A stretch of DNA of 64,000 nucleotides. It comes from Qipengyuania mesophila (lineage in GTDB: Bacteria; Pseudomonadota; Alphaproteobacteria; Sphingomonadales; Sphingomonadaceae). The notes under the pieces were generated by a model. That model was not told the DNA's origin. It did not search any database and was given only the letters and a program-made list of their open reading frames with translations. This document shows, in pieces, positions 1 through 64,000 of the stretch. Both the position numbers and the translations under genes were made by a program. Position 1 is the first letter of the stretch; the number at the start of each line of letters is the position of its first letter. Where the stretch lies: the NCBI RefSeq assembly GCF_019711655.1, contig NZ_JAIGNU010000001.1, positions 434,001 through 498,000 on the forward strand, in the 5' to 3' direction.

Positions 1-2
1 GC

Positions 3-479
3 GACGGCGCGATCAAGATCGCCTATGTCCCGACCGGCAGGATCAGCTACGAAATCCGCCACCTGATCCGCGATCCGGTGGACCTGACCGCCGCGCTGCT
101 GACCCAGTGCGGCGATGCCAAGAAGTTCGGCGGCAATCACGATGCGATCATGTATCGCTACGACGAGTGGATCGAGAAGGCGCGCACCGCGACCCGGGCG
201 CAGCAATCGCGCTGGCAGTTCGGTTCGCTGTCGGCGCGGTTGCAGGCGATCGCCAGTGATCTCGATTTCTACGACATCATGGAGAGGCGCGGTTACACCC
301 GCGCTCAGCTCGACAAGTGCCTGTCGGACGAGGCCCAGGCCCGTGCCATCGCCGAGACCTCGGCCGCCGACGTCCGCAAATACGGCCTCACCGGCACGCC
401 CAGCTTCATCCTCGACGGCACGCTGCTCGACGCGCATGACTGGAATTCGCTCGAGCCGCAGCTCAAGAAAGCGCTCTGA
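3..479 (+). CDS. DsbA-like thioredoxin-fold oxidoreductase, 5' end outside window
   Basis: The reading frame is open from the window edge, so the start, any export signal and the CxxC active site lie upstream and cannot be judged; 158 residues are visible. The last 40 residues carry the cis-proline loop GTPSFILDG, followed by a short helix ending ALKKAL-like, which is how DsbA/DSBA-oxidoreductase domains close. The middle is the helical insertion expected of the DsbA fold. The family catalyses or isomerises disulfides in periplasmic proteins. A second DsbA-like gene follows 111 bp downstream, so the two look like a tandem pair. The GTG near position 78 is an internal codon, not a credible start. 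Confidence 0.85.
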   Translation, partial: DGAIKIAYVPTGRISYEIRHLIRDPVDLTAALLTQCGDAKKFGGNHDAIMYRYDEWIEKARTATRAQQSRWQFGSLSARLQAIASDLDFYDIMERRGYTRAQLDKCLSDEAQARAIAETSAADVRKYGLTGTPSFILDGTLLDAHDWNSLEPQLKKAL

Positions 480-590
480 GGCCGCCAGTATCCGCCTTTT
501 CGGGGGAAAGGCCTGTGGAAACGCCCAACCGCGCCTTCCCCTGCCCGCGCGCCCTGCCCTAGCCTAATCCGTCCAGACACGAGGAATCCG

Positions 591-1334
591 ATGACCAAGA
601 CCCTGCGTTTCGCCCTTGCCGCCCCACTCGCCCTCGCACTGGCCGCCTGCGGCTCGTCGACGACTGAAGAGACCGGCGAAATCCAGGGCGACGCGATCGC
701 CGCGATCCCCGCGCCCGAGGGCACCGAGTGGCGCACGACCGCAGCGATGACCGAAGACGGCGGCGTGCTGGTCGGCAATCCCGACGCCCCGCTCAAGCTC
801 ATCGAATACGGCTCGCTCACCTGCCCGACCTGCGCGCGCTTCTCGCTCGAAGGCAGCGAGCCGCTGCACGACTATATCGACACCGGCGTGGTCAGCTTCG
901 AGCTGCGCCAGTATGCGATCCACGGCCCGATCGACCTGCTGCTCGGCCGGCTGACGCAATGCGGCCCAGTCGAGGCGGTCGTCCCGCTCTCGGACCAGGT
1001 GTGGCAGAATTACGAGACCATCATGGAGCCGATCCAGACCAACCAGGCGGTGTTCGAACAGGCGATGAGCCTGCCGATCGAGCAGCGCTTCGTGGCGGCA
1101 GCCGAGCAGCTCGGCTATCTCGACTTCTTTGCCGCACGCGGGATCAGCGAAGACCAGGGTCGCCAGTGCCTCGCGGATACCGCCAAGCTGACCGAGCAGG
1201 CCGATTTCACGCAGAAATACGGCAATGAATTCAACATCACCGGCACGCCGACCTTCAAGCTGAACGGCCGCGACGTCGATGCCAACACCTGGGCCGCGCT
1301 GGAACCCATCCTCCAGCGCGCCGGCGCCAGGTAA
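591..1334 (+). CDS. DsbA-like thiol oxidoreductase, predicted lipoprotein
   Basis: A 247-residue exported protein. The N-terminus is a lipoprotein signal with lipobox LAAC (Cys20), so the mature protein is probably membrane-anchored on the periplasmic side. The thioredoxin-like domain has the redox motif CPTC (Cys78/Cys81) and the cis-proline loop GTPTF near residue 218, with a helical insertion between them. This is the architecture of DsbA family disulfide oxidoreductases. GAGGA lies about six bases before the ATG at 591. It follows another DsbA-like gene and precedes smc by 24 bp, probably co-transcribed with it. The substrate is unknown; a DsbA- rather than DsbG-type role is inference. 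Confidence 0.9.
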   Translation: MTKTLRFALAAPLALALAACGSSTTEETGEIQGDAIAAIPAPEGTEWRTTAAMTEDGGVLVGNPDAPLKLIEYGSLTCPTCARFSLEGSEPLHDYIDTGVVSFELRQYAIHGPIDLLLGRLTQCGPVEAVVPLSDQVWQNYETIMEPIQTNQAVFEQAMSLPIEQRFVAAAEQLGYLDFFAARGISEDQGRQCLADTAKLTEQADFTQKYGNEFNITGTPTFKLNGRDVDANTWAALEPILQRAGAR

Positions 1335-1358
1335 GGCGCAACGGGGGGCGCGGCGACG

Positions 1359-4300
1359 ATGGAGATTTCGAAGCTCAAGCTGAGTGGCTTCAAGAGCTTC
1401 GTCGAACCCGCCACGCTGCATATCGAGCCGGGGCTGACGGGCGTCGTCGGCCCCAACGGCTGCGGCAAGTCAAATTTGCTCGAAGCGATCCGCTGGGTGA
1501 TGGGCGAGAATTCGCCCAAATCGATGCGCTCGGGCGGGATGGAAGATGTCATCTTCGCCGGCACGCAGAGCCGCCCGCAGCGCGATTTCGCCGAGGTCGT
1601 GCTTCACGGCGCCGACGACGAGGGCGACGAGATGGAGGTCGTCCGCCGGATCGAGCGCGGCGCGGGCAGCGCCTACCGCCTCAACGGACGCGACGTGCGT
1701 GCCAAGGACGTCGCGCTGATCTTCGCCGATGCAGCCACCGGCGCGCACAGCCCGGCGCTGGTCAGCCAGGGCAAGATCGCGCAGGTCATCGCCGCCAAGC
1801 CGGTCGAACGGCGCCAGATGCTCGAAGAGGCGGCGGGGATCGCCGGCCTGCATGTCCGGCGCCGCGATGCGGAAAGCAAGCTGCGCCAGACCGAGACCAA
1901 TCTCGAGCGGCTCGAGGACATCATGGCCGGGCTCGACAGCCAGATCGCCTCGCTTCGCCGGCAGGCCAAGCAGGCCGAGCGCTACAAGAAGCTGTCCGAC
2001 GAGATCAGGACCGCCGAGGCACGGCTTGTGTTCGCCCGCTGGCGCGATGCAGCGACAGCCGCGGCGGAAGCTAAGCAGGCCGCATCGGCCGCAGAGGCCC
2101 GCGTGGTCGAGGCGCAGAAATCCGCCGACGAAGCGCAGAAGGCGCAGCGCGCGGCAGCCGAAGCGCTCGCCGAAGCACGCGAGGAACAGGCGGACCGGCG
2201 CGACGACGCCAGCGCGCACGGCCACCGCATGGCGGCGCTCACCAGCCAGCTCGAGGCCGCCGAACAGCGGCTCGCCGACCTCGACCGGCAGAAGGCGCGG
2301 CTGGAGGCCGATCGGGGCGATGCCGACCGGCTGACCAAGGATGCCGCCGAGGCGCTCTCGCGGCTCGAACGCGAACTGGCGCAGAGCGAGAAGGCGCTGG
2401 CGGGCGACGAGGAGGGGCGCCCCGCGCTCGAACGCGCACGCGAACAGGCCGAGCGCGACAGCCGCGCCGCCGAACTCGCGCTCGCCAAGGCGACTGCCGA
2501 CAATGCCGGGGTCGAGGCCGAATGGCGCGTCGCCGAGGCCGAGGTCGCGCAGGCCAAGGCGCGGCTCGACCGCGTCGAAGCCGAGGGTCGGCGCATGGCC
2601 GACCAGCGCGCCGCGCTGGCGGGCGAGGATCCCGATGCCGATGTCGATGCGGCGAAGGCGGCCGCCGAGGAGGCAGGCGAGACGCTGACCGAGCTGCGGG
2701 CGAAACTGGAAGGCATGCAGGCGCGCAAGGCCGAGCTGCAGGCCGCGCGCGACGAGGCCTCTTCCGCGCTCGCCGAAGCCAAGGCCGAACTGTCGGGCGT
2801 GCAGCGCGAATGGGAGGCTCTCACGCGCGACCGCGAGGCGCGCGAACGCGCGGCGGCGAAACGCAGCGGGCGCCAACAGGCGATCGACGGCGTGCGCGCC
2901 GCCAAGGGCTACGAGCGTGCGGTCGCCGCGGCGCTGGGGCGCGACGGCAAGGCCTTGCTCGGCCTGCCTGACGGGGATGCCGAGGGCCGCTATTGGACCG
3001 GAGCCGAGGCGCCCTCGCCCGTGTCCGACAGCCTCTCCGATCATGTCGAGGCCTGCCCCGAGGAACTGCGCGCACTGCTCGCGCTGGTGCATGTCTCCGA
3101 CGAGGATGACGGGCGCGCGCTCGCCCCGGGTCATGCGCTGGTCACGCTGGGCGGGCAGTTGCGCCGCTGGGACGGGCTCTTCGTGCGCGGCGAAGGCTCG
3201 GCGGAAGCAGCACGGCTCGAGGCAGAGAACCGCTTCGCCGAACTCGACGCGCGCCTCCCCGCGCTGCGCGAGGCCACCGAAACAGCGCAAGCCGCTCTCG
3301 ACAGCGCGGGCGAGGAGCTGGCGCAAGTGCAGCGCGATCTCGTCGCGGCCGAGCGTGCGCTCGCAGGCGCAGCGGAGGCGGAGCGGCAGGCACTGCGCGC
3401 GCTCGACCAGGCCGAGGCGGCGCGCGAAAGGCTCGCGGCGCGGCTTGCCGAACTCGATCGCAGCGAGGCCGAGCACGCCGAACTCATCGCCGCGGCGCGT
3501 TCCGACCTTGCAGCAGCCGAAGGCAAGCGCGACGCCCTGCCCGACCCTGCCGCCGGGCGCGCCGCGCTCGAGGCCGCGCGAGCGAAGAACGAGGCCGCGC
3601 GCACCACGCTGCAGGCACGTGCCGCCGAGCTGGCGAGCCACGACCAGGCACTGGCGGTGGCGCGCGAACGCGCTTCGGCGCAGCGCAGCGACATCGCCAA
3701 TTGGCAGGCACGCAGCGGCGACGCCGCGCGGCGCCTCTCCGAAATGGATATCCGTGCCGAGGAGATCGAGGAGGAGCGTGCGGTCACCACCGCCAAGCCC
3801 GAGGGGCTGATGCGCGAGATCGAACAGGGCGACCAGGTCCGCGAGCGGCTGACGCGCGATCTCGCTGCGGCGGAAAAGGCCGTCGCCGAGGCCAATGCGC
3901 AAGCGCAGGAAGCCGATCGCACGTTCGCCGCCGCCAATGAGGCGCTGGCCGAAGCGCGCGAAAGCCGCGCCGGCCTGACCGAGCGTGCCGAAAACCAGGA
4001 CGGTCGGCGGATCGAGATGGCGCGCGTCTCTGGTGAGCGCTTCCAGTGCCCGCCCCCGCTGCTGCCAGAGCGCTTCGCCTTCGAGGAAGAGGCGATCCGC
4101 GCCGCCGAGGCGGAGAGCGCGGAGATGGACCGCCTCACAGCCAGCCGCGAGCGGATCGGCCCCGTCAATCTCGTCGCGGCGGAGGAACTCGAACGGATCG
4201 AGAGCGAGCACGGCTCGAACGCCGCCGAGCAGGAAGAGCTACGCGAGGCGGTCAGCCGCCTGCGCGGGTCGATCGGCAATCTCAACCGTGAAGGCCGGGA

Positions 4301-4781
4301 GCGGCTGCGCGCCGCCTTCGAGCAGGTCAACGATCACTTCAAGCGGCTCTTCACCCGCCTCTTCGAGGGCGGCGAGGCGCACCTTGCGCTGATCGACAGC
4401 GACGATCCGCTCGAGGCGGGGCTCGAGATCTTCGCCCAGCCGCCGGGCAAGAAGCTGCAGTCGCTCACGCTGCTCTCGGGGGGCGAGCAGGCGCTGACCG
4501 CGACCGCGCTGATCTTCGCGCTGTTCCTCACCAACCCCGCGCCGATCTGCGTGCTCGACGAGGTCGACGCACCGCTCGACGATGCCAATATCGACCGCTT
4601 CTGCGACCTGCTCGACGCGATGACGCGCGAGACCAGGACCCGCTATCTCATCGTCACGCACAATGCAGTGACCATGAGCAGGATGCATCGCCTGTTCGGC
4701 GTCACAATGATCGAAAGAGGCGTCAGCCGTCTGGTCAGCGTCGATCTGGGCGGAGCGGAAGAATTGCTGGCGGCGGAATAG
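1359..4781 (+). CDS. smc: Chromosome segregation protein SMC
   Basis: The 1,140-residue SMC ATPase that forms the condensin core and folds the chromosome with ScpA/ScpB. Residues 31-38 are the Walker A loop GPNGCGKS. Two long Ala/Glu/Arg-rich coiled coils (about 170-500 and 660-1000) flank a hinge near 510-620 that begins GVRAAKGYERAV. The ABC signature LLSGGEQ is near residue 1037 and Walker B with D-loop (CVLDEVDAPLDDAN) near 1063-1077. Length and domain order are normal for bacterial SMC. It follows the DsbA-like lipoprotein gene by 24 bp. Long open frames occur on the opposite strand here, but they are shadows of the repetitive coiled-coil codons. Confidence 0.97.
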   Translation: MEISKLKLSGFKSFVEPATLHIEPGLTGVVGPNGCGKSNLLEAIRWVMGENSPKSMRSGGMEDVIFAGTQSRPQRDFAEVVLHGADDEGDEMEVVRRIERGAGSAYRLNGRDVRAKDVALIFADAATGAHSPALVSQGKIAQVIAAKPVERRQMLEEAAGIAGLHVRRRDAESKLRQTETNLERLEDIMAGLDSQIASLRRQAKQAERYKKLSDEIRTAEARLVFARWRDAATAAAEAKQAASAAEARVVEAQKSADEAQKAQRAAAEALAEAREEQADRRDDASAHGHRMAALTSQLEAAEQRLADLDRQKARLEADRGDADRLTKDAAEALSRLERELAQSEKALAGDEEGRPALERAREQAERDSRAAELALAKATADNAGVEAEWRVAEAEVAQAKARLDRVEAEGRRMADQRAALAGEDPDADVDAAKAAAEEAGETLTELRAKLEGMQARKAELQAARDEASSALAEAKAELSGVQREWEALTRDREARERAAAKRSGRQQAIDGVRAAKGYERAVAAALGRDGKALLGLPDGDAEGRYWTGAEAPSPVSDSLSDHVEACPEELRALLALVHVSDEDDGRALAPGHALVTLGGQLRRWDGLFVRGEGSAEAARLEAENRFAELDARLPALREATETAQAALDSAGEELAQVQRDLVAAERALAGAAEAERQALRALDQAEAARERLAARLAELDRSEAEHAELIAAARSDLAAAEGKRDALPDPAAGRAALEAARAKNEAARTTLQARAAELASHDQALAVARERASAQRSDIANWQARSGDAARRLSEMDIRAEEIEEERAVTTAKPEGLMREIEQGDQVRERLTRDLAAAEKAVAEANAQAQEADRTFAAANEALAEARESRAGLTERAENQDGRRIEMARVSGERFQCPPPLLPERFAFEEEAIRAAEAESAEMDRLTASRERIGPVNLVAAEELERIESEHGSNAAEQEELREAVSRLRGSIGNLNREGRERLRAAFEQVNDHFKRLFTRLFEGGEAHLALIDSDDPLEAGLEIFAQPPGKKLQSLTLLSGGEQALTATALIFALFLTNPAPICVLDEVDAPLDDANIDRFCDLLDAMTRETRTRYLIVTHNAVTMSRMHRLFGVTMIERGVSRLVSVDLGGAEELLAAE

Positions 4782-4867
4782 CGCCCGCGCTTCGCCGGAC
4801 CGTCTGGATACGGGCATCCGTCGCGTCGTCGGAAAAATATTAACCATTCTCCGATTAGGCGGACCGA

Positions 4868-7120
4868 ATGTCTTCTTCGAGTCGCAACGAAACGGGCATG
4901 CTGGAAGAACAGAAAACGATAGCTAGTCCGGCACGGCTCTACACCAACCTCGAACTGCAAGCCCAGCGGTCGCTCGATCGCGTGGTGTCGCAGTGTGCCG
5001 AAGAGTTCGGCTGTCAGATGTCGCTCGTCACTGCGCTCGAACCCGACCGCCAATGCTTCCTGGCTACGCACGGAACCGACCTGCGCGAGACCCCACGAGG
5101 CCTTTCCTTCTGCCAATTCGCGCTCGAATCGCAGAGCCCCATGCTGGTCGGCGATGCGAGCAAGGACGACCGGTTGCGCGACAATCCGCTCGTAGCCGGC
5201 CCGCCCAATTTGCGTTCCTATCTCGGCATCCCGATTCGCCATTGCGACGGCGAGTTTCTAGGCGCGCTGTGCCTGATCGATCCGCGGCCAAACTTCTTCG
5301 AAGAGCGCCATATCGCTCAGTTGAAGCGCCATGCCGATGTCGTCGAGGACATCCTCAAGCTACATATGCTGCATCTCGAGGCGACCGAGCTCAACAGGCA
5401 GATCTCGCAGCAGAGCGAGGAGCTCAAGAAGTCGCTGCGCATCTGGCAACAGGCGGAAAGCATCGCCAAGATCGGCACGTGGGAACTGGACATCGAGACC
5501 AACGAGATCCACTGGTCCGACGGGGTCTACGCGATCCACGGTTTCACTGAGCTGCGGCCCGTCACAGTCGAGGAGGCGCTCGGGTACTATGATCCCGCGG
5601 ACCGCCAATCCGTCTCGCGCCACGTTCAGAAGGCCGTGAGCGACCAGACATTGTTCTGCTACGACGCCACCCTTCACGCGCTTGACGGGACTATCAAGCG
5701 AGTCCGCTCGATGGGCGAAGGCTTCGACGTCGTCGACGGCAAGCCGCGCCGCGTCCTCGGCGTTTTCCAGGATATTTCCGAAGCCTATCGCGCCGAGCTG
5801 TCGTTGCGCCATGCAGCCGATCACGACGCGCTTACAAGCCTGCTCAACCGGGCTGCCTTCGACCGAGAGCTCAAGGCACGCATCGCTGCCGCCAAATGCG
5901 GTGACGGCAGCGTCCACCTGGTGCTGTTCGATCTCGACGGGTTCAAGGATCTCAACGACACCTTCGGACATGTCATGGGCGATCACGTGCTCAAGGACAT
6001 CGCCCGGCGGATCACGAGGGCCGCACCGCCGCATTCCACGGTGGCCAGATGGGGCGGCGATGAATTCGCTGTCATCCTGCCGCGCGCCTCCGACGATGCC
6101 GCGGCGGAACATCAGGCAAACGCCATGCTCGACGGAATCCGTCATTGCACCGAGATCGGTGGCCGCACCTTCGAACTGAGCGCAACGGCCGGACTCGTCA
6201 CCACCGACGGCGCGGTCGGGCCAAAGGAACTCGTGCGCCATGCCGACACGGCGCTCTATCACGGCAAGCGCACGAACCGGTCGTCGGTCCAGCGGTACAC
6301 TTCGGAACTCGAACGCCAGAAGTCCGAGCGCCAGGCAGCGATCGACGAGGTCAACGAGGCGCTGCGGACCAACCGGGTCTTCGTCGGATACATGCCGATC
6401 GTCGACTTGCGAACCGGTGCGACCGTCGGTCTCGAAGCGCTGATGCGGCTGACGACAACCACCGGGCGGCGCATGACCGCGGCAGAAGTGGCGCCGGCGC
6501 TGGTCGATCCGCTACTTTCGCGCAAGGTCGACGAACGCATGATGAGCCTGATTGCGGAGGAAGCTCCAGCCCTCCTCGCCGCGCACCCGCAATTGCGGCG
6601 GATCAGCATCAATGCAACCGAGGGTGATCTGGTGTCGCGCGACTTCGTCGAGCGCTTCCTGGGCCAGTTTCGCGCGAACGGTGTCGATCCGTCGATGATC
6701 ACGCTCGAAGTGACCGAGACCATGCTGCTGGTGGACCAGTCGGACCGCATTCAGGCCGTGCTGCGCGAACTGCGCGCGGCCGGCGTGCGCATCGCCCTCG
6801 ACGACTTCGGAACCGGCTACTCCTCGCTCACGCATTTGCGTGACTTCCCGATCGATGCGGTCAAGCTCGACCTGTCCTTCGTGCAGGCGATGACCGAGGA
6901 GGACCAGTCGCGTTCGATCGTGCAGGCGATGATCGGCATGGCACGCAGTATGGGCATAACCGTGGTCGCCGAGGGCATCGAAAGCGAGGAGCAGCGCCGC
7001 ATCCTGCAACTCATGAACTGCAGCTACGGCCAGGGATACCTGTTCGGCAAGGCGCGGCCGGTGCAGGAACTGGCGATCGAGGCGGGCGCCGAGAGCGGCG
7101 AGCGCAGGCGGAGCGCCTAG
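4868..7120 (+). CDS. GAF-PAS-GGDEF-EAL cyclic-di-GMP turnover protein
   Basis: A 750-residue cytoplasmic signalling protein without membrane segments. A GAF domain (about 25-165) is followed by a coiled helix, a PAS domain with PAC-like end (about 195-305), a GGDEF domain (about 315-480) and an EAL domain (about 490-735). The cyclase active site is intact (RWGGDEF, 394-400), but the upstream allosteric I-site RxxD is replaced by PPHS, so product inhibition is probably lost. The phosphodiesterase domain keeps EALMR (Glu523), Asn582, DDFGTG (645-650), Lys666 and AEGIE (701-705), so it may also be active. Whether it makes or breaks c-di-GMP cannot be read from sequence. Its TAG stop shares CTAG with the convergent merR gene. 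Confidence 0.95.
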   Translation: MSSSSRNETGMLEEQKTIASPARLYTNLELQAQRSLDRVVSQCAEEFGCQMSLVTALEPDRQCFLATHGTDLRETPRGLSFCQFALESQSPMLVGDASKDDRLRDNPLVAGPPNLRSYLGIPIRHCDGEFLGALCLIDPRPNFFEERHIAQLKRHADVVEDILKLHMLHLEATELNRQISQQSEELKKSLRIWQQAESIAKIGTWELDIETNEIHWSDGVYAIHGFTELRPVTVEEALGYYDPADRQSVSRHVQKAVSDQTLFCYDATLHALDGTIKRVRSMGEGFDVVDGKPRRVLGVFQDISEAYRAELSLRHAADHDALTSLLNRAAFDRELKARIAAAKCGDGSVHLVLFDLDGFKDLNDTFGHVMGDHVLKDIARRITRAAPPHSTVARWGGDEFAVILPRASDDAAAEHQANAMLDGIRHCTEIGGRTFELSATAGLVTTDGAVGPKELVRHADTALYHGKRTNRSSVQRYTSELERQKSERQAAIDEVNEALRTNRVFVGYMPIVDLRTGATVGLEALMRLTTTTGRRMTAAEVAPALVDPLLSRKVDERMMSLIAEEAPALLAAHPQLRRISINATEGDLVSRDFVERFLGQFRANGVDPSMITLEVTETMLLVDQSDRIQAVLRELRAAGVRIALDDFGTGYSSLTHLRDFPIDAVKLDLSFVQAMTEEDQSRSIVQAMIGMARSMGITVVAEGIESEEQRRILQLMNCSYGQGYLFGKARPVQELAIEAGAESGERRRSA

Positions 7121-7479
7121 GCCGCTAGCGCCGCCTTCAGATCGTCGCGGATCGCCTTCAGCCGGCGAACCAGGTCGCCCGAAGGCGGAGCGGCGACAGG
7201 CTCCTGCACCGCGGCCTGCTGGTCAGGCGTCCCCAGGAGCGCGGCCTTGGCGCCCTTCAGCGTATAGCCCTCGCGATTGACCAGGCGGTCGATCCGCTCG
7301 ATCAGTTCGATGTCTTCGGGGCGATAGTAGCGCCGTCCCCCGCTGCGAGTGAGCGGCTTGAGCATGGGGAACTGCTGTTCCCAATAGCGCAGCACATGCG
7401 CCTTGATCCCGGTCGCCTTGGCGACTTCGCCGATGGTGCGCAGCGCGCCCTTGTCCTTGCCGTCGTCGAAAACCGCCAT
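7117..7479 (-). CDS. MerR family transcriptional regulator
   Basis: A 120-residue regulator with a winged-helix MerR domain at the N-terminus (IGEVAKATGIKAHVLRYWE then GGRRYYRPEDIELI) and a variable Ala/Pro-rich tail. I chose the ATG at 7479 because the MerR domain begins about 16 residues after it; the longer open frame upstream reads through ihfA on another frame. It lies 8 bp downstream of ihfA and is the last gene of the rpmF-plsX-fabH-ihfA operon, a position seen widely in alphaproteobacteria. No metal-binding cysteines are visible in the effector region, so it is unlikely to be a metal sensor. The target genes are unknown. Confidence 0.93.
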   Translation of the reverse strand: MAVFDDGKDKGALRTIGEVAKATGIKAHVLRYWEQQFPMLKPLTRSGGRRYYRPEDIELIERIDRLVNREGYTLKGAKAALLGTPDQQAAVQEPVAAPPSGDLVRRLKAIRDDLKAALAA

Positions 7480-7487
7480 GACGCTCC

Positions 7488-7793
7488 TCAGCCGTTCGCG
7501 ATGCGCTCTTTGAGCAATTGGCTGGCGCGGAAGGTCATCACGCGACGCGGCGTGATCGGCACTTCGACACCGGTCTTGGGATTGCGGCCGACGCGTTCCT
7601 TCTTGTCGCGAAGCACGAAACTGCCGAAGCCGGAAATCTTGACGTTCTCGCCCTCGGCCAGCGCATCGCACATCTTGCCAAGGATCGCCTCGACCATCTC
7701 GAGCGACTCGGCCCGCGACAAGCCCATCTTGCGATTGATCGTTTCGGCCAGGTCGGCCCTGGTCAGCGTGCCCACGGAGCGCATCATATCCAT
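7488..7793 (-). CDS. ihfA: Integration host factor subunit alpha
   Basis: A 101-residue DNA-bending protein of the HU/IHF family. The family core is clear: [11 protein letters not shown] at the start, [21 protein letters not shown] (the arm with the intercalating-proline region, about 55-76) and [15 protein letters not shown]. It pairs with IHF beta to bend DNA at specific sites in recombination, replication and promoter architecture. The ATG at 7793 is preceded four bases away by AAGGGAA, which fixes the start. It lies between fabH and merR in the conserved plsX-fabH-ihfA-merR order. A possible promoter of its own lies in the 117-bp gap after fabH. Confidence 0.96.
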
Positions 7794-7854
7794 ATTTCCC
7801 TTCCCCCAGATACGACCCTGAGCGAATTGGCGACCCCGCTTGAAACCCTGCCGA

Positions 7855-7883
7855 CCAATAGAGCTATTTGCTTGATTTCGCAA
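7855..7883 (-). promoter_or_regulatory. Possible ihfA promoter
   Basis: On the minus strand, TTGCGA (7883-7878) and TATTGG (7860-7855) are 17 bp apart and lie about 60 bp before the ihfA start. This sits in the 117-bp gap between fabH and ihfA, the longest gap within this operon. The -10 match is mediocre, so this is a weak call. Confidence 0.35.
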
Positions 7884-7910
7884 TGGCATGGCCCGGTTTT
7901 CGGGCAAATA

Positions 7911-8876
7911 CTACATCCGTGCGAGCGAGGCGCCCCAGGTGAAGCCGCCGCCCATCGCCTCGAACATCACGAGATCGCCCGGTTTGATGCGCCCGTCGCG
8001 CACCGCGGTGTCGAGCGCGAGCGGGACCGAGGCGGCCGAGGTATTGGCATGCTGGTCGACGGTGACGACGACCTTCTCGGCGGGCAGGTCGAGCTTGCGC
8101 GCCGTGGCATCGAGAATGCGGGCATTGGCCTGATGCGGCACGACCCAGTCGATATCGGCGGCGCTCTTGCCGGTTTCCTCGAGCACTTCCTTGAGCACGT
8201 CGGCGAGGTTGACGACCGCGTGACGGAACACTTCGCGTCCCTTCATCCGCAGCTTGCCCACCGTACCCGTGGTCGAGGGCCCGCCGTCGACATAGAGCAG
8301 GTCCTTGTGGCAGCCTTCGGCATGGAGGCGGCTGGCGAGAATGCCGGGGCCATCCTCGGAGACATCCTGCGCCTCGAGCACCACCGCGCCCGCGCCGTCA
8401 CCGAAGAGGACGCAGGTCGTGCGATCCTCCCAGTCGAGGATGCGGCTGAAGGTTTCCGCGCCGATCACCAGCGCCTTCTTGGCCATGCCGGTGCGCAGCA
8501 AAGAATCGGCGGTGGCGAGCGCATAGAGGAAGCCCGAACACACTGCGGCGACGTCAAAGGCGACACCCCCACCGCAGCCGAGCGCGGCCTGCACCTGCGT
8601 CGCGGTGGCGGGGAAGGTATGGTCGGGCGTGGCCGTGGCGAGCACGATCAGGCCGATTTCGGAAGCCTCGATTCCGGCGGCTTCGAGCGCCTTGCGCGAG
8701 GCATCGATCGCGAGGGTCGAGGTGGTCTCGCCCTCGCCCGCGATATGGCGCTGGCGGATGCCGGTCCGCTCGACGATCCATTCGTCGGTCGTATCCACCC
8801 GCTGCGCCAGTTCGGCATTGGTCACGCAGTCGCGAGGAAGCGCCGATCCGGTGCCGGTGATGACCGAGCGGATCAT
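7911..8876 (-). CDS. fabH: 3-oxoacyl-[acyl-carrier-protein] synthase III (FabH)
   Basis: The 321-residue condensing enzyme that starts fatty acid synthesis by joining an acyl-CoA primer to malonyl-ACP. The Cys-His-Asn triad is visible at Cys113 (AAVCSGF), His248 (VPHQAN) and Asn278 (HANTSAAS); the GGGFTWG C-terminal motif is also present. The ATG at 8876 overlaps the plsX stop as ATGA, so the two are probably translationally coupled. Length and gene order match alphaproteobacterial fabH. The substrate preference for the CoA primer cannot be determined from these motifs. Confidence 0.97.
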
Positions 8877-9910
8877 TTGGCGGTCAGGCTCGCGGCGTCG
8901 ATTTCGCCGAGGTCGTGCTTGATGCGGTTGGTGATATCGTCCTCCAGCAGGCGGGCCGCGACTTCGACGGCGTTGGCCACGCCCTTTGCATTGGCGCTGC
9001 CGTGGCTCTTCACCACCACGCCGTTCAGTCCGAGGAAGACGGCGCCATTGTGGTTGTTGGGGTCGAGATGGTGTCTCAGCAGCTCGGTCGCGGGGCGCGA
9101 GACGAGGAAGCCGATCTTCGAACGCAGCGAACTGGTAAAGGCCGTGCGCAGCAGGTCGGTGACGAAGCGCGCCGCGCCCTCGATCGCCTTCAGCGCGATA
9201 TTGCCCGAGAACCCGTCGCATACGACGACGTCGCATTCGCCGCGGTTGATCTTGTCGGCTTCGACATAGCCTTCGAAATCCATCGCCAGGCCGGTGGCGG
9301 CGCGCAGTGCCTCGGCGGCGGCCTGGATGTCCTCGGTGCCCTTGGTTTCCTCGGTGCCGATATTGAGCAACCGCGTGCGCGGACGCTCGCGACCGGTCAC
9401 GATGCGCGCATAGGCAGCGCCCATGATCGCGAACTGGACCAGATTGCGCGCGTCGCATTCGCGATTCGCGCCAAGGTCGAGCATGACGACATCGTTCTCG
9501 CCGAGCGTCGGCAGCAGGGCCGCCAGCGCGGGGCGATCGAGGCCCGGCATGGTGCGCAGCGCAAGCTTGCTCATCGCCATCAGCGCACCGGTATTCCCGG
9601 CCGAGACGGCGGCACCGGCCTCGCCCTGCTTCACCGCATTGACCGTCAGGCCCATGCTGGTGGTCTTGGCACGACGCAAGGCGCGGCTCGGCAGCTCTTC
9701 ACCGCCGACCACGTCGTCGCAATGCAGGATTTCCGAAGCGCCCGCCATGCCGGGATGCGTTTCGAGCGCGGCCTTGATCCGCGTCTCGTCGCCCACCAGC
9801 AGGAACTTGAACTTGTCGTGACGGCGCCGCGCCATCGCGGCACCGTCGATCATCACGCGCACGCCTTCATCGCCGCCCATCGCATCAACGGCGATACGCG
9901 GCAGGCTCAT
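8873..9910 (-). CDS. plsX: Phosphate acyltransferase PlsX
   Basis: A 345-residue cytosolic enzyme that converts acyl-ACP to acyl-phosphate, the donor used by PlsY for the first acylation in phospholipid synthesis. The start [14 protein letters not shown] is the family N-terminus, and [21 protein letters not shown]-type and [12 protein letters not shown] segments are typical. It lies 27 bp after rpmF and overlaps fabH by four bases. The group ties ribosomal protein supply to membrane lipid synthesis, as in many proteobacteria. Confidence 0.97.
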
Positions 9911-9937
9911 GCGACGACTCCGGCTTTGCTTACGGTC

Positions 9938-10117
9938 TTAGAGACCGACGGCGATGATTTCGCGACCGTTGTAGTGACCGCAGTGCGGGCACAGGTTGTG
10001 CGGACGCTTGAGTTCACCGCAGTTCGAGCACTCGTGATGCGCTTCGACCTTGAGCGAATCATGCGCACGGCGATTGCCGCGACGGTGGGGCGATACTTTC
10101 CTCTTGGGGACGGCCAT
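9938..10117 (-). CDS. rpmF: 50S ribosomal protein L32
   Basis: A 59-residue gene read directly from the minus strand. The protein starts [20 protein letters not shown] and ends GREIIAVGL, the standard L32 ends. It carries two zinc-ribbon cysteine pairs, CSNCG and CPHCG, so it is the zinc-binding (C+) form of L32. It heads the rpmF-plsX-fabH-ihfA-merR operon, 27 bp before plsX. Three overlapping longer frames here are meaningless Arg-rich shadows. Confidence 0.97.
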
Positions 10118-10235
10118 GGCGGCACCTGTTCCTCAAACAATTACAATCAATTTCGGTGGCCGCCCTAGGGGAAGGTCCGGCACCGCACAAGAGCGCGTGA
10201 ACCCGAATATCCCGACCGTGGCGGTGAAGGCGCGC

Positions 10236-10263
10236 GCTATAGCGAAATTCTCGGGGGATGCAA
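10236..10263 (-). promoter_or_regulatory. Probable rpmF-plsX-fabH promoter
   Basis: On the minus strand, TTGCAT (10263-10258) and TATAGC (10241-10236) are separated by 16 bp. Transcription would begin near 10229, giving a leader of about 110 nt before rpmF. The site is the best sigma-70-like pair in the 241-bp gap between rpmF and the divergent MAPEG gene. Confidence 0.5.
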
Positions 10264-10359
10264 GCCGTGTCGCCCGCAGGCCGGGATTGCGCGCCACAGG
10301 GCATCTCCCTAGCACTGCAGGTGGGTCGTGTTCATCGAAAACACAAGGGAGGGACGAGC

Positions 10360-10758
10360 ATGGGCATTATCCTGCCGGTTACACTAACAGCAGCGGCCGC
10401 GGCGGCCATCATCAACCTGTGGCTGGCCGTTCGCGTCGGCCAGATGCGCGGCGCGACCAAGACCATCCATGGCGACGATGCCGGGGGCCCGCTGACCCGC
10501 CGGATGCGCGCGCAGCTCAATTTCGTCGAGAATACCGGCTTCGTACTCGTGCTGATCGCCGCCATCGAACTCTCGGGCAAGGGCGCGCCCTGGCTCGCCT
10601 GGGTGGCCGGCATCTACATGCTCGGTCGCGTGGCGCATGGCTTCGGCATGGACGCGGAAACCGGCACCAAGCCGCGCATGATCGGCACGCTGATCACCAT
10701 GCTGACGCTGCTCGGGCTGGCGATCGTTGCGGTGCTGATCGTACTCGGGGTGATGTAG
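10360..10758 (+). CDS. MAPEG family membrane protein
   Basis: A 132-residue integral membrane protein with four predicted hydrophobic helices. The motif pattern NLWLAVRVGQMR, then RAQLNFVENTGFVLVLI and YMLGRVAHGFGM, is that of MAPEG proteins (membrane-associated proteins in eicosanoid and glutathione metabolism). Bacterial members are poorly characterised; some have glutathione transferase or peroxidase activity. AAGGGAGGGA ends about five bases before the ATG at 10360, which fixes the start. It stands alone, divergent from rpmF and convergent with the MBL hydrolase. Confidence 0.88.
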   Translation: MGIILPVTLTAAAAAAIINLWLAVRVGQMRGATKTIHGDDAGGPLTRRMRAQLNFVENTGFVLVLIAAIELSGKGAPWLAWVAGIYMLGRVAHGFGMDAETGTKPRMIGTLITMLTLLGLAIVAVLIVLGVM

Positions 10759-10779
10759 GGAAAGGTATTTGTTGCGTGC

Positions 10780-10801
10780 GGGAAGCGCCTCCGCGCTTCC
10801 C
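10780..10801 (+). terminator. Hairpin after the MAPEG gene
   Basis: A perfect 8-bp stem (GGGAAGCG / CGCTTCCC) with a 6-nt loop starts 21 bp after the MAPEG stop. No strong T run follows on the plus strand, so termination is plausible but unproven. Confidence 0.35.
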
Positions 10802-10883
10802 TTGCGGCTGCACCGGCCCACTTCCCCACCCGGGGTCATTGTCGCGTGCGTGCCAGACCTCCGTCCGGCCCTTAGCTGGCCTG

Positions 10884-10946
10884 CCCACTCCCCCTCCCGG
10901 CCACCCATAGCATGCCGTGCCGTGGGTGGCCGGGAGGGGGAGTGGG
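10884..10946. repeat. 24-bp perfect inverted repeat between convergent genes
   Basis: Positions 10884-10907 and 10923-10946 are perfect reverse complements (24 bp), separated by a 15-nt loop. The arms are built of C5/G5 and GGCCACCCA blocks. The stem is much longer than a usual terminator and has no T tract on either side. It lies between the convergent MAPEG and MBL genes. It could be a bidirectional transcription barrier, a REP-like element or a small palindromic repeat present elsewhere in the genome. No second copy was noticed in this window. Confidence 0.75.
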
Positions 10947-10990
10947 TGGGCCGGGCCGCGAGCTAACGACGGCAGTCGCTAGCGCACGCC

Positions 10991-11668
10991 TCAGGAAAGC
11001 GCGTAATCGCTTACGAAGGCGTTGGTCTTGCGCTCGTGACCGAAGGTGCTGGTCGGGCCGTGGCCGGGAATGAAGGTCACGTCGTTGCCGAGCGGCCAGA
11101 GCTTCTGCGTGATCGCGTCGATCAGGTCCTGGTGATTGCCCATCGGGAAATCGGTGCGCCCGATGCTGCCCTGGAACAGCACGTCGCCGACGACCGCGAA
11201 TTTCGACGGCCGGTGGAAGAAGACGACGTGACCCGGCGTGTGCCCCGGACAGTGGATGACCTCGAGCGTCAGTTCGCCCACGGTCACCGTGTCGCCATCC
11301 TCGAGCCAGCGGTCGGGCTCGAACACCTGACCGTTGACGCCGTATTTGCGCCCGTCCTCGTCGAGCCGGCTGATCCAGAAGCGGTCGGCCTCGTGCGGCC
11401 CCTCGATCGGCAGGCCCAGTTCCTTGGCCAGCACGCCGGCCTCGCCGCAATGGTCGATATGGCCGTGGGTGATGAGGATCTTCTCGAGCTCCACGCCGGT
11501 CTGGGCGACCGCCGCCTTCAACTTGTGGAGGTCGCCGCCGGGATCGATCAGCGCGGCCTTGTTGGTCTTCGTACACCAGACCAGCGAGCAGTTCTGCTGC
11601 AGCGGGGTCACGGGAACGATGCCGGCCTTCATCGGCGGCAGGGCGGGCGTTTCTGCGGGTTTGTCCAT
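10991..11668 (-). CDS. MBL-fold metallohydrolase (glyoxalase II-like)
   Basis: A 225-residue hydrolase of the metallo-beta-lactamase fold. The metal-binding motif THGHIDHCG gives His68, His70, Asp72 and His73; further ligands lie in HCPGHTPGH (near 140), GDVLFQGSIGRTDF and PGHGP. This arrangement is that of the YcbL/GloB-like subgroup, which act on thioesters such as S-lactoylglutathione. The family is broad, so the substrate is not certain. It is a single gene, divergent from the cytochrome-like lipoprotein by 85 bp. Confidence 0.9.
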   Translation of the reverse strand: MDKPAETPALPPMKAGIVPVTPLQQNCSLVWCTKTNKAALIDPGGDLHKLKAAVAQTGVELEKILITHGHIDHCGEAGVLAKELGLPIEGPHEADRFWISRLDEDGRKYGVNGQVFEPDRWLEDGDTVTVGELTLEVIHCPGHTPGHVVFFHRPSKFAVVGDVLFQGSIGRTDFPMGNHQDLIDAITQKLWPLGNDVTFIPGHGPTSTFGHERKTNAFVSDYALS

Positions 11669-11753
11669 CGCCGGGGAAAATGGTCGGCTTCGTGATCGAA
11701 AACAAGCCGCATCTCGGGCAAGCTGCTATGCAACCCGGAGAAGGAGCCGATCG

Positions 11754-12128
11754 ATGAAGCATGTCGCAGCGATTCTCGCAGCCTCCCTGCCGCTGGCAGC
11801 CTGCCAGACCACAAGCGAGGCCGAACCGGCCCCGGCAGCCAGCCTGGTTGCCGCCAACGGCAGCGCGGCTCCGACCTATGTCACCGCGATCTGCGGTGAG
11901 TGCCATGCGGTCACCGCCGACGCGGTTTCGCCCGATCCGCAGGCGCCCAATTGGGTCGATATCGCCAACAGCCCGGGCCTGACGCGCGAGACGCTGGTCG
12001 CCTTCCTCTCCGACGCGCACAATTACCCGATGCAGATGGATGTCGACCTGGTCGATGAGGATATCGAAATCATCGCCGACTACATGATGACGCTGCAGAC
12101 CGACGATTACGTCAGGCGGCCGGGGTAG
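11754..12128 (+). CDS. Cytochrome-c-like lipoprotein
   Basis: A 124-residue exported protein with lipobox LAAC (Cys17). The mature part has one haem attachment motif CGECH (47-51) and a late Met (NYPM, Met93) suited to be the sixth iron ligand, followed by an amphipathic helix ending ADYMMTL. This is the minimal class I cytochrome c layout. It is presumably a lipid-anchored single-haem electron carrier in the periplasm; partners are unknown. AAGGAG lies upstream of the ATG at 11754. Its last 17 bp overlap the 3' end of the opposite-strand Sel1-type gene. Confidence 0.82.
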   Translation: MKHVAAILAASLPLAACQTTSEAEPAPAASLVAANGSAAPTYVTAICGECHAVTADAVSPDPQAPNWVDIANSPGLTRETLVAFLSDAHNYPMQMDVDLVDEDIEIIADYMMTLQTDDYVRRPG

Positions 12129-12840
12129 GGCTTTCGTCGCTGTCCCGCAACTCGCTGGCTTCCTGGTGCTCCCTTAGTTGCTTCCACCAATCTCGCCATC
12201 CCAACGGGATTTGCCGGATTCCGAACTTGCCCTTCATACGGAGCCAATTGCGGAAAAACCGGGCTTGAGGGTGACCGGCATCGATCGCGCGTTCCAAGCA
12301 TGGCTCTATCTGTCGTGCGGCGTCTCGCGACAAATCGCGCAGGTAGGCGTAGAACGACTTCCAGAACATTGCCGGCACGAAACCTCTTTCGGCAGCGGGT
12401 TCAAGGAGTTCCAAAGCCTCATCGATCCGCCCCTGCCCTCTCAATAGTTTTGCACAATCGATGGTCGCCCGCATCGATCCACTTCTGATCGCAATACGAT
12501 AATTCTGTTCGGCCAAATCGGGGTTCTTGGAAACGGCACAGCCCTTGTCATAGTGCCAACCGACCATCCACATCGCCCAGACACTCCCGTCCTGGGCCGC
12601 TTTTCGGTATACTTCCAACGCACCTATCGGATCACTCTTTGCCAACCCTTCTGCCTGTTCCATTCGCGCTGGTTGGTCGGGGCACTCTGAATCCTTGTGA
12701 TCCCACTCGAAGGTATAGCGATTTTCCCACGCCTTGGATGCGTCCCAGACTATGTTCGCCAGCGGTTTGTCCGGCTTCATAGCTTCCTCGAACCGCGCGA
12801 GAATTCTCGGCATGAGTTTTCGACGTAGTTCACGAAACAT
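12112..12840 (-). CDS. Sel1-like repeat protein
   Basis: A 242-residue protein without a signal peptide. The middle holds degenerate Sel1/TPR-type helical repeats: AAQDGSVWAMWMVGWHYDKGCAV-type, then AEQNYRIAIRSGSM and AAERGFVPAMFWKS segments, each with the alternating Ala/Gly pattern of the family. Such repeats mediate protein contacts. I chose ATG 12840 because it overlaps the stop of the upstream S24 repressor as TGATG, which implies coupled translation. Base composition is a little less GC-rich than the neighbours, so it may be accessory DNA. Its function is unknown; coupling to the repressor suggests shared control. Confidence 0.7.
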   Translation of the reverse strand: MFRELRRKLMPRILARFEEAMKPDKPLANIVWDASKAWENRYTFEWDHKDSECPDQPARMEQAEGLAKSDPIGALEVYRKAAQDGSVWAMWMVGWHYDKGCAVSKNPDLAEQNYRIAIRSGSMRATIDCAKLLRGQGRIDEALELLEPAAERGFVPAMFWKSFYAYLRDLSRDAARQIEPCLERAIDAGHPQARFFRNWLRMKGKFGIRQIPLGWRDWWKQLREHQEASELRDSDESPTPAA

Positions 12841-13505
12841 CACACCCGCCCCCCCTTCCACACTACCCGCCCGATCACCTCCACCTCCTCTCGCGCGAGG
12901 TCGATCGGGGCGTAGCTGTCGTTGGCGCTGATCAGCGTGATCCGGCCCGGGGCGCTGGCCTGGACCTGCTTGACGTGGAGCGCGTCGCCGATGCGGACGA
13001 CGTGGATGCCCTCGCCCGCGCGCTTGTTGCGGTCGACGAAGATCTCGTCGCCGCTGCGCAGCGTGGGCTCCATGCTGTCCCCCTCGACGCGGATCGCGGT
13101 GAGATCGGCGCCCTCGAGCCCCATTTCGCGTAGCCAGCGACGCGAGAAGCGGAAGGTATCGAAGGAAATTTCCTCTGCCGAGAATGCCCCCGGCCCGGCC
13201 GAAGCATCGAGCGGGAGGCGCGGCACCTCGACCCAGTCGGCACGCTCACCCGCCACTTCATCGCTCGCCGCCGCCCCGCTCGGCCGAGTGGAAATGACGC
13301 GGCGCCCTACGCCGAGAAACTCGGCAATTTTCAGAAGGTCGGGCTCGTCGAGATGGCGCGGGCTGCCACGCGTCACATATTGCTGGAGATAGGCGGGATT
13401 GCGCCCGATCAGCCGCGACAGGGCAGCGAGGCTGACTCCCTGGTCCTTGGCCAGGTCCTGCAGCCTGCCCCGTGCGTGACGCTCGCTTCGCGGAATGCCT
13501 TCCAT
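12840..13505 (-). CDS. XRE-S24 repressor (LexA/CI-like, self-cleaving type)
   Basis: A 221-residue repressor. The N-terminus (about 10-70) is a helix-turn-helix resembling XRE/CI domains (VSLAALSRLIGRNPAYLQQYVTRG). The C-terminal half is a peptidase S24 domain with the Ser-Lys dyad at Ser144 (GDSMEPTL) and Lys179 (HVKQV). An Ala103-Gly104 pair in SAGPGA sits where LexA/CI-type proteins cleave themselves under RecA control. This points to a repressor inactivated by DNA damage. It is not the housekeeping LexA, whose HTH differs. Two palindromes lie just before its start, probably its operators. An IS1595 element has inserted 45 bp upstream. Confidence 0.88.
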   Translation of the reverse strand: MEGIPRSERHARGRLQDLAKDQGVSLAALSRLIGRNPAYLQQYVTRGSPRHLDEPDLLKIAEFLGVGRRVISTRPSGAAASDEVAGERADWVEVPRLPLDASAGPGAFSAEEISFDTFRFSRRWLREMGLEGADLTAIRVEGDSMEPTLRSGDEIFVDRNKRAGEGIHVVRIGDALHVKQVQASAPGRITLISANDSYAPIDLAREEVEVIGRVVWKGGRV

Positions 13506-13511
13506 GATTTT

Positions 13512-13546
13512 TCCTATAGCATAGGATTTTTCCTAGACAAGTAGGA
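13512..13546. promoter_or_regulatory. Two palindromic operators of the S24 repressor
   Basis: TCCTATAGCATAGGA (13512-13526) and TCCTAGACAAGTAGGA (13531-13546) share arms TCCTA/TAGGA, with centres about 20 bp apart, close to two helical turns. They begin 7 bp upstream of the repressor start and overlap any promoter there, fitting autorepression. The second site runs into the target duplication of the IS element, so the last TAGGA half-site was copied to the far side. Binding by the S24 protein is inference. Confidence 0.6.
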
Positions 13547-13549
13547 TTT
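13542..13549. repeat. Left target-site duplication of the IS1595 element
   Basis: TAGGATTT immediately precedes the left inverted repeat. The identical 8 bp follow the right end at 15438. Eight-base duplications are the norm for the IS1595 family. Confidence 0.92.
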
Positions 13550-13578
13550 GGCCATTATCCCCTTGCGACAAGTAAGGG
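13550..13578 (+). repeat. Left inverted repeat of the IS1595 element
   Basis: A 29-bp terminal repeat starting GGCCATTATCCCC. It matches the reverse complement of 15409-15437 at 24 positions, including the uninterrupted core GACAAGTAAG. It also contains the -35 hexamer of the likely transposase promoter. Confidence 0.9.
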
Positions 13579-13591
13579 TTTGTGCTACATA
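13563..13591 (+). promoter_or_regulatory. Likely transposase promoter
   Basis: TTGCGA (13563-13568) and TACATA (13586-13591) are 17 bp apart. The expected start falls at or next to the transposase ATG (13598), so the message may be leaderless; no ribosome-binding site is visible before that ATG. The -35 lies inside the terminal repeat. Confidence 0.5.
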
Positions 13592-13597
13592 ATAGGC

Positions 13598-14470
13598 ATG
13601 ACAAAGGGACCTACGCTTCGCCAATTCCAAGACCGTTTTCCTACGGAAGACAGTTGCTTGGAGCACTTGAAGCTGGTTCGCTTCGGTGAGCGCCACGATT
13701 GCGAGGGCTGCGGCGTCGAGGCCAAGTTCTACAGGGTTAAGAAGCGGCGCTCGTATGCTTGCGAGCATTGCGGCCACCAGATTTATCCTACGGCGGGCAC
13801 CCCGTTCCACAGGACGCGCACCAGCCTGCGGGACTGGTTCTATGTGATGTTCCTGTTCTGCACGAAGCGGAACGGCGTGAGCGCCAAGGAAGTCGAGCGC
13901 CAGATCGGCGTGACCTACAAGACCGCGTGGCGCATGTGCCATGAGATCCGCAAGTATATGGCTATCGCGGACGGTGACGAACCGCTTGGCGGCCCGTTCA
14001 AGACTGTCGAGATTGACGAAACCTACATGGGCGGTGAGCGCCCCGGCAAAGGGTCGGGCTACAAAGCGAACAAGACCATCGTAGTCGGCATGTATGAGCG
14101 CGGCGGCGACATTGTGGTTCGTGTCCTGCCCGACCGTCGCAAGATCACGATGAACCAAGTCATTCCGCTGCACGTGAAGCCGCATACGGAAGTGCACACC
14201 GATGAATTTGGAGGCTACGGCGACCTAGGCGTGCTGAACGGCTACTGGCACAAGCGGGTCAATCACTCGAAGGGCGAATACGTCTCGGCAACGGGCACTT
14301 CGACCAACGGCGTGGAAGGCTTCTGGGCGCAGCTAAAGCGCAGCATCCACGGGACGCATATTCACGTCAGTCAGAAGCATCTTTCGAAGTATCTTGGCGA
14401 GTTTGAGTTTCGTCACAATCGCCGGAATCGTCCCGAGACGATGCTTCCTGAATTGATGACTTCTTTCTAG
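13598..14470 (+). CDS. IS1595 family transposase (ISXO2-like)
   Basis: A 290-residue transposase, full length. An N-terminal zinc ribbon (Cys35, Cys38, Cys55, Cys58) precedes a helical DNA-binding part (NGVSAKEVERQIGVTYKTAWRM) and the ISXO2-like DDE catalytic core: Asp140 (VEIDETYMGG), Asp202 (HTDEFGGY) and the NGVEGFW motif with Asn237/Glu240. It cuts and pastes or copies the surrounding element. No frameshift or stop interrupts it, so it may be active. The preceding region overlaps the left inverted repeat. Confidence 0.96.
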   Translation: MTKGPTLRQFQDRFPTEDSCLEHLKLVRFGERHDCEGCGVEAKFYRVKKRRSYACEHCGHQIYPTAGTPFHRTRTSLRDWFYVMFLFCTKRNGVSAKEVERQIGVTYKTAWRMCHEIRKYMAIADGDEPLGGPFKTVEIDETYMGGERPGKGSGYKANKTIVVGMYERGGDIVVRVLPDRRKITMNQVIPLHVKPHTEVHTDEFGGYGDLGVLNGYWHKRVNHSKGEYVSATGTSTNGVEGFWAQLKRSIHGTHIHVSQKHLSKYLGEFEFRHNRRNRPETMLPELMTSF

Positions 14471-14565
14471 AAGTAGGGGGTCCTCCTTCCGTCATCGCCT
14501 TTAGTAGGCGGTCAAAGCGGTCCTTTGGATTGTCCATCCTTTGATTATCGCGCATAAACTTCACC

Positions 14566-15372
14566 ATGACAAATACGGTCTCATTAGCCGAGGGGGAGGG
14601 CGAGGGCCAAAACGAAGGCAGCGCTACCCAGAAGCAACCGTCCCCACCAGAAGTTGTGGCCACTGAAAGCGCCATAGAAGCCCCAAATTACGAGCACCCA
14701 TGCGACTACCCCTACAGTCGCGAGGATAGCGATTTGTGCGCACAGTGGACCGCCGCCACTGCGGCGAGAGAGGCGGCAGATTGGCTTCCCTTTCAAGCCA
14801 AAATCGGAACCATAGAAGCGATCGGCATTCTCTTGTCGCTCATCATCTCTACGCTCTCGGCGCTGGCCGCGTTCAGGGCCCTGAGCAGCTCCAGGAACGC
14901 CGAAGAGCGACAGAACCGGGCCTATGTGTTCCCGGACCAAATTCAAGTTTCCTCCCGCAACGCCCCGGGCGTCAAAGCCTCCCTCCGCGGCATTCCTATG
15001 GCCGCGCTTGTCATAAAGAACTCTGGGCAAACGCCAGCTTACAACTTGGTTCATTGGACCGGATTTGAGTTGATTCCGGTGGAGGATGAAGCCTCCCTTA
15101 CGGTTCCGAAGCTGGAGAGGGTCAGCGCCAACACCCTCCCCCCGGGAGGGGTTAACCACAAGCCCGTGTTTATGGACCGCAGGCTGACCAACGAGGAAAA
15201 GAAGTCGGTTAGGCGCGGAGCTATGGGTCTCTTTGTGTACGGGAGAATTGAGTTCGAAGACGCCTTCGGCATCGAGCGGTTCACCAACTACCGCCTCGTC
15301 TATACGGGGCAATGGCCGCCACCCGAAGGGGCCTCGTGCTTCTTCAGCACGGGCGGGAATAACAGCAACTAG
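14566..15372 (+). CDS. IS passenger gene: single-span membrane protein of unknown function
   Basis: A 268-residue protein inside the IS1595 element, downstream of the transposase. The N-terminal 70 residues are hydrophilic and acidic. One membrane segment follows (about 79-103, GTIEAIGILLSLIISTLSAL), then a short charged stretch (NAEERQNRAYVF) and a beta-rich soluble domain of about 145 residues containing KNSGQTPAYN. The layout resembles small hypothetical membrane proteins scattered through alphaproteobacterial accessory regions. It has no transposition motif. Possible roles include superinfection exclusion or host benefit, but nothing in the sequence decides. Its base use is less GC-biased than the chromosome. 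Confidence 0.75.
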   Translation: MTNTVSLAEGEGEGQNEGSATQKQPSPPEVVATESAIEAPNYEHPCDYPYSREDSDLCAQWTAATAAREAADWLPFQAKIGTIEAIGILLSLIISTLSALAAFRALSSSRNAEERQNRAYVFPDQIQVSSRNAPGVKASLRGIPMAALVIKNSGQTPAYNLVHWTGFELIPVEDEASLTVPKLERVSANTLPPGGVNHKPVFMDRRLTNEEKKSVRRGAMGLFVYGRIEFEDAFGIERFTNYRLVYTGQWPPPEGASCFFSTGGNNSN

Positions 15373-15408
15373 CGCTGCCGCGATTAGGGCCACACACCAT
15401 CTAAATCT

Positions 15409-15437
15409 CACTTACTTGTCCCAAGGGTATAATCCCC
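15409..15437 (-). repeat. Right inverted repeat of the IS1595 element
   Basis: The 29-bp right end, which read on the minus strand starts GGGGATTATACCC. It matches the left end at 24 of 29 positions and abuts the second TAGGATTT copy. Confidence 0.9.
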
Positions 15438-15445
15438 TAGGATTT
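15438..15445. repeat. Right target-site duplication of the IS1595 element
   Basis: TAGGATTT, identical to 13542-13549. Removing the element and one copy restores a continuous intergenic region between the S24 repressor and the gene at 15513. Confidence 0.92.
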
Positions 15446-15451
15446 CGATTG

Positions 15452-15466
15452 GAACATATGCGGAAC
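15452..15466 (+). promoter_or_regulatory. LexA-type SOS box (GAAC-N7-GAAC)
   Basis: GAAC ATATGCG GAAC is the reverse complement of GTTC-N7-GTTC, the LexA box of alphaproteobacteria. It lies 46 bp before the start of the gene at 15513, where LexA would block its promoter. It sits opposite an S24 repressor gene, which supports a DNA-damage-controlled operon. One match in this length of DNA could arise by chance, so binding needs a test. Confidence 0.6.
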
Positions 15467-15512
15467 ATATCCAGCGAATCGCCCTTTCCGGCCATCATTT
15501 GGGGAGCCCGCC

Positions 15513-15731
15513 ATGCTGATCCGCACAATCGAGACATTCCTCCGCCAGCACGAGATGGCGGCGACCAAATTCGGCCGCCTCGCCGCGCACGACCCGCGAT
15601 TCGTACTCGACCTGCGCCTGGGCCGCGAACCGCGCGAGCGCACCGAGCAGCGGATTCGCGGCTTCATTGCCGGCTTCGAAGCCGCGCGCGCCATCGCCCT
15701 CGCACAGCAGGAGGTCGCCCATGTCGGCTGA
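15513..15731 (+). CDS. Small HTH-like protein, putative DNA-damage-controlled
   Basis: A 72-residue protein. Residues 10-52 follow a compact helix-turn-helix pattern (FLRQHEMAATKFGRLAAHDP, then DLRLGREP and TEQRIRGFI) that resembles small Cro-like proteins, and the tail is a helix. GGGGAG lies seven bases before the ATG at 15513. It overlaps the next gene by 11 bp. A LexA-type box precedes it and an S24 repressor faces it, so it could be the Cro-like partner of that repressor. I recognise no characterised homologue; DNA binding is inference from the pattern. Confidence 0.72.
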   Translation: MLIRTIETFLRQHEMAATKFGRLAAHDPRFVLDLRLGREPRERTEQRIRGFIAGFEAARAIALAQQEVAHVG

Positions 15732-16074
15732 ACCGACCCCTCCCCGCGCCCGCCGCCCGCGCCGCACCGCCGCCGATCGCGTCCGCGCCGCGCTGGCCGA
15801 CCTCCACGGCCATCACGGCAAGGTTCTGACGCATACCGAGAAAGCCTGGGCAAGCATCACCTTCGCCGGCACGCGCCATTGCCTCGCGCTGCTCTTTGCG
15901 GGCGAAGAGGCGGTCGAAGCGGGCGAGGCCTTCGTCGCCGAACTGCCCGATCACGAGTTCGCCATCCCCGGCCAACTGGTCGCCGACGCGGGCGTGACCG
16001 AGGTCGAGCACCGCCTCTTTCCCGAACCACGGCTGGTGGTGCGTTGCGAGTTGCTGCTCCTCGAGGAGAGCTGA
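15721..16074 (+). CDS. Conserved hypothetical protein of the SOS-box operon
   Basis: A 117-residue protein without signal or membrane segments. An Arg/Pro-rich N-terminal tail (about 1-20) precedes a mixed alpha/beta domain with EKAWASITFAGTRH in the middle and VRCELLLLEE at the end. The ATG at 15721 lies 11 bp inside the upstream gene, so translation is probably coupled. Similar proteins of unknown function seem to occur in sphingomonads, from memory rather than a search. Context suggests a role in the same damage-controlled unit. Function cannot be assigned. Confidence 0.75.
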   Translation: MSAEPTPPRARRPRRTAADRVRAALADLHGHHGKVLTHTEKAWASITFAGTRHCLALLFAGEEAVEAGEAFVAELPDHEFAIPGQLVADAGVTEVEHRLFPEPRLVVRCELLLLEES

Positions 16075-16123
16075 GCGATTGACCCCCGACAAAGGCCCGC
16101 TAATCATTGTCGCCAAAGGGAGA

Positions 16124-16834
16124 ATGGCCATGCAGAAGCTTGCGATCGCACTCGTGCTCGGAGCGATTTCCACGCCGACGATGGCGCAGGATCTGCAGAG
16201 CCAGGAAATCGTCGTGACCGCCTCGCGAATCGAGCAGGAAGACTATTCGGACCGCATGCCGGCCGTAGGCCTGCGCAGGCCCGCAGACTTTCTCGTCCAG
16301 GCAGTCGTCATCCGGGGCGACACACGGGACATGGAACAGCGGCGCCGCGAAATCCGTTCGATGCTGTCAGACGCCATTCGCAAGGCGCAGGCCGCAGGGG
16401 TGGAACTGGCCTATGGCGACTACATCCTGACGCCGCTGACCTTGGCGAATGTCGAGGATATCGATCTTAGAAACGACAATCGCCCCGACAGCGAAAGGGT
16501 GGTCTTCCTCGTGAAGGCCAAGCTTGGCGGGACCCAGTCGGGAGAAGCCGCCGAAGCGCAGATCGCCCGCTATATCGAATCCGTTCCGGGAGTAGGGCGG
16601 GCCGAAATGGACGAATGGGGGGACAGCACGCTGTCGATCGTCGGCCCGGACAGCTACCGTCCCCAGATCGCCGAGAAGATCGCCGAGGATTCGAACGCGA
16701 TGGCCAGCCGGATGGGTCAGGGCTACGCGGTGGAGATCGAAGGCTTGAACATGCCGGTCCAATGGTCCCGCGCGGGCCCCGGCGAGGTTCTGCTCTACAT
16801 CCCCTACCGGCTCGTGGTCGTTCCGCGCCCCTGA
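16124..16834 (+). CDS. Secreted protein, possibly SIMPL-type domain
   Basis: A 236-residue exported protein: signal peptide about residues 1-23 ending TMAQ, then EIVVTASRIEQEDY. The rest alternates strands and helices (RREIRSMLSDAIRKAQAAGVEL, then YILTPLTL), a pattern reminiscent of SIMPL (DUF541) periplasmic proteins, but the match is loose. I chose ATG 16124 because AAAGGGAGA lies immediately upstream. The VVTASR motif is also found at the start of TonB-dependent receptors, but the length excludes a receptor barrel. It ends back to back with the aldehyde dehydrogenase gene as TGATCA. Confidence 0.7.
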   Translation: MAMQKLAIALVLGAISTPTMAQDLQSQEIVVTASRIEQEDYSDRMPAVGLRRPADFLVQAVVIRGDTRDMEQRRREIRSMLSDAIRKAQAAGVELAYGDYILTPLTLANVEDIDLRNDNRPDSERVVFLVKAKLGGTQSGEAAEAQIARYIESVPGVGRAEMDEWGDSTLSIVGPDSYRPQIAEKIAEDSNAMASRMGQGYAVEIEGLNMPVQWSRAGPGEVLLYIPYRLVVVPRP

Positions 16835-18268
16835 TCAGTTCCGCCGGATGACGAGGTTCCTGATCTCGGTCATGTCTTCCATCGCGAACTTGATGCCCTC
16901 GCGGCCCAGTCCTGAGTCCTTCACGCCGCCATAGGGCATGTTGTCGACGCGGTAGCTGGGCACGTCGTTGATCACCACGCCGCCGACCTCGAGCCGGTCC
17001 CAGGCATCGAACATCTTGAACAGGTCGCGCGTGAAGATCCCAGCCTGCAGGCCGAAGGTGGAACGGTTCACTTCGGCCAGCGCCTCGTCGAAGTCGGAGA
17101 ATTTCTGCAGGATCGCGAGCGGGCCGAAGGCTTCCTCGTTCAATGCCTTGGCGTCCTTGTGGACATGCTCGAGCAGCGTCGCCTGGAGCATGTTGCCCTC
17201 GCGCTCGCCGCCGCACAGCAGGCTCGCGCCGCCTTCGACCGCCTCGTCGATCCAGCCCTTGAGCCGTTTGGCTTCACCCTCGGAGATCATCGGGCCGATG
17301 AAGGTATCGCGGTCCTTGGGATCGCCCGCGACCAGGCCTTTCGTTTTCTCGACCAGCATCTCCCTGAAGCGGTCGTAGACCTCCTCGTGGATGATGATCC
17401 GCTGCACCCCGATGCAGCTCTGGCCGCTCTGGTAGAAGGCGCCGAAAATGATCCTCTCGAGCGCATCGTTGAGATCGGCGTCGCGGTCGACGACCACCGC
17501 CGCATTGCCGCCGAGTTCGAGCACCACCTTCTTCTTGCCGCAGCGTGCCTTCAAATCCCAGCCGACCGCGGGCGAGCCGGTGAAGCTGAGCAGCTTGAGC
17601 CGCTCGTCGACGGTGAAGAGGTCCGCCCCGTCGCGGCTCGCGGGCAGGATCGAGAAGGCGCCTTCGGGCAGGTCGGTTTCGGCCAGCACTTCGCCCATGA
17701 TGATCGCGCCGAGCGGCGTCTTCGAGGCGGGCTTCATCACGAAGGGACAGCCGACCGCGATCGCCGGCGCAACCTTGTGCGCGGCGAGGTTGAGCGGAAA
17801 GTTGAACGGCGAGATGAAGCTGCACGGCCCGATCGGATAGCGCTTCCAGATCGACTGGTAGCCCTTCGCCCGCGCCGAGATGTCGAGCGGCATGACCTCG
17901 CCATACATGCGCACCGATTCCTCGGCCGCGATGCGGAAGGTGTCGATCAGCCGCGTGACCTCGCCCTCCGAGTCCTTGATCGGCTTTCCCGCCTCGACGC
18001 ACAGCGCATAGGCGAGCTCGTCGAAACGCTCGGTGAAGCGGTCGACGCAGTGCTGCAGCACCGCCTGCCGCTCGTAGCTGGCGAGCCTCGCCATCGGCTC
18101 GGTCGCATGGACCGCGCCCACGATCGCCCGGTCGATGATCTCGGGCGTCGCCAGCGCGGTGCGGAAGGCGACCTCGCCGGTGAACTTGTCGGTGACCTCG
18201 AGATCGGTGTTGGGCTGCTGTGCCTTGTTGTTGAGGTAGAGCGGGTAAGTATCTTTGAGTGTGGGCAA
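16835..18268 (-). CDS. NAD(P)-dependent aldehyde dehydrogenase
   Basis: A 477-residue enzyme oxidising an aldehyde to the acid or acyl-CoA. Family motifs are complete: FNFPLN (Asn156), the Rossmann-type FTGSPAVG, the general base in LELGGN (Glu251) and the catalytic Cys285 in GQSCIGVQR. I start it at a TTG (18268) because a perfect AGGAGG lies five bases upstream and the frame has no suitable ATG there. It follows the ThDP enzyme by 26 bp and is surely in the same operon. The partner suggests that it takes up the aldehyde released by the decarboxylase; the substrate itself is unknown. Confidence 0.93.
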   Translation of the reverse strand: MPTLKDTYPLYLNNKAQQPNTDLEVTDKFTGEVAFRTALATPEIIDRAIVGAVHATEPMARLASYERQAVLQHCVDRFTERFDELAYALCVEAGKPIKDSEGEVTRLIDTFRIAAEESVRMYGEVMPLDISARAKGYQSIWKRYPIGPCSFISPFNFPLNLAAHKVAPAIAVGCPFVMKPASKTPLGAIIMGEVLAETDLPEGAFSILPASRDGADLFTVDERLKLLSFTGSPAVGWDLKARCGKKKVVLELGGNAAVVVDRDADLNDALERIIFGAFYQSGQSCIGVQRIIIHEEVYDRFREMLVEKTKGLVAGDPKDRDTFIGPMISEGEAKRLKGWIDEAVEGGASLLCGGEREGNMLQATLLEHVHKDAKALNEEAFGPLAILQKFSDFDEALAEVNRSTFGLQAGIFTRDLFKMFDAWDRLEVGGVVINDVPSYRVDNMPYGGVKDSGLGREGIKFAMEDMTEIRNLVIRRN

Positions 18269-18273
18269 GACGT

Positions 18274-18279
18274 CCTCCT
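18274..18279 (-). promoter_or_regulatory. Ribosome-binding site that fixes a TTG start
   Basis: AGGAGG on the minus strand ends five bases before the TTG at 18268. No other start codon in the aldehyde dehydrogenase frame has such a site, so the non-ATG start is well supported. Confidence 0.75.
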
Positions 18280-18294
18280 GTAACCCGATCAACC

Positions 18295-19950
18295 TCAGAG
18301 CTTCTTGCTCAGTTCCTTGATATCCTTGTTCAGGATGCGGTCGTTCTCCGAATAGTCGACCGGGCAGTCGACCAGGTGGACGCCGGGCGTGTCGCGGCAA
18401 TGGGCAAGCAGCTGGCGCAGGTGGTCGCTGCTCTCGACGCGATGGCCGGTCGCACCGTAGCTTTCGGCATAGGCGACGAAATCGGGATTGCCGTAGGCCA
18501 GACCGAAATCCTCGAACCCCATATTGGCCTGCTTCCAGCGGATCATGCCATAGGCGTCGTCACGCAGGATCAGCACGGTGAGGTCGAGCCCGAGGCGCAC
18601 CGCGGTCTCCATCTCCTGGCTGTTCATCATGAAGCCGCCGTCGCCGCAGATCGCCATGACCTTGCGTGCCGGATAGAGCATCGCGCTCATCATCGCACTG
18701 GGCAGCCCCGCGCCCATGGTGGCGAGCGCATTGTCGAGCAGCACGGTGTTGGGGCGGTAGGCGGTGTAGCCGCGCGCGAACCAGATCTTGTAGACGCCGT
18801 TGTCGAGGCAGATGATCCCGTCCTCGGGCATGCAGTCGCGCACCTGCTGGACGAGATGCGGCGGGAAGATCGGGAAGCGCGTGTCTTCAGCCAGCTTGCC
18901 CGTATGGTCGAGCTCGGCCTGGTGATAGCGCTTGAGACCGGCGCTTTCCCAGTGATCCTGCCGCGCGATATCCTCCTTGATCTGCCAGATCGCGTTGGCG
19001 ATGTCGCCGATCACCTCGATCTGCGGGAAATAGACCGGGTCGACCTCGGCGCTGCGATTGCTGACATGGATCACGGTAACGCCCTCGGGTTTCATGAAGA
19101 AGGGCGGCTTCTCGATCACGTCGTGGCCGATATTGACGATGCAGTCGGCCTCCTCGATCGCGCGGTGGCAGAAATCGCCCGCCGACAGCGCGGCGCAGCC
19201 GAGAAACAGCCGGTGCCGCTCGTCGAGCACGCCCTTGCCCATCTGCGTGGTGACGAAGGGGATGCCGGTCTTCTCGACGAATTCGGCGAGCATCTTGCCG
19301 GTCATCTTGCGGTTGGCGCCCGCCCCGATGACCAGGATCGGCTTTTTCGCGCGAGTAATGGCCGCGACCGCCTGGTCGACCGCCTTGGGCTCGGCGCTGG
19401 GCCGGCGGGCGATGCTGCGCGGGATCGGCCGTGCGCTGGTCGGCTCCTCGGCAATGTCCTCGGGCAGTTCGAGATGGACTGCGCCGGGTTTCTCCTCCTC
19501 GGCCAGACGATAGGCCTCGCGCACCCGGCTCGGCACGTTGTCCCCAGCGTGGAGCTGCCGCGTGTATTTGGTGATCGGGTCCATCATCGCGACCACGTCG
19601 AGGATCTGGAACTGGCCCTGCTTCGATTTCTTGATCGGCTTCTGCCCGGTGATCATCATCATCGGCATCCCGCCGAGCTGGGCATAGGCGGCGGCGGTGA
19701 CGAAATTGGTCGCCCCCGGCCCCAGCGTGGCGATGCAGACGCCGGTCTTGCCAGTGTGGCGACCATAGGTCGCAGCCATGAAGCCCGCGCCCTGTTCGTG
19801 CCGCGTGAGCACCAGCCTGATCTGCTTCGACCGGCTGAGGCTGTCGAGGAAGTCGAGATTTTCCTCGCCCGGCACGCCGAAAATATATTCGCAGCCTTCG
19901 GCCTCGAGGCATTCGATGAACAGGTCGGATGCTTTCCTGGACTCGGTCAT
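18295..19950 (-). CDS. ThDP-dependent acetolactate-synthase-like enzyme
   Basis: A 551-residue ThDP enzyme. The cofactor-activating Glu52 is in TRHEQGAGFMA; the central domain starts near KPILVIGAGANRK; the Mg/ThDP motif is GDGGFMMNSQEMETAV. The C-terminal part FVAYAESYGATGHRVES resembles catabolic acetolactate synthases. There is no small regulatory subunit gene beside it, so it is probably not the IlvB of branched-chain synthesis. With the aldehyde dehydrogenase 26 bp downstream, a 2-oxoacid decarboxylase or carboligase role is attractive. Acetolactate synthase is the safest family name. It probably has its own promoter in the 107-bp gap after the dehydrogenase gene. Confidence 0.9.
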   Translation of the reverse strand: MTESRKASDLFIECLEAEGCEYIFGVPGEENLDFLDSLSRSKQIRLVLTRHEQGAGFMAATYGRHTGKTGVCIATLGPGATNFVTAAAYAQLGGMPMMMITGQKPIKKSKQGQFQILDVVAMMDPITKYTRQLHAGDNVPSRVREAYRLAEEEKPGAVHLELPEDIAEEPTSARPIPRSIARRPSAEPKAVDQAVAAITRAKKPILVIGAGANRKMTGKMLAEFVEKTGIPFVTTQMGKGVLDERHRLFLGCAALSAGDFCHRAIEEADCIVNIGHDVIEKPPFFMKPEGVTVIHVSNRSAEVDPVYFPQIEVIGDIANAIWQIKEDIARQDHWESAGLKRYHQAELDHTGKLAEDTRFPIFPPHLVQQVRDCMPEDGIICLDNGVYKIWFARGYTAYRPNTVLLDNALATMGAGLPSAMMSAMLYPARKVMAICGDGGFMMNSQEMETAVRLGLDLTVLILRDDAYGMIRWKQANMGFEDFGLAYGNPDFVAYAESYGATGHRVESSDHLRQLLAHCRDTPGVHLVDCPVDYSENDRILNKDIKELSKKL

Positions 19951-20057
19951 TCGCGATTTCCCCCTCCGCGGCCTGCCCCCTGCAAGCCCTTCTGGAATCG
20001 CGACCCGAGTTCTCCCGGTGTGTGCTTCGGGGGGCCTAACAGAGGCCCGCGCGCCTG

Positions 20058-20996
20058 TCAGTAGCCGAGGTCGAGATCGAGCTGCGGCTCGACCGGCTCG
20101 CCCTTGTGCCAGCGCTCGAGATTCTCGACGAAGCGGTCGGCGCTGCGCTGGAACATTTTGGTCTGTGCGCGGCCCGAGAGGTGCATGGTGACCTGCGCAT
20201 TGTCGAGGCCCCACAGCGGATGGTCTTCGGGCAGCGGCTCGGGATCGGTGACGTCGAGCAGCGCCGCCTCGATCTTCTTCTCCTGCAGCGCCCCGACCAG
20301 CGCCTCCTGATCGACCACGTCACCGCGCGCGATGTTCACCAGCACGCCGTTGGGCCGCATCTGCGCCAGCTCCATCGCACCTATCATGTGCCGCGTTTCG
20401 GGGGTCGAGGGGACTGCGAGGACGATCCAGTCGAAATCGCCCAGCCTAGCGCGCCATTCGCCCGGCTTGAGCGCTCCTTCGGCGCCCGAGCGCCGCACCG
20501 GGACCACCTTCATGTCGAAAGCCTCCAACCGCGTCTTGATGAGCGATCCGATCGCGCCCATGCCGAGCAGCAGCACGCGCTCGCCCGCCAGCTCGCGCTT
20601 GCCCGGGCTGTCGAGCAGCCATTCGTGGCGATCCTGCGCGCGCACGACCTCGCGATAGCCCTTGGCATGCGCGAGCATCAGCATGACGACATATTCGGCG
20701 ATGGTCAGGGCGTTGATGCCGACACCATTGGTCACGGTGACGCCGCGTTCCTTCAGCAGGTCGAGCGGCATGAAATCGAGACCCGCATAGATCGAGTTCA
20801 TCCATTTGAGATTGGTCGCCGCCCTGGCGATCTCGATCATCGGCTCCTTCTCGTTGAGATCGAACCAGCCAATTTCGGCCTGCGGAGCGAATTCGAGCGC
20901 CTGTTCCTTGCTCGCGAACCACAGCGGCTCGACCCATTCGGGCAGGCGCGGTTCGACCAGCGGACGGATCAGGGCGGACAGCACGGCTTTGGTCAT
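20058..20996 (-). CDS. D-2-hydroxyacid dehydrogenase
   Basis: A 312-residue NAD(P)-dependent oxidoreductase interconverting a D-2-hydroxyacid and a 2-oxoacid. The Rossmann motif is LLLGMGAIG (143-150). The catalytic Arg, Glu and His are at Arg224 (NIARGDVVDQ), Glu253 (DPEPLPEDHPLW) and His272 (TMHLSGR); the last sits in an unusual context instead of the common TPH. It is upstream of the ThDP enzyme and aldehyde dehydrogenase on the same strand. The three could form a route from a hydroxyacid through oxoacid and aldehyde to an acid. The substrate is not evident. Confidence 0.92.
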   Translation of the reverse strand: MTKAVLSALIRPLVEPRLPEWVEPLWFASKEQALEFAPQAEIGWFDLNEKEPMIEIARAATNLKWMNSIYAGLDFMPLDLLKERGVTVTNGVGINALTIAEYVVMLMLAHAKGYREVVRAQDRHEWLLDSPGKRELAGERVLLLGMGAIGSLIKTRLEAFDMKVVPVRRSGAEGALKPGEWRARLGDFDWIVLAVPSTPETRHMIGAMELAQMRPNGVLVNIARGDVVDQEALVGALQEKKIEAALLDVTDPEPLPEDHPLWGLDNAQVTMHLSGRAQTKMFQRSADRFVENLERWHKGEPVEPQLDLDLGY

Positions 20997-21032
20997 CGAC
21001 TTCTCCTCGATGTCTCCATTGCCGTTCGGGCG

Positions 21033-21353
21033 CTATTTCGCAAACCGTTCCTTGCGGCGGCTGGCGATGTCGAGGATCGCGTCGGCGACTTCGCTGGCAT
21101 TGCGCAGCACGTGGCTGGGCGGGACCTGCATGATGTCGACCCGATGGCGTTCCTGCCAGCGCTCGCGCGCGCCGTCGTCCTTGCGCCTGAAGGGATCGTC
21201 GTCGACCTCGATCGCGAGATGCGCCTCGGCGCAATAGAGCGGGAGGACGAAGCCCTCGGCCTCGTGGTCGCGGACGAACATCAGACCCTGCGGCGCATGC
21301 TCGAGATGCTGCCAGAGGAGGGTCTGTGGATCGGCCTTGGTCACACCTTCCAT
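21033..21353 (-). CDS. DUF559-type endonuclease-like protein
   Basis: A 106-residue protein with the DUF559 pattern: LLWQHLEHAPQGLMFVRDHE, then FVLPLYCAEAHLAIEVDDDP and a C-terminal VLRNASEVADAI. The domain belongs to the PD-(D/E)xK nuclease superfamily; here the Glu-x-Asp (EVDDD) is present, but the usual HxxR..RD following it is altered. I chose ATG 21353, which lies 13 bp inside cysS; a TTG two codons earlier is possible. It follows cysS in the same operon. Cellular role unknown. Confidence 0.8.
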   Translation of the reverse strand: MEGVTKADPQTLLWQHLEHAPQGLMFVRDHEAEGFVLPLYCAEAHLAIEVDDDPFRRKDDGARERWQERHRVDIMQVPPSHVLRNASEVADAILDIASRRKERFAK

Positions 21354-22786
21354 TCCCAACCAAGCGGGTCGCCGTCCATCACCTCGACATTTTTTTCCCC
21401 AAGGCTGTCGCGGATCGCGTCGGAGGTGGCGAAATCCTTCGTGGCGCGCGCCTCCTTGCGGCGCAGAAGTTCGGCCTCGATTTCCTCCTCAGTGACCTGC
21501 GCGTGCTTGGGACGGATGCGGAGGTCCGTGCGGGCTAGGCCGAAAAGATTCAGACCGAGAACGCGGTCCATTTCCTCGACCACCGCGCGTTTGACCCCGT
21601 CACCGACCTTCTTGACCGCGAGCGCCTCCTCGAGCGCGACCAGCGCGGTCGGGGTGTTGAGATCGTCCGACATGGCTGCGGCGAATTTTGCGCGCATCGG
21701 AGCGAATTTGGGATGTGCGGCGTCGGTTGCGCCCGCATCCCGCAGCCGTTCGACCGCCATCACGATCCGCTTCAGCCGGGTCAGCGCCGCCTGCAGCCCG
21801 TCCCACGAGAATTCCAGCTCGCTGCGGTAATGGGCCTGGAGGCACATCATGCGGTAGGCGAGCGGGTGGTAGCCCTTGTCGACCAGCAGTTGCAGCCGCA
21901 GGAACTCGCCCGCGCTCTTGCTCATCTTGCCGCTGCGCTCGACGAGGAAGTTGTTGTGCATCCAGATCTTCGCGCCCGAATGCGTCGCCACGTCGAGCCC
22001 GCCGCAGCCGCAGAAGGCCTGGTTCTGCGCGATCTCGTTGGGGTGGTGGATCTCGCGGTGGTCGATCCCGCCGGTGTGGATGTCGAAGGGGAAGCCGAGC
22101 AGCTTCTCGCCCATCACCGAGCATTCGAGATGCCAGCCGGGCGCGCCCCTGCCCCACGGGCTGTCCCATTCCATCTGCCGCGTCTCCCCCGCCGGTGTCT
22201 TGCGCCAGATGGCGAAATCGGCGGCGTTGCGCTTGCCCTCGACCGTCTCGATGCGGCCCTCGCCATCTTCGGTGACCGCGCGTGCGAGCTTACCGTAATC
22301 CTCGACGGTGGAAACGTCGAAATAGAGGCCGCTGTCGAGCTCGTAGCAATGCTCATCCGCAATGCTTTTCGCAAAGGCGATCATCTCGTCGATGTAGTCG
22401 GTGGCGACCGACCATTTAGCGGGCTCGCGGATGTTGAGCGCCTTCACGTCGGCCCAGAAGGCCTCGGTATAATGCTTCGCGATGTCCCAGATCGACTGCG
22501 CCTTGGCCGCCGCCATCTTCTCCATCTTGTCCTCGCCCGCATCGGCATCGTCGGTCAAATGGCCGACGTCGGTGATGTTGATGATATGGGTGAGGTCGTA
22601 GCCCTTCCAGCGCAGCGTGCGGCCGAGGATGTCGGCGAAAACATAGGCGCGCATATTGCCGATGTGCGGGTAGTTGTAGACCGTCGGCCCGCAGGTGTAG
22701 ACGCGCGCCTCGCCGGGATGGACGGGCTCGAAGACCTCGAGCTGGCGGGTCAGCGAGTTGAACAGCTTGAGCGGCGTATCGGTCAT
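21341..22786 (-). CDS. cysS: Cysteine--tRNA ligase
   Basis: A 481-residue class I aminoacyl-tRNA synthetase that charges tRNA-Cys. The zinc Cys32 is in YTCGPTVYNYPHIGN with the HIGH-type signature at 41-44. The CSVMGEKLLG and GGIDHREIHHPNEIAQ segments, zinc-binding and substrate-binding, are intact, and KMSKS is in GKMSKSAGEF (near 285). The C-terminal anticodon-binding part is complete. It overlaps the downstream DUF559 gene by 13 bp. A palindromic repeat lies just upstream. Confidence 0.97.
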   Translation of the reverse strand: MTDTPLKLFNSLTRQLEVFEPVHPGEARVYTCGPTVYNYPHIGNMRAYVFADILGRTLRWKGYDLTHIINITDVGHLTDDADAGEDKMEKMAAAKAQSIWDIAKHYTEAFWADVKALNIREPAKWSVATDYIDEMIAFAKSIADEHCYELDSGLYFDVSTVEDYGKLARAVTEDGEGRIETVEGKRNAADFAIWRKTPAGETRQMEWDSPWGRGAPGWHLECSVMGEKLLGFPFDIHTGGIDHREIHHPNEIAQNQAFCGCGGLDVATHSGAKIWMHNNFLVERSGKMSKSAGEFLRLQLLVDKGYHPLAYRMMCLQAHYRSELEFSWDGLQAALTRLKRIVMAVERLRDAGATDAAHPKFAPMRAKFAAAMSDDLNTPTALVALEEALAVKKVGDGVKRAVVEEMDRVLGLNLFGLARTDLRIRPKHAQVTEEEIEAELLRRKEARATKDFATSDAIRDSLGEKNVEVMDGDPLGWEWKV

Positions 22787-22827
22787 GCGCGGCCAATGGC
22801 GCGGGTACGCGGGCTGGTCAACAATCA

Positions 22828-22926
22828 GTCATTGCAAGCGTAGCGAAGCAATCCATCATCCGACATCGCTATGGGCGGGAAGGTCCGTGATGGATTGCCG
22901 CGTCGCCTCCGGCTCCTCGCAATGAC
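22828..22926. repeat. Dispersed palindromic repeat (about 99 bp)
   Basis: Left arm 22828-22858 begins GTCATTGCAAGCGTAGCGAA and ends ATCCATCA; right arm 22888-22926 begins TGATGGATTGCC and ends CTCGCAATGAC. The arms are imperfect reverse complements and would fold into a long hairpin. Elements ending in GTCATTGC...CAATGAC and containing GCAATCCA are common between genes in sphingomonad and other alphaproteobacterial genomes. It fills most of the 151-bp gap between cysS and the nitroreductase gene. Confidence 0.75.
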
Positions 22927-22937
22927 TGCGTTTTGGC

Positions 22938-23618
22938 TCACTGCCACCCCTCCCAGCGCACGCTCTCTTCGGGGGGCGCGCGCTGGACGGTGAAATTGTT
23001 CACCGCGGCCACTTCGTCGCGGTAGCCGATGGCGACGCCGCAGAAGAAGATATGGTCCTCGGGGATGTCGACCACCTCGCGGATCTGGGGTGAATAGACC
23101 GCCCAGGCTTCCTGGAAGCAGGTGTCGAGCCCTTCCTCGCGGGCGAGCAGGCCGATCGTCTGCAACCACATGCCGATATCGCTCCACTGCGGCGGCCCCA
23201 TGTATTTGGGCGTGTGGACCAGCATCAGCACTGGCGCCCCGAAAGCCCGAAAATTGTTGGCGAACCACATCAGGCGCTTGCCTTTCTCCTCGCGGGAGAT
23301 CTGGAGCGCGCCATACATGTCTTCGCCCACACCGCGGCGGCGCTGCTCATAGGCTCCGTCGAGTTCGGGCGGATAGACATGGTATTCCGGCGCGAAGGCC
23401 TCGCGCCCCCTGGGCAGGTCCTGGGCCACGCGATCGAACAGCCTCTGCATCGGTTCGCCGGTGAGGACGATCCCGTGCCACGGCTGGGTGTTGCCGCCCG
23501 AAGGCGCGCGCTGCGCCTTCTCGAGAATGCGGGTCAGGACCTCGCGCTCGACCGGCTGGTCGGTGAAGGCGCGGACGGAACGGCGGCTGGCGACGGCCTC
23601 GGAAACAGTCATGGTCAT
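22938..23618 (-). CDS. Nitroreductase family oxidoreductase
   Basis: A 226-residue flavoenzyme. The N-terminal RRSVRAF and PSGGNTQPWHG motifs bind FMN phosphate and ribityl, and the C-terminal segment FFCGVAIGYRD completes the FMN site. Members reduce nitro groups, quinones or act in flavin metabolism using NAD(P)H; the physiological substrate is unknown. I start at ATG 23618 (MTMTVSEAV); an ATG two codons later is possible. It is transcribed away from the gene at 23701 across an 82-bp gap with a hairpin-forming sequence (23635-23670). Confidence 0.9.
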   Translation of the reverse strand: MTMTVSEAVASRRSVRAFTDQPVEREVLTRILEKAQRAPSGGNTQPWHGIVLTGEPMQRLFDRVAQDLPRGREAFAPEYHVYPPELDGAYEQRRRGVGEDMYGALQISREEKGKRLMWFANNFRAFGAPVLMLVHTPKYMGPPQWSDIGMWLQTIGLLAREEGLDTCFQEAWAVYSPQIREVVDIPEDHIFFCGVAIGYRDEVAAVNNFTVQRAPPEESVRWEGWQ

Positions 23619-23634
23619 CGCCCGAACGCTAACG

Positions 23635-23670
23635 CGCCGGGGAAGAAGTGCAAGCACTCCCGCCCCGGCG
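23635..23670. terminator. Hairpin between secreted-protein genes and nitroreductase
   Basis: CGCCGGGG (23635-23642) pairs with CCCCGGCG (23663-23670). An inner AGTGC/GCACT pair extends the fold. It lies after the stop of the 23701 gene on the minus strand. No T run follows, so a terminator function is only possible. Confidence 0.3.
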
Positions 23671-23700
23671 CGCCGGTGTTTCAGCGATGTCGCGTGCGGA

Positions 23701-24207
23701 TTACTCGGCGGCGGCTTCGGCAGTGGCGGCGACGCCCATTTCCTCGGGACGCAGCGCGCCCGGAGCCGGGCCCATGTCGTCGGCATCGACGAGCTTGACG
23801 CTCTTCATGCCGCGGAACTCGTCTTCCTTGGCGGGCGAGAGATCGGGACGGCCCACCATGATGCCCATCTTGATCTTGCACTTGGCGAACTGGGTTTCAC
23901 CTTCCTCGACCTCGAGCGCGAGCACATCCTTGGCTTCGCTCTTGACGGTGAATTCATGACGGCCCGGCGTGGTGCGCAGGACGAAATAGCGGCCCGCGCC
24001 CAGCGAGCTGATCTTCTCGCCGTTCTCGTTGACCGAACAGCCGAGAGCGAAACCCGTGCCGCCGGGGCGGAAAAACACGATCTGGCCGGTGCCTTCGGGT
24101 GCCTCGGGAATGGCGATGTCCGCCCCGCTGACCTTCTCGCCGGCTAGGGCGGGCGTGCCGACGGTTGCGACCAGCAGCGATGCTGCCAGAACCTTGGTCA
24201 TTCTCAT
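23701..24207 (-). CDS. Secreted DUF2846-like protein
   Basis: A 168-residue exported protein with a signal peptide ending ALA near residue 22. The mature part is a small beta domain: IVFFRPGGTG, then AGRYFVLRTTPGRHEF and LALEVEEGETQFAKCKIKMG. This ordering of a presented ligand-like strand, a turn and a TPG(R/K)H motif is found in DUF2846 proteins. The C-terminus is a disordered Ala/Glu tail. Its ATG overlaps the stop of the upstream gene as TAATG, so the pair is translated together. Molecular role unknown. Confidence 0.78.
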   Translation of the reverse strand: MRMTKVLAASLLVATVGTPALAGEKVSGADIAIPEAPEGTGQIVFFRPGGTGFALGCSVNENGEKISSLGAGRYFVLRTTPGRHEFTVKSEAKDVLALEVEEGETQFAKCKIKMGIMVGRPDLSPAKEDEFRGMKSVKLVDADDMGPAPGALRPEEMGVAATAEAAAE

Positions 24208-24902
24208 TATTGCAGTCCTTCTTCGGTCTCGTCCGTTCCCCCCTCGGGAGCGGAAAGTTCGTGTGCGGGTGCCATCGCCGCGACCTCGGTGGCGGGGGCG
24301 ATCTCGAACGGCGCGGCGAGCTTGGCCGAAGCCAGCGCGCCAGCGGGAATCTCGATATTCCCGCCGCCAATGAAATAGCCGATCAGCCCGATCGGGATGG
24401 GCGAGGCAGCCGAGGCGACATTGAGGGCATGGACGGTGCCCATGCGGTCCTTGCCTTCGGCGGTCTCGAGCAGCTCCATGCTGCGCAGTTTCAGCTCGCG
24501 TCCGTCGACGGTGAGGTAGCGCGCGGCGAGGACAAGCTCGCCTGCGGCGCCCATGCCGCCCGCTTTCTTGGCATGGACGACCTCGCCGATGCCCTCCGCA
24601 CCTGCCGGCACCACTTCGGTTCCGTCGATCACGATCGGCTCGGCGAGGCGGATGCGGTAGCTGTCGAGCGACTTGCTGGTCTTGCTGCCGAGCGGCTCGA
24701 GGATTTCGATCACCACCGGCGTCAATTTTTCGACTACGATCCGCTCAGCCGGTGTTTCCATGACGGCGGGCTCGCGCGGCATTTCCGCTGTTGCAGCCGC
24801 ACCCTCCGCTGCGACGGATTGTGCGCGCGCGGAAGCCGGCGCGACCAAGCCGGAGCCAACGACGAAGGCGACGGCCAGCAGGCCGACAGCACATCTTTTC
24901 AT
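24207..24902 (-). CDS. Secreted hypothetical protein
   Basis: A 231-residue exported protein with a signal peptide (about 1-28, ending ASARAQS). The mature part is a beta-rich domain from about residue 50 to 200 containing VVIEILEPLGSKTSKSLDSY and RLAEPIVIDGTEVVPAGAEG, the pattern of a conjugation/pilus-like TrbI or outer-membrane assembly beta domain in very general form. A hydrophobic Gly-rich stretch (IGLIGYFIGGG) near 170 could touch the membrane. I do not recognise the family. It is coupled to the DUF2846-like gene; the two may form one envelope module. Confidence 0.7.
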   Translation of the reverse strand: MKRCAVGLLAVAFVVGSGLVAPASARAQSVAAEGAAATAEMPREPAVMETPAERIVVEKLTPVVIEILEPLGSKTSKSLDSYRIRLAEPIVIDGTEVVPAGAEGIGEVVHAKKAGGMGAAGELVLAARYLTVDGRELKLRSMELLETAEGKDRMGTVHALNVASAASPIPIGLIGYFIGGGNIEIPAGALASAKLAAPFEIAPATEVAAMAPAHELSAPEGGTDETEEGLQ

Positions 24903-24976
24903 TTTGGAGGAGGTTCCCGATTCCCTGTTTCGCCCTGAAATACCACGGGCGAAAATCGCGGCAATACGGAAAAACG

Positions 24977-26797
24977 CTAATCCACCTCGAACAGATCGGC
25001 CAGTTGTTCGATGATCGTGCCGCCCAGTTGTTCGACATCCATGATCGTCACCGAACGTTTGTAGTAACGGGTGACGTCATGACCGATGCCGATCGCGGCG
25101 AGTTGCACCGGTGACTGCTTCTCGATCCAGTCGATCACCTTCCTGAGGTGCCCTTCGAGATAGCCCGCCTGGTTGACCGATAGCGTGCTGTCGTCGACCG
25201 GCGCGCCGTCGGAAATGACCATCAGGATGCGACGATCCTCTGGCCGGCGGAGCAAGCGGTCGTGCGCCCAGAGCAGCGCCTCGCCGTCGATATTTTCCTT
25301 GAGCAGACCCTCGCGCATCATCAGGCCGAGATTGCGGCGCGCGCGGCGCCAGGGCTCGTCGGCCTGCTTGTAGAGGATGTGCCTGAGGTCGTTGAGCCGA
25401 CCGGGATTGGCCGGGCGGCCGTCGGCGAGCCACATCTCGCGGCTCTGCCCGCCCTTCCAGGCGCGGGTGGTGAAGCCGAGGATTTCGGTCTTCACCCCGC
25501 AGCGTTCGAGCGTGCGCGCGAGAATGTCGGCGCTGATCGCGGCGATGCTGATCGGCCGCCCGCGCATACTGCCCGAATTGTCGATCAGCAACGTGACCAC
25601 CGTGTCCTTGAACTCGGTGTCGCGTTCGATCTTGTAGCTGAGCGCATGGCCCGGACTGACGACGACGCGGGTCAGCCGCGCGGCATCGAGCAGGCCCTCT
25701 TCCTGGTCGAAATCCCAGCTGCGGTTCTGCTGCGCCATGAGGCGGCGCTGGAGCCGGTTGGCGAGCCGCGTGACCACGCCCTGCAGCCCCGCCAGCTGGC
25801 TGTCGAGATAGGCGCGCAACCGATCGAGTTCTTCGTTGTCGCACAGCTCGGGCGCCTCGACGACCTCGTCGAACTTGGCCGTATAGGCTTTGTACTCGAA
25901 GGTTTCGGGCAGGTCGGTCCACGGGCGGTTGGGGCGGACCGGCTGCATGCCTTCCTCGCCCTCGTCCGAAGGATCGCCGTCGGCCATCTGCTGCTCGCCG
26001 TCGACCTCCTGGTCGGCATCGCCATCGGCCTCGCCGTCGGTCACCTCGCTGCGCGCGTCGGCGGCCTGCGGCTCGGCTGCGCCCTCGTCCTCCTCGTCGC
26101 TGTCCTGGTCCTCGGGGTTCTCGCCCTCGTCCTCCTCGCCATCCTCGGCATCGGTGGCCTCGGGATTGTCGGGCAGCGTCAGTTCGAGATGCCGCAGCAT
26201 GTCGAGCGTCAGGTCCTGGAAAGCACGCTGGTCATCGAGCGCATCGGCGAGCCCGTCCATGTCGGTGCCGATCTTGGCGAGAATGTCGTCGCGCACCAGA
26301 TCCACCCCGGCCCTTGCGCGGTCGGGAACCGCCTCGCCGGTCACCGCCTCGCGCAGCATCAGCGAGAGCGCGGTCGCGAGCGGTACCTGGCTCGCCTCGT
26401 CGGCACGCACGATCGCATCCGAAGCGGTGCGCAGTTCGACCGCGGAGTTCAGATTGTCGCGAATGCCCGCATAGCGATTCGACCCGATCGCCTCGTAACG
26501 GACCTGCTCGATCGCATCGTAGCAGGCGCGCGCGATCGGTTCGGGCGGCGCCCCCTTGGCATGGAGCTTCTCGTTATGGTGCCGCAGCCTCAGGGCGAAG
26601 CTGTCGGCGAAACCACGCGCCTCGGTCGCCTGCTCGCGGGGCAGATTGCGCCCCGGCAGCGGGACGCGGAAGTTCTTGCCGTTCTGCGCCGGCGCATCCG
26701 CGCTCCACGCGACCTCGACCTCGGGCTCGTGCGCGAGCGCGCGGGCCGCGCCGGTCAGCGCCTGCTTGAAGCGGTCGAGAGGGGTCTGGTCGGTCAC
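24977..26797 (-). CDS. cobT: Cobaltochelatase subunit CobT
   Basis: A 606-residue subunit of the aerobic (CobNST) cobaltochelatase, which inserts cobalt into hydrogenobyrinate diamide for vitamin B12. The N-terminal half carries the CobT domain, a very acidic Glu/Asp linker occupies about 205-295, and the C-terminal von Willebrand A domain has the metal motif DNSGSM and SDGAPVDDS. The start is a GTG (26797) directly after the transaldolase TAA stop. Neither cobN nor cobS is in the window. As a CobT-type protein it could also serve another AAA+ CobS-like partner. Confidence 0.94.
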
Positions 26798-27460
26798 TTA
26801 GGCGGTCGGGATGCTCTGGCCGGTGGTTTCCCAGTCCTTGAGGAAGCCCTCGATACCCTTGTCGGTCAGGACATGCTTGAACAGGCCCTTGATCACCGCG
26901 GGCGGCATGGTGGCGACGTCGGCACCGATGCGCGCGCTTTCGAGCACATGGACCGGGTTGCGCACGCTGGCGACGAGGATCTCGGTCGAGAACGCCGGAT
27001 AGTTGTCGTAGATCAGGCGGATGTCTCGGATCAGCGCCATGCCGTCGAAGCCGTTGTCATCGTGGCGGCCGACAAAAGGCGACACGAAAGTCGCGCCCGC
27101 CTTGGCGGCGAGCAGCGCCTGGTTGGCCGAGAAGCACAGCGTCACATTGACCATGGTGCCGTCGCCGGTGAGCTTCTTGCAGGTCTTGAGACCGTCGATG
27201 GTCAGCGGCACCTTGATGCAGACATTGTCGGCGATCTTGCGCAGCGTTTCCGCCTCTTTCATCATTGTCTCGTGATCGAGCGCGACCACTTCGGCGCTGA
27301 CCGGCCCATCGACGATGCCGCAGATCTCCTTGGTCACTTCCATGAAGTCGCGGCCCGACTTGGCAATCAGCGAAGGGTTGGTGGTGACGCCGTCGAGCAG
27401 GCCGGTCTCGGCCAGTTCCCTGATGTCGGCGATGTCTGCGGTGTCGACGAAGAATTTCAT
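26798..27460 (-). CDS. fsa: Transaldolase, fructose-6-phosphate aldolase subfamily
   Basis: A 220-residue class I aldolase of the small transaldolase (TalC/FSA) group. It opens [20 protein letters not shown]; the Schiff-base Lys83 is in [24 protein letters not shown] and the C-terminal helix [10 protein letters not shown] are family-typical. The enzyme moves dihydroxyacetone units in the pentose phosphate pathway, or cleaves fructose-6-phosphate. Its TAA abuts the GTG of cobT. The start at 27460 fits the family N-terminus; longer upstream frame is not homologous. Confidence 0.95.
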
Positions 27461-27514
27461 GATGGCTCCCGAATCCGGATAGGCGAAGTCTGCGCTCGCC
27501 CCTATGCGATTGGC

Positions 27515-28168
27515 ATGTTCAGAACCAGTCGCTTCGTTGCAACCTTCCTTGCCGGTCTCGCGGCAGCATGGCAACCGGCTGCCGCGCATGCCGCCGAGGA
27601 CGAGACGCAGCTCTGGCTGATGTTCGATAGCTCGATGCCGCTCGACGCGCATACCGACCTGTCCTTCCTCGTCATGCCGCGCTTCCGCGATGCCTCACGC
27701 GGGCAGGACCAGCTGATCCTCCGCATGGCGGTGGATCATGAGCTGTCCGATGCGGTCAGCCTCGGTGGCGGGCTGACCTATGTCATCGGCCCCGAGAGCT
27801 TCCGTCCCTATCAGCAGGTGCAGCTGTCGCATGGCGACGTCTCGCTGCGCTTTCGGCTCGAGGAGATCACCGGCGGCGGAGTCGACAGGATGGGCCTGCG
27901 CGAACGCGTGCAGCTCCGGTACCGGACCGACCTCGGCGGCGACACCAGCCTCAGCCTGTCGGGCGAGTGGATCGACGCGGTGCGCTCGGAAAATCGCGAC
28001 ACCCTGCCCGCGCGCGACCAATGGCGCACGGCAGCAAGTCTGAAGCATGACTTCGACCAGCATTTCCACGCCGGGTTCGGCTACACGCTGATCATCGCGC
28101 CCGCGCGCGAGGGATTGCCCACGCGGCACATCCATGCCCCGCTCCTTTCCGCGGGCTGGAGCTTCTAG
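27515..28168 (+). CDS. DUF2490 domain outer-membrane protein
   Basis: A 217-residue exported protein with a signal peptide ending AHAA near 27. The mature part is a string of amphipathic strands: [32 protein letters not shown] and ending LSAGWSF with a terminal aromatic, the signature of an outer-membrane beta barrel. This is the DUF2490 layout. It is divergent from the transaldolase gene by 54 bp. Its stop shares CTAG with the convergent DUF4197 gene. Function unknown. Confidence 0.85.
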
Positions 28169-28860
28169 AGGCGCGCGCCGGCGCCGAAGACGCCGATGAT
28201 CAGCGGGTCGCGCGTCGCCTCGGGATCGGCGCGAATGCCGGCCTCCTCGGCGCCGATCTCGCGCCAGATCGTGTCGTCGATATTGGTCGCGAAGCGGCTG
28301 GTCGCGCCGGCCACGTCGACCCCGGTGAGGCCGCGCAGCAGCTCGCCGACCAGCGGATCGCTGGCGACGCGCATCGCGCTGCCGAGTTCGGGCACCATCG
28401 CTTCGACCAGCGTCGTTCCCATCGACCCGCGCAGGAAGCTGGTCGCCGCAGTTGGGCCGCCGCGCACGAGGTCGATGGCGTTCTGGATGCCGATCGTGCG
28501 TACCGCCTCGGTCACCAGCGGGGCGGCGCGTTCGGCACCTTCATAGGCGATGTCGCCGAAGGCGTTCTCCAGCCGGCTCTTGAACAGGGCAGAGGTGAGG
28601 ATGCGGCTCAGCACGTCACCGCGCGTGCCGAGGAGGTTGCCGAGGCCCAGCTGGGCGACCTGCTGGTCCCAGAAACCGTCGCCCTGCAGCATGCGGGCAA
28701 AAGCGCGCTCGCTCGAAAGGAACAGGATCCGCTGCACCGCATCGACCAGGCCGAATCCGCCGAGGCCGGTGCAGCCGGGGAGCGCCAGCGCCGCGCTGCC
28801 GAGCGACAGTCCGCCCAGGAATGCGCGGCGGCCGGTGGGTCGTTCGAGAATTTGGGTCAT
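28165..28860 (-). CDS. DUF4197 protein with twin-arginine lipoprotein signal
   Basis: A 231-residue exported protein. The N-terminus has a twin-arginine motif GRRAFLGG followed by a hydrophobic stretch and lipobox-like LPGC, so it is likely exported folded by Tat and lipidated. The remainder is helical and contains YEGAERAAPLVTEAVRTIG and GPTAATSFLRGSM, the DUF4197 core. It converges with the DUF2490 gene, sharing CTAG. The ATG at 28860 is preferred; a longer frame upstream lacks the signal. Function unknown. Confidence 0.83.
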   Translation of the reverse strand: MTQILERPTGRRAFLGGLSLGSAALALPGCTGLGGFGLVDAVQRILFLSSERAFARMLQGDGFWDQQVAQLGLGNLLGTRGDVLSRILTSALFKSRLENAFGDIAYEGAERAAPLVTEAVRTIGIQNAIDLVRGGPTAATSFLRGSMGTTLVEAMVPELGSAMRVASDPLVGELLRGLTGVDVAGATSRFATNIDDTIWREIGAEEAGIRADPEATRDPLIIGVFGAGARL

Positions 28861-28925
28861 ATCGTTGCTCCTCACTGCATCCCACCCTTGTTTCCGCTGC
28901 CTCGCGCCGCCCATATGGCCGGGCC

Positions 28926-31091
28926 ATGAACCGCGTGCGCTGCCTCATTCTCAATGCCGCCCTCGGCCCCTTGGACTACAAGGTGCCCGAAGGTGTGGCG
29001 GTCGAGCCCGGATCGGTGGTCGAATGCCCGCTGGGGCCGCGCACCGTGATCGGGATCGTCTGGGAAGCTGAACGGCTACCCGGGACCGAGGTTCCGGTCG
29101 AGAAGCTGCGGAATTTGCGCGCGGTTTTGCCCGTGCCGTCGCTCTCGGCGCCGCTGCGCCGCCTGATCGAGTGGACCGCCGACTATTACGTCGCACCGCT
29201 GGCGAGCGTGGCGCGCATGGCGCTGAGCTCGGGCGGCGCGCTCAAGGGCCCGGCGACGATGACCGAGTACCGCCTGACCGGCGGCCTGCCCGAGCGAATG
29301 ACCCCGCAGCGGATGGCGGCGATCGAGGCGCTCGACGGCGAACAGGCCAATATCCGCGAGTTGGCGGGGATCGCGGGCGTGTCCGAAGGCGTGCTGCGCG
29401 GCCTCGTCAATCACGGCGTGCTCGAACCGGTCGAGGTCGATTGCGACCGGCCCTACGACCGCGCGCGACCCGATTTCGCGCATGTTGAACTCAGCGCCGC
29501 GCAGGCCGAGGCCTCGGCGACTTTTGCAGCCGCTGTGCGCGAGGCCGCATTCGCCCCCTTCCTGCTCGACGGGGTGACCGGCTCGGGCAAGACCGAGACC
29601 TATTTCGAACCCGTCGCCGAGGCGCTGCGGATGGGGCGCCAGGTGCTGGTGCTGCTGCCGGAAATCGCGCTGACCGAGAATTTCCTCCACCGCTTCGAGG
29701 AGCGCTTCGGCGCGGCGCCCGTGCTGTGGCACAGCTCGCTCAAGTCGACCGAGCGGCGGCGCGCCTGGCGCGCGGTGGCGCAAGGGACCGCGCAGGTCGT
29801 GGTCGGCGCGCGCTCGGCGCTGTTCCTGCCCTTCGCCAAGCTCGGGCTGATCGTGGTCGACGAGGCGCATGAGACCAGCTTCAAGCAGGAGGATGGCGTG
29901 CGCTACAATGCGCGCGACGTTGCGGTGATGCGCGGGTATTTCGAAGGCGTGCCGGTGGTGCTCGCCAGCGCCACCCCCGCGCTCGAGAGCCTGCAGATGG
30001 CCGAGAGCGGGGTCTATGCGAAGGTCGACCTGCCGAGCCGCTTCGGCGGCGCCGAACTGCCCGCCATCGACACGATCGACCTGACCGAGGAGAAGCCGCC
30101 GCACGGCATGTGGCTGGCGCAAAGGCTTGTCGACGGGATCGAGCAGCGGCTCGAACGCGGCGAGCAATCGCTGCTGTTCCTCAACCGCCGCGGCTACGCA
30201 CCGCTGACTTTGTGCCGCAATTGCGGCTTCCGCTACCAATGCCCCAATTGCAGCGCCTGGCTGGTCGAGCACCGCTTCACCCGCCGGCTCGCCTGCCACC
30301 ATTGCGGGCACGAGGCCCCGGCCCCGCAGGCCTGCACCGAATGCGGCGAGCCCGATTGCCTTGTTGCCTGCGGCCCCGGCGTGGAGCGAATAGCCGACGA
30401 GGTCGCCGAGCGACTGCCGCAGGCGCGCGTCTTCGTCGCCACCTCGGACACGCTCAATTCGCCGGGTCGCGCGGCCGAATTCATCGCCGCGGTCGAGGCG
30501 CGCGAGGTCGATGTCATTGTCGGCACGCAGCTCGTCACCAAGGGGTTCCACTTTCCCGAGCTGACGCTGGTCGGCGTGGTCGATGCCGATCTAGGGCTTG
30601 AAGGCGGCGATCTGCGCGCGGGCGAGCGGACCTACCAGCAGGTCGCGCAGGTCGCAGGGCGTGCGGGGCGCGGCTCGAAGCCGGGCGAAGTGCTGATCCA
30701 GACCCGCCACCCCGAAGCGCCGGTGATCGCGGCCTTGGCCGCCGGGGATCGCGATGCCTTCTATTCGGCCGAGACCGAGATGCGGCGTGAGGCGGGTGCG
30801 CCGCCCTTCGGCCGCTGGGCGGCGATCATCATCTCGTCGGAGGACGATGCCGAGGCGCGCGAAGCGGCCAACCGGCTGGGCGCCTTCCGCCCGCAGGTGG
30901 AGGAATGCCTGATCCTCGGCCCCGCCCCCGCGCCGATGGCGCTGCTGCGCGGCCGCTATCGATATCGCTTCCTCATCAACGCGCGCAGAAGCGTGCAATT
31001 ACAGGAGGTTATTTGCGGTTGGCTGCGCCAGGTCGACCACCCGCCCGGCGTGCGCGTGGCGGTGGACGTCGACCCTTACAGCTTCGTCTAG
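28926..31091 (+). CDS. priA: Primosomal protein N' (replication restart helicase PriA)
   Basis: A 721-residue DNA helicase that reloads the replisome at collapsed forks. The N-terminal DNA-binding domain (1-110) is followed by a superfamily 2 helicase core: Walker A GVTGSGKTE near 216, DEAH box near 311. The eight-cysteine zinc insertion (CRNCGFRYQCPNC and CHHCG, CTEC) lies near 429-476, and motif VI GRAGRG near 580. All expected motifs are present. It begins 65 bp after the divergent DUF4197 start. Its stop shares CTAG with the opposite OmpA-type gene. Confidence 0.97.
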   Translation: MNRVRCLILNAALGPLDYKVPEGVAVEPGSVVECPLGPRTVIGIVWEAERLPGTEVPVEKLRNLRAVLPVPSLSAPLRRLIEWTADYYVAPLASVARMALSSGGALKGPATMTEYRLTGGLPERMTPQRMAAIEALDGEQANIRELAGIAGVSEGVLRGLVNHGVLEPVEVDCDRPYDRARPDFAHVELSAAQAEASATFAAAVREAAFAPFLLDGVTGSGKTETYFEPVAEALRMGRQVLVLLPEIALTENFLHRFEERFGAAPVLWHSSLKSTERRRAWRAVAQGTAQVVVGARSALFLPFAKLGLIVVDEAHETSFKQEDGVRYNARDVAVMRGYFEGVPVVLASATPALESLQMAESGVYAKVDLPSRFGGAELPAIDTIDLTEEKPPHGMWLAQRLVDGIEQRLERGEQSLLFLNRRGYAPLTLCRNCGFRYQCPNCSAWLVEHRFTRRLACHHCGHEAPAPQACTECGEPDCLVACGPGVERIADEVAERLPQARVFVATSDTLNSPGRAAEFIAAVEAREVDVIVGTQLVTKGFHFPELTLVGVVDADLGLEGGDLRAGERTYQQVAQVAGRAGRGSKPGEVLIQTRHPEAPVIAALAAGDRDAFYSAETEMRREAGAPPFGRWAAIIISSEDDAEAREAANRLGAFRPQVEECLILGPAPAPMALLRGRYRYRFLINARRSVQLQEVICGWLRQVDHPPGVRVAVDVDPYSFV

Positions 31092-31519
31092 TCCTGCTCG
31101 TAGAGGCTTGAATAGGGCCCGAAGCTCACCTCGACCCTGCGATTCTGCTCTTCGGGAACGCCTTCTGCCGTCGGAATGCGCAATCGCGACGCACCGAGAT
31201 TCTGCATCCGTATGTCATCGCTCGGAATGCCTCTCGCCTCGAGATACGTCCGTACCGTTCGCAGTCGCTTGTCGGCTACGAGGGGACTCTCACTCGTGTC
31301 GGTGTGTCCTGCAAGAAAGGTCGCGCTGCCTCCGCAGTTGTGGGCGGATGCGATTGCGTTGTCGAGAACCATCCGGCCTTTGGCGTCAATGAAACCCCGA
31401 TCATGGTCGAAGAAAACGAAGTAAGGTCCGGTCTCGCAGCTGAGAGCACGGATCGGTTGCGGCGTTCCCAAGGCAAAGCATCCTGCCAAGCCGACTGCCA
31501 ACCCGAGAACCATTCTCAT
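31088..31519 (-). CDS. Small OmpA-family protein
   Basis: A 143-residue exported protein: signal peptide of about 25 residues, then one OmpA C-terminal domain. The peptidoglycan-binding motif is present as LAGHTDTSESPLVADKRLRTVRTYL with NLGASRL and EEQNRRVEVSF. Such proteins bind diaminopimelate in the peptidoglycan. I use ATG 31519 because a GGGGG ribosome site precedes it; a GTG six codons earlier is less likely. Two cysteines flank the domain and could form a disulfide. It converges with priA over CTAG. Confidence 0.87.
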   Translation of the reverse strand: MRMVLGLAVGLAGCFALGTPQPIRALSCETGPYFVFFDHDRGFIDAKGRMVLDNAIASAHNCGGSATFLAGHTDTSESPLVADKRLRTVRTYLEARGIPSDDIRMQNLGASRLRIPTAEGVPEEQNRRVEVSFGPYSSLYEQD

Positions 31520-31576
31520 ATTGTATACCCCCTTCACAATATCGGCATGGACCGGACTGCTCCATCCAACAAGGTG

Positions 31577-32002
31577 CTAGTCCTGCTCGCCGTCATAGAC
31601 CGCGCGCGCGGCCTCGACCTTGCCGATATTGGCGATCGCCCAATTGCCCAGCCGCGCCACCGGGTCGCACAGCGACTTGCCGAGCGCGGTCAGCGCGTAG
31701 TCGACGCGCGGCGGGACACTGGGCGTCACCGCGCGGCTGACGAGGCCGTCGCGCTCCAGTCCGCGCAGCGTGCGCGTCAGCATGCGCTGCGAAATACCCG
31801 GTATCTCGCGCCGCAATTGATTGAACCGGCGCGAATCGTCGGTCAGCGCCATCACCACGCGCACCGACCATTTGTCGCCGACGCGGGCGAGGATGTCGTT
31901 CACCGCGGTGCATTGCGGGGCATCGTGAACCTCGAGGGTAACACCGGTGTTCCTATCGGACAGCAAAGTGCCTTCTTGCGCTGGTCGGGGTGCGGTTTCC
32001 AT
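31577..32002 (-). CDS. HxlR family transcriptional regulator
   Basis: A 141-residue winged-helix regulator. The HxlR domain is clear: CTAVNDILARVGDKWSVRVV, then RFNQLRREIPGISQRMLTRTLRGLERDGLV and YALTALGKSL. The single Cys near residue 31 is at the position used for redox or electrophile sensing in YodB/HypR relatives. It is divergent from an FMN azoreductase with only 41 bp between starts, the classical arrangement in which such a regulator controls a quinone- or azo-reductase. Regulation by oxidative or electrophile stress is inference. Confidence 0.9.
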   Translation of the reverse strand: METAPRPAQEGTLLSDRNTGVTLEVHDAPQCTAVNDILARVGDKWSVRVVMALTDDSRRFNQLRREIPGISQRMLTRTLRGLERDGLVSRAVTPSVPPRVDYALTALGKSLCDPVARLGNWAIANIGKVEAARAVYDGEQD

Positions 32003-32020
32003 ATGGCCTCCAGGTTATCG

Positions 32021-32031
32021 ATAGTAACTAT
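32021..32031. promoter_or_regulatory. Candidate HxlR operator
   Basis: ATAGTAACTAT is an 11-bp palindrome centred in the 41-bp gap between the hxlR-type gene and azoR. A binding site here would cover both promoters. The size is short for a winged-helix dimer; the flanks (GTTATCG) may extend it. Confidence 0.45.
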
Positions 32032-32043
32032 GGAGTTCCCCTC

Positions 32044-32640
32044 ATGCAAATCCTGCGTATCGACTCTTCGACCACCGGCGAGCAATCGATCAGCCGCAAG
32101 CTGACCGACGAGCTGGTCGCGCATTTCACCGCCAAGCACCCCGAAGCAAAGGTGGTCACCCGCGACCTCGTCGCCGAACCGCTGGCGCATATCGACCCGA
32201 TCACCACCAAGGCGATCCGCACCCCGCCCGAAACGCACGAGGAAGCGGTCAACGCCGCCTATCCGGCGGAACGTGCGGTGCTCGACGAATTCCTCGCCTC
32301 CGACATCGTGATCGTCGGCGCGCCGATGTACAATTTCTCGATCCCCAGCCAGCTCAAGGCCTGGCTTGACCGGCTCGGTGTGCCCGGCGTGACGTTCAAA
32401 TATTCTGAGAAGGGTCCTGAGGGTCTCGCTGGCGGGCGCAAGGTGGTGGTCGCCTCGGCACGCGGCGGCGAATATTCGACCGACCAGATGGCCGAGAACC
32501 AGGAAAGCCTGCTGACCACCTTCTTCGGCTTCATCGGGGTCAACGACCTCCACTTCGTCCGCGTCGAGAAGGCGGGCTTCGGTCCCGATGCGATCGCCGC
32601 GGGCATGGAGGCCGCGAAGCAGGAAATCGCCAAGCTGTAA
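32044..32640 (+). CDS. azoR: FMN-dependent NADH:quinone/azo oxidoreductase
   Basis: A 198-residue flavodoxin-fold enzyme of the AzoR type that reduces quinones and azo dyes by two electrons. The flavin loop is IDSSTTGEQSISRKLTDEL; PMYNFSIPSQLKAWLDR is the family signature; ARGG lies later. Two-electron reduction avoids semiquinone radicals, so it protects against electrophile stress. It faces the HxlR regulator and is followed 34 bp later by the photolyase gene, possibly one transcript. Confidence 0.93.
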   Translation: MQILRIDSSTTGEQSISRKLTDELVAHFTAKHPEAKVVTRDLVAEPLAHIDPITTKAIRTPPETHEEAVNAAYPAERAVLDEFLASDIVIVGAPMYNFSIPSQLKAWLDRLGVPGVTFKYSEKGPEGLAGGRKVVVASARGGEYSTDQMAENQESLLTTFFGFIGVNDLHFVRVEKAGFGPDAIAAGMEAAKQEIAKL

Positions 32641-32674
32641 GGCACCAAGGCAGGGCCGGTGCATTGGAGACGCA

Positions 32675-34234
32675 ATGCCCGGCCCTGTTCTCGTTCCCAT
32701 CCTCGGCGACCAGTTGACCCGCGACCTCGCGGCGATCCGCGGACGGACCAAGGACGACACTATCATCCTGATGATGGAGGTGTGGGACGAGGCGACCTAC
32801 GTCAAACACCACAAGCAGAAGATCGTCCTGATCTTCTCTGCCATGCGCCACTTCGCCGAAGAGCTCCGAGACGCGGGCTGGACGGTCGACTACGTCCGCC
32901 TCGACGATCCGGACAATGCGGGCAGCTTCACCGGCGAAGTCGCGCGCGCCATCGAACGCCACGAACCGCGCCTCCTCAGCGTGACCGAAGCCGGCGAATG
33001 GCGCGTGCGGCAGGATATGGAGCAATGGGCGGACAAGTTCGCCTGCGAGGTCGAGATCCTGCGCGACGACCGCTTCCTCTGCAGCCAGGCCGAGTTCGAC
33101 GAATGGGCGGAGGACCGCAAGGAGCTCCGCATGGAATTCTTCTATCGCGAAATGCGGCGCAAGACCGGCCTGCTGATGGATGGCGACAAGCCCGAGGGCG
33201 GCGAGTGGAACTACGATAGCGCAAACCGCAGGCCGCCCAAGGAAGGGCTCGCCGCGCCCGAGCGGCCCAGGTTCGTGCCCGATGCCATCACGCAGGAATG
33301 CGTCGATCTCGTCGAAAAGCGTTTCGGCGATCACTTCGGTTCGCTCGAGCGCTTCGAATGGCCCGTGACACGCGAACAAGCCGAGGAAGCCGCCGACGCC
33401 TTCTTCGCCGAGCGGATCGAATGTTTCGGACCCTACCAGGACGCGATGGTCGCGGGCGAAGACGACCTCTTCCACTCGATGCTCTCGACCAGCATCAACC
33501 TCGGCCTGCTCGACCCGCTCGACCTCTGCCGCCGCGCGGAGCAGGCCTACCGCGACGGCAAGGCGCCGCTCAATTCGGTCGAGGGCTTCATCCGCCAGAT
33601 CATCGGCTGGCGCGAATATGTCCGCGGTTTCTACTGGCACCAGATGCCGCACTTGCAGAAAGCCAATGCGCTCAATGCCCAGCGCGGCCTGCCCGAGTTC
33701 TACTGGACCGGCGAGACCGACATGGCCTGCATGGCCGACTGCATCCGCTCGACCCGCGACAATGCGCATGCGCACCACATCCAGCGGCTGATGGTGCTCG
33801 GCAATTTCGCGCTCCTCGCCGGCGTGAACCCGCGCGAAGTGCAGGACTGGTACCTCGTCGTCTATGCCGACGCCTATGAATGGGTCGAACTGCCCAATGT
33901 CGCGGCGATGATCCTCTACGCCGACGGCGGCAAGCTGGCGAGCAAGCCCTATGCCGCCAGCGGGAACTACATCAACAAGATGAGCAACTATTGCTCCGCC
34001 TGCCGCTACAGCGTGAGCAAGAAGACCGGCGAGGACGCCTGCCCCTTCAACCCGCTCTATTGGCACTTCATGCACCGCCACCGCGAGCGACTGGAGGCCA
34101 ATCCGCGCATCGGGCGCATCTATGCGACCTGGGACCGCATGGGCGCGGATCGCCAGCAGGACTATCTCGACAGCGCCGAGGCATTTTTCGACTCGCTAGA
34201 ACCGGCTGGCAAACACTGGGCACGAAGCAGCTGA
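32675..34234 (+). CDS. Fe-S bacterial cryptochrome/(6-4) photolyase
   Basis: A 519-residue flavoprotein of the FeS-BCP class (relatives PhrB of Agrobacterium and CryB of Rhodobacter). The N-terminal antenna domain (LGDQLT) and the all-helical FAD domain are full length. Cysteines 352, 440 (NYCSAC), 443 and 456 (DACPF) occur at the spacing of the 4Fe-4S ligands of PhrB (350, 438, 441, 454). PhrB repairs UV (6-4) photoproducts in blue light; CryB-type members also regulate photosynthesis genes. Repair is the likelier role, but the two cannot be told apart by motifs seen here. Confidence 0.95.
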   Translation: MPGPVLVPILGDQLTRDLAAIRGRTKDDTIILMMEVWDEATYVKHHKQKIVLIFSAMRHFAEELRDAGWTVDYVRLDDPDNAGSFTGEVARAIERHEPRLLSVTEAGEWRVRQDMEQWADKFACEVEILRDDRFLCSQAEFDEWAEDRKELRMEFFYREMRRKTGLLMDGDKPEGGEWNYDSANRRPPKEGLAAPERPRFVPDAITQECVDLVEKRFGDHFGSLERFEWPVTREQAEEAADAFFAERIECFGPYQDAMVAGEDDLFHSMLSTSINLGLLDPLDLCRRAEQAYRDGKAPLNSVEGFIRQIIGWREYVRGFYWHQMPHLQKANALNAQRGLPEFYWTGETDMACMADCIRSTRDNAHAHHIQRLMVLGNFALLAGVNPREVQDWYLVVYADAYEWVELPNVAAMILYADGGKLASKPYAASGNYINKMSNYCSACRYSVSKKTGEDACPFNPLYWHFMHRHRERLEANPRIGRIYATWDRMGADRQQDYLDSAEAFFDSLEPAGKHWARSS

Positions 34235-34472
34235 GGGTCGCTTCACCGCAGATTGGGCTCCAGCCGACGACTCCTGCGGAGACAATCGGGAGGACGTTCA
34301 TTGGGCTGTCAGGTCGGCGTCGACACGGGCACCGCCTCGCGGCCCTGCGTCGCGCCGATCGACTGACTTTGAAGAAGGGGGCTGGATTGTCCGCACACGC
34401 ATAACGGAGGGAACGCCCGGGCCATTCGGTCCGGTCGACGCGTGTGCCGGTTCGACTTGAAGGAGTACCAAT

Positions 34473-35381
34473 ATGATTGCCATTTCCAAAAGTTCGAAGA
34501 CCCTGGCCTTGTTCGCCGCGCTCGCCCTGCCCGCCACCGCCGGCGTCCACGCGCAGGAGCTGGGAGCGCAGGCAGGTTATGAGGCACAGGAAAACGACAT
34601 CACCGTGACCGGCACCATGCCCAGCGACCTCACCGGCATGCCCGAAGGTCCGACCGTCGAGGGTGTCATCTCGGCACGCAAGGGCGACATGATGCAAGTG
34701 ACGATGCCCGACGGCACGCGCACCGTCGTCGCCATCAGCTCGGCCACCGAAATCCGCAGCAGTGGAGGCTTCCTCGGCCTCGACAAGGACAAGCTCTCGT
34801 CGGCCGAGCTCCTGAACGGCCTGCCGGTCGAAGTGGACACCGTCGAATGGGCCAACCGCGGCCTGATCGCGACCAAGGTCGCGCTCAAGAGCAAGGACCT
34901 CAAGACCGCGCGGATGATTCACAATGGCACCGACCAGCGCTTCACCGCCAACGAGGCGGCCACCGAGGCGCTGCGCGGCCGCGTTGCCAATATCGACGAA
35001 TACAACGTCAAGGGCACGACCAACGTCTATTTCGACACCGCCAAGTACAACCTCAGCGCCGAATCGCGCGCCCAGCTGTGCCAGACCGCACAGCAGGCCG
35101 AGGCGACCGACAACGCGCTGCTGCTGGTGGTCGGCTACACCGATTCGACCGGCGACTATGAATACAACCAGGAGCTGAGCGAGAAGCGCGCGACGCGCGT
35201 CGTGAACTTCCTGCAGCAGGAATGCGGCTGGAAGCCCTATCGCATGATGGTCCCGACCGGCATGGCCGAAGCCGATCCGGCTGCGGACAACACGACCGAG
35301 CAGGGCAAGGCGCAGAACCGCCGCGTGGCAGTCAACATCCTCGTCAGCAAGAGCGTCGACGGGATGGACAGCCAGCTCTAG
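34473..35381 (+). CDS. OmpA family outer-membrane protein
   Basis: A 302-residue exported protein with a signal peptide (about 1-27, ending VHAQ). The first third after it is a beta-rich domain (about 60-150, VEGVISARKGDMMQVTMPDG) of DUF5666-like appearance. The C-terminal OmpA domain (about 185-295) contains NVYFDTAKYNLSAESRAQL, VVGYTDSTGDYEYNQELSEK and KAQNRRVAVNIL, able to bind peptidoglycan. AAGGAG precedes the ATG. The 238-bp gap upstream holds no gene I can support. A strong terminator follows at 35405. Confidence 0.93.
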   Translation: MIAISKSSKTLALFAALALPATAGVHAQELGAQAGYEAQENDITVTGTMPSDLTGMPEGPTVEGVISARKGDMMQVTMPDGTRTVVAISSATEIRSSGGFLGLDKDKLSSAELLNGLPVEVDTVEWANRGLIATKVALKSKDLKTARMIHNGTDQRFTANEAATEALRGRVANIDEYNVKGTTNVYFDTAKYNLSAESRAQLCQTAQQAEATDNALLLVVGYTDSTGDYEYNQELSEKRATRVVNFLQQECGWKPYRMMVPTGMAEADPAADNTTEQGKAQNRRVAVNILVSKSVDGMDSQL

Positions 35382-35404
35382 GCGAGCCTTCGGCTACCGA
35401 TACG

Positions 35405-35445
35405 GCGGGGCGGGCGGCGATGGTCGCCCGCCCCGCTTGCGTTTG
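35405..35445 (+). terminator. Rho-independent terminator after the OmpA gene
   Basis: A perfect 12-bp stem (GCGGGGCGGGCG, 35405-35416, with 35425-35436) and an 8-nt loop is followed by TTGCGTTTG. It begins 24 bp after the OmpA stop. Confidence 0.8.
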
Positions 35446-35531
35446 GGCACACTGCGGAAGGCTGGGGGGCCGGTAGCGACGGAACGAACCGTTTCGCCCG
35501 AGTCGCTTGGGTTAGCCGTGACCTGCCGCAA

Positions 35532-36281
35532 TCAACTCCGGTGTGGGTGATACACAGCTTCGGCCTGCGTCTTGAGCCAGTCCATCGCCGCCGCCCAGGG
35601 GCCGTGGCCATAGCTGATCCGCGCCACGCCGAGCGCGGCGAGTTCGGCCGTGGTCCCGCGGCCCGGTGCCCACAATATGTTGACCGGCAGCGGCGAGCTC
35701 TCGCAGATCGCGCGGACCGTCGGATGGTCGCCGAGAAAGGGGACGAACAGGCTCTTGGCACCCGCTTCGGCATAGGCCGTCGCGCGGGCCAGCACGTCGT
35801 CGACCAGCGCGGGCGTATAGTCTTCGGGTCGGCGCCCGAGATAGACGTCGGTGCGCGCATTGACGTGGATGCCGGTGCCTGCCGCCGCGGCGTAGCGCTC
35901 CGCGGCCTGCGCCACCGGAAGCAGTTCGCTTTCGCCCGGCATGCGGTCTTCCATGTTGATCCCCGCAGCGCCCAGTTCGAAGGCCCTGCCCACCGAAGCG
36001 GCGACTTCGGCCGGGGTGTCGCCATAGCCCGCTTCCATGTCGATCGTGACCGGGAGGTCGGTCACCGAGAGGATCCGCCTGAGGTTTTCGAGCACCATGT
36101 CGAGCGGCAGCGTTTCGCCATCCTTGAAGCCGTTGGCTTCGGCCACGCCGTAGCTGCCCGTCGCGATGGCCTTGGCCCCCGCCTCGGCCACGGCGCGCGC
36201 GCTGCCCGCATCCCAGATATTGTAGAGCACCAGCGGATCGCCCGGCACATGCAGGGCGGTGAATGCGGCAATCTTGTCCAT
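35532..36281 (-). CDS. Isocitrate lyase/PEP mutase family protein
   Basis: A 249-residue TIM-barrel enzyme of the PEP mutase/isocitrate lyase superfamily. LYNIWDAGSARAVAEAGAKAI, TIDMEAGYGD (metal-binding Asp/Glu), INMEDR and HVNARTDVYL are the family pattern; the catalytic Cys of true isocitrate lyase is not visible. Members cleave or rearrange C-C or C-P bonds in 2-methylisocitrate-, oxaloacetate- or phosphonopyruvate-like substrates; this one cannot be assigned. Its ATG overlaps the ada stop as TGATG. Last gene of a three-gene operon. Confidence 0.9.
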   Translation of the reverse strand: MDKIAAFTALHVPGDPLVLYNIWDAGSARAVAEAGAKAIATGSYGVAEANGFKDGETLPLDMVLENLRRILSVTDLPVTIDMEAGYGDTPAEVAASVGRAFELGAAGINMEDRMPGESELLPVAQAAERYAAAAGTGIHVNARTDVYLGRRPEDYTPALVDDVLARATAYAEAGAKSLFVPFLGDHPTVRAICESSPLPVNILWAPGRGTTAELAALGVARISYGHGPWAAAMDWLKTQAEAVYHPHRS

Positions 36282-37309
36282 CACTTGGCTTCCCTCTTTA
36301 GCAGTTCGCGCTTGATATCGAGGCCATAGGCATAGCCGCCGAGATCGCCTCCGGTGCGGATCACGCGGTGGCAGGGGATGAGTACGGCGACATTGTTACG
36401 CGCATTCGCGCTGCCTGCTGCACGAACTGCCCTGGGATTGCCCGCCGCGGCGGCGATTTCGGCATAAGTGCGCGTCTCGCCAGCGGGAATTTCGCGCAAT
36501 GCCTTCCAGCAGGCCTCCTGGAAGGCGGTGCCCTTCACGTCGAGCGGGATATGCGCGAAATCGCCCGGCGCCTCGACGCTGGCGACCACCTCGGCGAGCA
36601 GTTTCTCGAACGCTGCCCCGCCCTCGACCAGCTCGGCCTTGGGAAAGCGGCGCGCCAGTTCGCTTGCGTCTTCGTTGAACGACAGGCGGCACACTCCCTT
36701 GTCGGTCGCGGCGACCAGCATCGCGCCCATGCTGGTGTCGACCACCGCCCAGTGGATGGTCACCCCCGCCCCGCCATTCGCCCAGGCACTCGCCGTCATC
36801 CCCAACCGTCCTTTCGTATTCTCGTAGAAGCGCGAGGCCGAGCCGTAGCCCGCCTCGTAGATCGCGCCGGTCACGTCGCCGCCGCCCGACAGGGCATCGC
36901 GCGCCCGTTCCTCGCGCAAAGCGCGGGCATAGGCGGCGGGCGAAAGGCCGATGGCGCGCTTGAACACGCGCTGGAAATGTGTCGGCGAATAGCCGGTGAG
37001 CTCTGCCAGCGCGGTGAGCGAGGGCGCGTCCTCGGCCTGGCGGATCTCGTCGATCGCCGCGAGCACGGCCGCTTCGTCGCGCCCGACATCATCGGGCAGA
37101 CAGCGCTTGCAGGCGCGCAGACCCGCCGCGCGCGCGCCAGAGCCGTCGGCGAAGAAGCGGACATTGCCGCGCGCCGGGTGCCGCGCCGCGCAGGACGGGC
37201 GGCAATAGATGCCGGTGGTCAGCACGCCTGTGACGAAGCGCCCGTCGAAGGCGCGGTCGCGCCGCAGCACGGCGGCCCAGGCCGCATCGTCGGAAATGGC
37301 GTCAGTCAT
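36281..37309 (-). CDS. ada: Bifunctional Ada: transcriptional activator and O6-methylguanine methyltransferase
   Basis: A 342-residue adaptive-response protein. The N-terminal Ada zinc domain has four cysteines (Cys36, Cys40, Cys67, Cys70); Cys36 in GIYCRPSC is the residue that accepts methyl from phosphotriesters. An AraC-type helix-turn-helix follows (about 88-175). The C-terminal methyltransferase has Cys313 in IPCHRV and the helix GTAFQEACWKALREIP. Methylated Ada activates its own operon, so the neighbouring DUF1203 and PEP mutase-like genes may be alkylation-inducible. It overlaps the DUF1203 gene by 8 bp. Confidence 0.96.
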   Translation of the reverse strand: MTDAISDDAAWAAVLRRDRAFDGRFVTGVLTTGIYCRPSCAARHPARGNVRFFADGSGARAAGLRACKRCLPDDVGRDEAAVLAAIDEIRQAEDAPSLTALAELTGYSPTHFQRVFKRAIGLSPAAYARALREERARDALSGGGDVTGAIYEAGYGSASRFYENTKGRLGMTASAWANGGAGVTIHWAVVDTSMGAMLVAATDKGVCRLSFNEDASELARRFPKAELVEGGAAFEKLLAEVVASVEAPGDFAHIPLDVKGTAFQEACWKALREIPAGETRTYAEIAAAAGNPRAVRAAGSANARNNVAVLIPCHRVIRTGGDLGGYAYGLDIKRELLKREAK

Positions 37310-37781
37310 GGCTCACTCCATCATAGCGTTCGATCCGCGCAGCGAAACAGCCATGGCGGGCGTTATGTGCGTCGATATAGGCCACCGCCTCGTCCACCAG
37401 CAGCGTGCGGATGGCGGCGTCGACATCGTCCTCCACCGCTAGGGCGGCCTGGCGGAGGTCGCCCCCGGCATCGTAGCCGCGCAAGGCGATCGGGCGATGG
37501 CGCAGCACTGGGGGCAGCTCGTCGACATGGTCGGCCGCCACCGCACCCCGGCGCACGAAGATCGCGAAAGTATTGCGATAGGGCGTGTCGACCGCGTGAT
37601 TGGTGTAGTTGGTCAGCACCAGCTCCTCGCCCGGATCGGCATCGCGCAGGCTGACCCGGCAGGGATAACGCCCCTCCCCGGCGACGACGCGCCGGCTGAG
37701 GCGCGCGGCGAGCCCCGCCTCGTCCATGGCGAAGAGCGAGGCGAACTGGCCGGGTTCGAGGCCGCGAATACGATAGGTCAT
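37302..37781 (-). CDS. DUF1203 domain protein
   Basis: A 159-residue cytosolic protein with the DUF1203 pattern: MTYRIRGLEPGQFASLFAMD, then YPCRVSLRDADPGEELVLTNY and TPYRNTFAIFVRRGA. It is the first gene of the DUF1203-ada-PEP mutase operon, and its stop lies 8 bp inside ada. The biochemical function of DUF1203 is unknown; its position makes a link to alkylation response possible. A minus-strand promoter should lie in the 107-bp gap to the divergent protease gene. Confidence 0.88.
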   Translation of the reverse strand: MTYRIRGLEPGQFASLFAMDEAGLAARLSRRVVAGEGRYPCRVSLRDADPGEELVLTNYTNHAVDTPYRNTFAIFVRRGAVAADHVDELPPVLRHRPIALRGYDAGGDLRQAALAVEDDVDAAIRTLLVDEAVAYIDAHNARHGCFAARIERYDGVSHD

Positions 37782-37888
37782 GGCGAAAGGCTCCGTGTCG
37801 ATTGCTTCACCCCGCTTCTGCCCGCGCCCGGCAGGGACCGCATCCCGCGGCTTGCGATCAAAGCCAATGATCGTCACAAGGCGCCGCG

Positions 37889-39433
37889 ATGGTCCGCTTT
37901 CTCGCACGCATCGCTGCCCTCCTCGCCCTGCTCGCGCCTGCCCTGGCGCAGGCTGAACCCGCCGATATCAATGCCGCCGCGCGCGGCGTGGTGCGCGTGG
38001 TGATCATCGGCGAGGAGAATGACGAGCTGATCCCGATCAGCCACGGCACCGGCTTCGCGGTGGCGGGCGACAAGGTGGTGACCAATGCCCACGTCCTGCG
38101 CGACGCGCTGCGCGATTCTGACCTCAAGATCGGCATCATCCCCAGCGGCGGCGGCGAGGCGGTCTATGGCCAGCCGCTGGCGATCAGCCCGCGCAACGAC
38201 CTCGCGCTGATCCGCATCACCGGCAGCCTGCGCCTGCCCCCGCTGGCGCTCGCCGGGGGGCCGCCGCCCGACAGCGGCGAGGTGACCAGCGTCGGCTATC
38301 CGATGAATGTCGACCGTGCGCAGGGCCTCGGCCTCAGCGACATCTTCCGCAGCCAGCCGCCGGTGAAGAGCCCGGGCTTCATCTCGGGCGCGCGGCCGAG
38401 CCGCCAGTTCGACACCATCCTCCACACCGCGCCGATCGCGCGCGGCAATTCGGGCGGTCCGCTGCTCGACCCCTGCGGCCGCGTGCTCGGGGTCAACAGC
38501 TTCGGTGCCGACAACGACGGCGGCGATGCCGAATTCTTCTTCGCCGTGTCGAACCGCGAACTGATCCCCTTCCTGCGCGCCAACGACGTCGAGCCGCGCG
38601 TCAATTCCTCGACCTGCCGCTCGATGGCCGACCTAGACGAGGCGGAACGCGAACGGCTGCAGCGCGAGCAGATGGCCGCGCGCGCCGATCTCGCCGAACG
38701 CGCCGAGGTGCAGCGCACCAGGCGCGATCGCGCGCAGATCGAGGCCGAACAGGGCGTCATCCGCGACCGCGAGGACCGCCTGTTCCTCGCCTTCGTCCTG
38801 CTGCTGGTCGCCTTCGGGCTCGGCCAGTGGGCGCTCACATTGTGGAATGCCGAGCCGCGCGACGAGAAGCGGCTGCGGATCGTCGGTGGCGCGACGGCGG
38901 CGATCGTGCTGGCGGCGCTGGCGGCCTATCTCACTCGCCCCGGCCTCGACGAGATCGACCGCCGCGTCGCCGCCGCGATGCAGGATGGCGACAAGGGCGC
39001 CGACACTGGTGACGGCAACGCCGCCTCGGGCGAACTGGCGCTGCTGTGCACGCTGGTGCCCGAACGCAGCCGGGTAACCAGCGCCGAGGTGAAGGATCTC
39101 GAATTCGACTGGCAGCCCGGCGGCTGCGTCAACGAGCGGACGCAGTACGGCTTCGCCGGCGGCACCTGGAGCCGGGTCTTCGTGCCCAATTCGGAAGATG
39201 CCGTCGCGGTCAACAGCTTCGACCCCGACCGGCGCATCTTCCGCATCGAGCGCTACCTCCTCCCGCGCAGCGCGATGAGCGAGGCGCGCGAAGCCCGCGG
39301 AAAATTCAAGGCGCCTGCCTGCGGTTCGGACGAAGCCGCGGCCAAGCTCGGTGAAATGCAGGCCGAGGTGCTCGGCAAGCTTCCGCGCCAGGCCAACGAG
39401 CGGCTGGTCTACGAGTGCAGCGCCAGCAAGTAG
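37889..39433 (+). CDS. S1C-type serine protease with membrane-anchored C-terminal half
   Basis: A 514-residue exported protein. Signal peptide about 1-22. A trypsin-like domain follows with His68 (TNAHVL), Asp104 (NDLALI) and Ser188 (ARGNSGGP), the DegP-type triad, but no PDZ domain. A charged Arg/Glu coiled region (about 245-290) leads into two hydrophobic segments (about 292-312 and 332-350). The last 150 residues form a beta-rich domain with three Cys. This order, protease then coil then two membrane spans, is unusual. A periplasmic protease that senses or cleaves envelope proteins is plausible. Substrate unknown. Confidence 0.88.
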   Translation: MVRFLARIAALLALLAPALAQAEPADINAAARGVVRVVIIGEENDELIPISHGTGFAVAGDKVVTNAHVLRDALRDSDLKIGIIPSGGGEAVYGQPLAISPRNDLALIRITGSLRLPPLALAGGPPPDSGEVTSVGYPMNVDRAQGLGLSDIFRSQPPVKSPGFISGARPSRQFDTILHTAPIARGNSGGPLLDPCGRVLGVNSFGADNDGGDAEFFFAVSNRELIPFLRANDVEPRVNSSTCRSMADLDEAERERLQREQMAARADLAERAEVQRTRRDRAQIEAEQGVIRDREDRLFLAFVLLLVAFGLGQWALTLWNAEPRDEKRLRIVGGATAAIVLAALAAYLTRPGLDEIDRRVAAAMQDGDKGADTGDGNAASGELALLCTLVPERSRVTSAEVKDLEFDWQPGGCVNERTQYGFAGGTWSRVFVPNSEDAVAVNSFDPDRRIFRIERYLLPRSAMSEAREARGKFKAPACGSDEAAAKLGEMQAEVLGKLPRQANERLVYECSASK

Positions 39434-39451
39434 GTCCGGCAAGGTGAGGAC

Positions 39452-40282
39452 CTAAGCCGCCAGCGGTTCTCCGGTCAGCGTGATGCGGTGCATCTCGCGT
39501 GCGTGGCCCTGATAATCGTTCATCGCATAATGCCAGGTCGTGCGGTTGTCCCAGATCGCCACCGCGCCCGGTTCCCACGCCACGCGGCAGGTGTTGTCCG
39601 CCGCGGTCGCCGCGGCATAGAGCTGCTGGAGCAGCGGCAGGCTCTCCTCGCGGCTGCGCCCGACGATGTTCACGGTGAAGGCGCTGTTGACGTAGAGCAG
39701 CCTGCGCCCGGTCTGCGGGTGGCGGATCACCACCGGATGGGTCGCGCCGGTCTTGAGCCCCTGCCCGCGCAGGTCGCCGCCCATGTCGGTCTTGGCGTAG
39801 AGCCCGCCCTCTTCATAGATATGGTCGGCGGTGTGATAGGCCTCTAGCCCCTCGATCTCCCGCTTCAGATCGTCGGGCAGCGCATCGTAGGCCGCGCCCA
39901 TATGCGCCCAGAGCGTGTCCCCGCCCGTTGGAGGCAGCGTGCGCGCGACGAGGATCGAGCCCATCGCCGGCACCTGGTCGTAGGAATGGTCGGTGTGCCA
40001 CCCGCCGCCTATATTGGTAACCTGGTCGGCGCGCTTCCTGACCACCGCGATCTCGGGATGGTCGTCGGTCAGCGGGAAGTAGTTGTTGATGTCGATGCCG
40101 CCCCAGCGCCGGGCGAAGGCGATATGCGCCTCTGGCGTGAAATCCTCCTGCCCGCGAAACAGCGCGACCCCGTGGGTGTAGATCGCCTGCCTGATCGCAT
40201 CGAGCGTTTCGCCCTCCGCCTGCGCGAGGCTCACGCCCTTGATCTCGACCCCGCAATTGGGGGCCAGCGGCACCATCTCCAT
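39452..40282 (-). CDS. TauD/TfdA family Fe(II)/2-oxoglutarate dioxygenase
   Basis: A 276-residue oxygenase. The iron triad is His96 and Asp98 (WHTDHS) and His251 (TTWHYAMNDY); Arg262 (HAREMHRI) binds 2-oxoglutarate. Members hydroxylate taurine, 2,4-D-like or alkyl sulfate substrates, releasing sulfite or glyoxylate; this sequence alone does not decide. I start at ATG 40282 because GGAGAGAGG lies just before it; a longer frame with a further Met has no such site. The gene is alone on its strand, opposite the protease with an 18-bp gap. Confidence 0.9.
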   Translation of the reverse strand: MEMVPLAPNCGVEIKGVSLAQAEGETLDAIRQAIYTHGVALFRGQEDFTPEAHIAFARRWGGIDINNYFPLTDDHPEIAVVRKRADQVTNIGGGWHTDHSYDQVPAMGSILVARTLPPTGGDTLWAHMGAAYDALPDDLKREIEGLEAYHTADHIYEEGGLYAKTDMGGDLRGQGLKTGATHPVVIRHPQTGRRLLYVNSAFTVNIVGRSREESLPLLQQLYAAATAADNTCRVAWEPGAVAIWDNRTTWHYAMNDYQGHAREMHRITLTGEPLAA

Positions 40283-40369
40283 CGCCTCTCTCCCGCGCGA
40301 ATGGTTGCTTTGTGCCACGCATTCTAAGCGCGTCTTTCCCCGAGTCCAGATTCACCGTCCCGAGTCGGC

Positions 40370-40398
40370 TTGCCATTGCGGGGGGGCTTTGCTAGGCG
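40370..40398 (+). promoter_or_regulatory. Possible atp operon promoter
   Basis: TTGCCA (40370-40375) and TAGGCG (40393-40398) are 17 bp apart, 92 bp before the atpH start. The -10 is imperfect. The stretch is the only region free of genes before the operon. Confidence 0.35.
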
Positions 40399-40489
40399 CG
40401 CGCCGACCTTGCCGGGGCGACTCCTGTCCGCCCGCAGCCGGCTTGGTTCGCACAGACTTTTCTTCCGGACCCGAGAGGACCTCAAGCGC

Positions 40490-41044
40490 GTGGATATTTC
40501 CGCCGGTATTCAGGCTAGCCTGGCAGGGCGTTACGCTTCGGCCCTGTTCGATCTCGCTAGCGAAAACGGAACCGTGACCGCGGTCGAATCGGACCTCGAC
40601 AAGCTCGAGGTCGCGCTCGCCGAATCGCCCGAGCTCGCCGCTGTCACCACCAACCCCAAGGTCACTCGCGCCGACGCGCAGAAGGCGCTGTGGGGCGTTT
40701 CGGCCATCCTCGGCCTGTCCGAGCTGGCACAGAACTTCCTCGGCGTCCTGGCGCAGAACCGTCGCCTGTCGCAGCTGCCGCAGGTGATCCGCGCTTTCCG
40801 CTCGATCGCCGCCGCCCAGCGCGGAGAGGTCACTGCCGAAGTGACCAGCGCCCACGCGCTCACCGATGCGCAGCTCGATGCCCTCAAGGCCAAGCTGACC
40901 GCCCGCGAGGGCCGCACCGTGAAGCTTTCCACGAAGGTCGACCCCGATCTGCTCGGCGGCCTCGTCGTCACCATCGGTTCGAAGCGCATCGACGCCTCGA
41001 TCCGCACCCGTCTCAATTCGCTCTCCCAGGCCATGAAGGCTTAA
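40490..41044 (+). CDS. atpH: ATP synthase F1 subunit delta
   Basis: A 184-residue subunit that links the F1 head to the b stalk. The N-terminal helical domain ([21 protein letters not shown]) and the C-terminal [26 protein letters not shown] are family-typical. The start is a GTG (40490); the reading frame before it is open but unrelated. It heads atpHAG-lipoprotein-atpDC. The F0 genes are not here, which is normal in alphaproteobacteria, where F0 forms a separate operon. Confidence 0.95.
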
Positions 41045-42586
<1,542 letters not shown>

Positions 42587-42616
42587 GCCCCAGAGACACG
42601 AAGATAGGGAGCCGAA

Positions 42617-43498
42617 ATGGCTAGCCTCAAGGAACTCAAGGGCCGGATCAACTCGGTCAAGTCGACCCAGAAGATCACCAAGGCCAAGCAGATGGTCGCA
42701 GCGGCCAAGCTGCGCCGTGCACAGGCCGCGGCCGAAGCTGCGCGCCCCTATGCCGAACGGCTGTCGGGCGTCATGGCTTCGCTCGCCGGCAAGGTCAGCG
42801 GCGACAGCGCCCCCAAGCTGCTCGCGGGCACCGGTGCCAACCAGCGCCACCTGCTGGTGGTGGTGAACACCGACAAGGGCCTGTGCGGCGGTCTCAACTC
42901 GAACATCGTCAAGGCCGCCAAGGTCAAGGCCCGCGCCCTGATCGCCGAAGGCAAGGACGTTAGCTTCTACCTCGTCGGCAAGAAGGGCCGCGCGCCGATC
43001 AAGCGCGACTATGCCGACCGGATCGAGAAGTGGTTCGACACCTCCGCCGTGCGCCAGCCCGGCTTCGAGGAAGCCGAGGCCATCGCCGACGAGCTGATCG
43101 AACGCTTCGAGAAGGGCGAATTCGACGTCGCCCACCTGGTCTATCCGATCTTCAAGTCGGCGCTGGCGCAGGATCCGACCGTCGACCAGCTGATCCCGGT
43201 TCCCTCGCCCGCCAAGGGTGACGGCGCCGCGGCCGGCGGCGATGCCGTGGTCGAATACGAGCCGGGCGAAGAGGAAATCCTCGAGGAGCTGCTGCCGCGC
43301 TACGTCCGCACGCAGCTGTTCGGCGCCCTGCTCGAACGCGAGGCCTCCGAACAGGGTGCCTCGATGACCGCGATGGACAACGCCACGCGCAACGCGGGCG
43401 ACCTCATCAACAAGCTGACCATCCAGTACAACCGCAGCCGCCAGGCCGCGATCACCACCGAGCTGATCGAAATCATTGCCGGTGCGGAAGCACTCTAA
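42617..43498 (+). CDS. atpG: ATP synthase F1 subunit gamma
   Basis: The 293-residue rotor shaft. The N-terminal helix [36 protein letters not shown]-type sequence and the C-terminal helix ([20 protein letters not shown]) form the coiled coil that turns within the alpha-beta ring. A Rossmann-like middle contains [11 protein letters not shown]. The short Gly/Ala-rich insertion near residue 203 (KGDGAAAGG) is small and loop-like. Followed by a lipoprotein gene 10 bp later. Confidence 0.97.
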
Positions 43499-43508
43499 GG
43501 ATCATCAC

Positions 43509-43871
43509 GTGAAGAACTTCGCCCTCCTCCTGCCCCTCGCCCTGCTCGCCGCCTGCGGCGAGGAACCCGCTGCCCAGACCGCGCCCGAACAGGTCGCGAC
43601 GCCCGAGCCGGTGACCACCCTGCCCGCGCCCGACGAGGAAACCTTCAAGACCGCATTCGCCGACAGCTGCGAAGGGGCCGAACCGGTCAACGTCGCCATG
43701 TGCAAGCGTTCCATGGGCGCCGCCACGGTTTCGTGCGAATACGGCCTCGGCGAAGACGAATACATGCGTCACAAGGCGACGCTCGCCGCCAAGGAAGACA
43801 AGAGCGGCTGGGAACTCGCCGACGCCGCCACCATCTGCGCCGAACACGGCGCTCACCACAAAGCCTCCTGA
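43509..43871 (+). CDS. Small lipoprotein encoded between atpG and atpD
   Basis: A 120-residue exported protein with GTG start at 43509, ten bases after the atpG stop, and 20 bp before atpD. The N-terminus is a lipoprotein signal with lipobox LAAC (Cys16). An acidic Pro/Thr-rich linker (about 20-45) leads to a compact domain with four cysteines (EGAEPVNVAMCKR, VSCEYG and TICAEH regions), enough for two disulfides. It has no resemblance to any ATP synthase subunit. Whether it acts with ATP synthase or merely shares the message is unknown. Confidence 0.87.
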   Translation: MKNFALLLPLALLAACGEEPAAQTAPEQVATPEPVTTLPAPDEETFKTAFADSCEGAEPVNVAMCKRSMGAATVSCEYGLGEDEYMRHKATLAAKEDKSGWELADAATICAEHGAHHKAS

Positions 43872-43879
43872 GCCAGTAG

Positions 43880-45349
<1,470 letters not shown>

Positions 45350-45353
45350 GCAC

Positions 45354-45611
45354 ATGGCCCTCCACTTCGAACTCGTCACGCCGGCCAAGCTGGTCCGCTC
45401 CGAAGACGTCCACATGGTCGTCGTCCCCGGTGCGGAAGGCGAATTCGGCGTGCTCGAGGGCCATGCGCCCTTCATGTCGACGATCCGCGACGGCGCGGTG
45501 CAGGTCTTCAAGACCGAAGGCGGCGCCCCCGAGACCATCGAGGTCCGCGGCGGCTTTGCCGAAGTCGGCGAAAACGGGCTGACGGTCCTCGCCGAGCACG
45601 TCGAAGGCTGA
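45354..45611 (+). CDS. atpC: ATP synthase F1 subunit epsilon
   Basis: An 85-residue epsilon subunit: the beta-sandwich domain ([36 protein letters not shown]) is complete. The C-terminal helical hairpin that inhibits ATP hydrolysis in E. coli is missing; the protein stops at LAEHVEG. Short epsilon subunits are common in alphaproteobacteria, where a separate zeta protein can serve as inhibitor. A terminator hairpin follows within 30 bp. Confidence 0.95.
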
Positions 45612-45636
45612 TTGCTTCCGACCCACCGGACATTCG

Positions 45637-45664
45637 AAGGGCGGCCCCGCGGGGTCGCCCTTTT
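45637..45664. terminator. Terminator after the atp operon
   Basis: AAGGGCG (45637-45643) pairs with CGCCCTT (45656-45662), with an inner CCCC/GGGG pairing and a TTTTC run on the plus strand. It lies between atpC and the convergent acyltransferase gene and could serve both directions. Confidence 0.8.
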
Positions 45665-45668
45665 CGAT

Positions 45669-46772
45669 TCAGGCGGGCAGCGGTTGGCTGCGCCGTGCGA
45701 GCCGCGCGGTCACCCAGCGGCGCAGATCGCGACTGCGGTATTCGGTGATCCGCGCGATCGCGGCGCACAGGCCGACGATCCCCGCTGCCAGAGCGGCGAA
45801 GCCGAAAGGGTTGTCGCCCGCCCCTATCCCGCAGGCGGAGAGCACCGAGAGCATCGGCCAATGGAGGATATAGAGCGAGAAGGAAAAGCCCGCGAGCCAG
45901 CGGATGGGGCCGCGCTGCGCATGCAGCCGCGCATGACCCGCCTCGGCAAAGGGCCGTGCCGCCACGAACAGCAGCGCGATACCTGCCCCGAAGAGGTAGT
46001 CGGTGAGGAAGTAGTTGGAGTTCTTGAGCGGGTAGTCGACCTGCGCATGCACGACATACATCGCGAGCGATGCCACGTGGCCGAGATCGCTGGCAACGAA
46101 CAGCGCGATCACCCCAGCCAGCGCCAGCTGCAACGCCTTGGTGCGGGTCGGCTGCCAGTCGCCGGCATAACGCGCCAGCGCCGCGCCCATCAGCCAGATC
46201 GGCAGCATCAGCAGGATACGCCAGCCGGCGACAAGCCCGAGCACGGCGAGCCAGGCCACGCGGCGGCGACCCTCGAGCCAATAGGCGGCGCCGAACAGCG
46301 CATAGAACCACACCTCGTAGGCGAGCGACCAATAGGGCGGATTCCACACCGGCCCCACGCCCTGCCAGCTCTCGCTGAGGAAGGCGGCAGGCAGCAGCAC
46401 CGTTGCCGGCGAGAGCCGGTCATAGGGCGCGAGCTGGAGCGCCGGTTCTAGATCGAACGCAGTGACGATCGCGTAGATCGCCGTTCCGAAGCCCAGCGCG
46501 AACAGCGATACCGGCAGAATCCGCGTCGCGCGCGCAATGGCGTAGTCGCGCAGCGTCCCTCTGTGATCTGCGACCGAATGCGCGATCACCAATCCGGACA
46601 GGACGAAGAAGACGACCACCGCATTATGCTGCGCCAGCGGACCGAAGGGATAGGGACCGGTATAGATTCCCGTCTGGACCATGTGTCCGAGCAGCACCAC
46701 GATCGCCGCCCCGCCGCGTACGGCGTCGAGCAGGATCGACATGGCCGGTGTGACGAAAGGCGCGCGCTCCAT
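45669..46772 (-). CDS. Acyltransferase family 3 membrane protein
   Basis: A 367-residue protein with about ten membrane helices. The family signature is LLDAVRGGAAIVVLLGHM (catalytic His in GH) near the N-terminus and VVFFVLSGLVIAHS after it; PYWSLAYEVWFYALF and FSLYILHWPMLS follow. Such enzymes move acetyl or other acyl groups across the inner membrane to polysaccharides or lipids. The SGNH hydrolase gene lies 35 bp upstream in the same operon, the usual partner that finishes the transfer. Confidence 0.92.
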   Translation of the reverse strand: MERAPFVTPAMSILLDAVRGGAAIVVLLGHMVQTGIYTGPYPFGPLAQHNAVVVFFVLSGLVIAHSVADHRGTLRDYAIARATRILPVSLFALGFGTAIYAIVTAFDLEPALQLAPYDRLSPATVLLPAAFLSESWQGVGPVWNPPYWSLAYEVWFYALFGAAYWLEGRRRVAWLAVLGLVAGWRILLMLPIWLMGAALARYAGDWQPTRTKALQLALAGVIALFVASDLGHVASLAMYVVHAQVDYPLKNSNYFLTDYLFGAGIALLFVAARPFAEAGHARLHAQRGPIRWLAGFSFSLYILHWPMLSVLSACGIGAGDNPFGFAALAAGIVGLCAAIARITEYRSRDLRRWVTARLARRSQPLPA

Positions 46773-46807
46773 GTCGTGCTTCGTAGCGCAGCGAGGTTGG
46801 AAACCGG

Positions 46808-47446
46808 TTAATCGCGCGTTTCCGCCTCCGCGGAGGCGAGCCAGTCGGCGTAGTTGCGCGAAACCGGCGCGACGAAATGGACCCCGTCATAGGTGAAGCC
46901 GGGTGCCAATGGCGGCACCCCCAGCAGGTCCGCCTGGTGCCGCCGCGCGAGCTCGGCGAGGTGCCGATTGATCGCCTCGATCGCAGCGGAATCGTAGTCC
47001 GCGCCGGAGGGTTCGACACTGCTTTCGACCGGCCAGGCCTGCGCCAGTCGCAACTCGCGGCGCGCGCAATTGCGGGCGATCGCCTCGAAGGCCTCGCCCG
47101 TGGCCGCAAGATCGAGGCCGCGCCGCTTGGCATCGTTGACGCCGAGCGCGATCGTCACCCGCCCTTTCGCGATCGGACAGACGATGCGCGTCAGCCGTTC
47201 CAGGTGCTGGCTGGTCGCCCCGCCGAAACCGGCGAAGACCACGCCTTCGGGTGCCTCGGCGAACTGGACCCGGCTGTCGCCGATGACCAGCGACTTGGCG
47301 AAGGGCGCGCGCACCAGCGTCTCGGTGGTGGTCAGCACATCGAAGAACCCCGGCCCGAAGGGCGCGATAACCCATGCCGAGAAACCCAGCAGCAGGCCGG
47401 CGGTTGTCACGATCGACCAGCCGATAGTGTTGATCCATCTTCGCAT
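46808..47446 (-). CDS. SGNH hydrolase-type esterase, membrane-anchored
   Basis: A 212-residue protein with an N-terminal membrane anchor (about 8-30). SGNH motifs: block I GDSRV (Ser58), block III GVND (Asn104) and block V DGVHF (Asp187/His190). The oxyanion Gly (block II) is in FAGFGGATS. It lies upstream of an acyltransferase-3 gene. In O-acetylation systems such as OatA or PatA/PatB and AlgIJ, an acyltransferase and an SGNH protein work as a pair on periplasmic glycans. The target here is unknown. Confidence 0.85.
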   Translation of the reverse strand: MRRWINTIGWSIVTTAGLLLGFSAWVIAPFGPGFFDVLTTTETLVRAPFAKSLVIGDSRVQFAEAPEGVVFAGFGGATSQHLERLTRIVCPIAKGRVTIALGVNDAKRRGLDLAATGEAFEAIARNCARRELRLAQAWPVESSVEPSGADYDSAAIEAINRHLAELARRHQADLLGVPPLAPGFTYDGVHFVAPVSRNYADWLASAEAETRD

Positions 47447-47539
47447 GCCGCGCCCTCCCCCTTCCCAGCGCGGCGATTGATACGCGCCCGTCCTCCTCTG
47501 GCTAGGCTTCGACCAACTCTGCCGCTAGACCTCCCTTCG

Positions 47540-49003
47540 ATGACGGGGCCGGCAATTTCAAGCGGAGGGGCGTGGCGGCGGGACCTCGCCGCGCTCGCAG
47601 TGATTCTGCTCGCGGTGCTGGTGGTGCGTGCGCCATGGATCGGCGATGCCAATGCTGACATAGACGAACAGCTCTACTCGCTGATCGGCAATGCCATGCT
47701 CCATGGTCAGCTGCCCTTCGTCGATCTGTGGGATCGCAAGCCCTTCGGCCTCTTCGCGCTCTTCGCCTTGGCGCATGCCGTGGGCGGTCCCGGTCCGGCC
47801 GCCTACCAGCTCCTCGCCGGCCTGTTCACGCTAGCCGGCGCGGCGATGACCTATGCCCTAGCCCGCTGGCTCGTCGACCGGATCACCGCGACGGGCGCAG
47901 GCCTGCTCTACGTCATGCTGATGTCGACCTATGGCAGCCATTCGGGCCAGACCGAGGCGTTCCACGTGCCGCTGATGCTGGCGATGGCGCTGCTGGTGCG
48001 CGATCCTGCGCATCCGCATGCCATCCGGCGCGCGCTCGCGGCGATGCTGCTTGGCGGGCTCGCGCTGCAGGTCAAATACACCGTCCTGCCGCAGTGCCTG
48101 TTCTTCGGCCTGTGGGCGCTGTGGGGGCAGCGCCAGCAGGGCGCGGATACGTCGCGGCTCCTGCACCTTGCCTTTGCTTTCGCGGTGCTGGGTCTGCTGC
48201 CGACCGCAGCGGTCGGCGCCTGCTACGCCGCGATCGGCGAGTGGGATGCCTTCGTCTTCGCCAATTTCACCTCCTTCTTCGACCGGCTCCCCGCCCGGGT
48301 GGGCCGCTTCAGTCCCGACCAGCGCGTGTTCCTGCTCCCGCTGGCGGTGCTTCTCCTGCTCGGTGCCTACGCCGCCGCGCGGATGAGCCCGCCACGCGAT
48401 CGGCGGACCTATGGCTTCATCATGCTTTGGCTGCTCGCCTCTGCGGCGACGGTCTATCTCCCCGCCACGGTCTATCGCTATTACTACGCTGCGCTGGTGC
48501 CGAGCCTGGTGCTGTTCGCGCTGCCCCTCATCGACCGCAGGGGACCGGCGCGCTTCGTGCCGCTGGTTCTGGTTCTTGCCGGGGCGGCGACGATCCTGTT
48601 CCTCCCGCGACAATATGCGCAGTCGCAAGTGCAGCGCGCGACGATCGCGCGGCTCGCCTCTGCCATCGCGCCGCATGTCGATGCGCGGCATTGCCTGTGG
48701 ATCTTCGACGGCCCGACCGCGCTCTACCGGATGACGGGCAGCTGCCTGCCGACGCGCTTCATCTATCCCGATCACCTCAACAATGCACTCGAACGCGATT
48801 CGCTCGGCGTCAAACAGGAGGCCGAGATCGCCCGGATTCTCGCCGCGCGCCCGCCGGTGATCGTCACCGCCGACACCGCACTGACGCCGCAGAACCCGCG
48901 CGCGCAGCGGCTCGTGACACAGGAAATCGCGGCGCATTACCGGCCGCTCGCACAGACGAGACTGCACGAGCGAAATATCCGGGCATGGCAGCGCGTCGAG
49001 TGA
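47540..49003 (+). CDS. GT39-like membrane glycosyltransferase
   Basis: A 487-residue protein with about ten hydrophobic helices. The first periplasmic loop has ADIDEQLYSLIGNAMLHGQL and LWDRKPFGLF, where the Asp-Glu pair is that of the catalytic Asp in the GT39/PMT/ArnT superfamily (lipid-linked sugar donors). The C-terminal periplasmic domain is about 90 residues. Members transfer a sugar from undecaprenyl- or dolichyl-type phosphate to lipids, glycans or proteins. Together with the acyltransferase-SGNH pair, it suggests a surface glycan module. The acceptor is unknown. Confidence 0.85.
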   Translation: MTGPAISSGGAWRRDLAALAVILLAVLVVRAPWIGDANADIDEQLYSLIGNAMLHGQLPFVDLWDRKPFGLFALFALAHAVGGPGPAAYQLLAGLFTLAGAAMTYALARWLVDRITATGAGLLYVMLMSTYGSHSGQTEAFHVPLMLAMALLVRDPAHPHAIRRALAAMLLGGLALQVKYTVLPQCLFFGLWALWGQRQQGADTSRLLHLAFAFAVLGLLPTAAVGACYAAIGEWDAFVFANFTSFFDRLPARVGRFSPDQRVFLLPLAVLLLLGAYAAARMSPPRDRRTYGFIMLWLLASAATVYLPATVYRYYYAALVPSLVLFALPLIDRRGPARFVPLVLVLAGAATILFLPRQYAQSQVQRATIARLASAIAPHVDARHCLWIFDGPTALYRMTGSCLPTRFIYPDHLNNALERDSLGVKQEAEIARILAARPPVIVTADTALTPQNPRAQRLVTQEIAAHYRPLAQTRLHERNIRAWQRVE

Positions 49004-49070
49004 GCGGGACGCGGTTGTCATCGCGTCCTCGCCCCGCCAAGCTGGCTCTGTTGCGAATTCTTCCGGAGAG

Positions 49071-51194
49071 ATGCCCTTGAAACTCGTATCCGCGCTGGCC
49101 ATTGCCGCTGCCATGACGCTCGCACATGCAACGCCCGCCACCGCGCAGGACGGCCTGCCCGGCCCCGCGGAAGACAACTACATCTGGCTCGAGGAGGCGC
49201 GCAGCGACAAGGCGCTCGACTGGGTCCGCGCTGAAAACGAGCGGACCATGGGGCTGCTCGCGGGCGATCCGCGCTTCGAGACGATCAAGGGCGAGGCGCT
49301 GGCGATCTACGACAGCGAGGATCGCATTCCCTATGTCTCGATCCGCCCCGACGGGCTGTACAATTTCTGGCAGGACAAGGCGAACCCGCGCGGGCTGCTG
49401 CGGCGGACCACTCTAGCAAGCTATCGCAGCGAGGATCCCCAGTGGGAGACGGTGCTCGATGTCGACGCGCTGGCCGAAGCGGAAGGGCGCGAATGGGTTT
49501 ACAAGGGCTATGATTGCCTGCCGCCCGAGGAACGGCTGTGCATGATCGCGCTGAGCGACGGGGGCGAGGACGCCACCGTGCTGCGCGAATTCGACATGGC
49601 GACCAGGAGCTTCGTCGAGAACGGCTTCGTGCTCGATCACAAGAGCCAGGGCGGGATCGAGTGGATCGACGCCGACACCATGCTGGTGAGCCGCGACTTC
49701 GGCGACGGCACGCTGACCGAGAGCCAGTATCCGCGCACCACGCGGATCTGGAAGCGCGGTACGCCGATTGACGATGCCGAGGAAATCTGGCGCGGCGAGG
49801 AAGCCGACGTGTGGTCGTCGGCGGCGCTGCTGCGCGACCACACGGGCGCGGTCCACAGCACCTACGCCTTCCGCGCGACGAGCTTCCACGAGACAGAATA
49901 TTATTGGCAGAAGGACGGCGAGTGGGTTCGTCTCGACATGCCGCTCAAGGCCTCGCCCTACGGGCTGATCGACGGCCAGCTGCTGTTCTCGACCGATGTC
50001 GACTGGGAGGTGCAGGGCCAGACTTTCCCCGCCGACGCGCTGGTCTCGGTCGATCTCGAGGCGTTCAAGGCCGATCCCAACGGGGCCCCAAAGACGCTCG
50101 TCTGGGCGCCCGAAGACAAGCAGACCAAGCAGGGTGCCTCCAATACCGCCGAGAGCCTTTATGTCAGCCTGCTCGACAATGTCCGCGGGCGGGTGCTCAA
50201 GTTCGACCATGTCGATGGCGAATGGGTCTCGAGCGAGATCGCGCTGCCCGACAATGCCACCGTCGGCGTGCAGGCAGCCTCGGACTTCTCGGACGAGGTC
50301 ATGTATTCGGTCACCGATTTCCTCACGCCCTCGACGCTCTATTATTCGGACGGCAGCGCCGCGCCCGAGGTCATCAAGACCTCGCCGAGCTATTTCGATG
50401 CGGCGGGCATGGCGGTCGAGCAGTTCGAGGCGACCAGTGCCGACGGGACCAAGATCCCCTATTTCCTCGTCAAGCCCAAGGGCATGGCGATGGACGGCAC
50501 CAACCCGACGCTGCTCACCGGCTATGGCGGCTTCCAGGTCCCGCGCCTGCCCTCCTACCTCGGCTCGATCGGCAAGATCTGGCTCGAGCGCGGCGGCGCC
50601 TACATCCTCGGCAACATGCGCGGCGGCGGTGAGTTCGGCCCGGGCTGGCACCAGAGCGCCATTCGCGAGCACAAGCAGCGCACCTGGGACGATTTCATCG
50701 CCATTGCCGAAGACGCCATCGCGCGCGGCATCACCAGCCCCGACCATCTCGGCATCCAGGGCGGATCGCAGGGCGGGTTGCTGGTCGGCACCGCCTTCAC
50801 CCAGCGTCCCGAGCTGTTCAACGGCGCGATCGTCCAGATCCCGCTGTTCGACATGCTGCGCTATCCGCTGATCGGCCGCGGCGCCTCGTGGGTCGGCGAA
50901 TATGGCGATCCGCGCATCCCCGAACAGCGCGCCTGGATCGAACCCTATTCGCCCTATCAGAAGCTGCTCGAGGGCAAGGACTATCCCGCGCCCTTCTTCT
51001 GGGCCTCGACCGCCGACGACCGCACCCATCCCGCCCATGCGCGCAAGGGCGCCGCGCGGGTCAAGGAACTGGGGCAGGACTATTTCTACTTCGAGGACAC
51101 CACGGGCGGCCATTCGGGCGGGGTCGACAACGAACAGCGCGCCAAGATTCAGGCGCTGCAGATGGTCTACCTGCTCCAGCGGCTGGCCGACTGA
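49071..51194 (+). CDS. Prolyl oligopeptidase family serine peptidase, secreted
   Basis: A 707-residue S9A peptidase with a signal peptide (about 1-25, ending ATAQ). The seven-bladed propeller (about 70-420) precedes the alpha/beta-hydrolase domain. Catalytic Ser566 (GGSQGG), Asp649/650 (STADDRTHP) and His681 (GGHSGG) are present; GYGGFQVPRLP is the family motif, and the usual GGSNGG has Gln for Asn. It cleaves after proline in short peptides, here in the periplasm or outside. Its stop abuts the HNH gene as TGATCA. Confidence 0.93.
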   Translation: MPLKLVSALAIAAAMTLAHATPATAQDGLPGPAEDNYIWLEEARSDKALDWVRAENERTMGLLAGDPRFETIKGEALAIYDSEDRIPYVSIRPDGLYNFWQDKANPRGLLRRTTLASYRSEDPQWETVLDVDALAEAEGREWVYKGYDCLPPEERLCMIALSDGGEDATVLREFDMATRSFVENGFVLDHKSQGGIEWIDADTMLVSRDFGDGTLTESQYPRTTRIWKRGTPIDDAEEIWRGEEADVWSSAALLRDHTGAVHSTYAFRATSFHETEYYWQKDGEWVRLDMPLKASPYGLIDGQLLFSTDVDWEVQGQTFPADALVSVDLEAFKADPNGAPKTLVWAPEDKQTKQGASNTAESLYVSLLDNVRGRVLKFDHVDGEWVSSEIALPDNATVGVQAASDFSDEVMYSVTDFLTPSTLYYSDGSAAPEVIKTSPSYFDAAGMAVEQFEATSADGTKIPYFLVKPKGMAMDGTNPTLLTGYGGFQVPRLPSYLGSIGKIWLERGGAYILGNMRGGGEFGPGWHQSAIREHKQRTWDDFIAIAEDAIARGITSPDHLGIQGGSQGGLLVGTAFTQRPELFNGAIVQIPLFDMLRYPLIGRGASWVGEYGDPRIPEQRAWIEPYSPYQKLLEGKDYPAPFFWASTADDRTHPAHARKGAARVKELGQDYFYFEDTTGGHSGGVDNEQRAKIQALQMVYLLQRLAD

Positions 51195-51470
51195 TCAGCG
51201 CGGCCTGCGCGTCGGGGCGTGGAAATCGGGGGGCTTGTCGGCCACCCATTCCACGAACCGCGCCAGGGCTCCCTCCTCGATCAGCGCCGCGCGGTCGGCG
51301 CCGATCCGCAGCAGCTGCGCATTGGTGAAATTGGCATGGATCGCGCGGTGGCAGATCGGGTGGACCGGCACCGTCTCGCGCCCCTTCTTGGCCTTGGGCA
51401 CGGGGTGATGCTGCTGGACCCTGCGCCCCAGCGGACGCTCGCACAGCCAGCAGGTGCGATCGTCGTTCAT
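51195..51470 (-). CDS. HNH nuclease-like protein
   Basis: A 91-residue protein. A compact HNH fold is visible: Cys7 and Cys10 (CWLC), His21/His22 (QQHHPVPK), His37 and Cys40/His41 (HPICH). This order is that of small HNH/zinc-finger endonucleases of the YajD type. The central His pair and ICH are the catalytic and zinc residues. Members may act in DNA repair or RNA processing; the role of solitary copies is obscure. It is convergent with the peptidase and lies 52 bp upstream of glmU. Confidence 0.85.
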   Translation of the reverse strand: MNDDRTCWLCERPLGRRVQQHHPVPKAKKGRETVPVHPICHRAIHANFTNAQLLRIGADRAALIEEGALARFVEWVADKPPDFHAPTRRPR

Positions 51471-51522
51471 TGGCTTGGCATTGCCACGGCGCCCGCGTCG
51501 TCACGTAAGGACCGCGGATCGA

Positions 51523-52890
51523 TCAGCCCTTCTTCTCCGCAGCCTTCTTCTTTTTCATCGCGTCGTGGAAGCGGTCGGCCCAGCCGGGTTTGACCACCTG
51601 TTCGCCGCGCACCATGCGCAGGTCCCCGTCGCCGACATCGCGACTGACCGCGCTGCCCGCCGCCACGATCGCATCGGCGCCGATCCGCACCGGGGCGATC
51701 AGCGCGCTGTTCGAACCGATGAAGGCGCGCTCGCCGATCACGGTCTTGTACTTGAAATAGCCGTCGTAATTGCAGGTGATCGTGCCCGCGCCGATATTGG
51801 CGCCCGCACCGACCTCGGCATCGCCGAGATAGGTCAGGTGGCTGGCCTTGGCGCCCTCGCCCAAGGTCGCCTTCTTCATCTCGACGAAATTGCCGACGAA
51901 GGCGCCCTTCTCCATCACCGCGCCGGGGCGCAGTCGGGCATAGGGCCCGACCGAGCAGTCCTCGCCCACGCTGGCGCCTTCGAGATGGCTGAAGGCGCGG
52001 ATGCGCGCGCCAGCGGCCACGGTCACGCCGGGGCCGAAGACCACGTTGGGTTCGACCGTCACGTCGGCGGCGAGCTCGGTGTCCCAGCTGAAGAACACCG
52101 TTTCGGGAGCCTTGAGCGTGACGCCGTTTTCCATCGCTTCGGTGCGCTTCAACTCCTGCCATTGCGCCTCGGCCTGCGCCAGTTCGCGGCGGCTGTTGAT
52201 CCCGGCGACCTCGTCGGGCCGGTCGGTGGTCACCGCGGCGCAGGTGCGCCCGTCCTTGACCGCGATGTTGACGATGTCGGGCAGGTAGTATTCGCCCTGC
52301 ACATTGTCGTTGTCGAGTCGGTCGAGCAGGTCGAAGAGATCTTCCGCGCGCGCCGCCATCAGGCCCGAATTGCACAGCCGGCAGGCGCGTTCGGCTTCGT
52401 TGGCATCCTTGAACTCGACCATCTTCTCGATCGTGCTGTCGGCATGGGTGATGACACGGCCGTACTGCAGCGGGTCGTCGGGTTCGAAACCGAGCACCAC
52501 CACCGCGGGCGCATCGGGCGAACGCAGCCGGTCGAGCATCTGCTGCATCGTCTCGGGCTTGATGAAGGGCGCATCGCCGAGCAGCATCAGCACGTCGCCG
52601 GCGAAGCCCGCCAGCGCGGCCTTGGCCTGCGCCACCGCGTGGCCGGTGCCGAGCTGCGGTTCCTGCACCACGCATTCGGCGCGGTCGCTGACCTGGTCCT
52701 CGACCTGCTTGCGCTCGTCGCCGACGATGACGATCGTGCGGCTGGGCGCGAGCGCCGCAACCGAGGCCATCAGATGCTCGATGATCGGCCGCCCGGCGAT
52801 ATTGTGGAGGACCTTGTGCAGCCCGCTCTTGAGGCGGGTACCCTTGCCGGCGGCGAGGATGACGGCGGCGAATTCGCGGTGTGTGCTCAT
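51523..52890 (-). CDS. glmU: Bifunctional GlmU: GlcNAc-1-P uridyltransferase and glucosamine-1-P acetyltransferase
   Basis: A 455-residue enzyme that makes UDP-GlcNAc for peptidoglycan and LPS. The N-terminal uridyltransferase has LAAGKGTRLKS (11-21) and QLGTGHAV. The C-terminal left-handed beta-helix acetyltransferase has hexapeptide repeats with GDAEVGAGANIGAGTITCNYDG and the catalytic His region HLTYLGD. Length and domain order are normal. It is divergent from gph by 60 bp. Confidence 0.97.
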   Translation of the reverse strand: MSTHREFAAVILAAGKGTRLKSGLHKVLHNIAGRPIIEHLMASVAALAPSRTIVIVGDERKQVEDQVSDRAECVVQEPQLGTGHAVAQAKAALAGFAGDVLMLLGDAPFIKPETMQQMLDRLRSPDAPAVVVLGFEPDDPLQYGRVITHADSTIEKMVEFKDANEAERACRLCNSGLMAARAEDLFDLLDRLDNDNVQGEYYLPDIVNIAVKDGRTCAAVTTDRPDEVAGINSRRELAQAEAQWQELKRTEAMENGVTLKAPETVFFSWDTELAADVTVEPNVVFGPGVTVAAGARIRAFSHLEGASVGEDCSVGPYARLRPGAVMEKGAFVGNFVEMKKATLGEGAKASHLTYLGDAEVGAGANIGAGTITCNYDGYFKYKTVIGERAFIGSNSALIAPVRIGADAIVAAGSAVSRDVGDGDLRMVRGEQVVKPGWADRFHDAMKKKKAAEKKG

Positions 52891-52950
52891 GGCAAAGCGC
52901 CTTGCCACCATTCGCTTGCAGTTTGAAGGCGCATCCTGCACCGACCGCGC

Positions 52951-53622
52951 ATGACCGACCTGCCCTTCGCCATCATCGGCTTCGATCTCGACGGCACGCT
53001 GCTCGAAACGCACCGCGACCTCGGCGCCGCGGTCAACCACGCGCTCGGGATCGGCGGCTTCGACCCGGTGCCGGCGGACCATGCGAGCGACCTGATCGGC
53101 GGCGGGGCGAAGATCATGCTGCAGCAGGCGGTGGACCAGCAGGGCGGCATGCCGGAGGAAGAATTCCGCAGGCTCTACAAGCAGATGCTCGCCTATTACT
53201 CGGAGAACAATGCGGTCCACACACGCCCCTATCCGCATGCGGCGGAGGTTCTGGCCGAACTCGACGGGCTCGGTATCGCGCTGGCGGTGGTGACCAACAA
53301 GTTCGAAAGCTTCGCCCGGCAGATCCTCGCCACGCTGGGCCTAGCCGATCACTTCGTTGCCATCATCGGCGGCGACACCATGGGCAAGGGCCGCGCCAAG
53401 CCTGCGCCGGACCCGATCTTCGAAGCGATCAGGCGCGGCGGCGGCGGACGCCTCGCCTTCGTCGGCGACAGCTCCTATGACGTCAGGGCGGCACGCGCGG
53501 CGGAGGTCCCGGTGATCGGTGCGCGCTACGGCTATTGCGACAAGCCGCGCGGGGAACTGGGCGCCGATGCGGAGATCGATTCGCTCGCCGAATTGATCCC
53601 GGCGCTCGCCAAGCTCGGCTGA
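52951..53622 (+). CDS. gph: Phosphoglycolate phosphatase
   Basis: A 223-residue HAD-superfamily phosphatase. Motif I is FDLDGTLLE (nucleophile Asp), motif II is VTNK, motif III includes KPAPDP and motif IV is GDSSYDVRAARAA. A small cap domain follows motif I. It removes phosphate from 2-phosphoglycolate, released by DNA repair and oxygenase side reactions. The assignment within the family rests on length and cap type; other HAD phosphatases are possible. Divergent from glmU. Confidence 0.88.
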   Translation: MTDLPFAIIGFDLDGTLLETHRDLGAAVNHALGIGGFDPVPADHASDLIGGGAKIMLQQAVDQQGGMPEEEFRRLYKQMLAYYSENNAVHTRPYPHAAEVLAELDGLGIALAVVTNKFESFARQILATLGLADHFVAIIGGDTMGKGRAKPAPDPIFEAIRRGGGGRLAFVGDSSYDVRAARAAEVPVIGARYGYCDKPRGELGADAEIDSLAELIPALAKLG

Positions 53623-53701
53623 ACGGCCCGCCGCTACGGAATGGCGGCACGCCATCCCACCTGTTGCAAGTGCGAAGGGAACGTGCCACCCAGCCGCGCA
53701 A

Positions 53702-53719
53702 TTGACCTTTACGTAAACG
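53702..53719 (+). promoter_or_regulatory. LiuR-like operator before the SDR gene
   Basis: TTGACCTTTACGTAAACG, including the palindrome TTTACGTAAA, lies 20 bp before the SDR start. It resembles the MerR-family LiuR operators found before branched-chain and fatty acid degradation genes in proteobacteria. The likeness is from memory of the motif, and the TTGACC could also be a -35. Confidence 0.4.
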
Positions 53720-53738
53720 ATAAAGCAGGAGCAGCCCC

Positions 53739-54668
53739 ATGAGCATCGACTTCAAGGACAAGGTAGCCATCGTCACCGGCGCCGGCGGCGGTCTGGGCCG
53801 CGAATACGCGCTCGAACTCGCGCGCCGCGGCGCCAAGGTCGTGGTCAACGACCTCGGCGGTGCACGCGACGGCACCGGCCATTCGGACATGGCCCTGCAG
53901 GTGGTCGAGGAGATCGAGAAGGCCGGCGGCGAAGCCGTGTCGAACGGCGGCTCGGTCACCGAATTCGAGCAGATGGAAAAGATGGTCGCCGACGCCAAGC
54001 AGAAGTGGGGCGGCGTCCACATCGTGATCAACAATGCCGGCGTGCTGCGCGACAAGACCTTCGCCAAGATGACGATGGACGACTTCGAATTCGTCGTCGA
54101 CGTCCACCTCAACGGCTCGGCCAACGTCACCAAGGCAGTGTGGGAAACCATGCGCGAGCAGGCCTATGGCCGCATCCTCATGACCGCTTCCTCGACCGGC
54201 CTGTTCGGCAATTTCGGCCAGGCGAACTACGGCGCGGCCAAGCTCGGCCTTGCCGGCCTGACCAAGACGCTCCAGCTCGAGGGCGCGAAGTACAACATCA
54301 AGGTCAACACGATCAGCCCGGTAGCGGGCACGCGCATGACCGAAGACCTCTTCCCCGAAGAGGCCTTCAAACTGTTCGACCCGGTCAACGTGGTCCCGGC
54401 CGCACTCTTCCTCGTCAGCGAGGATGCCCCGACCAACGCCATCGTCGGCGCGGGCGCGGGCGGCTTCCACTCGGCCTGGACCGTGATGAACGACGCGGTC
54501 TGGCTGAAGGACGAAGACCGCACGGTAGAAGGCTTCGCCGCCAACTGGGACAAGATCAGCGAATTCTCGAACCTCAAGGCTCCTCAGTCGGGCAGCGAGC
54601 AGTCGGGCGCGATCCTGACCGCGATGCAGAAGGTCACCGGAACCGGCCCGAGCAGCGCTCGCGGCTAA
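53739..54668 (+). CDS. Short-chain dehydrogenase, 17-beta-HSD4-like
   Basis: A 309-residue oxidoreductase with a Rossmann fold. [19 protein letters not shown] binds NAD(P), NNAG is near 96, and the Tyr-x3-Lys pair is Tyr164-Lys168 (NYGAAK) with the Ser in MTASSTG. The long C-terminal extension of about 40 residues and the [21 protein letters not shown]-terminus match the 3-hydroxyacyl-CoA dehydrogenase part of eukaryotic 17-beta-HSD4. So a role in fatty acid or sterol side-chain oxidation is likely. A LiuR-like site precedes it. Confidence 0.9.
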
Positions 54669-54678
54669 ATCGCACTGT

Positions 54679-54707
54679 ATTGACGGACTAATACACTAGG
54701 CCTATCT
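54679..54707 (+). promoter_or_regulatory. Probable promoter for the gene at 54737
   Basis: TTGACG (54679-54684) and TATCTT (54702-54707) are 17 bp apart. Transcription would begin about 23 bp before the start codon. Confidence 0.55.
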
Positions 54708-54736
54708 TCCCGCTGTAACGGCGGGAGGATAGGCCG

Positions 54737-55126
54737 ATGTTCGAGTCAATATCGCACGCAGAACCGCTTCGCTTGGTCCTGAAGGCCATCATCCTGCTGC
54801 TGGCGGGACTGCTGATCTTCTATCATGCGACGATGCTCGTGGACCTCTTTCGCGGGCAAGGCCTCAGCAGCGATGCCCGATACAATGCGATCCAGGGCGT
54901 CCTGCGGCTGGCGATCATGGTCAGCCTGATCCTGGTCGTCGCAGGCAAGCGAGAGGCGCTTCCAGCGATGTGGATCAGCATCGCCGGGCTGGTCGCAACG
55001 CAATACTGGGCGCATTGGGGAAACCTGCCCGTCGACTTCACTGCCGGGCGGCACCCGCTGTCCTACCTGAAGGGCTTCATCTTTCCCTCGATCATCACCG
55101 CCGCGTTTCTCTACCGTGCGGCGTGA
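54737..55126 (+). CDS. Four-helix membrane protein of unknown function
   Basis: A 129-residue integral membrane protein. Hydrophobic helices lie at about 15-35, 55-68, 75-90 and 108-125, with short loops. No family motif was recognised. AGGATAGGCCG precedes the ATG at 54737, with a good promoter further up. It follows the SDR gene by 68 bp and converges with DUF2794 at a 15-bp gap. Confidence 0.75.
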   Translation: MFESISHAEPLRLVLKAIILLLAGLLIFYHATMLVDLFRGQGLSSDARYNAIQGVLRLAIMVSLILVVAGKREALPAMWISIAGLVATQYWAHWGNLPVDFTAGRHPLSYLKGFIFPSIITAAFLYRAA

Positions 55127-55141
55127 ATCCGATCCGCGCCG

Positions 55142-55492
55142 CTATTCCCCGACGGTCTTGAGCAGGCGCCGCTCGATAGGAGCGATCACGCCGGGCAATT
55201 CGTGCCCGCGCTTGAGCACCTGGCCGTGCTCGCCGAACAGCGTCCACATGCCCTGCCTGTTGCGCAGGGCGGGCCGCTTCTCGATCCGCGCCTGCGGCCG
55301 TTCGGCGGCGCGGCGGAATGCGGAAAAGGCCGCGAAGTCCCTGGTGAAATCCATCGCATAGTCGCGCCACTGGCCGGCGGCGACCATTCGACCGTAAAGA
55401 TCGAGGATACGGGTCAGTTCCTCGCGACTGAACCCGACCTGCAGCGGCTGGCGACCGGGGAAGGCAATGACGGTCTCGCCGAGGAAGCTCAT
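55142..55492 (-). CDS. DUF2794 protein
   Basis: A 116-residue cytosolic protein with the DUF2794 core: FSREELTRILDLYGRMVAAGQWRDYAMDF, then RRAAERPQARIEKRPALRNRQGMW and KRGHELPGVI. DUF2794 is confined largely to alphaproteobacteria and has no known activity. The ATG at 55492 overlaps the cysE stop as TGATG, so the two are translationally coupled. A TTG one codon earlier would also fit. Confidence 0.88.
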   Translation of the reverse strand: MSFLGETVIAFPGRQPLQVGFSREELTRILDLYGRMVAAGQWRDYAMDFTRDFAAFSAFRRAAERPQARIEKRPALRNRQGMWTLFGEHGQVLKRGHELPGVIAPIERRLLKTVGE

Positions 55493-56181
55493 CAATCGTC
55501 AGTGCCACTGCGCGGGGCGGGTTCGCGGTCGGACCGCAGCGCCTCGACCTCGGCGCGCAGCATCTTGAGTTCGGTCTCGAGCTTCTCGACGCAGTCTCGG
55601 CTCGGGGCGCAGGGGTCGTCGCAGGGGGTGCCGTAGGGGATGAATTCCTTGATCCACTGTTCGGCGGGCACCAGCGTGCTGCGTGCCTTGAGGCCGATCA
55701 TGGTGGCGCCTTCGGGCACGTCGTCGGTCACCACTGCATTGGCCCCGATCCGCGCGCGGCGACCGATGGTGATCGGCCCGATGACCTGCGCTCCCGAGCC
55801 GATGATGACCTCGTCCTCGATCGTCGGATGGCGCTTGCCGGCCTTACCGTTGGTGGGATTGGTGCCACCCAGCGTGACGCATTGGTAGATCGTCACATTG
55901 TCGCCGATCTCGGCGGTTTCGCCGATCACCGAGAAGCCGTGATCGATGAAGAAGTTCTTCCCGATCGTCGCGCCCGGATGGATGTCGATCGCGGTCACCA
56001 TCCGGCTCCAGTGATTGACCAGCCGAGCGAGGAAGAACAGTTCCGCCTCGAACAGCCAATGCGCGATGCGGTGGTAGAACAGCGCCCAGACGCCGGGGTA
56101 GGTAAGCACTTCCCAGCGGCTGCGGGGCGCAGGATCGCGTGCCTTCACGCTGTCGAGATAGGCGACAAGCCGTTCGAACAT
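55492..56181 (-). CDS. cysE: Serine O-acetyltransferase (short, EpsC-like)
   Basis: A 229-residue left-handed beta-helix enzyme that makes O-acetylserine, the precursor of cysteine. Hexapeptide repeats run from about 65 to 170; the substrate segment IDHGFSVIGETAEIGDN and the catalytic IYQCVTLGGTN are conserved. The N-terminal helical SAT domain is short, as in the EpsC/SrpG type, and the C-terminus adds a charged coiled tail with three Cys (CDDPCAPSRDC). Start taken at ATG 56181; a GTG two codons earlier is close to GGGAGA. Coupled to DUF2794. Confidence 0.92.
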   Translation of the reverse strand: MFERLVAYLDSVKARDPAPRSRWEVLTYPGVWALFYHRIAHWLFEAELFFLARLVNHWSRMVTAIDIHPGATIGKNFFIDHGFSVIGETAEIGDNVTIYQCVTLGGTNPTNGKAGKRHPTIEDEVIIGSGAQVIGPITIGRRARIGANAVVTDDVPEGATMIGLKARSTLVPAEQWIKEFIPYGTPCDDPCAPSRDCVEKLETELKMLRAEVEALRSDREPAPRSGTDD

Positions 56182-56208
56182 TGGCACTATTCTCCCACTC
56201 GCGGGCGG

Positions 56209-56823
56209 TTAAATCAAGCGGCCCTGCTCGGGCCCTTGTACCGCCTCCAGTGCGTCGCGCCATACAGATAGGGTTGGCGCGACCTGCCGTTCAAGGCTCA
56301 GCCGGTCGATTTCGGCGACGATTTTCTCGATAGCGGCATAGCTGCGCTCCATGCGCGGAACGAGATAGGCCGGTGCGCCCTCGCCCAGCGCCAGCCCGCG
56401 CTGCGCCGCGTAGGAGAGCATGAGGTCGCTCGCCAAGGAGTCATCGGGGGCTCCGATCTCGAGTTGCAGCGCGGCGCTCATCCGGCTGCGCAGGTCGGGC
56501 AGCGCGATCTCCCAGTTCTCGCCATCGACCACCAGCAGCAGTGGGAAGCCGTCCTCCTGCGCCCGGTTCCAGCGATGGAATACCTCGGTCTCGTCGAGCG
56601 ATTCGACACCGTCGATCACGCCCCCGGCATGGCGGCTCGCGAACCAACGGGCGAAGAGCGACTTGCCCGAGCGCGGCGGCCCGTGGAGGATAGCGGTGCG
56701 AAAGGGCCAGGTTTCGGGCGCGGCCAATGCTTCAGCAACCGCGCGGTTGCCCGTTCCGAGAATGATGCTCGCCGGCTGTCCCGATGTGGCCGGAATCAGA
56801 GGTAGAGCGATCTGCGAGCTCAT
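56209..56823 (-). CDS. DnaA-related HdaA-like ATPase
   Basis: A 204-residue protein resembling the DnaA AAA+ domain. GPPRSGKSLFARWFA is Walker A (49-57). A Walker-B-like LLLVVDGENW and DLRSRMSAALQLEIG follow, the latter like the sensor region of DnaA domain III. There is no DNA-binding C-terminal domain. HdaA in alphaproteobacteria pairs with the beta clamp to make DnaA hydrolyse ATP after initiation. The clamp-binding motif QIALPL is present at residues 4-9. Downstream of the hypothetical gene at 56834 with a 10-bp gap. Confidence 0.85.
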   Translation of the reverse strand: MSSQIALPLIPATSGQPASIILGTGNRAVAEALAAPETWPFRTAILHGPPRSGKSLFARWFASRHAGGVIDGVESLDETEVFHRWNRAQEDGFPLLLVVDGENWEIALPDLRSRMSAALQLEIGAPDDSLASDLMLSYAAQRGLALGEGAPAYLVPRMERSYAAIEKIVAEIDRLSLERQVAPTLSVWRDALEAVQGPEQGRLI

Positions 56824-56833
56824 CGCCGGCGCT

Positions 56834-58105
56834 TCAGCGACTGATGGCGAGCGCGTTGCTGCCCTGGCTGACCTTGAAGCCGCGCGCGCGCAGCGCCTCG
56901 GCCAGTTGGCCGATCGAGCCGGAATAGCTCACCGTCATCACCGAGGTTCCGCCGATCGCCGTGCTGCGCACGCCCGTACTGCGCACGCCCGGAGCGCCCC
57001 TGACCGCGCTGACCGCACTGTCGAAAGCCGCAGCATCGGGGGTCGCGACCTGCACGGTGTAGAGCGCGACCGAACCTTCGGGCGGCGGCGTGCGGATCGG
57101 CGCTGCGGTGATCGCATCGCCGCTTTCGGCGGTGGGCTGCGATGCGGCGACAGCTGCCTGGTCGCGGGCGCGCATCGCGCGGCCGAGTTCGAGCAGGCGC
57201 TGGAGCGCCGGGCTGAGTTCGGGCGTGCCGATATTGAGCGTCGGATCGGGCCGTAGCTTGCCGTCGGCGAGCGCAAGTTCGAAGATCCGGTCGAAGCGCA
57301 CCACTGCGCGCTCGAGCATGGCGGGCAGCTCTGCGGGCGAGGCGGCGGTCATGGCGAATCCGTCGAGATATTCGTTGTCGGGTCCGAAACGCGCGGTGAA
57401 GCTCCCCTCGATCGGGCCGCCGGGATAGGTGTAGCGGAGGTGCGCGATCGGCACGAGCACGTCGGCCGCGCCGAACTGGTCGAGCGCATTGCGCCACCAG
57501 GTGCGGCTGCGACGGCCCGTCTGGCCGTATGTCAGCAACAGCGAATCGCCACCCGAACCGGTCGGGCGGACATAGTCGATGCGACTCTGCCCCGCCTGGT
57601 ATTCGGCCCAGGCGCGCTGCCACGGATTGCGCTGCTCATAGACCATCTGCGTGCCGGCGGAGACGGTCACCGGCAGGAGCAGCATCGGTGCGGAACGTGT
57701 CGCCTCGCTCTCGCTGCCGAGATAGCGCGAGGCGCGCTGGCGATCGAAGACGACGCCGAGCGTGGCGATGTAGCGCTTCGGGCCGAGCTGCTCGCGCTCG
57801 ATCACGATCGCCGAGACCAGCCCCTCGATCTGCGAATCGCTCAGCTCGGGCCCGTCGAGCGTCTCCCACGCCTTGCGCTGCGCCTCGACCCAGGCCTTCG
57901 CGCGCGCTTCCGACCCGCTGGCCGCACTGACGTCGACCTCGACTCCCGAAACCTGGATATCGCTGGTCGAGGCCACGGCGGCGATTCCGCGCTCGCCGCC
58001 GACCTGCGCCCAGACCGCGACGCCGAGTGCACAGAGCACGGCGAGCGCCAGCACCAGCAAGGCGGGACGACGAAGGGCGGGCTGAAGGGAGATGGCATGG
58101 CTCAT
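56834..58105 (-). CDS. Membrane-anchored hypothetical protein with HdaA
   Basis: A 423-residue protein. An N-terminal membrane segment (about 12-35) acts as signal or anchor. The periplasmic part has a DUF2066-like region (about 40-150, with [17 protein letters not shown]) and a C-terminal small alpha/beta domain (about 330-423, [16 protein letters not shown] then [22 protein letters not shown]). The function is unknown. It lies upstream of hdaA by 10 bp, which fits an operon. The purM gene is divergent by 69 bp. Confidence 0.78.
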
Positions 58106-58174
58106 GGGGAAAACAGGGCGCCTTTTGCCGAAAGGCAACTGGAAATCCAAGCGCGAAAGCGTAAGGCGGGTGGC

Positions 58175-59284
58175 ATGAGTGACAAACCGCACAATTCCGC
58201 GCCTTCCTATACCTACGAACAGGCGGGCGTTTCGATCGAAGCGGGCAATGCGCTGGTCAAGGCGATCGGTCCGCTGGTCAAGGCGACCATGCGCCCGGGT
58301 GCCGATGGCGAGATCGGCGGATTCGGCGGTTTCTTCGATCCCAAGGCGGCGGGCTACAAGGATCCGCTGCTGGTCGCAGGCAATGACGGCGTCGGCACCA
58401 AGCTCAAGCTAGCGATCGACAGCGACCGCCACGACACGGTGGGCGTCGACCTCGTCGCCATGTGCGTCAACGATCTGATCGTCCAGGGCGCCGAGCCGCT
58501 GTTCTTTCTCGACTATTTCGCCACCGGCAAGCTCGAGAACGGGGTTGCCGAACGCGTGATCGCGGGCATCGCCGACGGCTGCAAGCTGGCCGGCTGCGCG
58601 CTGATCGGCGGCGAGACCGCCGAGATGCCGGGCATGTATGCGGCGGGCGACTACGATCTAGCGGGGTTCTGCGTCGGCGCGGTCGAGCGCGGCGAGCAGC
58701 TGACCGGCGAACGCGTCGCGCCCGGTCATGTCCTGCTCGGCCTCGCCAGCTCGGGCGTCCATTCGAACGGCTATTCGCTCGTCCGCCGGCTGGCATCGGA
58801 CAAGGGCTGGAAGCTCGACCGCCCCGCGCTGTTCGACGGCGACCGGCTGCTGATCGACGCGCTGATCGAGCCGACGCGCATCTATGTGAAAAGCCTGCTT
58901 CCCGTCGTGCGCGACGGGCTGGTCGATGCGCTGGCGCATATCACCGGCGGCGGGTTGCTCGAAAACATTCCGCGCGTGCTGCCCGCGGGCGCGCATGCCG
59001 AAGTCGATGCCGATGGCTGGGAGCAGCCAGGGTTGATGGCCTTCCTCCAGGCGCAGGGCAACATCGAGCCCGCGGAGATGGCGCGCACCTTCAACTGCGG
59101 CGTCGGCATGGTGCTGGCTGTCGATCCGGCCAATGCCGAAATCGTTCGCACCCGGCTCGAAGAGGCTGGCGAGACCGTGCTGGCGGTGGGCCGGATCGTC
59201 GATGGCGCCAAGGGCTGCACCGTGCGCGGATCGGCCGGAACCTGGGCGGCGCGCGAGGACTGGTCGGCGACGCATAATGCCTGA
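58175..59284 (+). CDS. purM: Phosphoribosylformylglycinamidine cyclo-ligase
   Basis: A 369-residue AIR synthetase, step five of purine synthesis. [40 protein letters not shown] and [11 protein letters not shown] are the family motifs; the C-terminal ATP-binding half is complete. Its last 8 bp overlap the purN start, so purM and purN are translated as a pair. Divergent from the hypothetical gene at 56834. Confidence 0.97.
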
Positions 59285-60254
59285 ACACGCGTCCGGCAGG
59301 GCGAAGGTCGCGGTCTTCGCATCGGGCATGGGCACCAACATGGGCGCGCTGCTCTATGCCAGCCGCCTTCCCGATGCGGCCTATGACATCGTTCTCGTTG
59401 CATCGAACGATCCCGCAGCCGAGGCGCTGACGCTGGCCCAAGCCGAAGGCGTTGCCACCTTCGCGCTGTCGCACAAGGGCATGGCGCGCGCCGAACACGA
59501 CGCAGCGATGGAACGGGCCGCGAAGGATGCCGGCGCGCAGTACATCGCGCTCGCCGGTTACATGCGCATCCTGACGCCCGAATTCGTCGAACGGTGGGAT
59601 GGCCGGATACTCAATATCCACCCTTCGCTGCTGCCCAAATATCCCGGCCTCGACACCCACGCGCGCGCGATCGCAGCGGGCGACAGCCACGGGGGCGCGA
59701 CCGTCCATCTGGTGACCGAGGATCTCGATGCGGGTGCCGCGCTGGGCCAGGTCGAGGTCGCGATCCTGGCCGGTGACACGCCCGATACGCTCGCCACCCG
59801 CGTGCGTTTGGCCGAACACCAGCTCTATCCTCGCGTGCTGTCGGACTACGTCTCGCGCGGCAACGATCCGCAATGGCTGCTCGAACGCGTACGCGAGCTG
59901 GCGCTCTCCCTGCCGCAAACGCATGAGCGCGAGAGCCACGGATCGCCGGGCTTTCGGGTGGGGAGCGAAAAGTCGGGCAAGTTCTTCGCCTATTTCGCCG
60001 ACCAGCACCACGGCACGCCGCATGTCTCGCTGCTGGCGAAATGCGGGAGCATGGACGAGCTCGAGAGCCTCGTCGAAGCGCAGCCGCACGCCTATCACAA
60101 GCCCGCCTACTACGGCGCGAGCGGGTGGATCGGAGTGATCCTCAACCGCCCCGGCGTCGATTGGGACAATGTCGCCGACTGGCTCCAGCGCAGCTGGCGC
60201 CAGGTCGCCCCGAAGACGCTCACCCAATTGCTCGACGCGGCGGACGAATTCTGA
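59277..60254 (+). CDS. purN: PurN fused to an MmcQ/YjbR domain
   Basis: A 325-residue fusion. Residues 1-200 are glycinamide ribonucleotide formyltransferase: GMGTNM near 18, catalytic Asn113 and His115 in NIHPSLLP, and Asp151 in DLDAG. These equal E. coli Asn106, His108 and Asp144 with a constant shift of seven, so the enzyme part should be active. Residues about 222-320 match the MmcQ/YjbR (CyaY-like double-wing) domain: [20 protein letters not shown], then [20 protein letters not shown] helical linker joins them. Typical PurN is about 210 residues. What the extra domain does is unknown. Confidence 0.93.
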
Positions 60255-60258
60255 AGCG

Positions 60259-61455
60259 ATGGCCACCCGGTTCCGCCCCCACCCGCTAGCGAGGGCGCGC
60301 ACGGCGGAATGGGCGGACCGCGCGGTGCAGGCGCTGTGGGACAGGGGCGTGACGCCCAAGCCGCCGCTCGATCCCGACTATCTTTGGCAGGTGGGCAGCC
60401 GGGGCTTCGGGGGCGAGGACGAGAGCTCGATCCGCAGCGCGGCAGAAGTCGCGGATTTCCGCCAGCGGCTAGAAATCCTGTGCCGCAGCCTGCGCGAAGA
60501 AGCCGGGCTGAACGCCCTCGGCCACACAATGGCCTATGGCCAGCTCACCTCGGCGATCCGCAAGCGCCACGCGCTGGGCCGGGTCTGGCGCGACGATGCG
60601 GCGCTGGCGAAGACCCCAATCGCCCCCCCGATCATCGTGGTCGGCCAGATGCGCGCGGGTACCACGCGCATCCATCGCCTGCTCGCCGCCGATCCGCGCA
60701 ATTGCGGCACGCGTTTCTGCAACAGCCATTTTCCCGTCCCCACGACCCCCGACTTGCGCCCGCTCAAGGCCGGCGCGGCGCTCGCGCTCGCGCGGCGCTT
60801 CAACCCCTGGCTCGACACACTCCACCCGTTCGGAGCGACGCGGATCGACGAGGAGATCGGCTGGCTCGCCGGCGCGCTCTCGCCCGCGACCTTCGAGGCG
60901 CAGTGGTACGTGCCCGGCTTCGTCGCCTGGAGCGAGGAGCGCGACGCAGCGCCGATCTATGCCGAATTCGCGCGCATCTTGCGCACCGATGCCGCAACGA
61001 TGAACAATGCCGCCCTGCCGCGCGTGCTCAAGTGCCCGCAGTTTTCGGAGGACCTGCCCGCGCTGCTGGACCAGTTTCCCGATTCGCGGCTGGTGGTTGC
61101 CCGGCGCGACGGCACGGAGCTTCTAGAGAGCTCCATCTCGCTGGTCGCGAGCCAGATGGCCTTCCAGAGCGACACGATCGACCTCGCCACGATCAAGGCC
61201 GAGTGGACGCGCAAGCTGGCGCTGCGCGAGGCGCGACTGGAAACCGCGCTGTCGCACTTCGCCGGACCGGTGGCGGAGATAGACTTCGCCTCCCTCGGCG
61301 TGGACTGGCGCGGCGAAATCACCAGTACCTACGCAGAACTGGGTATCGAACTGACCGCCGAGGCCATGGCCGCAATGGCCACCGAGCACGACCGTTCGGC
61401 GGCGGGCGCGCATCACGCGCACCGCAACCAGATCGCGCAATTCGCCGACGGCTAG
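60259..61455 (+). CDS. Sulfotransferase family protein
   Basis: A 398-residue cytosolic protein. The PAPS 5'-phosphosulfate loop is VVGQMRAGTTRIHRLLA near 135-150, and the 3'-phosphate motif RDGTELLESSIS near 285. This is the Sulfotransfer_3-like family that sulfates lipids, glycans or small molecules. It starts five bp after purN and may share its transcript. The acceptor cannot be inferred. It ends in a CTAG shared with the MddA-like gene. Confidence 0.82.
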   Translation: MATRFRPHPLARARTAEWADRAVQALWDRGVTPKPPLDPDYLWQVGSRGFGGEDESSIRSAAEVADFRQRLEILCRSLREEAGLNALGHTMAYGQLTSAIRKRHALGRVWRDDAALAKTPIAPPIIVVGQMRAGTTRIHRLLAADPRNCGTRFCNSHFPVPTTPDLRPLKAGAALALARRFNPWLDTLHPFGATRIDEEIGWLAGALSPATFEAQWYVPGFVAWSEERDAAPIYAEFARILRTDAATMNNAALPRVLKCPQFSEDLPALLDQFPDSRLVVARRDGTELLESSISLVASQMAFQSDTIDLATIKAEWTRKLALREARLETALSHFAGPVAEIDFASLGVDWRGEITSTYAELGIELTAEAMAAMATEHDRSAAGAHHAHRNQIAQFADG

Positions 61456-62189
61456 GCCTTCTTGCCGATCCCCGGGATGAAGGCCCCCACAGAGCCGCGA
61501 TAGGCAGCATACTCATCGCCAAACGCATCGAGCAGATCGCGCTCCTCATGCGCAATTCCGATCATGATGTAGACCGTCATGCCCACGGCGAAGAGCAGGT
61601 GGCCGTACGTCATCTCGGGGGTCGCCCAGAAGGCGATGAAGAAGCCCGTGTAGATCGGGTGTCGTACGAGCTTGTAGAATAGCGGAGTGCGCATCCTCGC
61701 GTCTGCCGGCGGCGTCCCGCGCAGATTTTGCCAGGCCTGCTGCAGGCCGAACAGTTCGAAATGGTTGAGCAGCCAGGTCGAGATGAACAGGATTGCCCAA
61801 CCGAGAGCGAACAGCCCCCACAGGATCGCACGCCCGACGGGGTTCTCGACGGCCCACACAGCGCCTGTGATGGGGTGCCAGAATGCGAACAGCAGGACGA
61901 GGGCGATCACGGTTGCAAGACAGTAGATACTGCGTTCGAGCGCCGGCGACACCACACGCGTCCAGCCGGCCTTGAAGCCGGGTCGAGCCATGACCGAATG
62001 CTGGATGCCGAACAGGACGATCAACGCCAGATCGACCACCGCCGCCGTGGCGGGGCTGGCCACAAGTCCCTTGTCGAGATGCGTCGGCATGATGGCGAAC
62101 CCGCCGACGAAACCGACGAGGTAAAGAAACGCGCCGAAGAATGCGAAATAGATGGCGATCGACGTCGCCATGACCAGATACCGTCCCAT
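61452..62189 (-). CDS. mddA: MddA-like methanethiol S-methyltransferase
   Basis: A 245-residue membrane protein with about six helices. The sequence HSVMARPGFKAGWTRVVSPALERSIY, then RAILWGLFALGWAILFISTWLLNHFELFGLQQAW and LVRHPIYTGFFIAFWATPEMTYGHLLFA closely follows MddA, which methylates methanethiol with S-adenosylmethionine to give dimethyl sulfide. The C-terminal HEERDLLDAFGDEYAAYR is the cofactor-binding part. Resemblance to NnrU and isoprenylcysteine methyltransferases is weaker. Match judged from memory of the family. Convergent with the sulfotransferase gene. Confidence 0.82.
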   Translation of the reverse strand: MGRYLVMATSIAIYFAFFGAFLYLVGFVGGFAIMPTHLDKGLVASPATAAVVDLALIVLFGIQHSVMARPGFKAGWTRVVSPALERSIYCLATVIALVLLFAFWHPITGAVWAVENPVGRAILWGLFALGWAILFISTWLLNHFELFGLQQAWQNLRGTPPADARMRTPLFYKLVRHPIYTGFFIAFWATPEMTYGHLLFAVGMTVYIMIGIAHEERDLLDAFGDEYAAYRGSVGAFIPGIGKKA

Positions 62190-62287
62190 GGTGTCCTCCC
62201 CTCCGAGGCGCGACCCTTGGCAATACCAATCGAAGGGCTCAGGCTAGACCCTTAACGGCAATCTTACAAACCTGTGCGAGCTAGGAA

Positions 62288-62322
62288 CGAAAACGGGCGC
62301 GTTCCGGCAAAGGAACGCGCCC
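62288..62322 (-). terminator. Rho-independent terminator of ndk
   Basis: GGGCGCGTTCC (62295-62305) pairs perfectly with GGAACGCGCCC (62312-62322), 11 bp with a 6-nt loop. On the minus strand it is followed by GTTTTCG. It lies 26 bp downstream of the ndk stop. Confidence 0.85.
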
Positions 62323-62347
62323 GCTCGATGATCGAATGATGCTGAAA

Positions 62348-62770
62348 TCAGCCGACGATTTCGTCTTCGTCGAAGAAGAAGTCGATTTCGATCCTGGCAT
62401 TCTCGTCGCTGTCCGAACCATGGACCGAATTGGCTTCGATCGATTCGGCGAAAGCCTTGCGGATCGTGCCGTCGGCGGCGTCGGCCGGGTTGGTCGCGCC
62501 CATCACGTCGCGGTTGCGCTTGACCGCGTCTTCGCCTTCGAGAACCTGCACGACGACCGGGCCCGAGATCATGAAGTCGACCAGTTCGCCGAAGAAGGGG
62601 CGTTCCTTGTGGACCGCGTAGAAGCCTTCGGCCTGTTCCTTGGTCATCTGGATGCGCTTCGAAGCGACGACGCGCAGGCCGGCGTCTTCAAGCATCTTGG
62701 TGACGGCGCCGGTCAGGTTGCGACGCGTGGCGTCGGGCTTGATGATCGAAAAGGTGCGGGTAACCGCCAT
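62348..62770 (-). CDS. ndk: Nucleoside-diphosphate kinase
   Basis: A 140-residue kinase balancing nucleoside triphosphates. [27 protein letters not shown] and the active-site NSVHGSDS (His117) are all present. Length is typical. Strong terminator downstream; stands as a single gene. Confidence 0.98.
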
Positions 62771-62852
62771 GGTGATGTTCCTTGCGTAACGATTTTATGG
62801 GGAGAGGCTTCTCGCGCGCGCCCCTAGCGCCGCGCACGCGCGCGGGCAAGAT

Positions 62853-63374
62853 TCATTCGAGACCGCGGCCGACCGACAATTGCGCCTGGGTCACCTCGCC
62901 CTTGCGAGTGGCGGTGAAGGAGAAGCTCGTCCCGTCGGCACTCTCGCCGCCGATCATCGTCATCGGCCCGCTCTGCAGCGACGTGCCGACCTCGATCCCC
63001 GCAGCTTCAGCCTGCGTGCGGTAGAAGCGAGCGATGTCCTCGGGCATGGCCGCGCTCTCGAAATTGAGCAGGACCAGCAGGCCGTCGGCCTGCTCGACGC
63101 GCGTGTTGTTGGTCACCGTGGCGCCGGGATAAAGCGAAAAGCCCGCGGGCAATGCGACGGGCACCTTCTCGCCCGAACGCAGTGTGGTTGTCGTTCCGTC
63201 GGTATCGGTGTGGCGTGCGCTGGTTTCGCCCGTTTCGCTGTCGATGGCATAGGAACCCCGCGGCGCATCTTCGGGCTCGGCGCTTTCCTGCGTGACGGGC
63301 GAACCCTCACCGCTGCATCCCGCGAGGGCGACGGCTGCGGTGGCGAAGGCGGCGAGCCGGGTGAATTCGGTCAT
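62853..63374 (-). CDS. Lipoprotein of unknown function
   Basis: A 173-residue exported protein. Lipobox LAGC (Cys20) follows a short signal. A Glu/Ser/Thr-rich linker (about 22-70) leads to a soluble alpha/beta domain (about 75-173) with LPAGFSLYPGATVTNN and PEDIARFYRTQAEAAG; the domain end LSVGRGLE is short. I start at ATG 63374; an ATG three codons earlier is possible. The gene lies in the 43-bp-spaced series pepA-holC-this gene, so it may be the last of that operon. The function is unknown. Confidence 0.8.
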   Translation of the reverse strand: MTEFTRLAAFATAAVALAGCSGEGSPVTQESAEPEDAPRGSYAIDSETGETSARHTDTDGTTTTLRSGEKVPVALPAGFSLYPGATVTNNTRVEQADGLLVLLNFESAAMPEDIARFYRTQAEAAGIEVGTSLQSGPMTMIGGESADGTSFSFTATRKGEVTQAQLSVGRGLE

Positions 63375-63417
63375 GCGGTGCATGCCAGATCGACCCACGA
63401 GCCGCCGGGAGGTTCCC

Positions 63418-63867
63418 TCACGCGCCTTCGCGCCAGGCACCGCTCTCGTCCTGCTTGTGGATCCGGTTGTCGACCCTGTCGTCCTTGGCGAAACGGCGCC
63501 AGAGGTTCGCGGCAGCGTCGCGCTGCGCCGCATCGAACAGCAGCAGCACGCGGTCGAAACCGAGCGCCTCCTCGCGCCAGGCGCCATCGGCGATCAACGC
63601 CATGCGCGCCTCGTTCGGGGCAGCGCAGGTCTCGGAGAGCAGGATCGGCTGGCGCGTCTCGTGCGGGCCGCCCGCCATCCCGTTGGCGAGAAAGGCCGCC
63701 CCGCCCTGCTCCCACAGGGTCTTCGCCAGATGGTCGCGCTGGCCCGGATCGCCACTCACCACCAGCAGCCGCTCGCCGGCCTGCAGGACCTTGCGCGCGA
63801 GCTTGGCGACGGTGACGTCGACCGGGTCGCGGCTGAGCTGGTAGAAGTCGACGCGGGTGGTCATCAT
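63418..63867 (-). CDS. holC: DNA polymerase III chi subunit
   Basis: A 149-residue subunit of the clamp-loader complex, linking it to single-strand binding protein through psi. VDFYQLSRDPVDVTVAKLARKVL, then LWEQGGAAFLANG and RFDRVLLLFDAA-like segments are family-typical. It lies between pepA and the lipoprotein gene in the common proteobacterial order pepA-holC. Its start is 48 bp after the pepA stop. Confidence 0.92.
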   Translation of the reverse strand: MMTTRVDFYQLSRDPVDVTVAKLARKVLQAGERLLVVSGDPGQRDHLAKTLWEQGGAAFLANGMAGGPHETRQPILLSETCAAPNEARMALIADGAWREEALGFDRVLLLFDAAQRDAAANLWRRFAKDDRVDNRIHKQDESGAWREGA

Positions 63868-63915
63868 TCCTGTCCCGATGCGGTGGTGCGAGAGGACGAG
63901 CTCACCCGGCGCCCC

Positions 63916-64000
63916 TTATTTCTCCAGCGTGTCACGCACGAAGCGGTCGACCAGGCGCACGCCGTAACCGGTCGCGCCCTTGCCCCAGGTACGGCCCGGC
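63916..64000 (-). CDS. pepA: Leucyl aminopeptidase, C-terminal end only
   Basis: Only the last 27 codons are inside the window; the gene continues past position 64000. The visible part ends RTWGKGATGYGVRLVDRFVR then DTLEK, which is the C-terminus of alphaproteobacterial leucyl aminopeptidase (PepA). The stop is TAA at 63916-63918. Immediately upstream of holC, as in many proteobacteria. The metal-binding core is outside the window, so function is judged from the end and the neighbour. Confidence 0.75.
   Translation of the reverse strand, partial: PGRTWGKGATGYGVRLVDRFVRDTLEK

Follow-up and report, generated by a model that had tools for sequence, protein, structure and literature searches.

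What could a phage-type repressor and the two small overlapping genes that face it be doing on the chromosome of a sphingomonad? The question arose from a preliminary description of 64,000 nucleotides of Qipengyuania mesophila DNA (the window), which proposed a phage-like genetic switch under double control by LexA and by its own S24 repressor. We consider it fairly probable that the locus is a domesticated phage CI/Cro-type switch, near-core in Sphingomonadaceae, with inputs from S24, LexA and GANTC sites and with p117 as its effector. The genes of the module are as follows:

12840 to 13505, minus strand: XRE-S24 (CI/LexA-type) repressor (PF00717, E 5e-22; phrog_4 transcriptional repressor, E 1.5e-41)
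15513 to 15731, plus strand: p72, predicted small Cro-like helix-turn-helix protein (AlphaFold2 pLDDT 89.5, four helices)
15721 to 16074, plus strand: p117, start codon overlapping the end of p72 (AlphaFold2 pLDDT 94)

Layout and distribution of the module

The repressor combined an S24 domain with an N-terminal helix-turn-helix, the latter giving weak matches to HTH_31 and HTH_3. Ala103-Gly104, Ser144 and Lys179 lay at the positions claimed for them, and among 89 S24 sequences the cleavage site (Ala103 96%, Gly104 97%) and the dyad (Ser144 98%, Lys179 100%) were conserved. The two-gene operon was confirmed as reading frames for 72 and 117 amino acids overlapping by 11 bp, and this overlap was conserved across the family.

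A search of 150 family genomes showed that the S24 repressor, p72 and p117 form a three-gene module that is near-core in Sphingomonadaceae. p72 was found in 137 of these genomes and p117, by single-sequence search, in 119; in the named Erythrobacteraceae-type genomes, S24 and p117 were present in 79/80 and 80/80, respectively. The linkage between S24 and the pair, for which the preliminary description had asked for a conservation check, held across the family, with the S24 gene divergent from p72 in 90 of the 98 loci examined and p117 adjacent to p72 in 93 of 98 p72 loci (profile search). About 113 bp separated the repressor from the facing pair once an insertion sequence, described below, was subtracted. 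The divergent order, an operator block in 74 of 98 loci and a minimal helix-turn-helix model for p72 match a CI/Cro layout, and the conserved linkage and self-cleavage residues upheld the earlier reading as a phage-like divergent switch.

Apart from the switch genes themselves, no phage genes flanked the module in the window, and the loci were chromosomal and near-core, not parts of temperate phage genomes. It is very unlikely indeed that the module is a functionless, decaying remnant of a prophage: its genes are of phage type, p72 and p117 have phage homologues and this strain carries an insertion sequence, but the module is retained across the family, its operator hardly varies, and both the catalytic residues and the p72/p117 overlap are conserved, all of which argues against decay. 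No paper describing an S24-p72-p117 module in sphingomonads was found in an open-access literature search.

Operators, insertion sequence and promoter sites

The following features were identified between the repressor gene and p72:

13512 to 13526: second S24 operator (putative), TCCTATAGCATAGGA
13531 to 13546: main S24 operator (putative), TCCTAGACAAGTAGGA
13542 to 13549: left 8-bp target duplication, TAGGATTT
13550 to 15437, plus strand: IS1595-family insertion sequence (inverted repeats 13554 to 13576 and 15411 to 15433, 91%)
13598 to 14470, plus strand: IS1595-family transposase (NF033547, E 1.7e-59; PF12762, E 7.7e-34)
14566 to 15372, plus strand: cargo reading frame of the insertion sequence, 268 aa (phrog_9607, a PHROG of unknown function, E 2e-4)
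15438 to 15445: right 8-bp target duplication, TAGGATTT
15452 to 15466, plus strand: predicted LexA (SOS) box, GAACATATGCGGAAC, conserved in the genus and in Erythrobacteraceae-type genomes
15475 to 15481: CGAATCG, a CcrM-type GANTC site fitting the extended GcrA motif YGAKTCG on the minus strand

Both TCCTA/TAGGA palindromes reported before the S24 gene were recovered; each occurs only once in the window, and the shuffling expectation is 0 for both. TCCTAGACAAGTAGGA was almost invariant, with 74/98 family loci carrying it. In an operator search of the strain's own genome TCCTAGACAAGTAGGA occurred only once, even when 3 mismatches were allowed, so the search revealed no wider S24 regulon. From their positions, TCCTATAGCATAGGA would overlap the -10 of the S24 gene (TATAGG, minus strand), and TCCTAGACAAGTAGGA would contain two -35 elements: TTGTCT on the minus strand for the S24 gene and TAGACA on the plus strand, the ancestral one of the pair.

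Exact copies of TCCTAGACAAGTAGGA in viral contigs were confined to host flanks of Mu-like insertions or to contigs lacking S24 or p72. A phage-encoded origin of S24-p72 sequences at IMG/VR provirus ends was rejected, since the sequence at their junctions, with TGTAGC... as phage ends and CAGCG as a 5-bp duplication, showed them to be host flanks of Mu-like insertions. The module was a frequent target of insertion sequences and Mu-like phages. These data bear on the idea that S24 serves mainly for immunity to, or sensing of, phages sharing its operator, with p72 and p117 acting on incoming phages. Relatives of both proteins are encoded by sphingomonad-type phages, as this idea would have it, but no true phage carrying the exact operator was identified among the viral contigs searched, and we regard it as quite unlikely.

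The preliminary description of the control region overlooked the element at 13550 to 15437. Its ISXO2-type DDE transposase, 23-nt inverted repeats and 8-bp duplication place it in the IS1595 family; it is present in a single copy in the genome, and its cargo frame had no Pfam or NCBIfam match. As a result of the insertion, the halves of the control region lie 1.9 kb apart in this strain, and the right TAGGATTT is the sole operator half-site remaining beside the p72/p117 pair. Judged from this arrangement, the insertion appears to uncouple the pair from the S24 operator while leaving the LexA box in place. The conserved box and linkage agree with the earlier reading, but the proposed double control by LexA and S24 probably no longer holds in this strain, because the element lies between the S24 operator and the pair.

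The claimed SOS box, GAAC-N7-GAAC, was located before p72. Within the window it was not significant, with 1 found and 1.6 expected, so its significance comes from conservation and not from window statistics. It occurred in 24/98 family loci against 0.15 expected by shuffling, compared with 1/98 for other spacings and 1/98 for the reverse orientation. The box was also found in 12 of 13 other species of the genus and in 54 of 80 named Erythrobacteraceae-type genomes, as a rule at a distance of exactly 25 bp to the operator, and lexA of the same genome has the same type of box, GAACGAATGCGGAAC, upstream. By its conserved promoter box (GTTC-N7-GTTC/GAAC-N7-GAAC), the pair would count as part of the LexA regulon in the genus and in Erythrobacteraceae-type genomes, but not in most other genera, where the box was absent (74/98 family loci). 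The claim is supported for the genus and many relatives and not for the family as a whole. Since about 13 gains or losses of the box were also needed on the S24 tree, LexA control does not belong to the ancestral core of the module.

GANTC sites were more widespread. GANTC was present in 88/98 intergenic regions (34 expected) and CGANTCG in 65/98 (2.5 expected), compared with 0 to 20 of 98 for control palindromes (11 to 20 of 98 for those set against GANTC); all 80 named Erythrobacteraceae-type genomes had GANTC in the promoter. The genome also encodes GcrA (PF07750, above cut-off), so that a conserved GANTC site and gcrA occur together, as at GcrA/CcrM promoters. Methylated YGAKTCG is the site of GcrA activation, and a LexA box may overlap a GANTC site (PMC7987155). 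The conserved sites may have other roles. The switch appears to be wired into the LexA SOS response in many genera and, probably, into the methylation cycle.

The proteins p72 and p117

p72 had no match in Pfam. Its AlphaFold2 model, that of a minimal Cro-like helix-turn-helix protein, agreed with the earlier call of an HTH-like product; its structural matches to 434 repressor/Cro, HipB and SinR were weak, and none had a significant E-value.

The p117 model has the phage tail-terminator fold. Structurally, the closest match was the virion chain 6tba_4A of a gene transfer agent (GTA) (Z 11.1, 100 residues, 2.7 A), many tail terminators ranked below it, and viral fold matches in BFVD included tail completion proteins and DUF3168. 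The order alpha-beta-beta-alpha-beta-beta is likewise that of phage tail terminators (PF11367, DUF3168; Z up to 11). At the level of sequence, the p117 of the window did not match PF11367 and only 3/86 relatives did (best E 2.5e-5), which does not make p117 a member of that family; solved structures searched with a profile from the alignment of p117 gave nothing significant, and the 86 members had no match in PHROGs. Unlike tail-terminator genes, the phage homologues of p117 lie directly upstream of a Mu-Gam gene (PF07352), mostly ahead of HNH and terminase (TerL) genes, and the chromosomal copies follow p72 without adjoining tail genes. No known role of tail terminators fits a position beside gam and outside the tail cluster, and the fold matches do not give p117 a function.

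The same position has a bearing on a toxin-antitoxin-like or abortive module, in which p72 would be a DNA-binding antitoxin or autoregulator and p117 a damage-released toxin or cell-division inhibitor comparable to SulA, SidA or phage Kil. In lambda and Mu, kil adjoins gam, as p117 does in phages. It is also compatible with the overlap of the two genes in one operon headed by the HTH gene, with the SOS box that many genera have there, and with repeated hits by insertion sequences and Mu-like phages. Against this, the module proteins matched no toxin or defence families, near-core conservation is unusual for a toxin-antitoxin system, and the tail-terminator fold is not one known from toxins; we consider it unlikely. 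A defence-system identity was rejected, as PADLOC matched the module proteins only by a weak HTH hit.

Proposed mechanism and comparison with known systems

For the domesticated switch, we propose that S24 binds TCCTA-N5/6-TAGGA sites overlapping both divergent promoters and thus represses itself and the p72-p117 operon. Upon DNA damage, activated RecA would prompt both LexA and S24 to cleave themselves, the latter at Ala103-Gly104; where a genus has GAAC-N7-GAAC at the pair promoter, full expression would need the loss of both repressors. GANTC sites in the same promoter would make expression dependent on CcrM methylation and GcrA. p72 could act on the shared operators in a Cro-like manner, and p117 would be the effector, a relative of phage early genes with a tail-terminator fold. 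Because its phage homologues adjoin the Gam gene, our best guess for p117 is DNA-end handling or recombination during damage. In this strain, the severed S24 operator would leave mainly LexA control.

More tentatively, and with some doubt, one promoter may integrate the inputs of a self-cleaving repressor co-opted from a phage, of LexA and of the CcrM methylation state, and release a Cro-like regulator together with a new kind of DNA-damage effector, a protein that reuses the tail-terminator fold and whose origin is a phage early gene linked to gam. If so, Sphingomonadaceae, a lineage still having LexA, would possess a family-wide, previously uncharacterised arm of the DNA-damage response. The locus shows one promoter slot occupied successively during evolution by a LexA box, a methylation site or a third operator of the repressor. 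The uncharacterised families p72 and p117 gain a testable setting, and p117 is linked to gam-adjacent phage early genes.

Like a lambda-type CI/Cro switch, the module has a self-cleaving repressor and a small HTH protein divergent around shared operators, with an effector gene downstream. Unlike that switch, it has no integrase, replication or structural genes, is chromosomal in nearly all genera of the family and carries a LexA box and GANTC in its promoter. The latter feature, often as YGAKTCG, is shared with GcrA/CcrM-controlled alphaproteobacterial promoters (PMC7987155).

In RogA-GafYZ of Caulobacter crescentus, too, a repressor of S24 architecture acts mainly on a single two-gene operon; RogA has no catalytic residues, its operator is GGAA-N4-TTCC, and GafYZ control a GTA (PMC9632790, PMC11150451). 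A sphingomonad counterpart, with two small activators of a GTA or prophage cluster under the control of the repressor, seems decidedly improbable. The layout matches, with an S24-type repressor that has essentially one target and a two-gene operon (PMC9632790), and the nearest structural match of p117 is a GTA virion chain, but the catalytic residues missing in RogA are conserved in the sphingomonad S24 (PMC9632790). GTA_TIM was above cut-off in 0 of 150 family genomes (one marker family; Caulobacter positive as control), and GTA control was set aside on this absence and on RogA's different catalytic residues. GafY is a DnaA-related protein (HdaB), whereas p72 has no Pfam match.

The closest precedent is FddR of Francisella, likewise a co-opted phage-type S24 repressor with an Ala-Gly site and a Ser-Lys dyad (PMC13148647). 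FddR binds a palindrome in its own promoter, faces a divergent gene of unknown function, and has a genus-wide locus and a small network (PMC13148647). The sphingomonad locus has the layout of such a unit, namely a genus-wide S24 gene and a divergent unit sharing its palindrome, although the motif is TCCTA-N6-TAGGA here and GTG-N11-CAC for FddR (PMC13148647). Francisella lacks canonical LexA (PMC13148647), whereas sphingomonads have LexA and, in many genera, its box in the same promoter. The sphingomonad module further differs from FddR in its two-gene operon with a Cro-like gene, its GANTC sites and its family-wide spread.

Organization and conservation of the module

The S24 repressor gene, its two palindromes, the GAAC-N7-GAAC (LexA) box and the overlapping ORFs p72 and p117 reported in the preliminary description were all found in the window sequence. 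The parts of the single control region described there were present, but an insertion sequence that had been overlooked lies within it.

Features of the module in the window
12840-13505, minus strand: S24 repressor gene
13512-13526 and 13531-13546: two palindromes of S24
13550-15437: insertion sequence with an IS1595-family transposase, 23-nt terminal inverted repeats and an 8-bp duplication
15452-15466: GAAC-N7-GAAC box
15513-15731: p72 ORF, overlapping the p117 ORF
15721-16074: p117 ORF, overlapping the p72 ORF

p72 was present in 137 of 150 family genomes and p117 in 119. The S24 gene was divergent from p72 in 90 of 98 closely examined loci and p117 followed p72 in 93 (profile search), counts over these loci being non-independent. 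Among 80 named genomes (Qipengyuania, Erythrobacter, Porphyrobacter, Altererythrobacter and others), the S24 gene was adjacent in 79, one of them across an inserted element, and p117 was found in all 80. Protein identity places the window within Qipengyuania or next to it. The linkage of the pair with an adjacent S24 gene is conserved. Outside the family, p72-like sequences were scattered, occurring in 31 of the 385 genomes screened from the class (a few of which belong to the family itself), and weaker p117 relatives were found in other families of the order.

With its GTG start, the frame of a Sel1/TPR-type protein (12112-12861) would share 22 bp with the 3' end of the S24 gene. In other alphaproteobacterial families, p72-like domains occurred in tandem inside longer open frames (genomes G223, G332, G432 and G509; loci L168, L173, L175 and L170). 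The genome carries another S24-p72 pair (locus L002, C1:1127863 region), which also has GAAC-N7-GAAC, lacks p117, and adjoins a relaxase-like ORF and a gene with a match to MzaB (Mza defence system; PADLOC E 3e-39).

Regulatory sites and proposed control

The operator block ATTTTTCCTAGACAAGTAGGATTT was almost invariant across loci. GAAC-N7-GAAC was found in 24/98 intergenic regions, compared with 0.15 in shuffles, and lay 25 bp from the operator start in nearly all cases. Control patterns in the same loci (spacings of 5, 6, 8 and 9, reverse orientation, scrambled half-site) gave 0 or 1 each. Among homologous loci, the SOS box was present in 12 of 13 congeners and in 54 of the 80 named genomes, but not in most other genera. 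On the S24 tree, box presence requires about 13 changes, with a clustered distribution. The N7 varied between genomes; conserved half-sites with a variable N7 are a typical binding-site footprint. In the window's genome, the same box also precedes the start of lexA by about 37 bp. Where loci lacked the LexA box, inspection by eye often showed its slot occupied by GANTC or by a third palindrome of the TAGGA..TCCTA type.

GANTC was present in 88 of the 98 intergenic regions and in 13% of random 110-bp stretches of the window; control palindromes matching it in shape occurred in 11-20 of the 98. The genome encodes GcrA, for which YGAKTCG is an activating motif; LexA boxes overlapping GANTC have been described (PMC7987155).

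S24 bound to the palindromes would block its own promoter (putative -35 TTGTCT and -10 TATAGG, minus strand, 16-bp spacing) and that of the pair (putative -35 TAGACA within the operator). Upon damage, self-cleavage of S24 and LexA would allow expression of p72 and p117, with p72 then working on the shared operators and p117 as the effector. The insertion in the window strain would cut the pair off from the putative -35 and from the left half of the operator. The closest -10-like sequence to the pair is now TATAAT, at the element's right end; the LexA box and GANTC are still beside the pair. The pair is therefore predicted to be under LexA-only control in this strain.

FddR of Francisella (PMC13148647) is the best precedent: an S24 repressor co-opted from phage, with no known function for the gene divergent from it. 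Unlike FddR, the present module keeps LexA in the same circuit, has a Cro-like gene and GANTC sites, and is widely conserved. RogA-GafYZ has a similar layout, and its repressor lacks catalytic residues (PMC9632790); its target is the GTA, whereas a GTA target is unsupported here.

Proteins and phage relatives

The S24 cleavage site and catalytic dyad were 96-100% conserved. p72 matched no family. Its AlphaFold2 model has four helices (pLDDT 89.5) and resembled 434 repressor/Cro, HipB and SinR, all at insignificant E-values; the term "Cro-like" is thus an interpretation from its fold and gene position. The window copy of p117 matched no family, and PF11367 was matched by 3 of 86 relatives (best E 2.5e-5). 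In structural comparison, the AlphaFold2 model of p117 (pLDDT 94, alpha-beta-beta-alpha-beta-beta) scored highest against 6tba_4A, a GTA virion chain (Z 11.1), with many tail terminators ranking next; its matches in a viral library were DUF3168 or tail completion proteins.

Of 20 IMG/VR contigs, 18 have a p117 relative (up to 60% identity) next to a Mu-Gam-like gene; in 17 the relative lies directly upstream, usually with HNH and TerL after, and in three of these contigs it is preceded by a p72-like gene. Gam (PF07352, E 1.7e-13), HNH, TerS and TerL were Pfam-confirmed in one contig. The fold of p117 is thus tail-terminator-like, yet its phage counterpart lies outside a tail cluster. In sphingomonad-type phages (L186-L202), the p117 relative either overlaps the Mu-Gam gene or lies immediately next to it; it may be a functional partner of Gam.

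Mobile elements in the module

The insertion sequence is present as one copy in the genome and is flanked on either side by the duplication TAGGATTT. The reconstructed empty site, ...TTCCTAGACAAGTAGGATTT/CGATTGGAACATATGCGGAAC..., has the arrangement of congeners without the element. The cargo ORF of the insertion sequence (14566-15372, 268 aa) has a hydrophobic stretch that may span the membrane; it had no match to a family with a known function.

Five different genomes (the window and loci L019, L025, L301 and L337) have an element at one and the same base of the S24 operator, before TAGGATTT or TAGGAAAT. Both duplication copies are visible in the window and L337 (Erythrobacter fulvus sf7); the elements are of the IS1595 type or, in L019, L025 and L301, share a related transposase or end with that type. 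The operator appears to be favored as a target for insertion.

The module seems to be a mobile-element hot spot, the Mu-like and IS counts coming from searches that started at the module; control scans gave 4 weak loci for LexA and 0 for GcrA, with unequal pattern sensitivity between scans. Many IMG/VR contigs appear to have a Mu-like phage of about 40 kb integrated within the module, in the p72 5' end or near the p72/p117 junction.

Loci with apparent Mu-like insertions
L351, L356, L362, L365/L216, L375; L208, L212, L213, L215, L223, L226

The phage ends are, for example, TGTAGC..GGCCAAAAAT, and a 5-bp duplication, CAGCG, is present in L365/L216.
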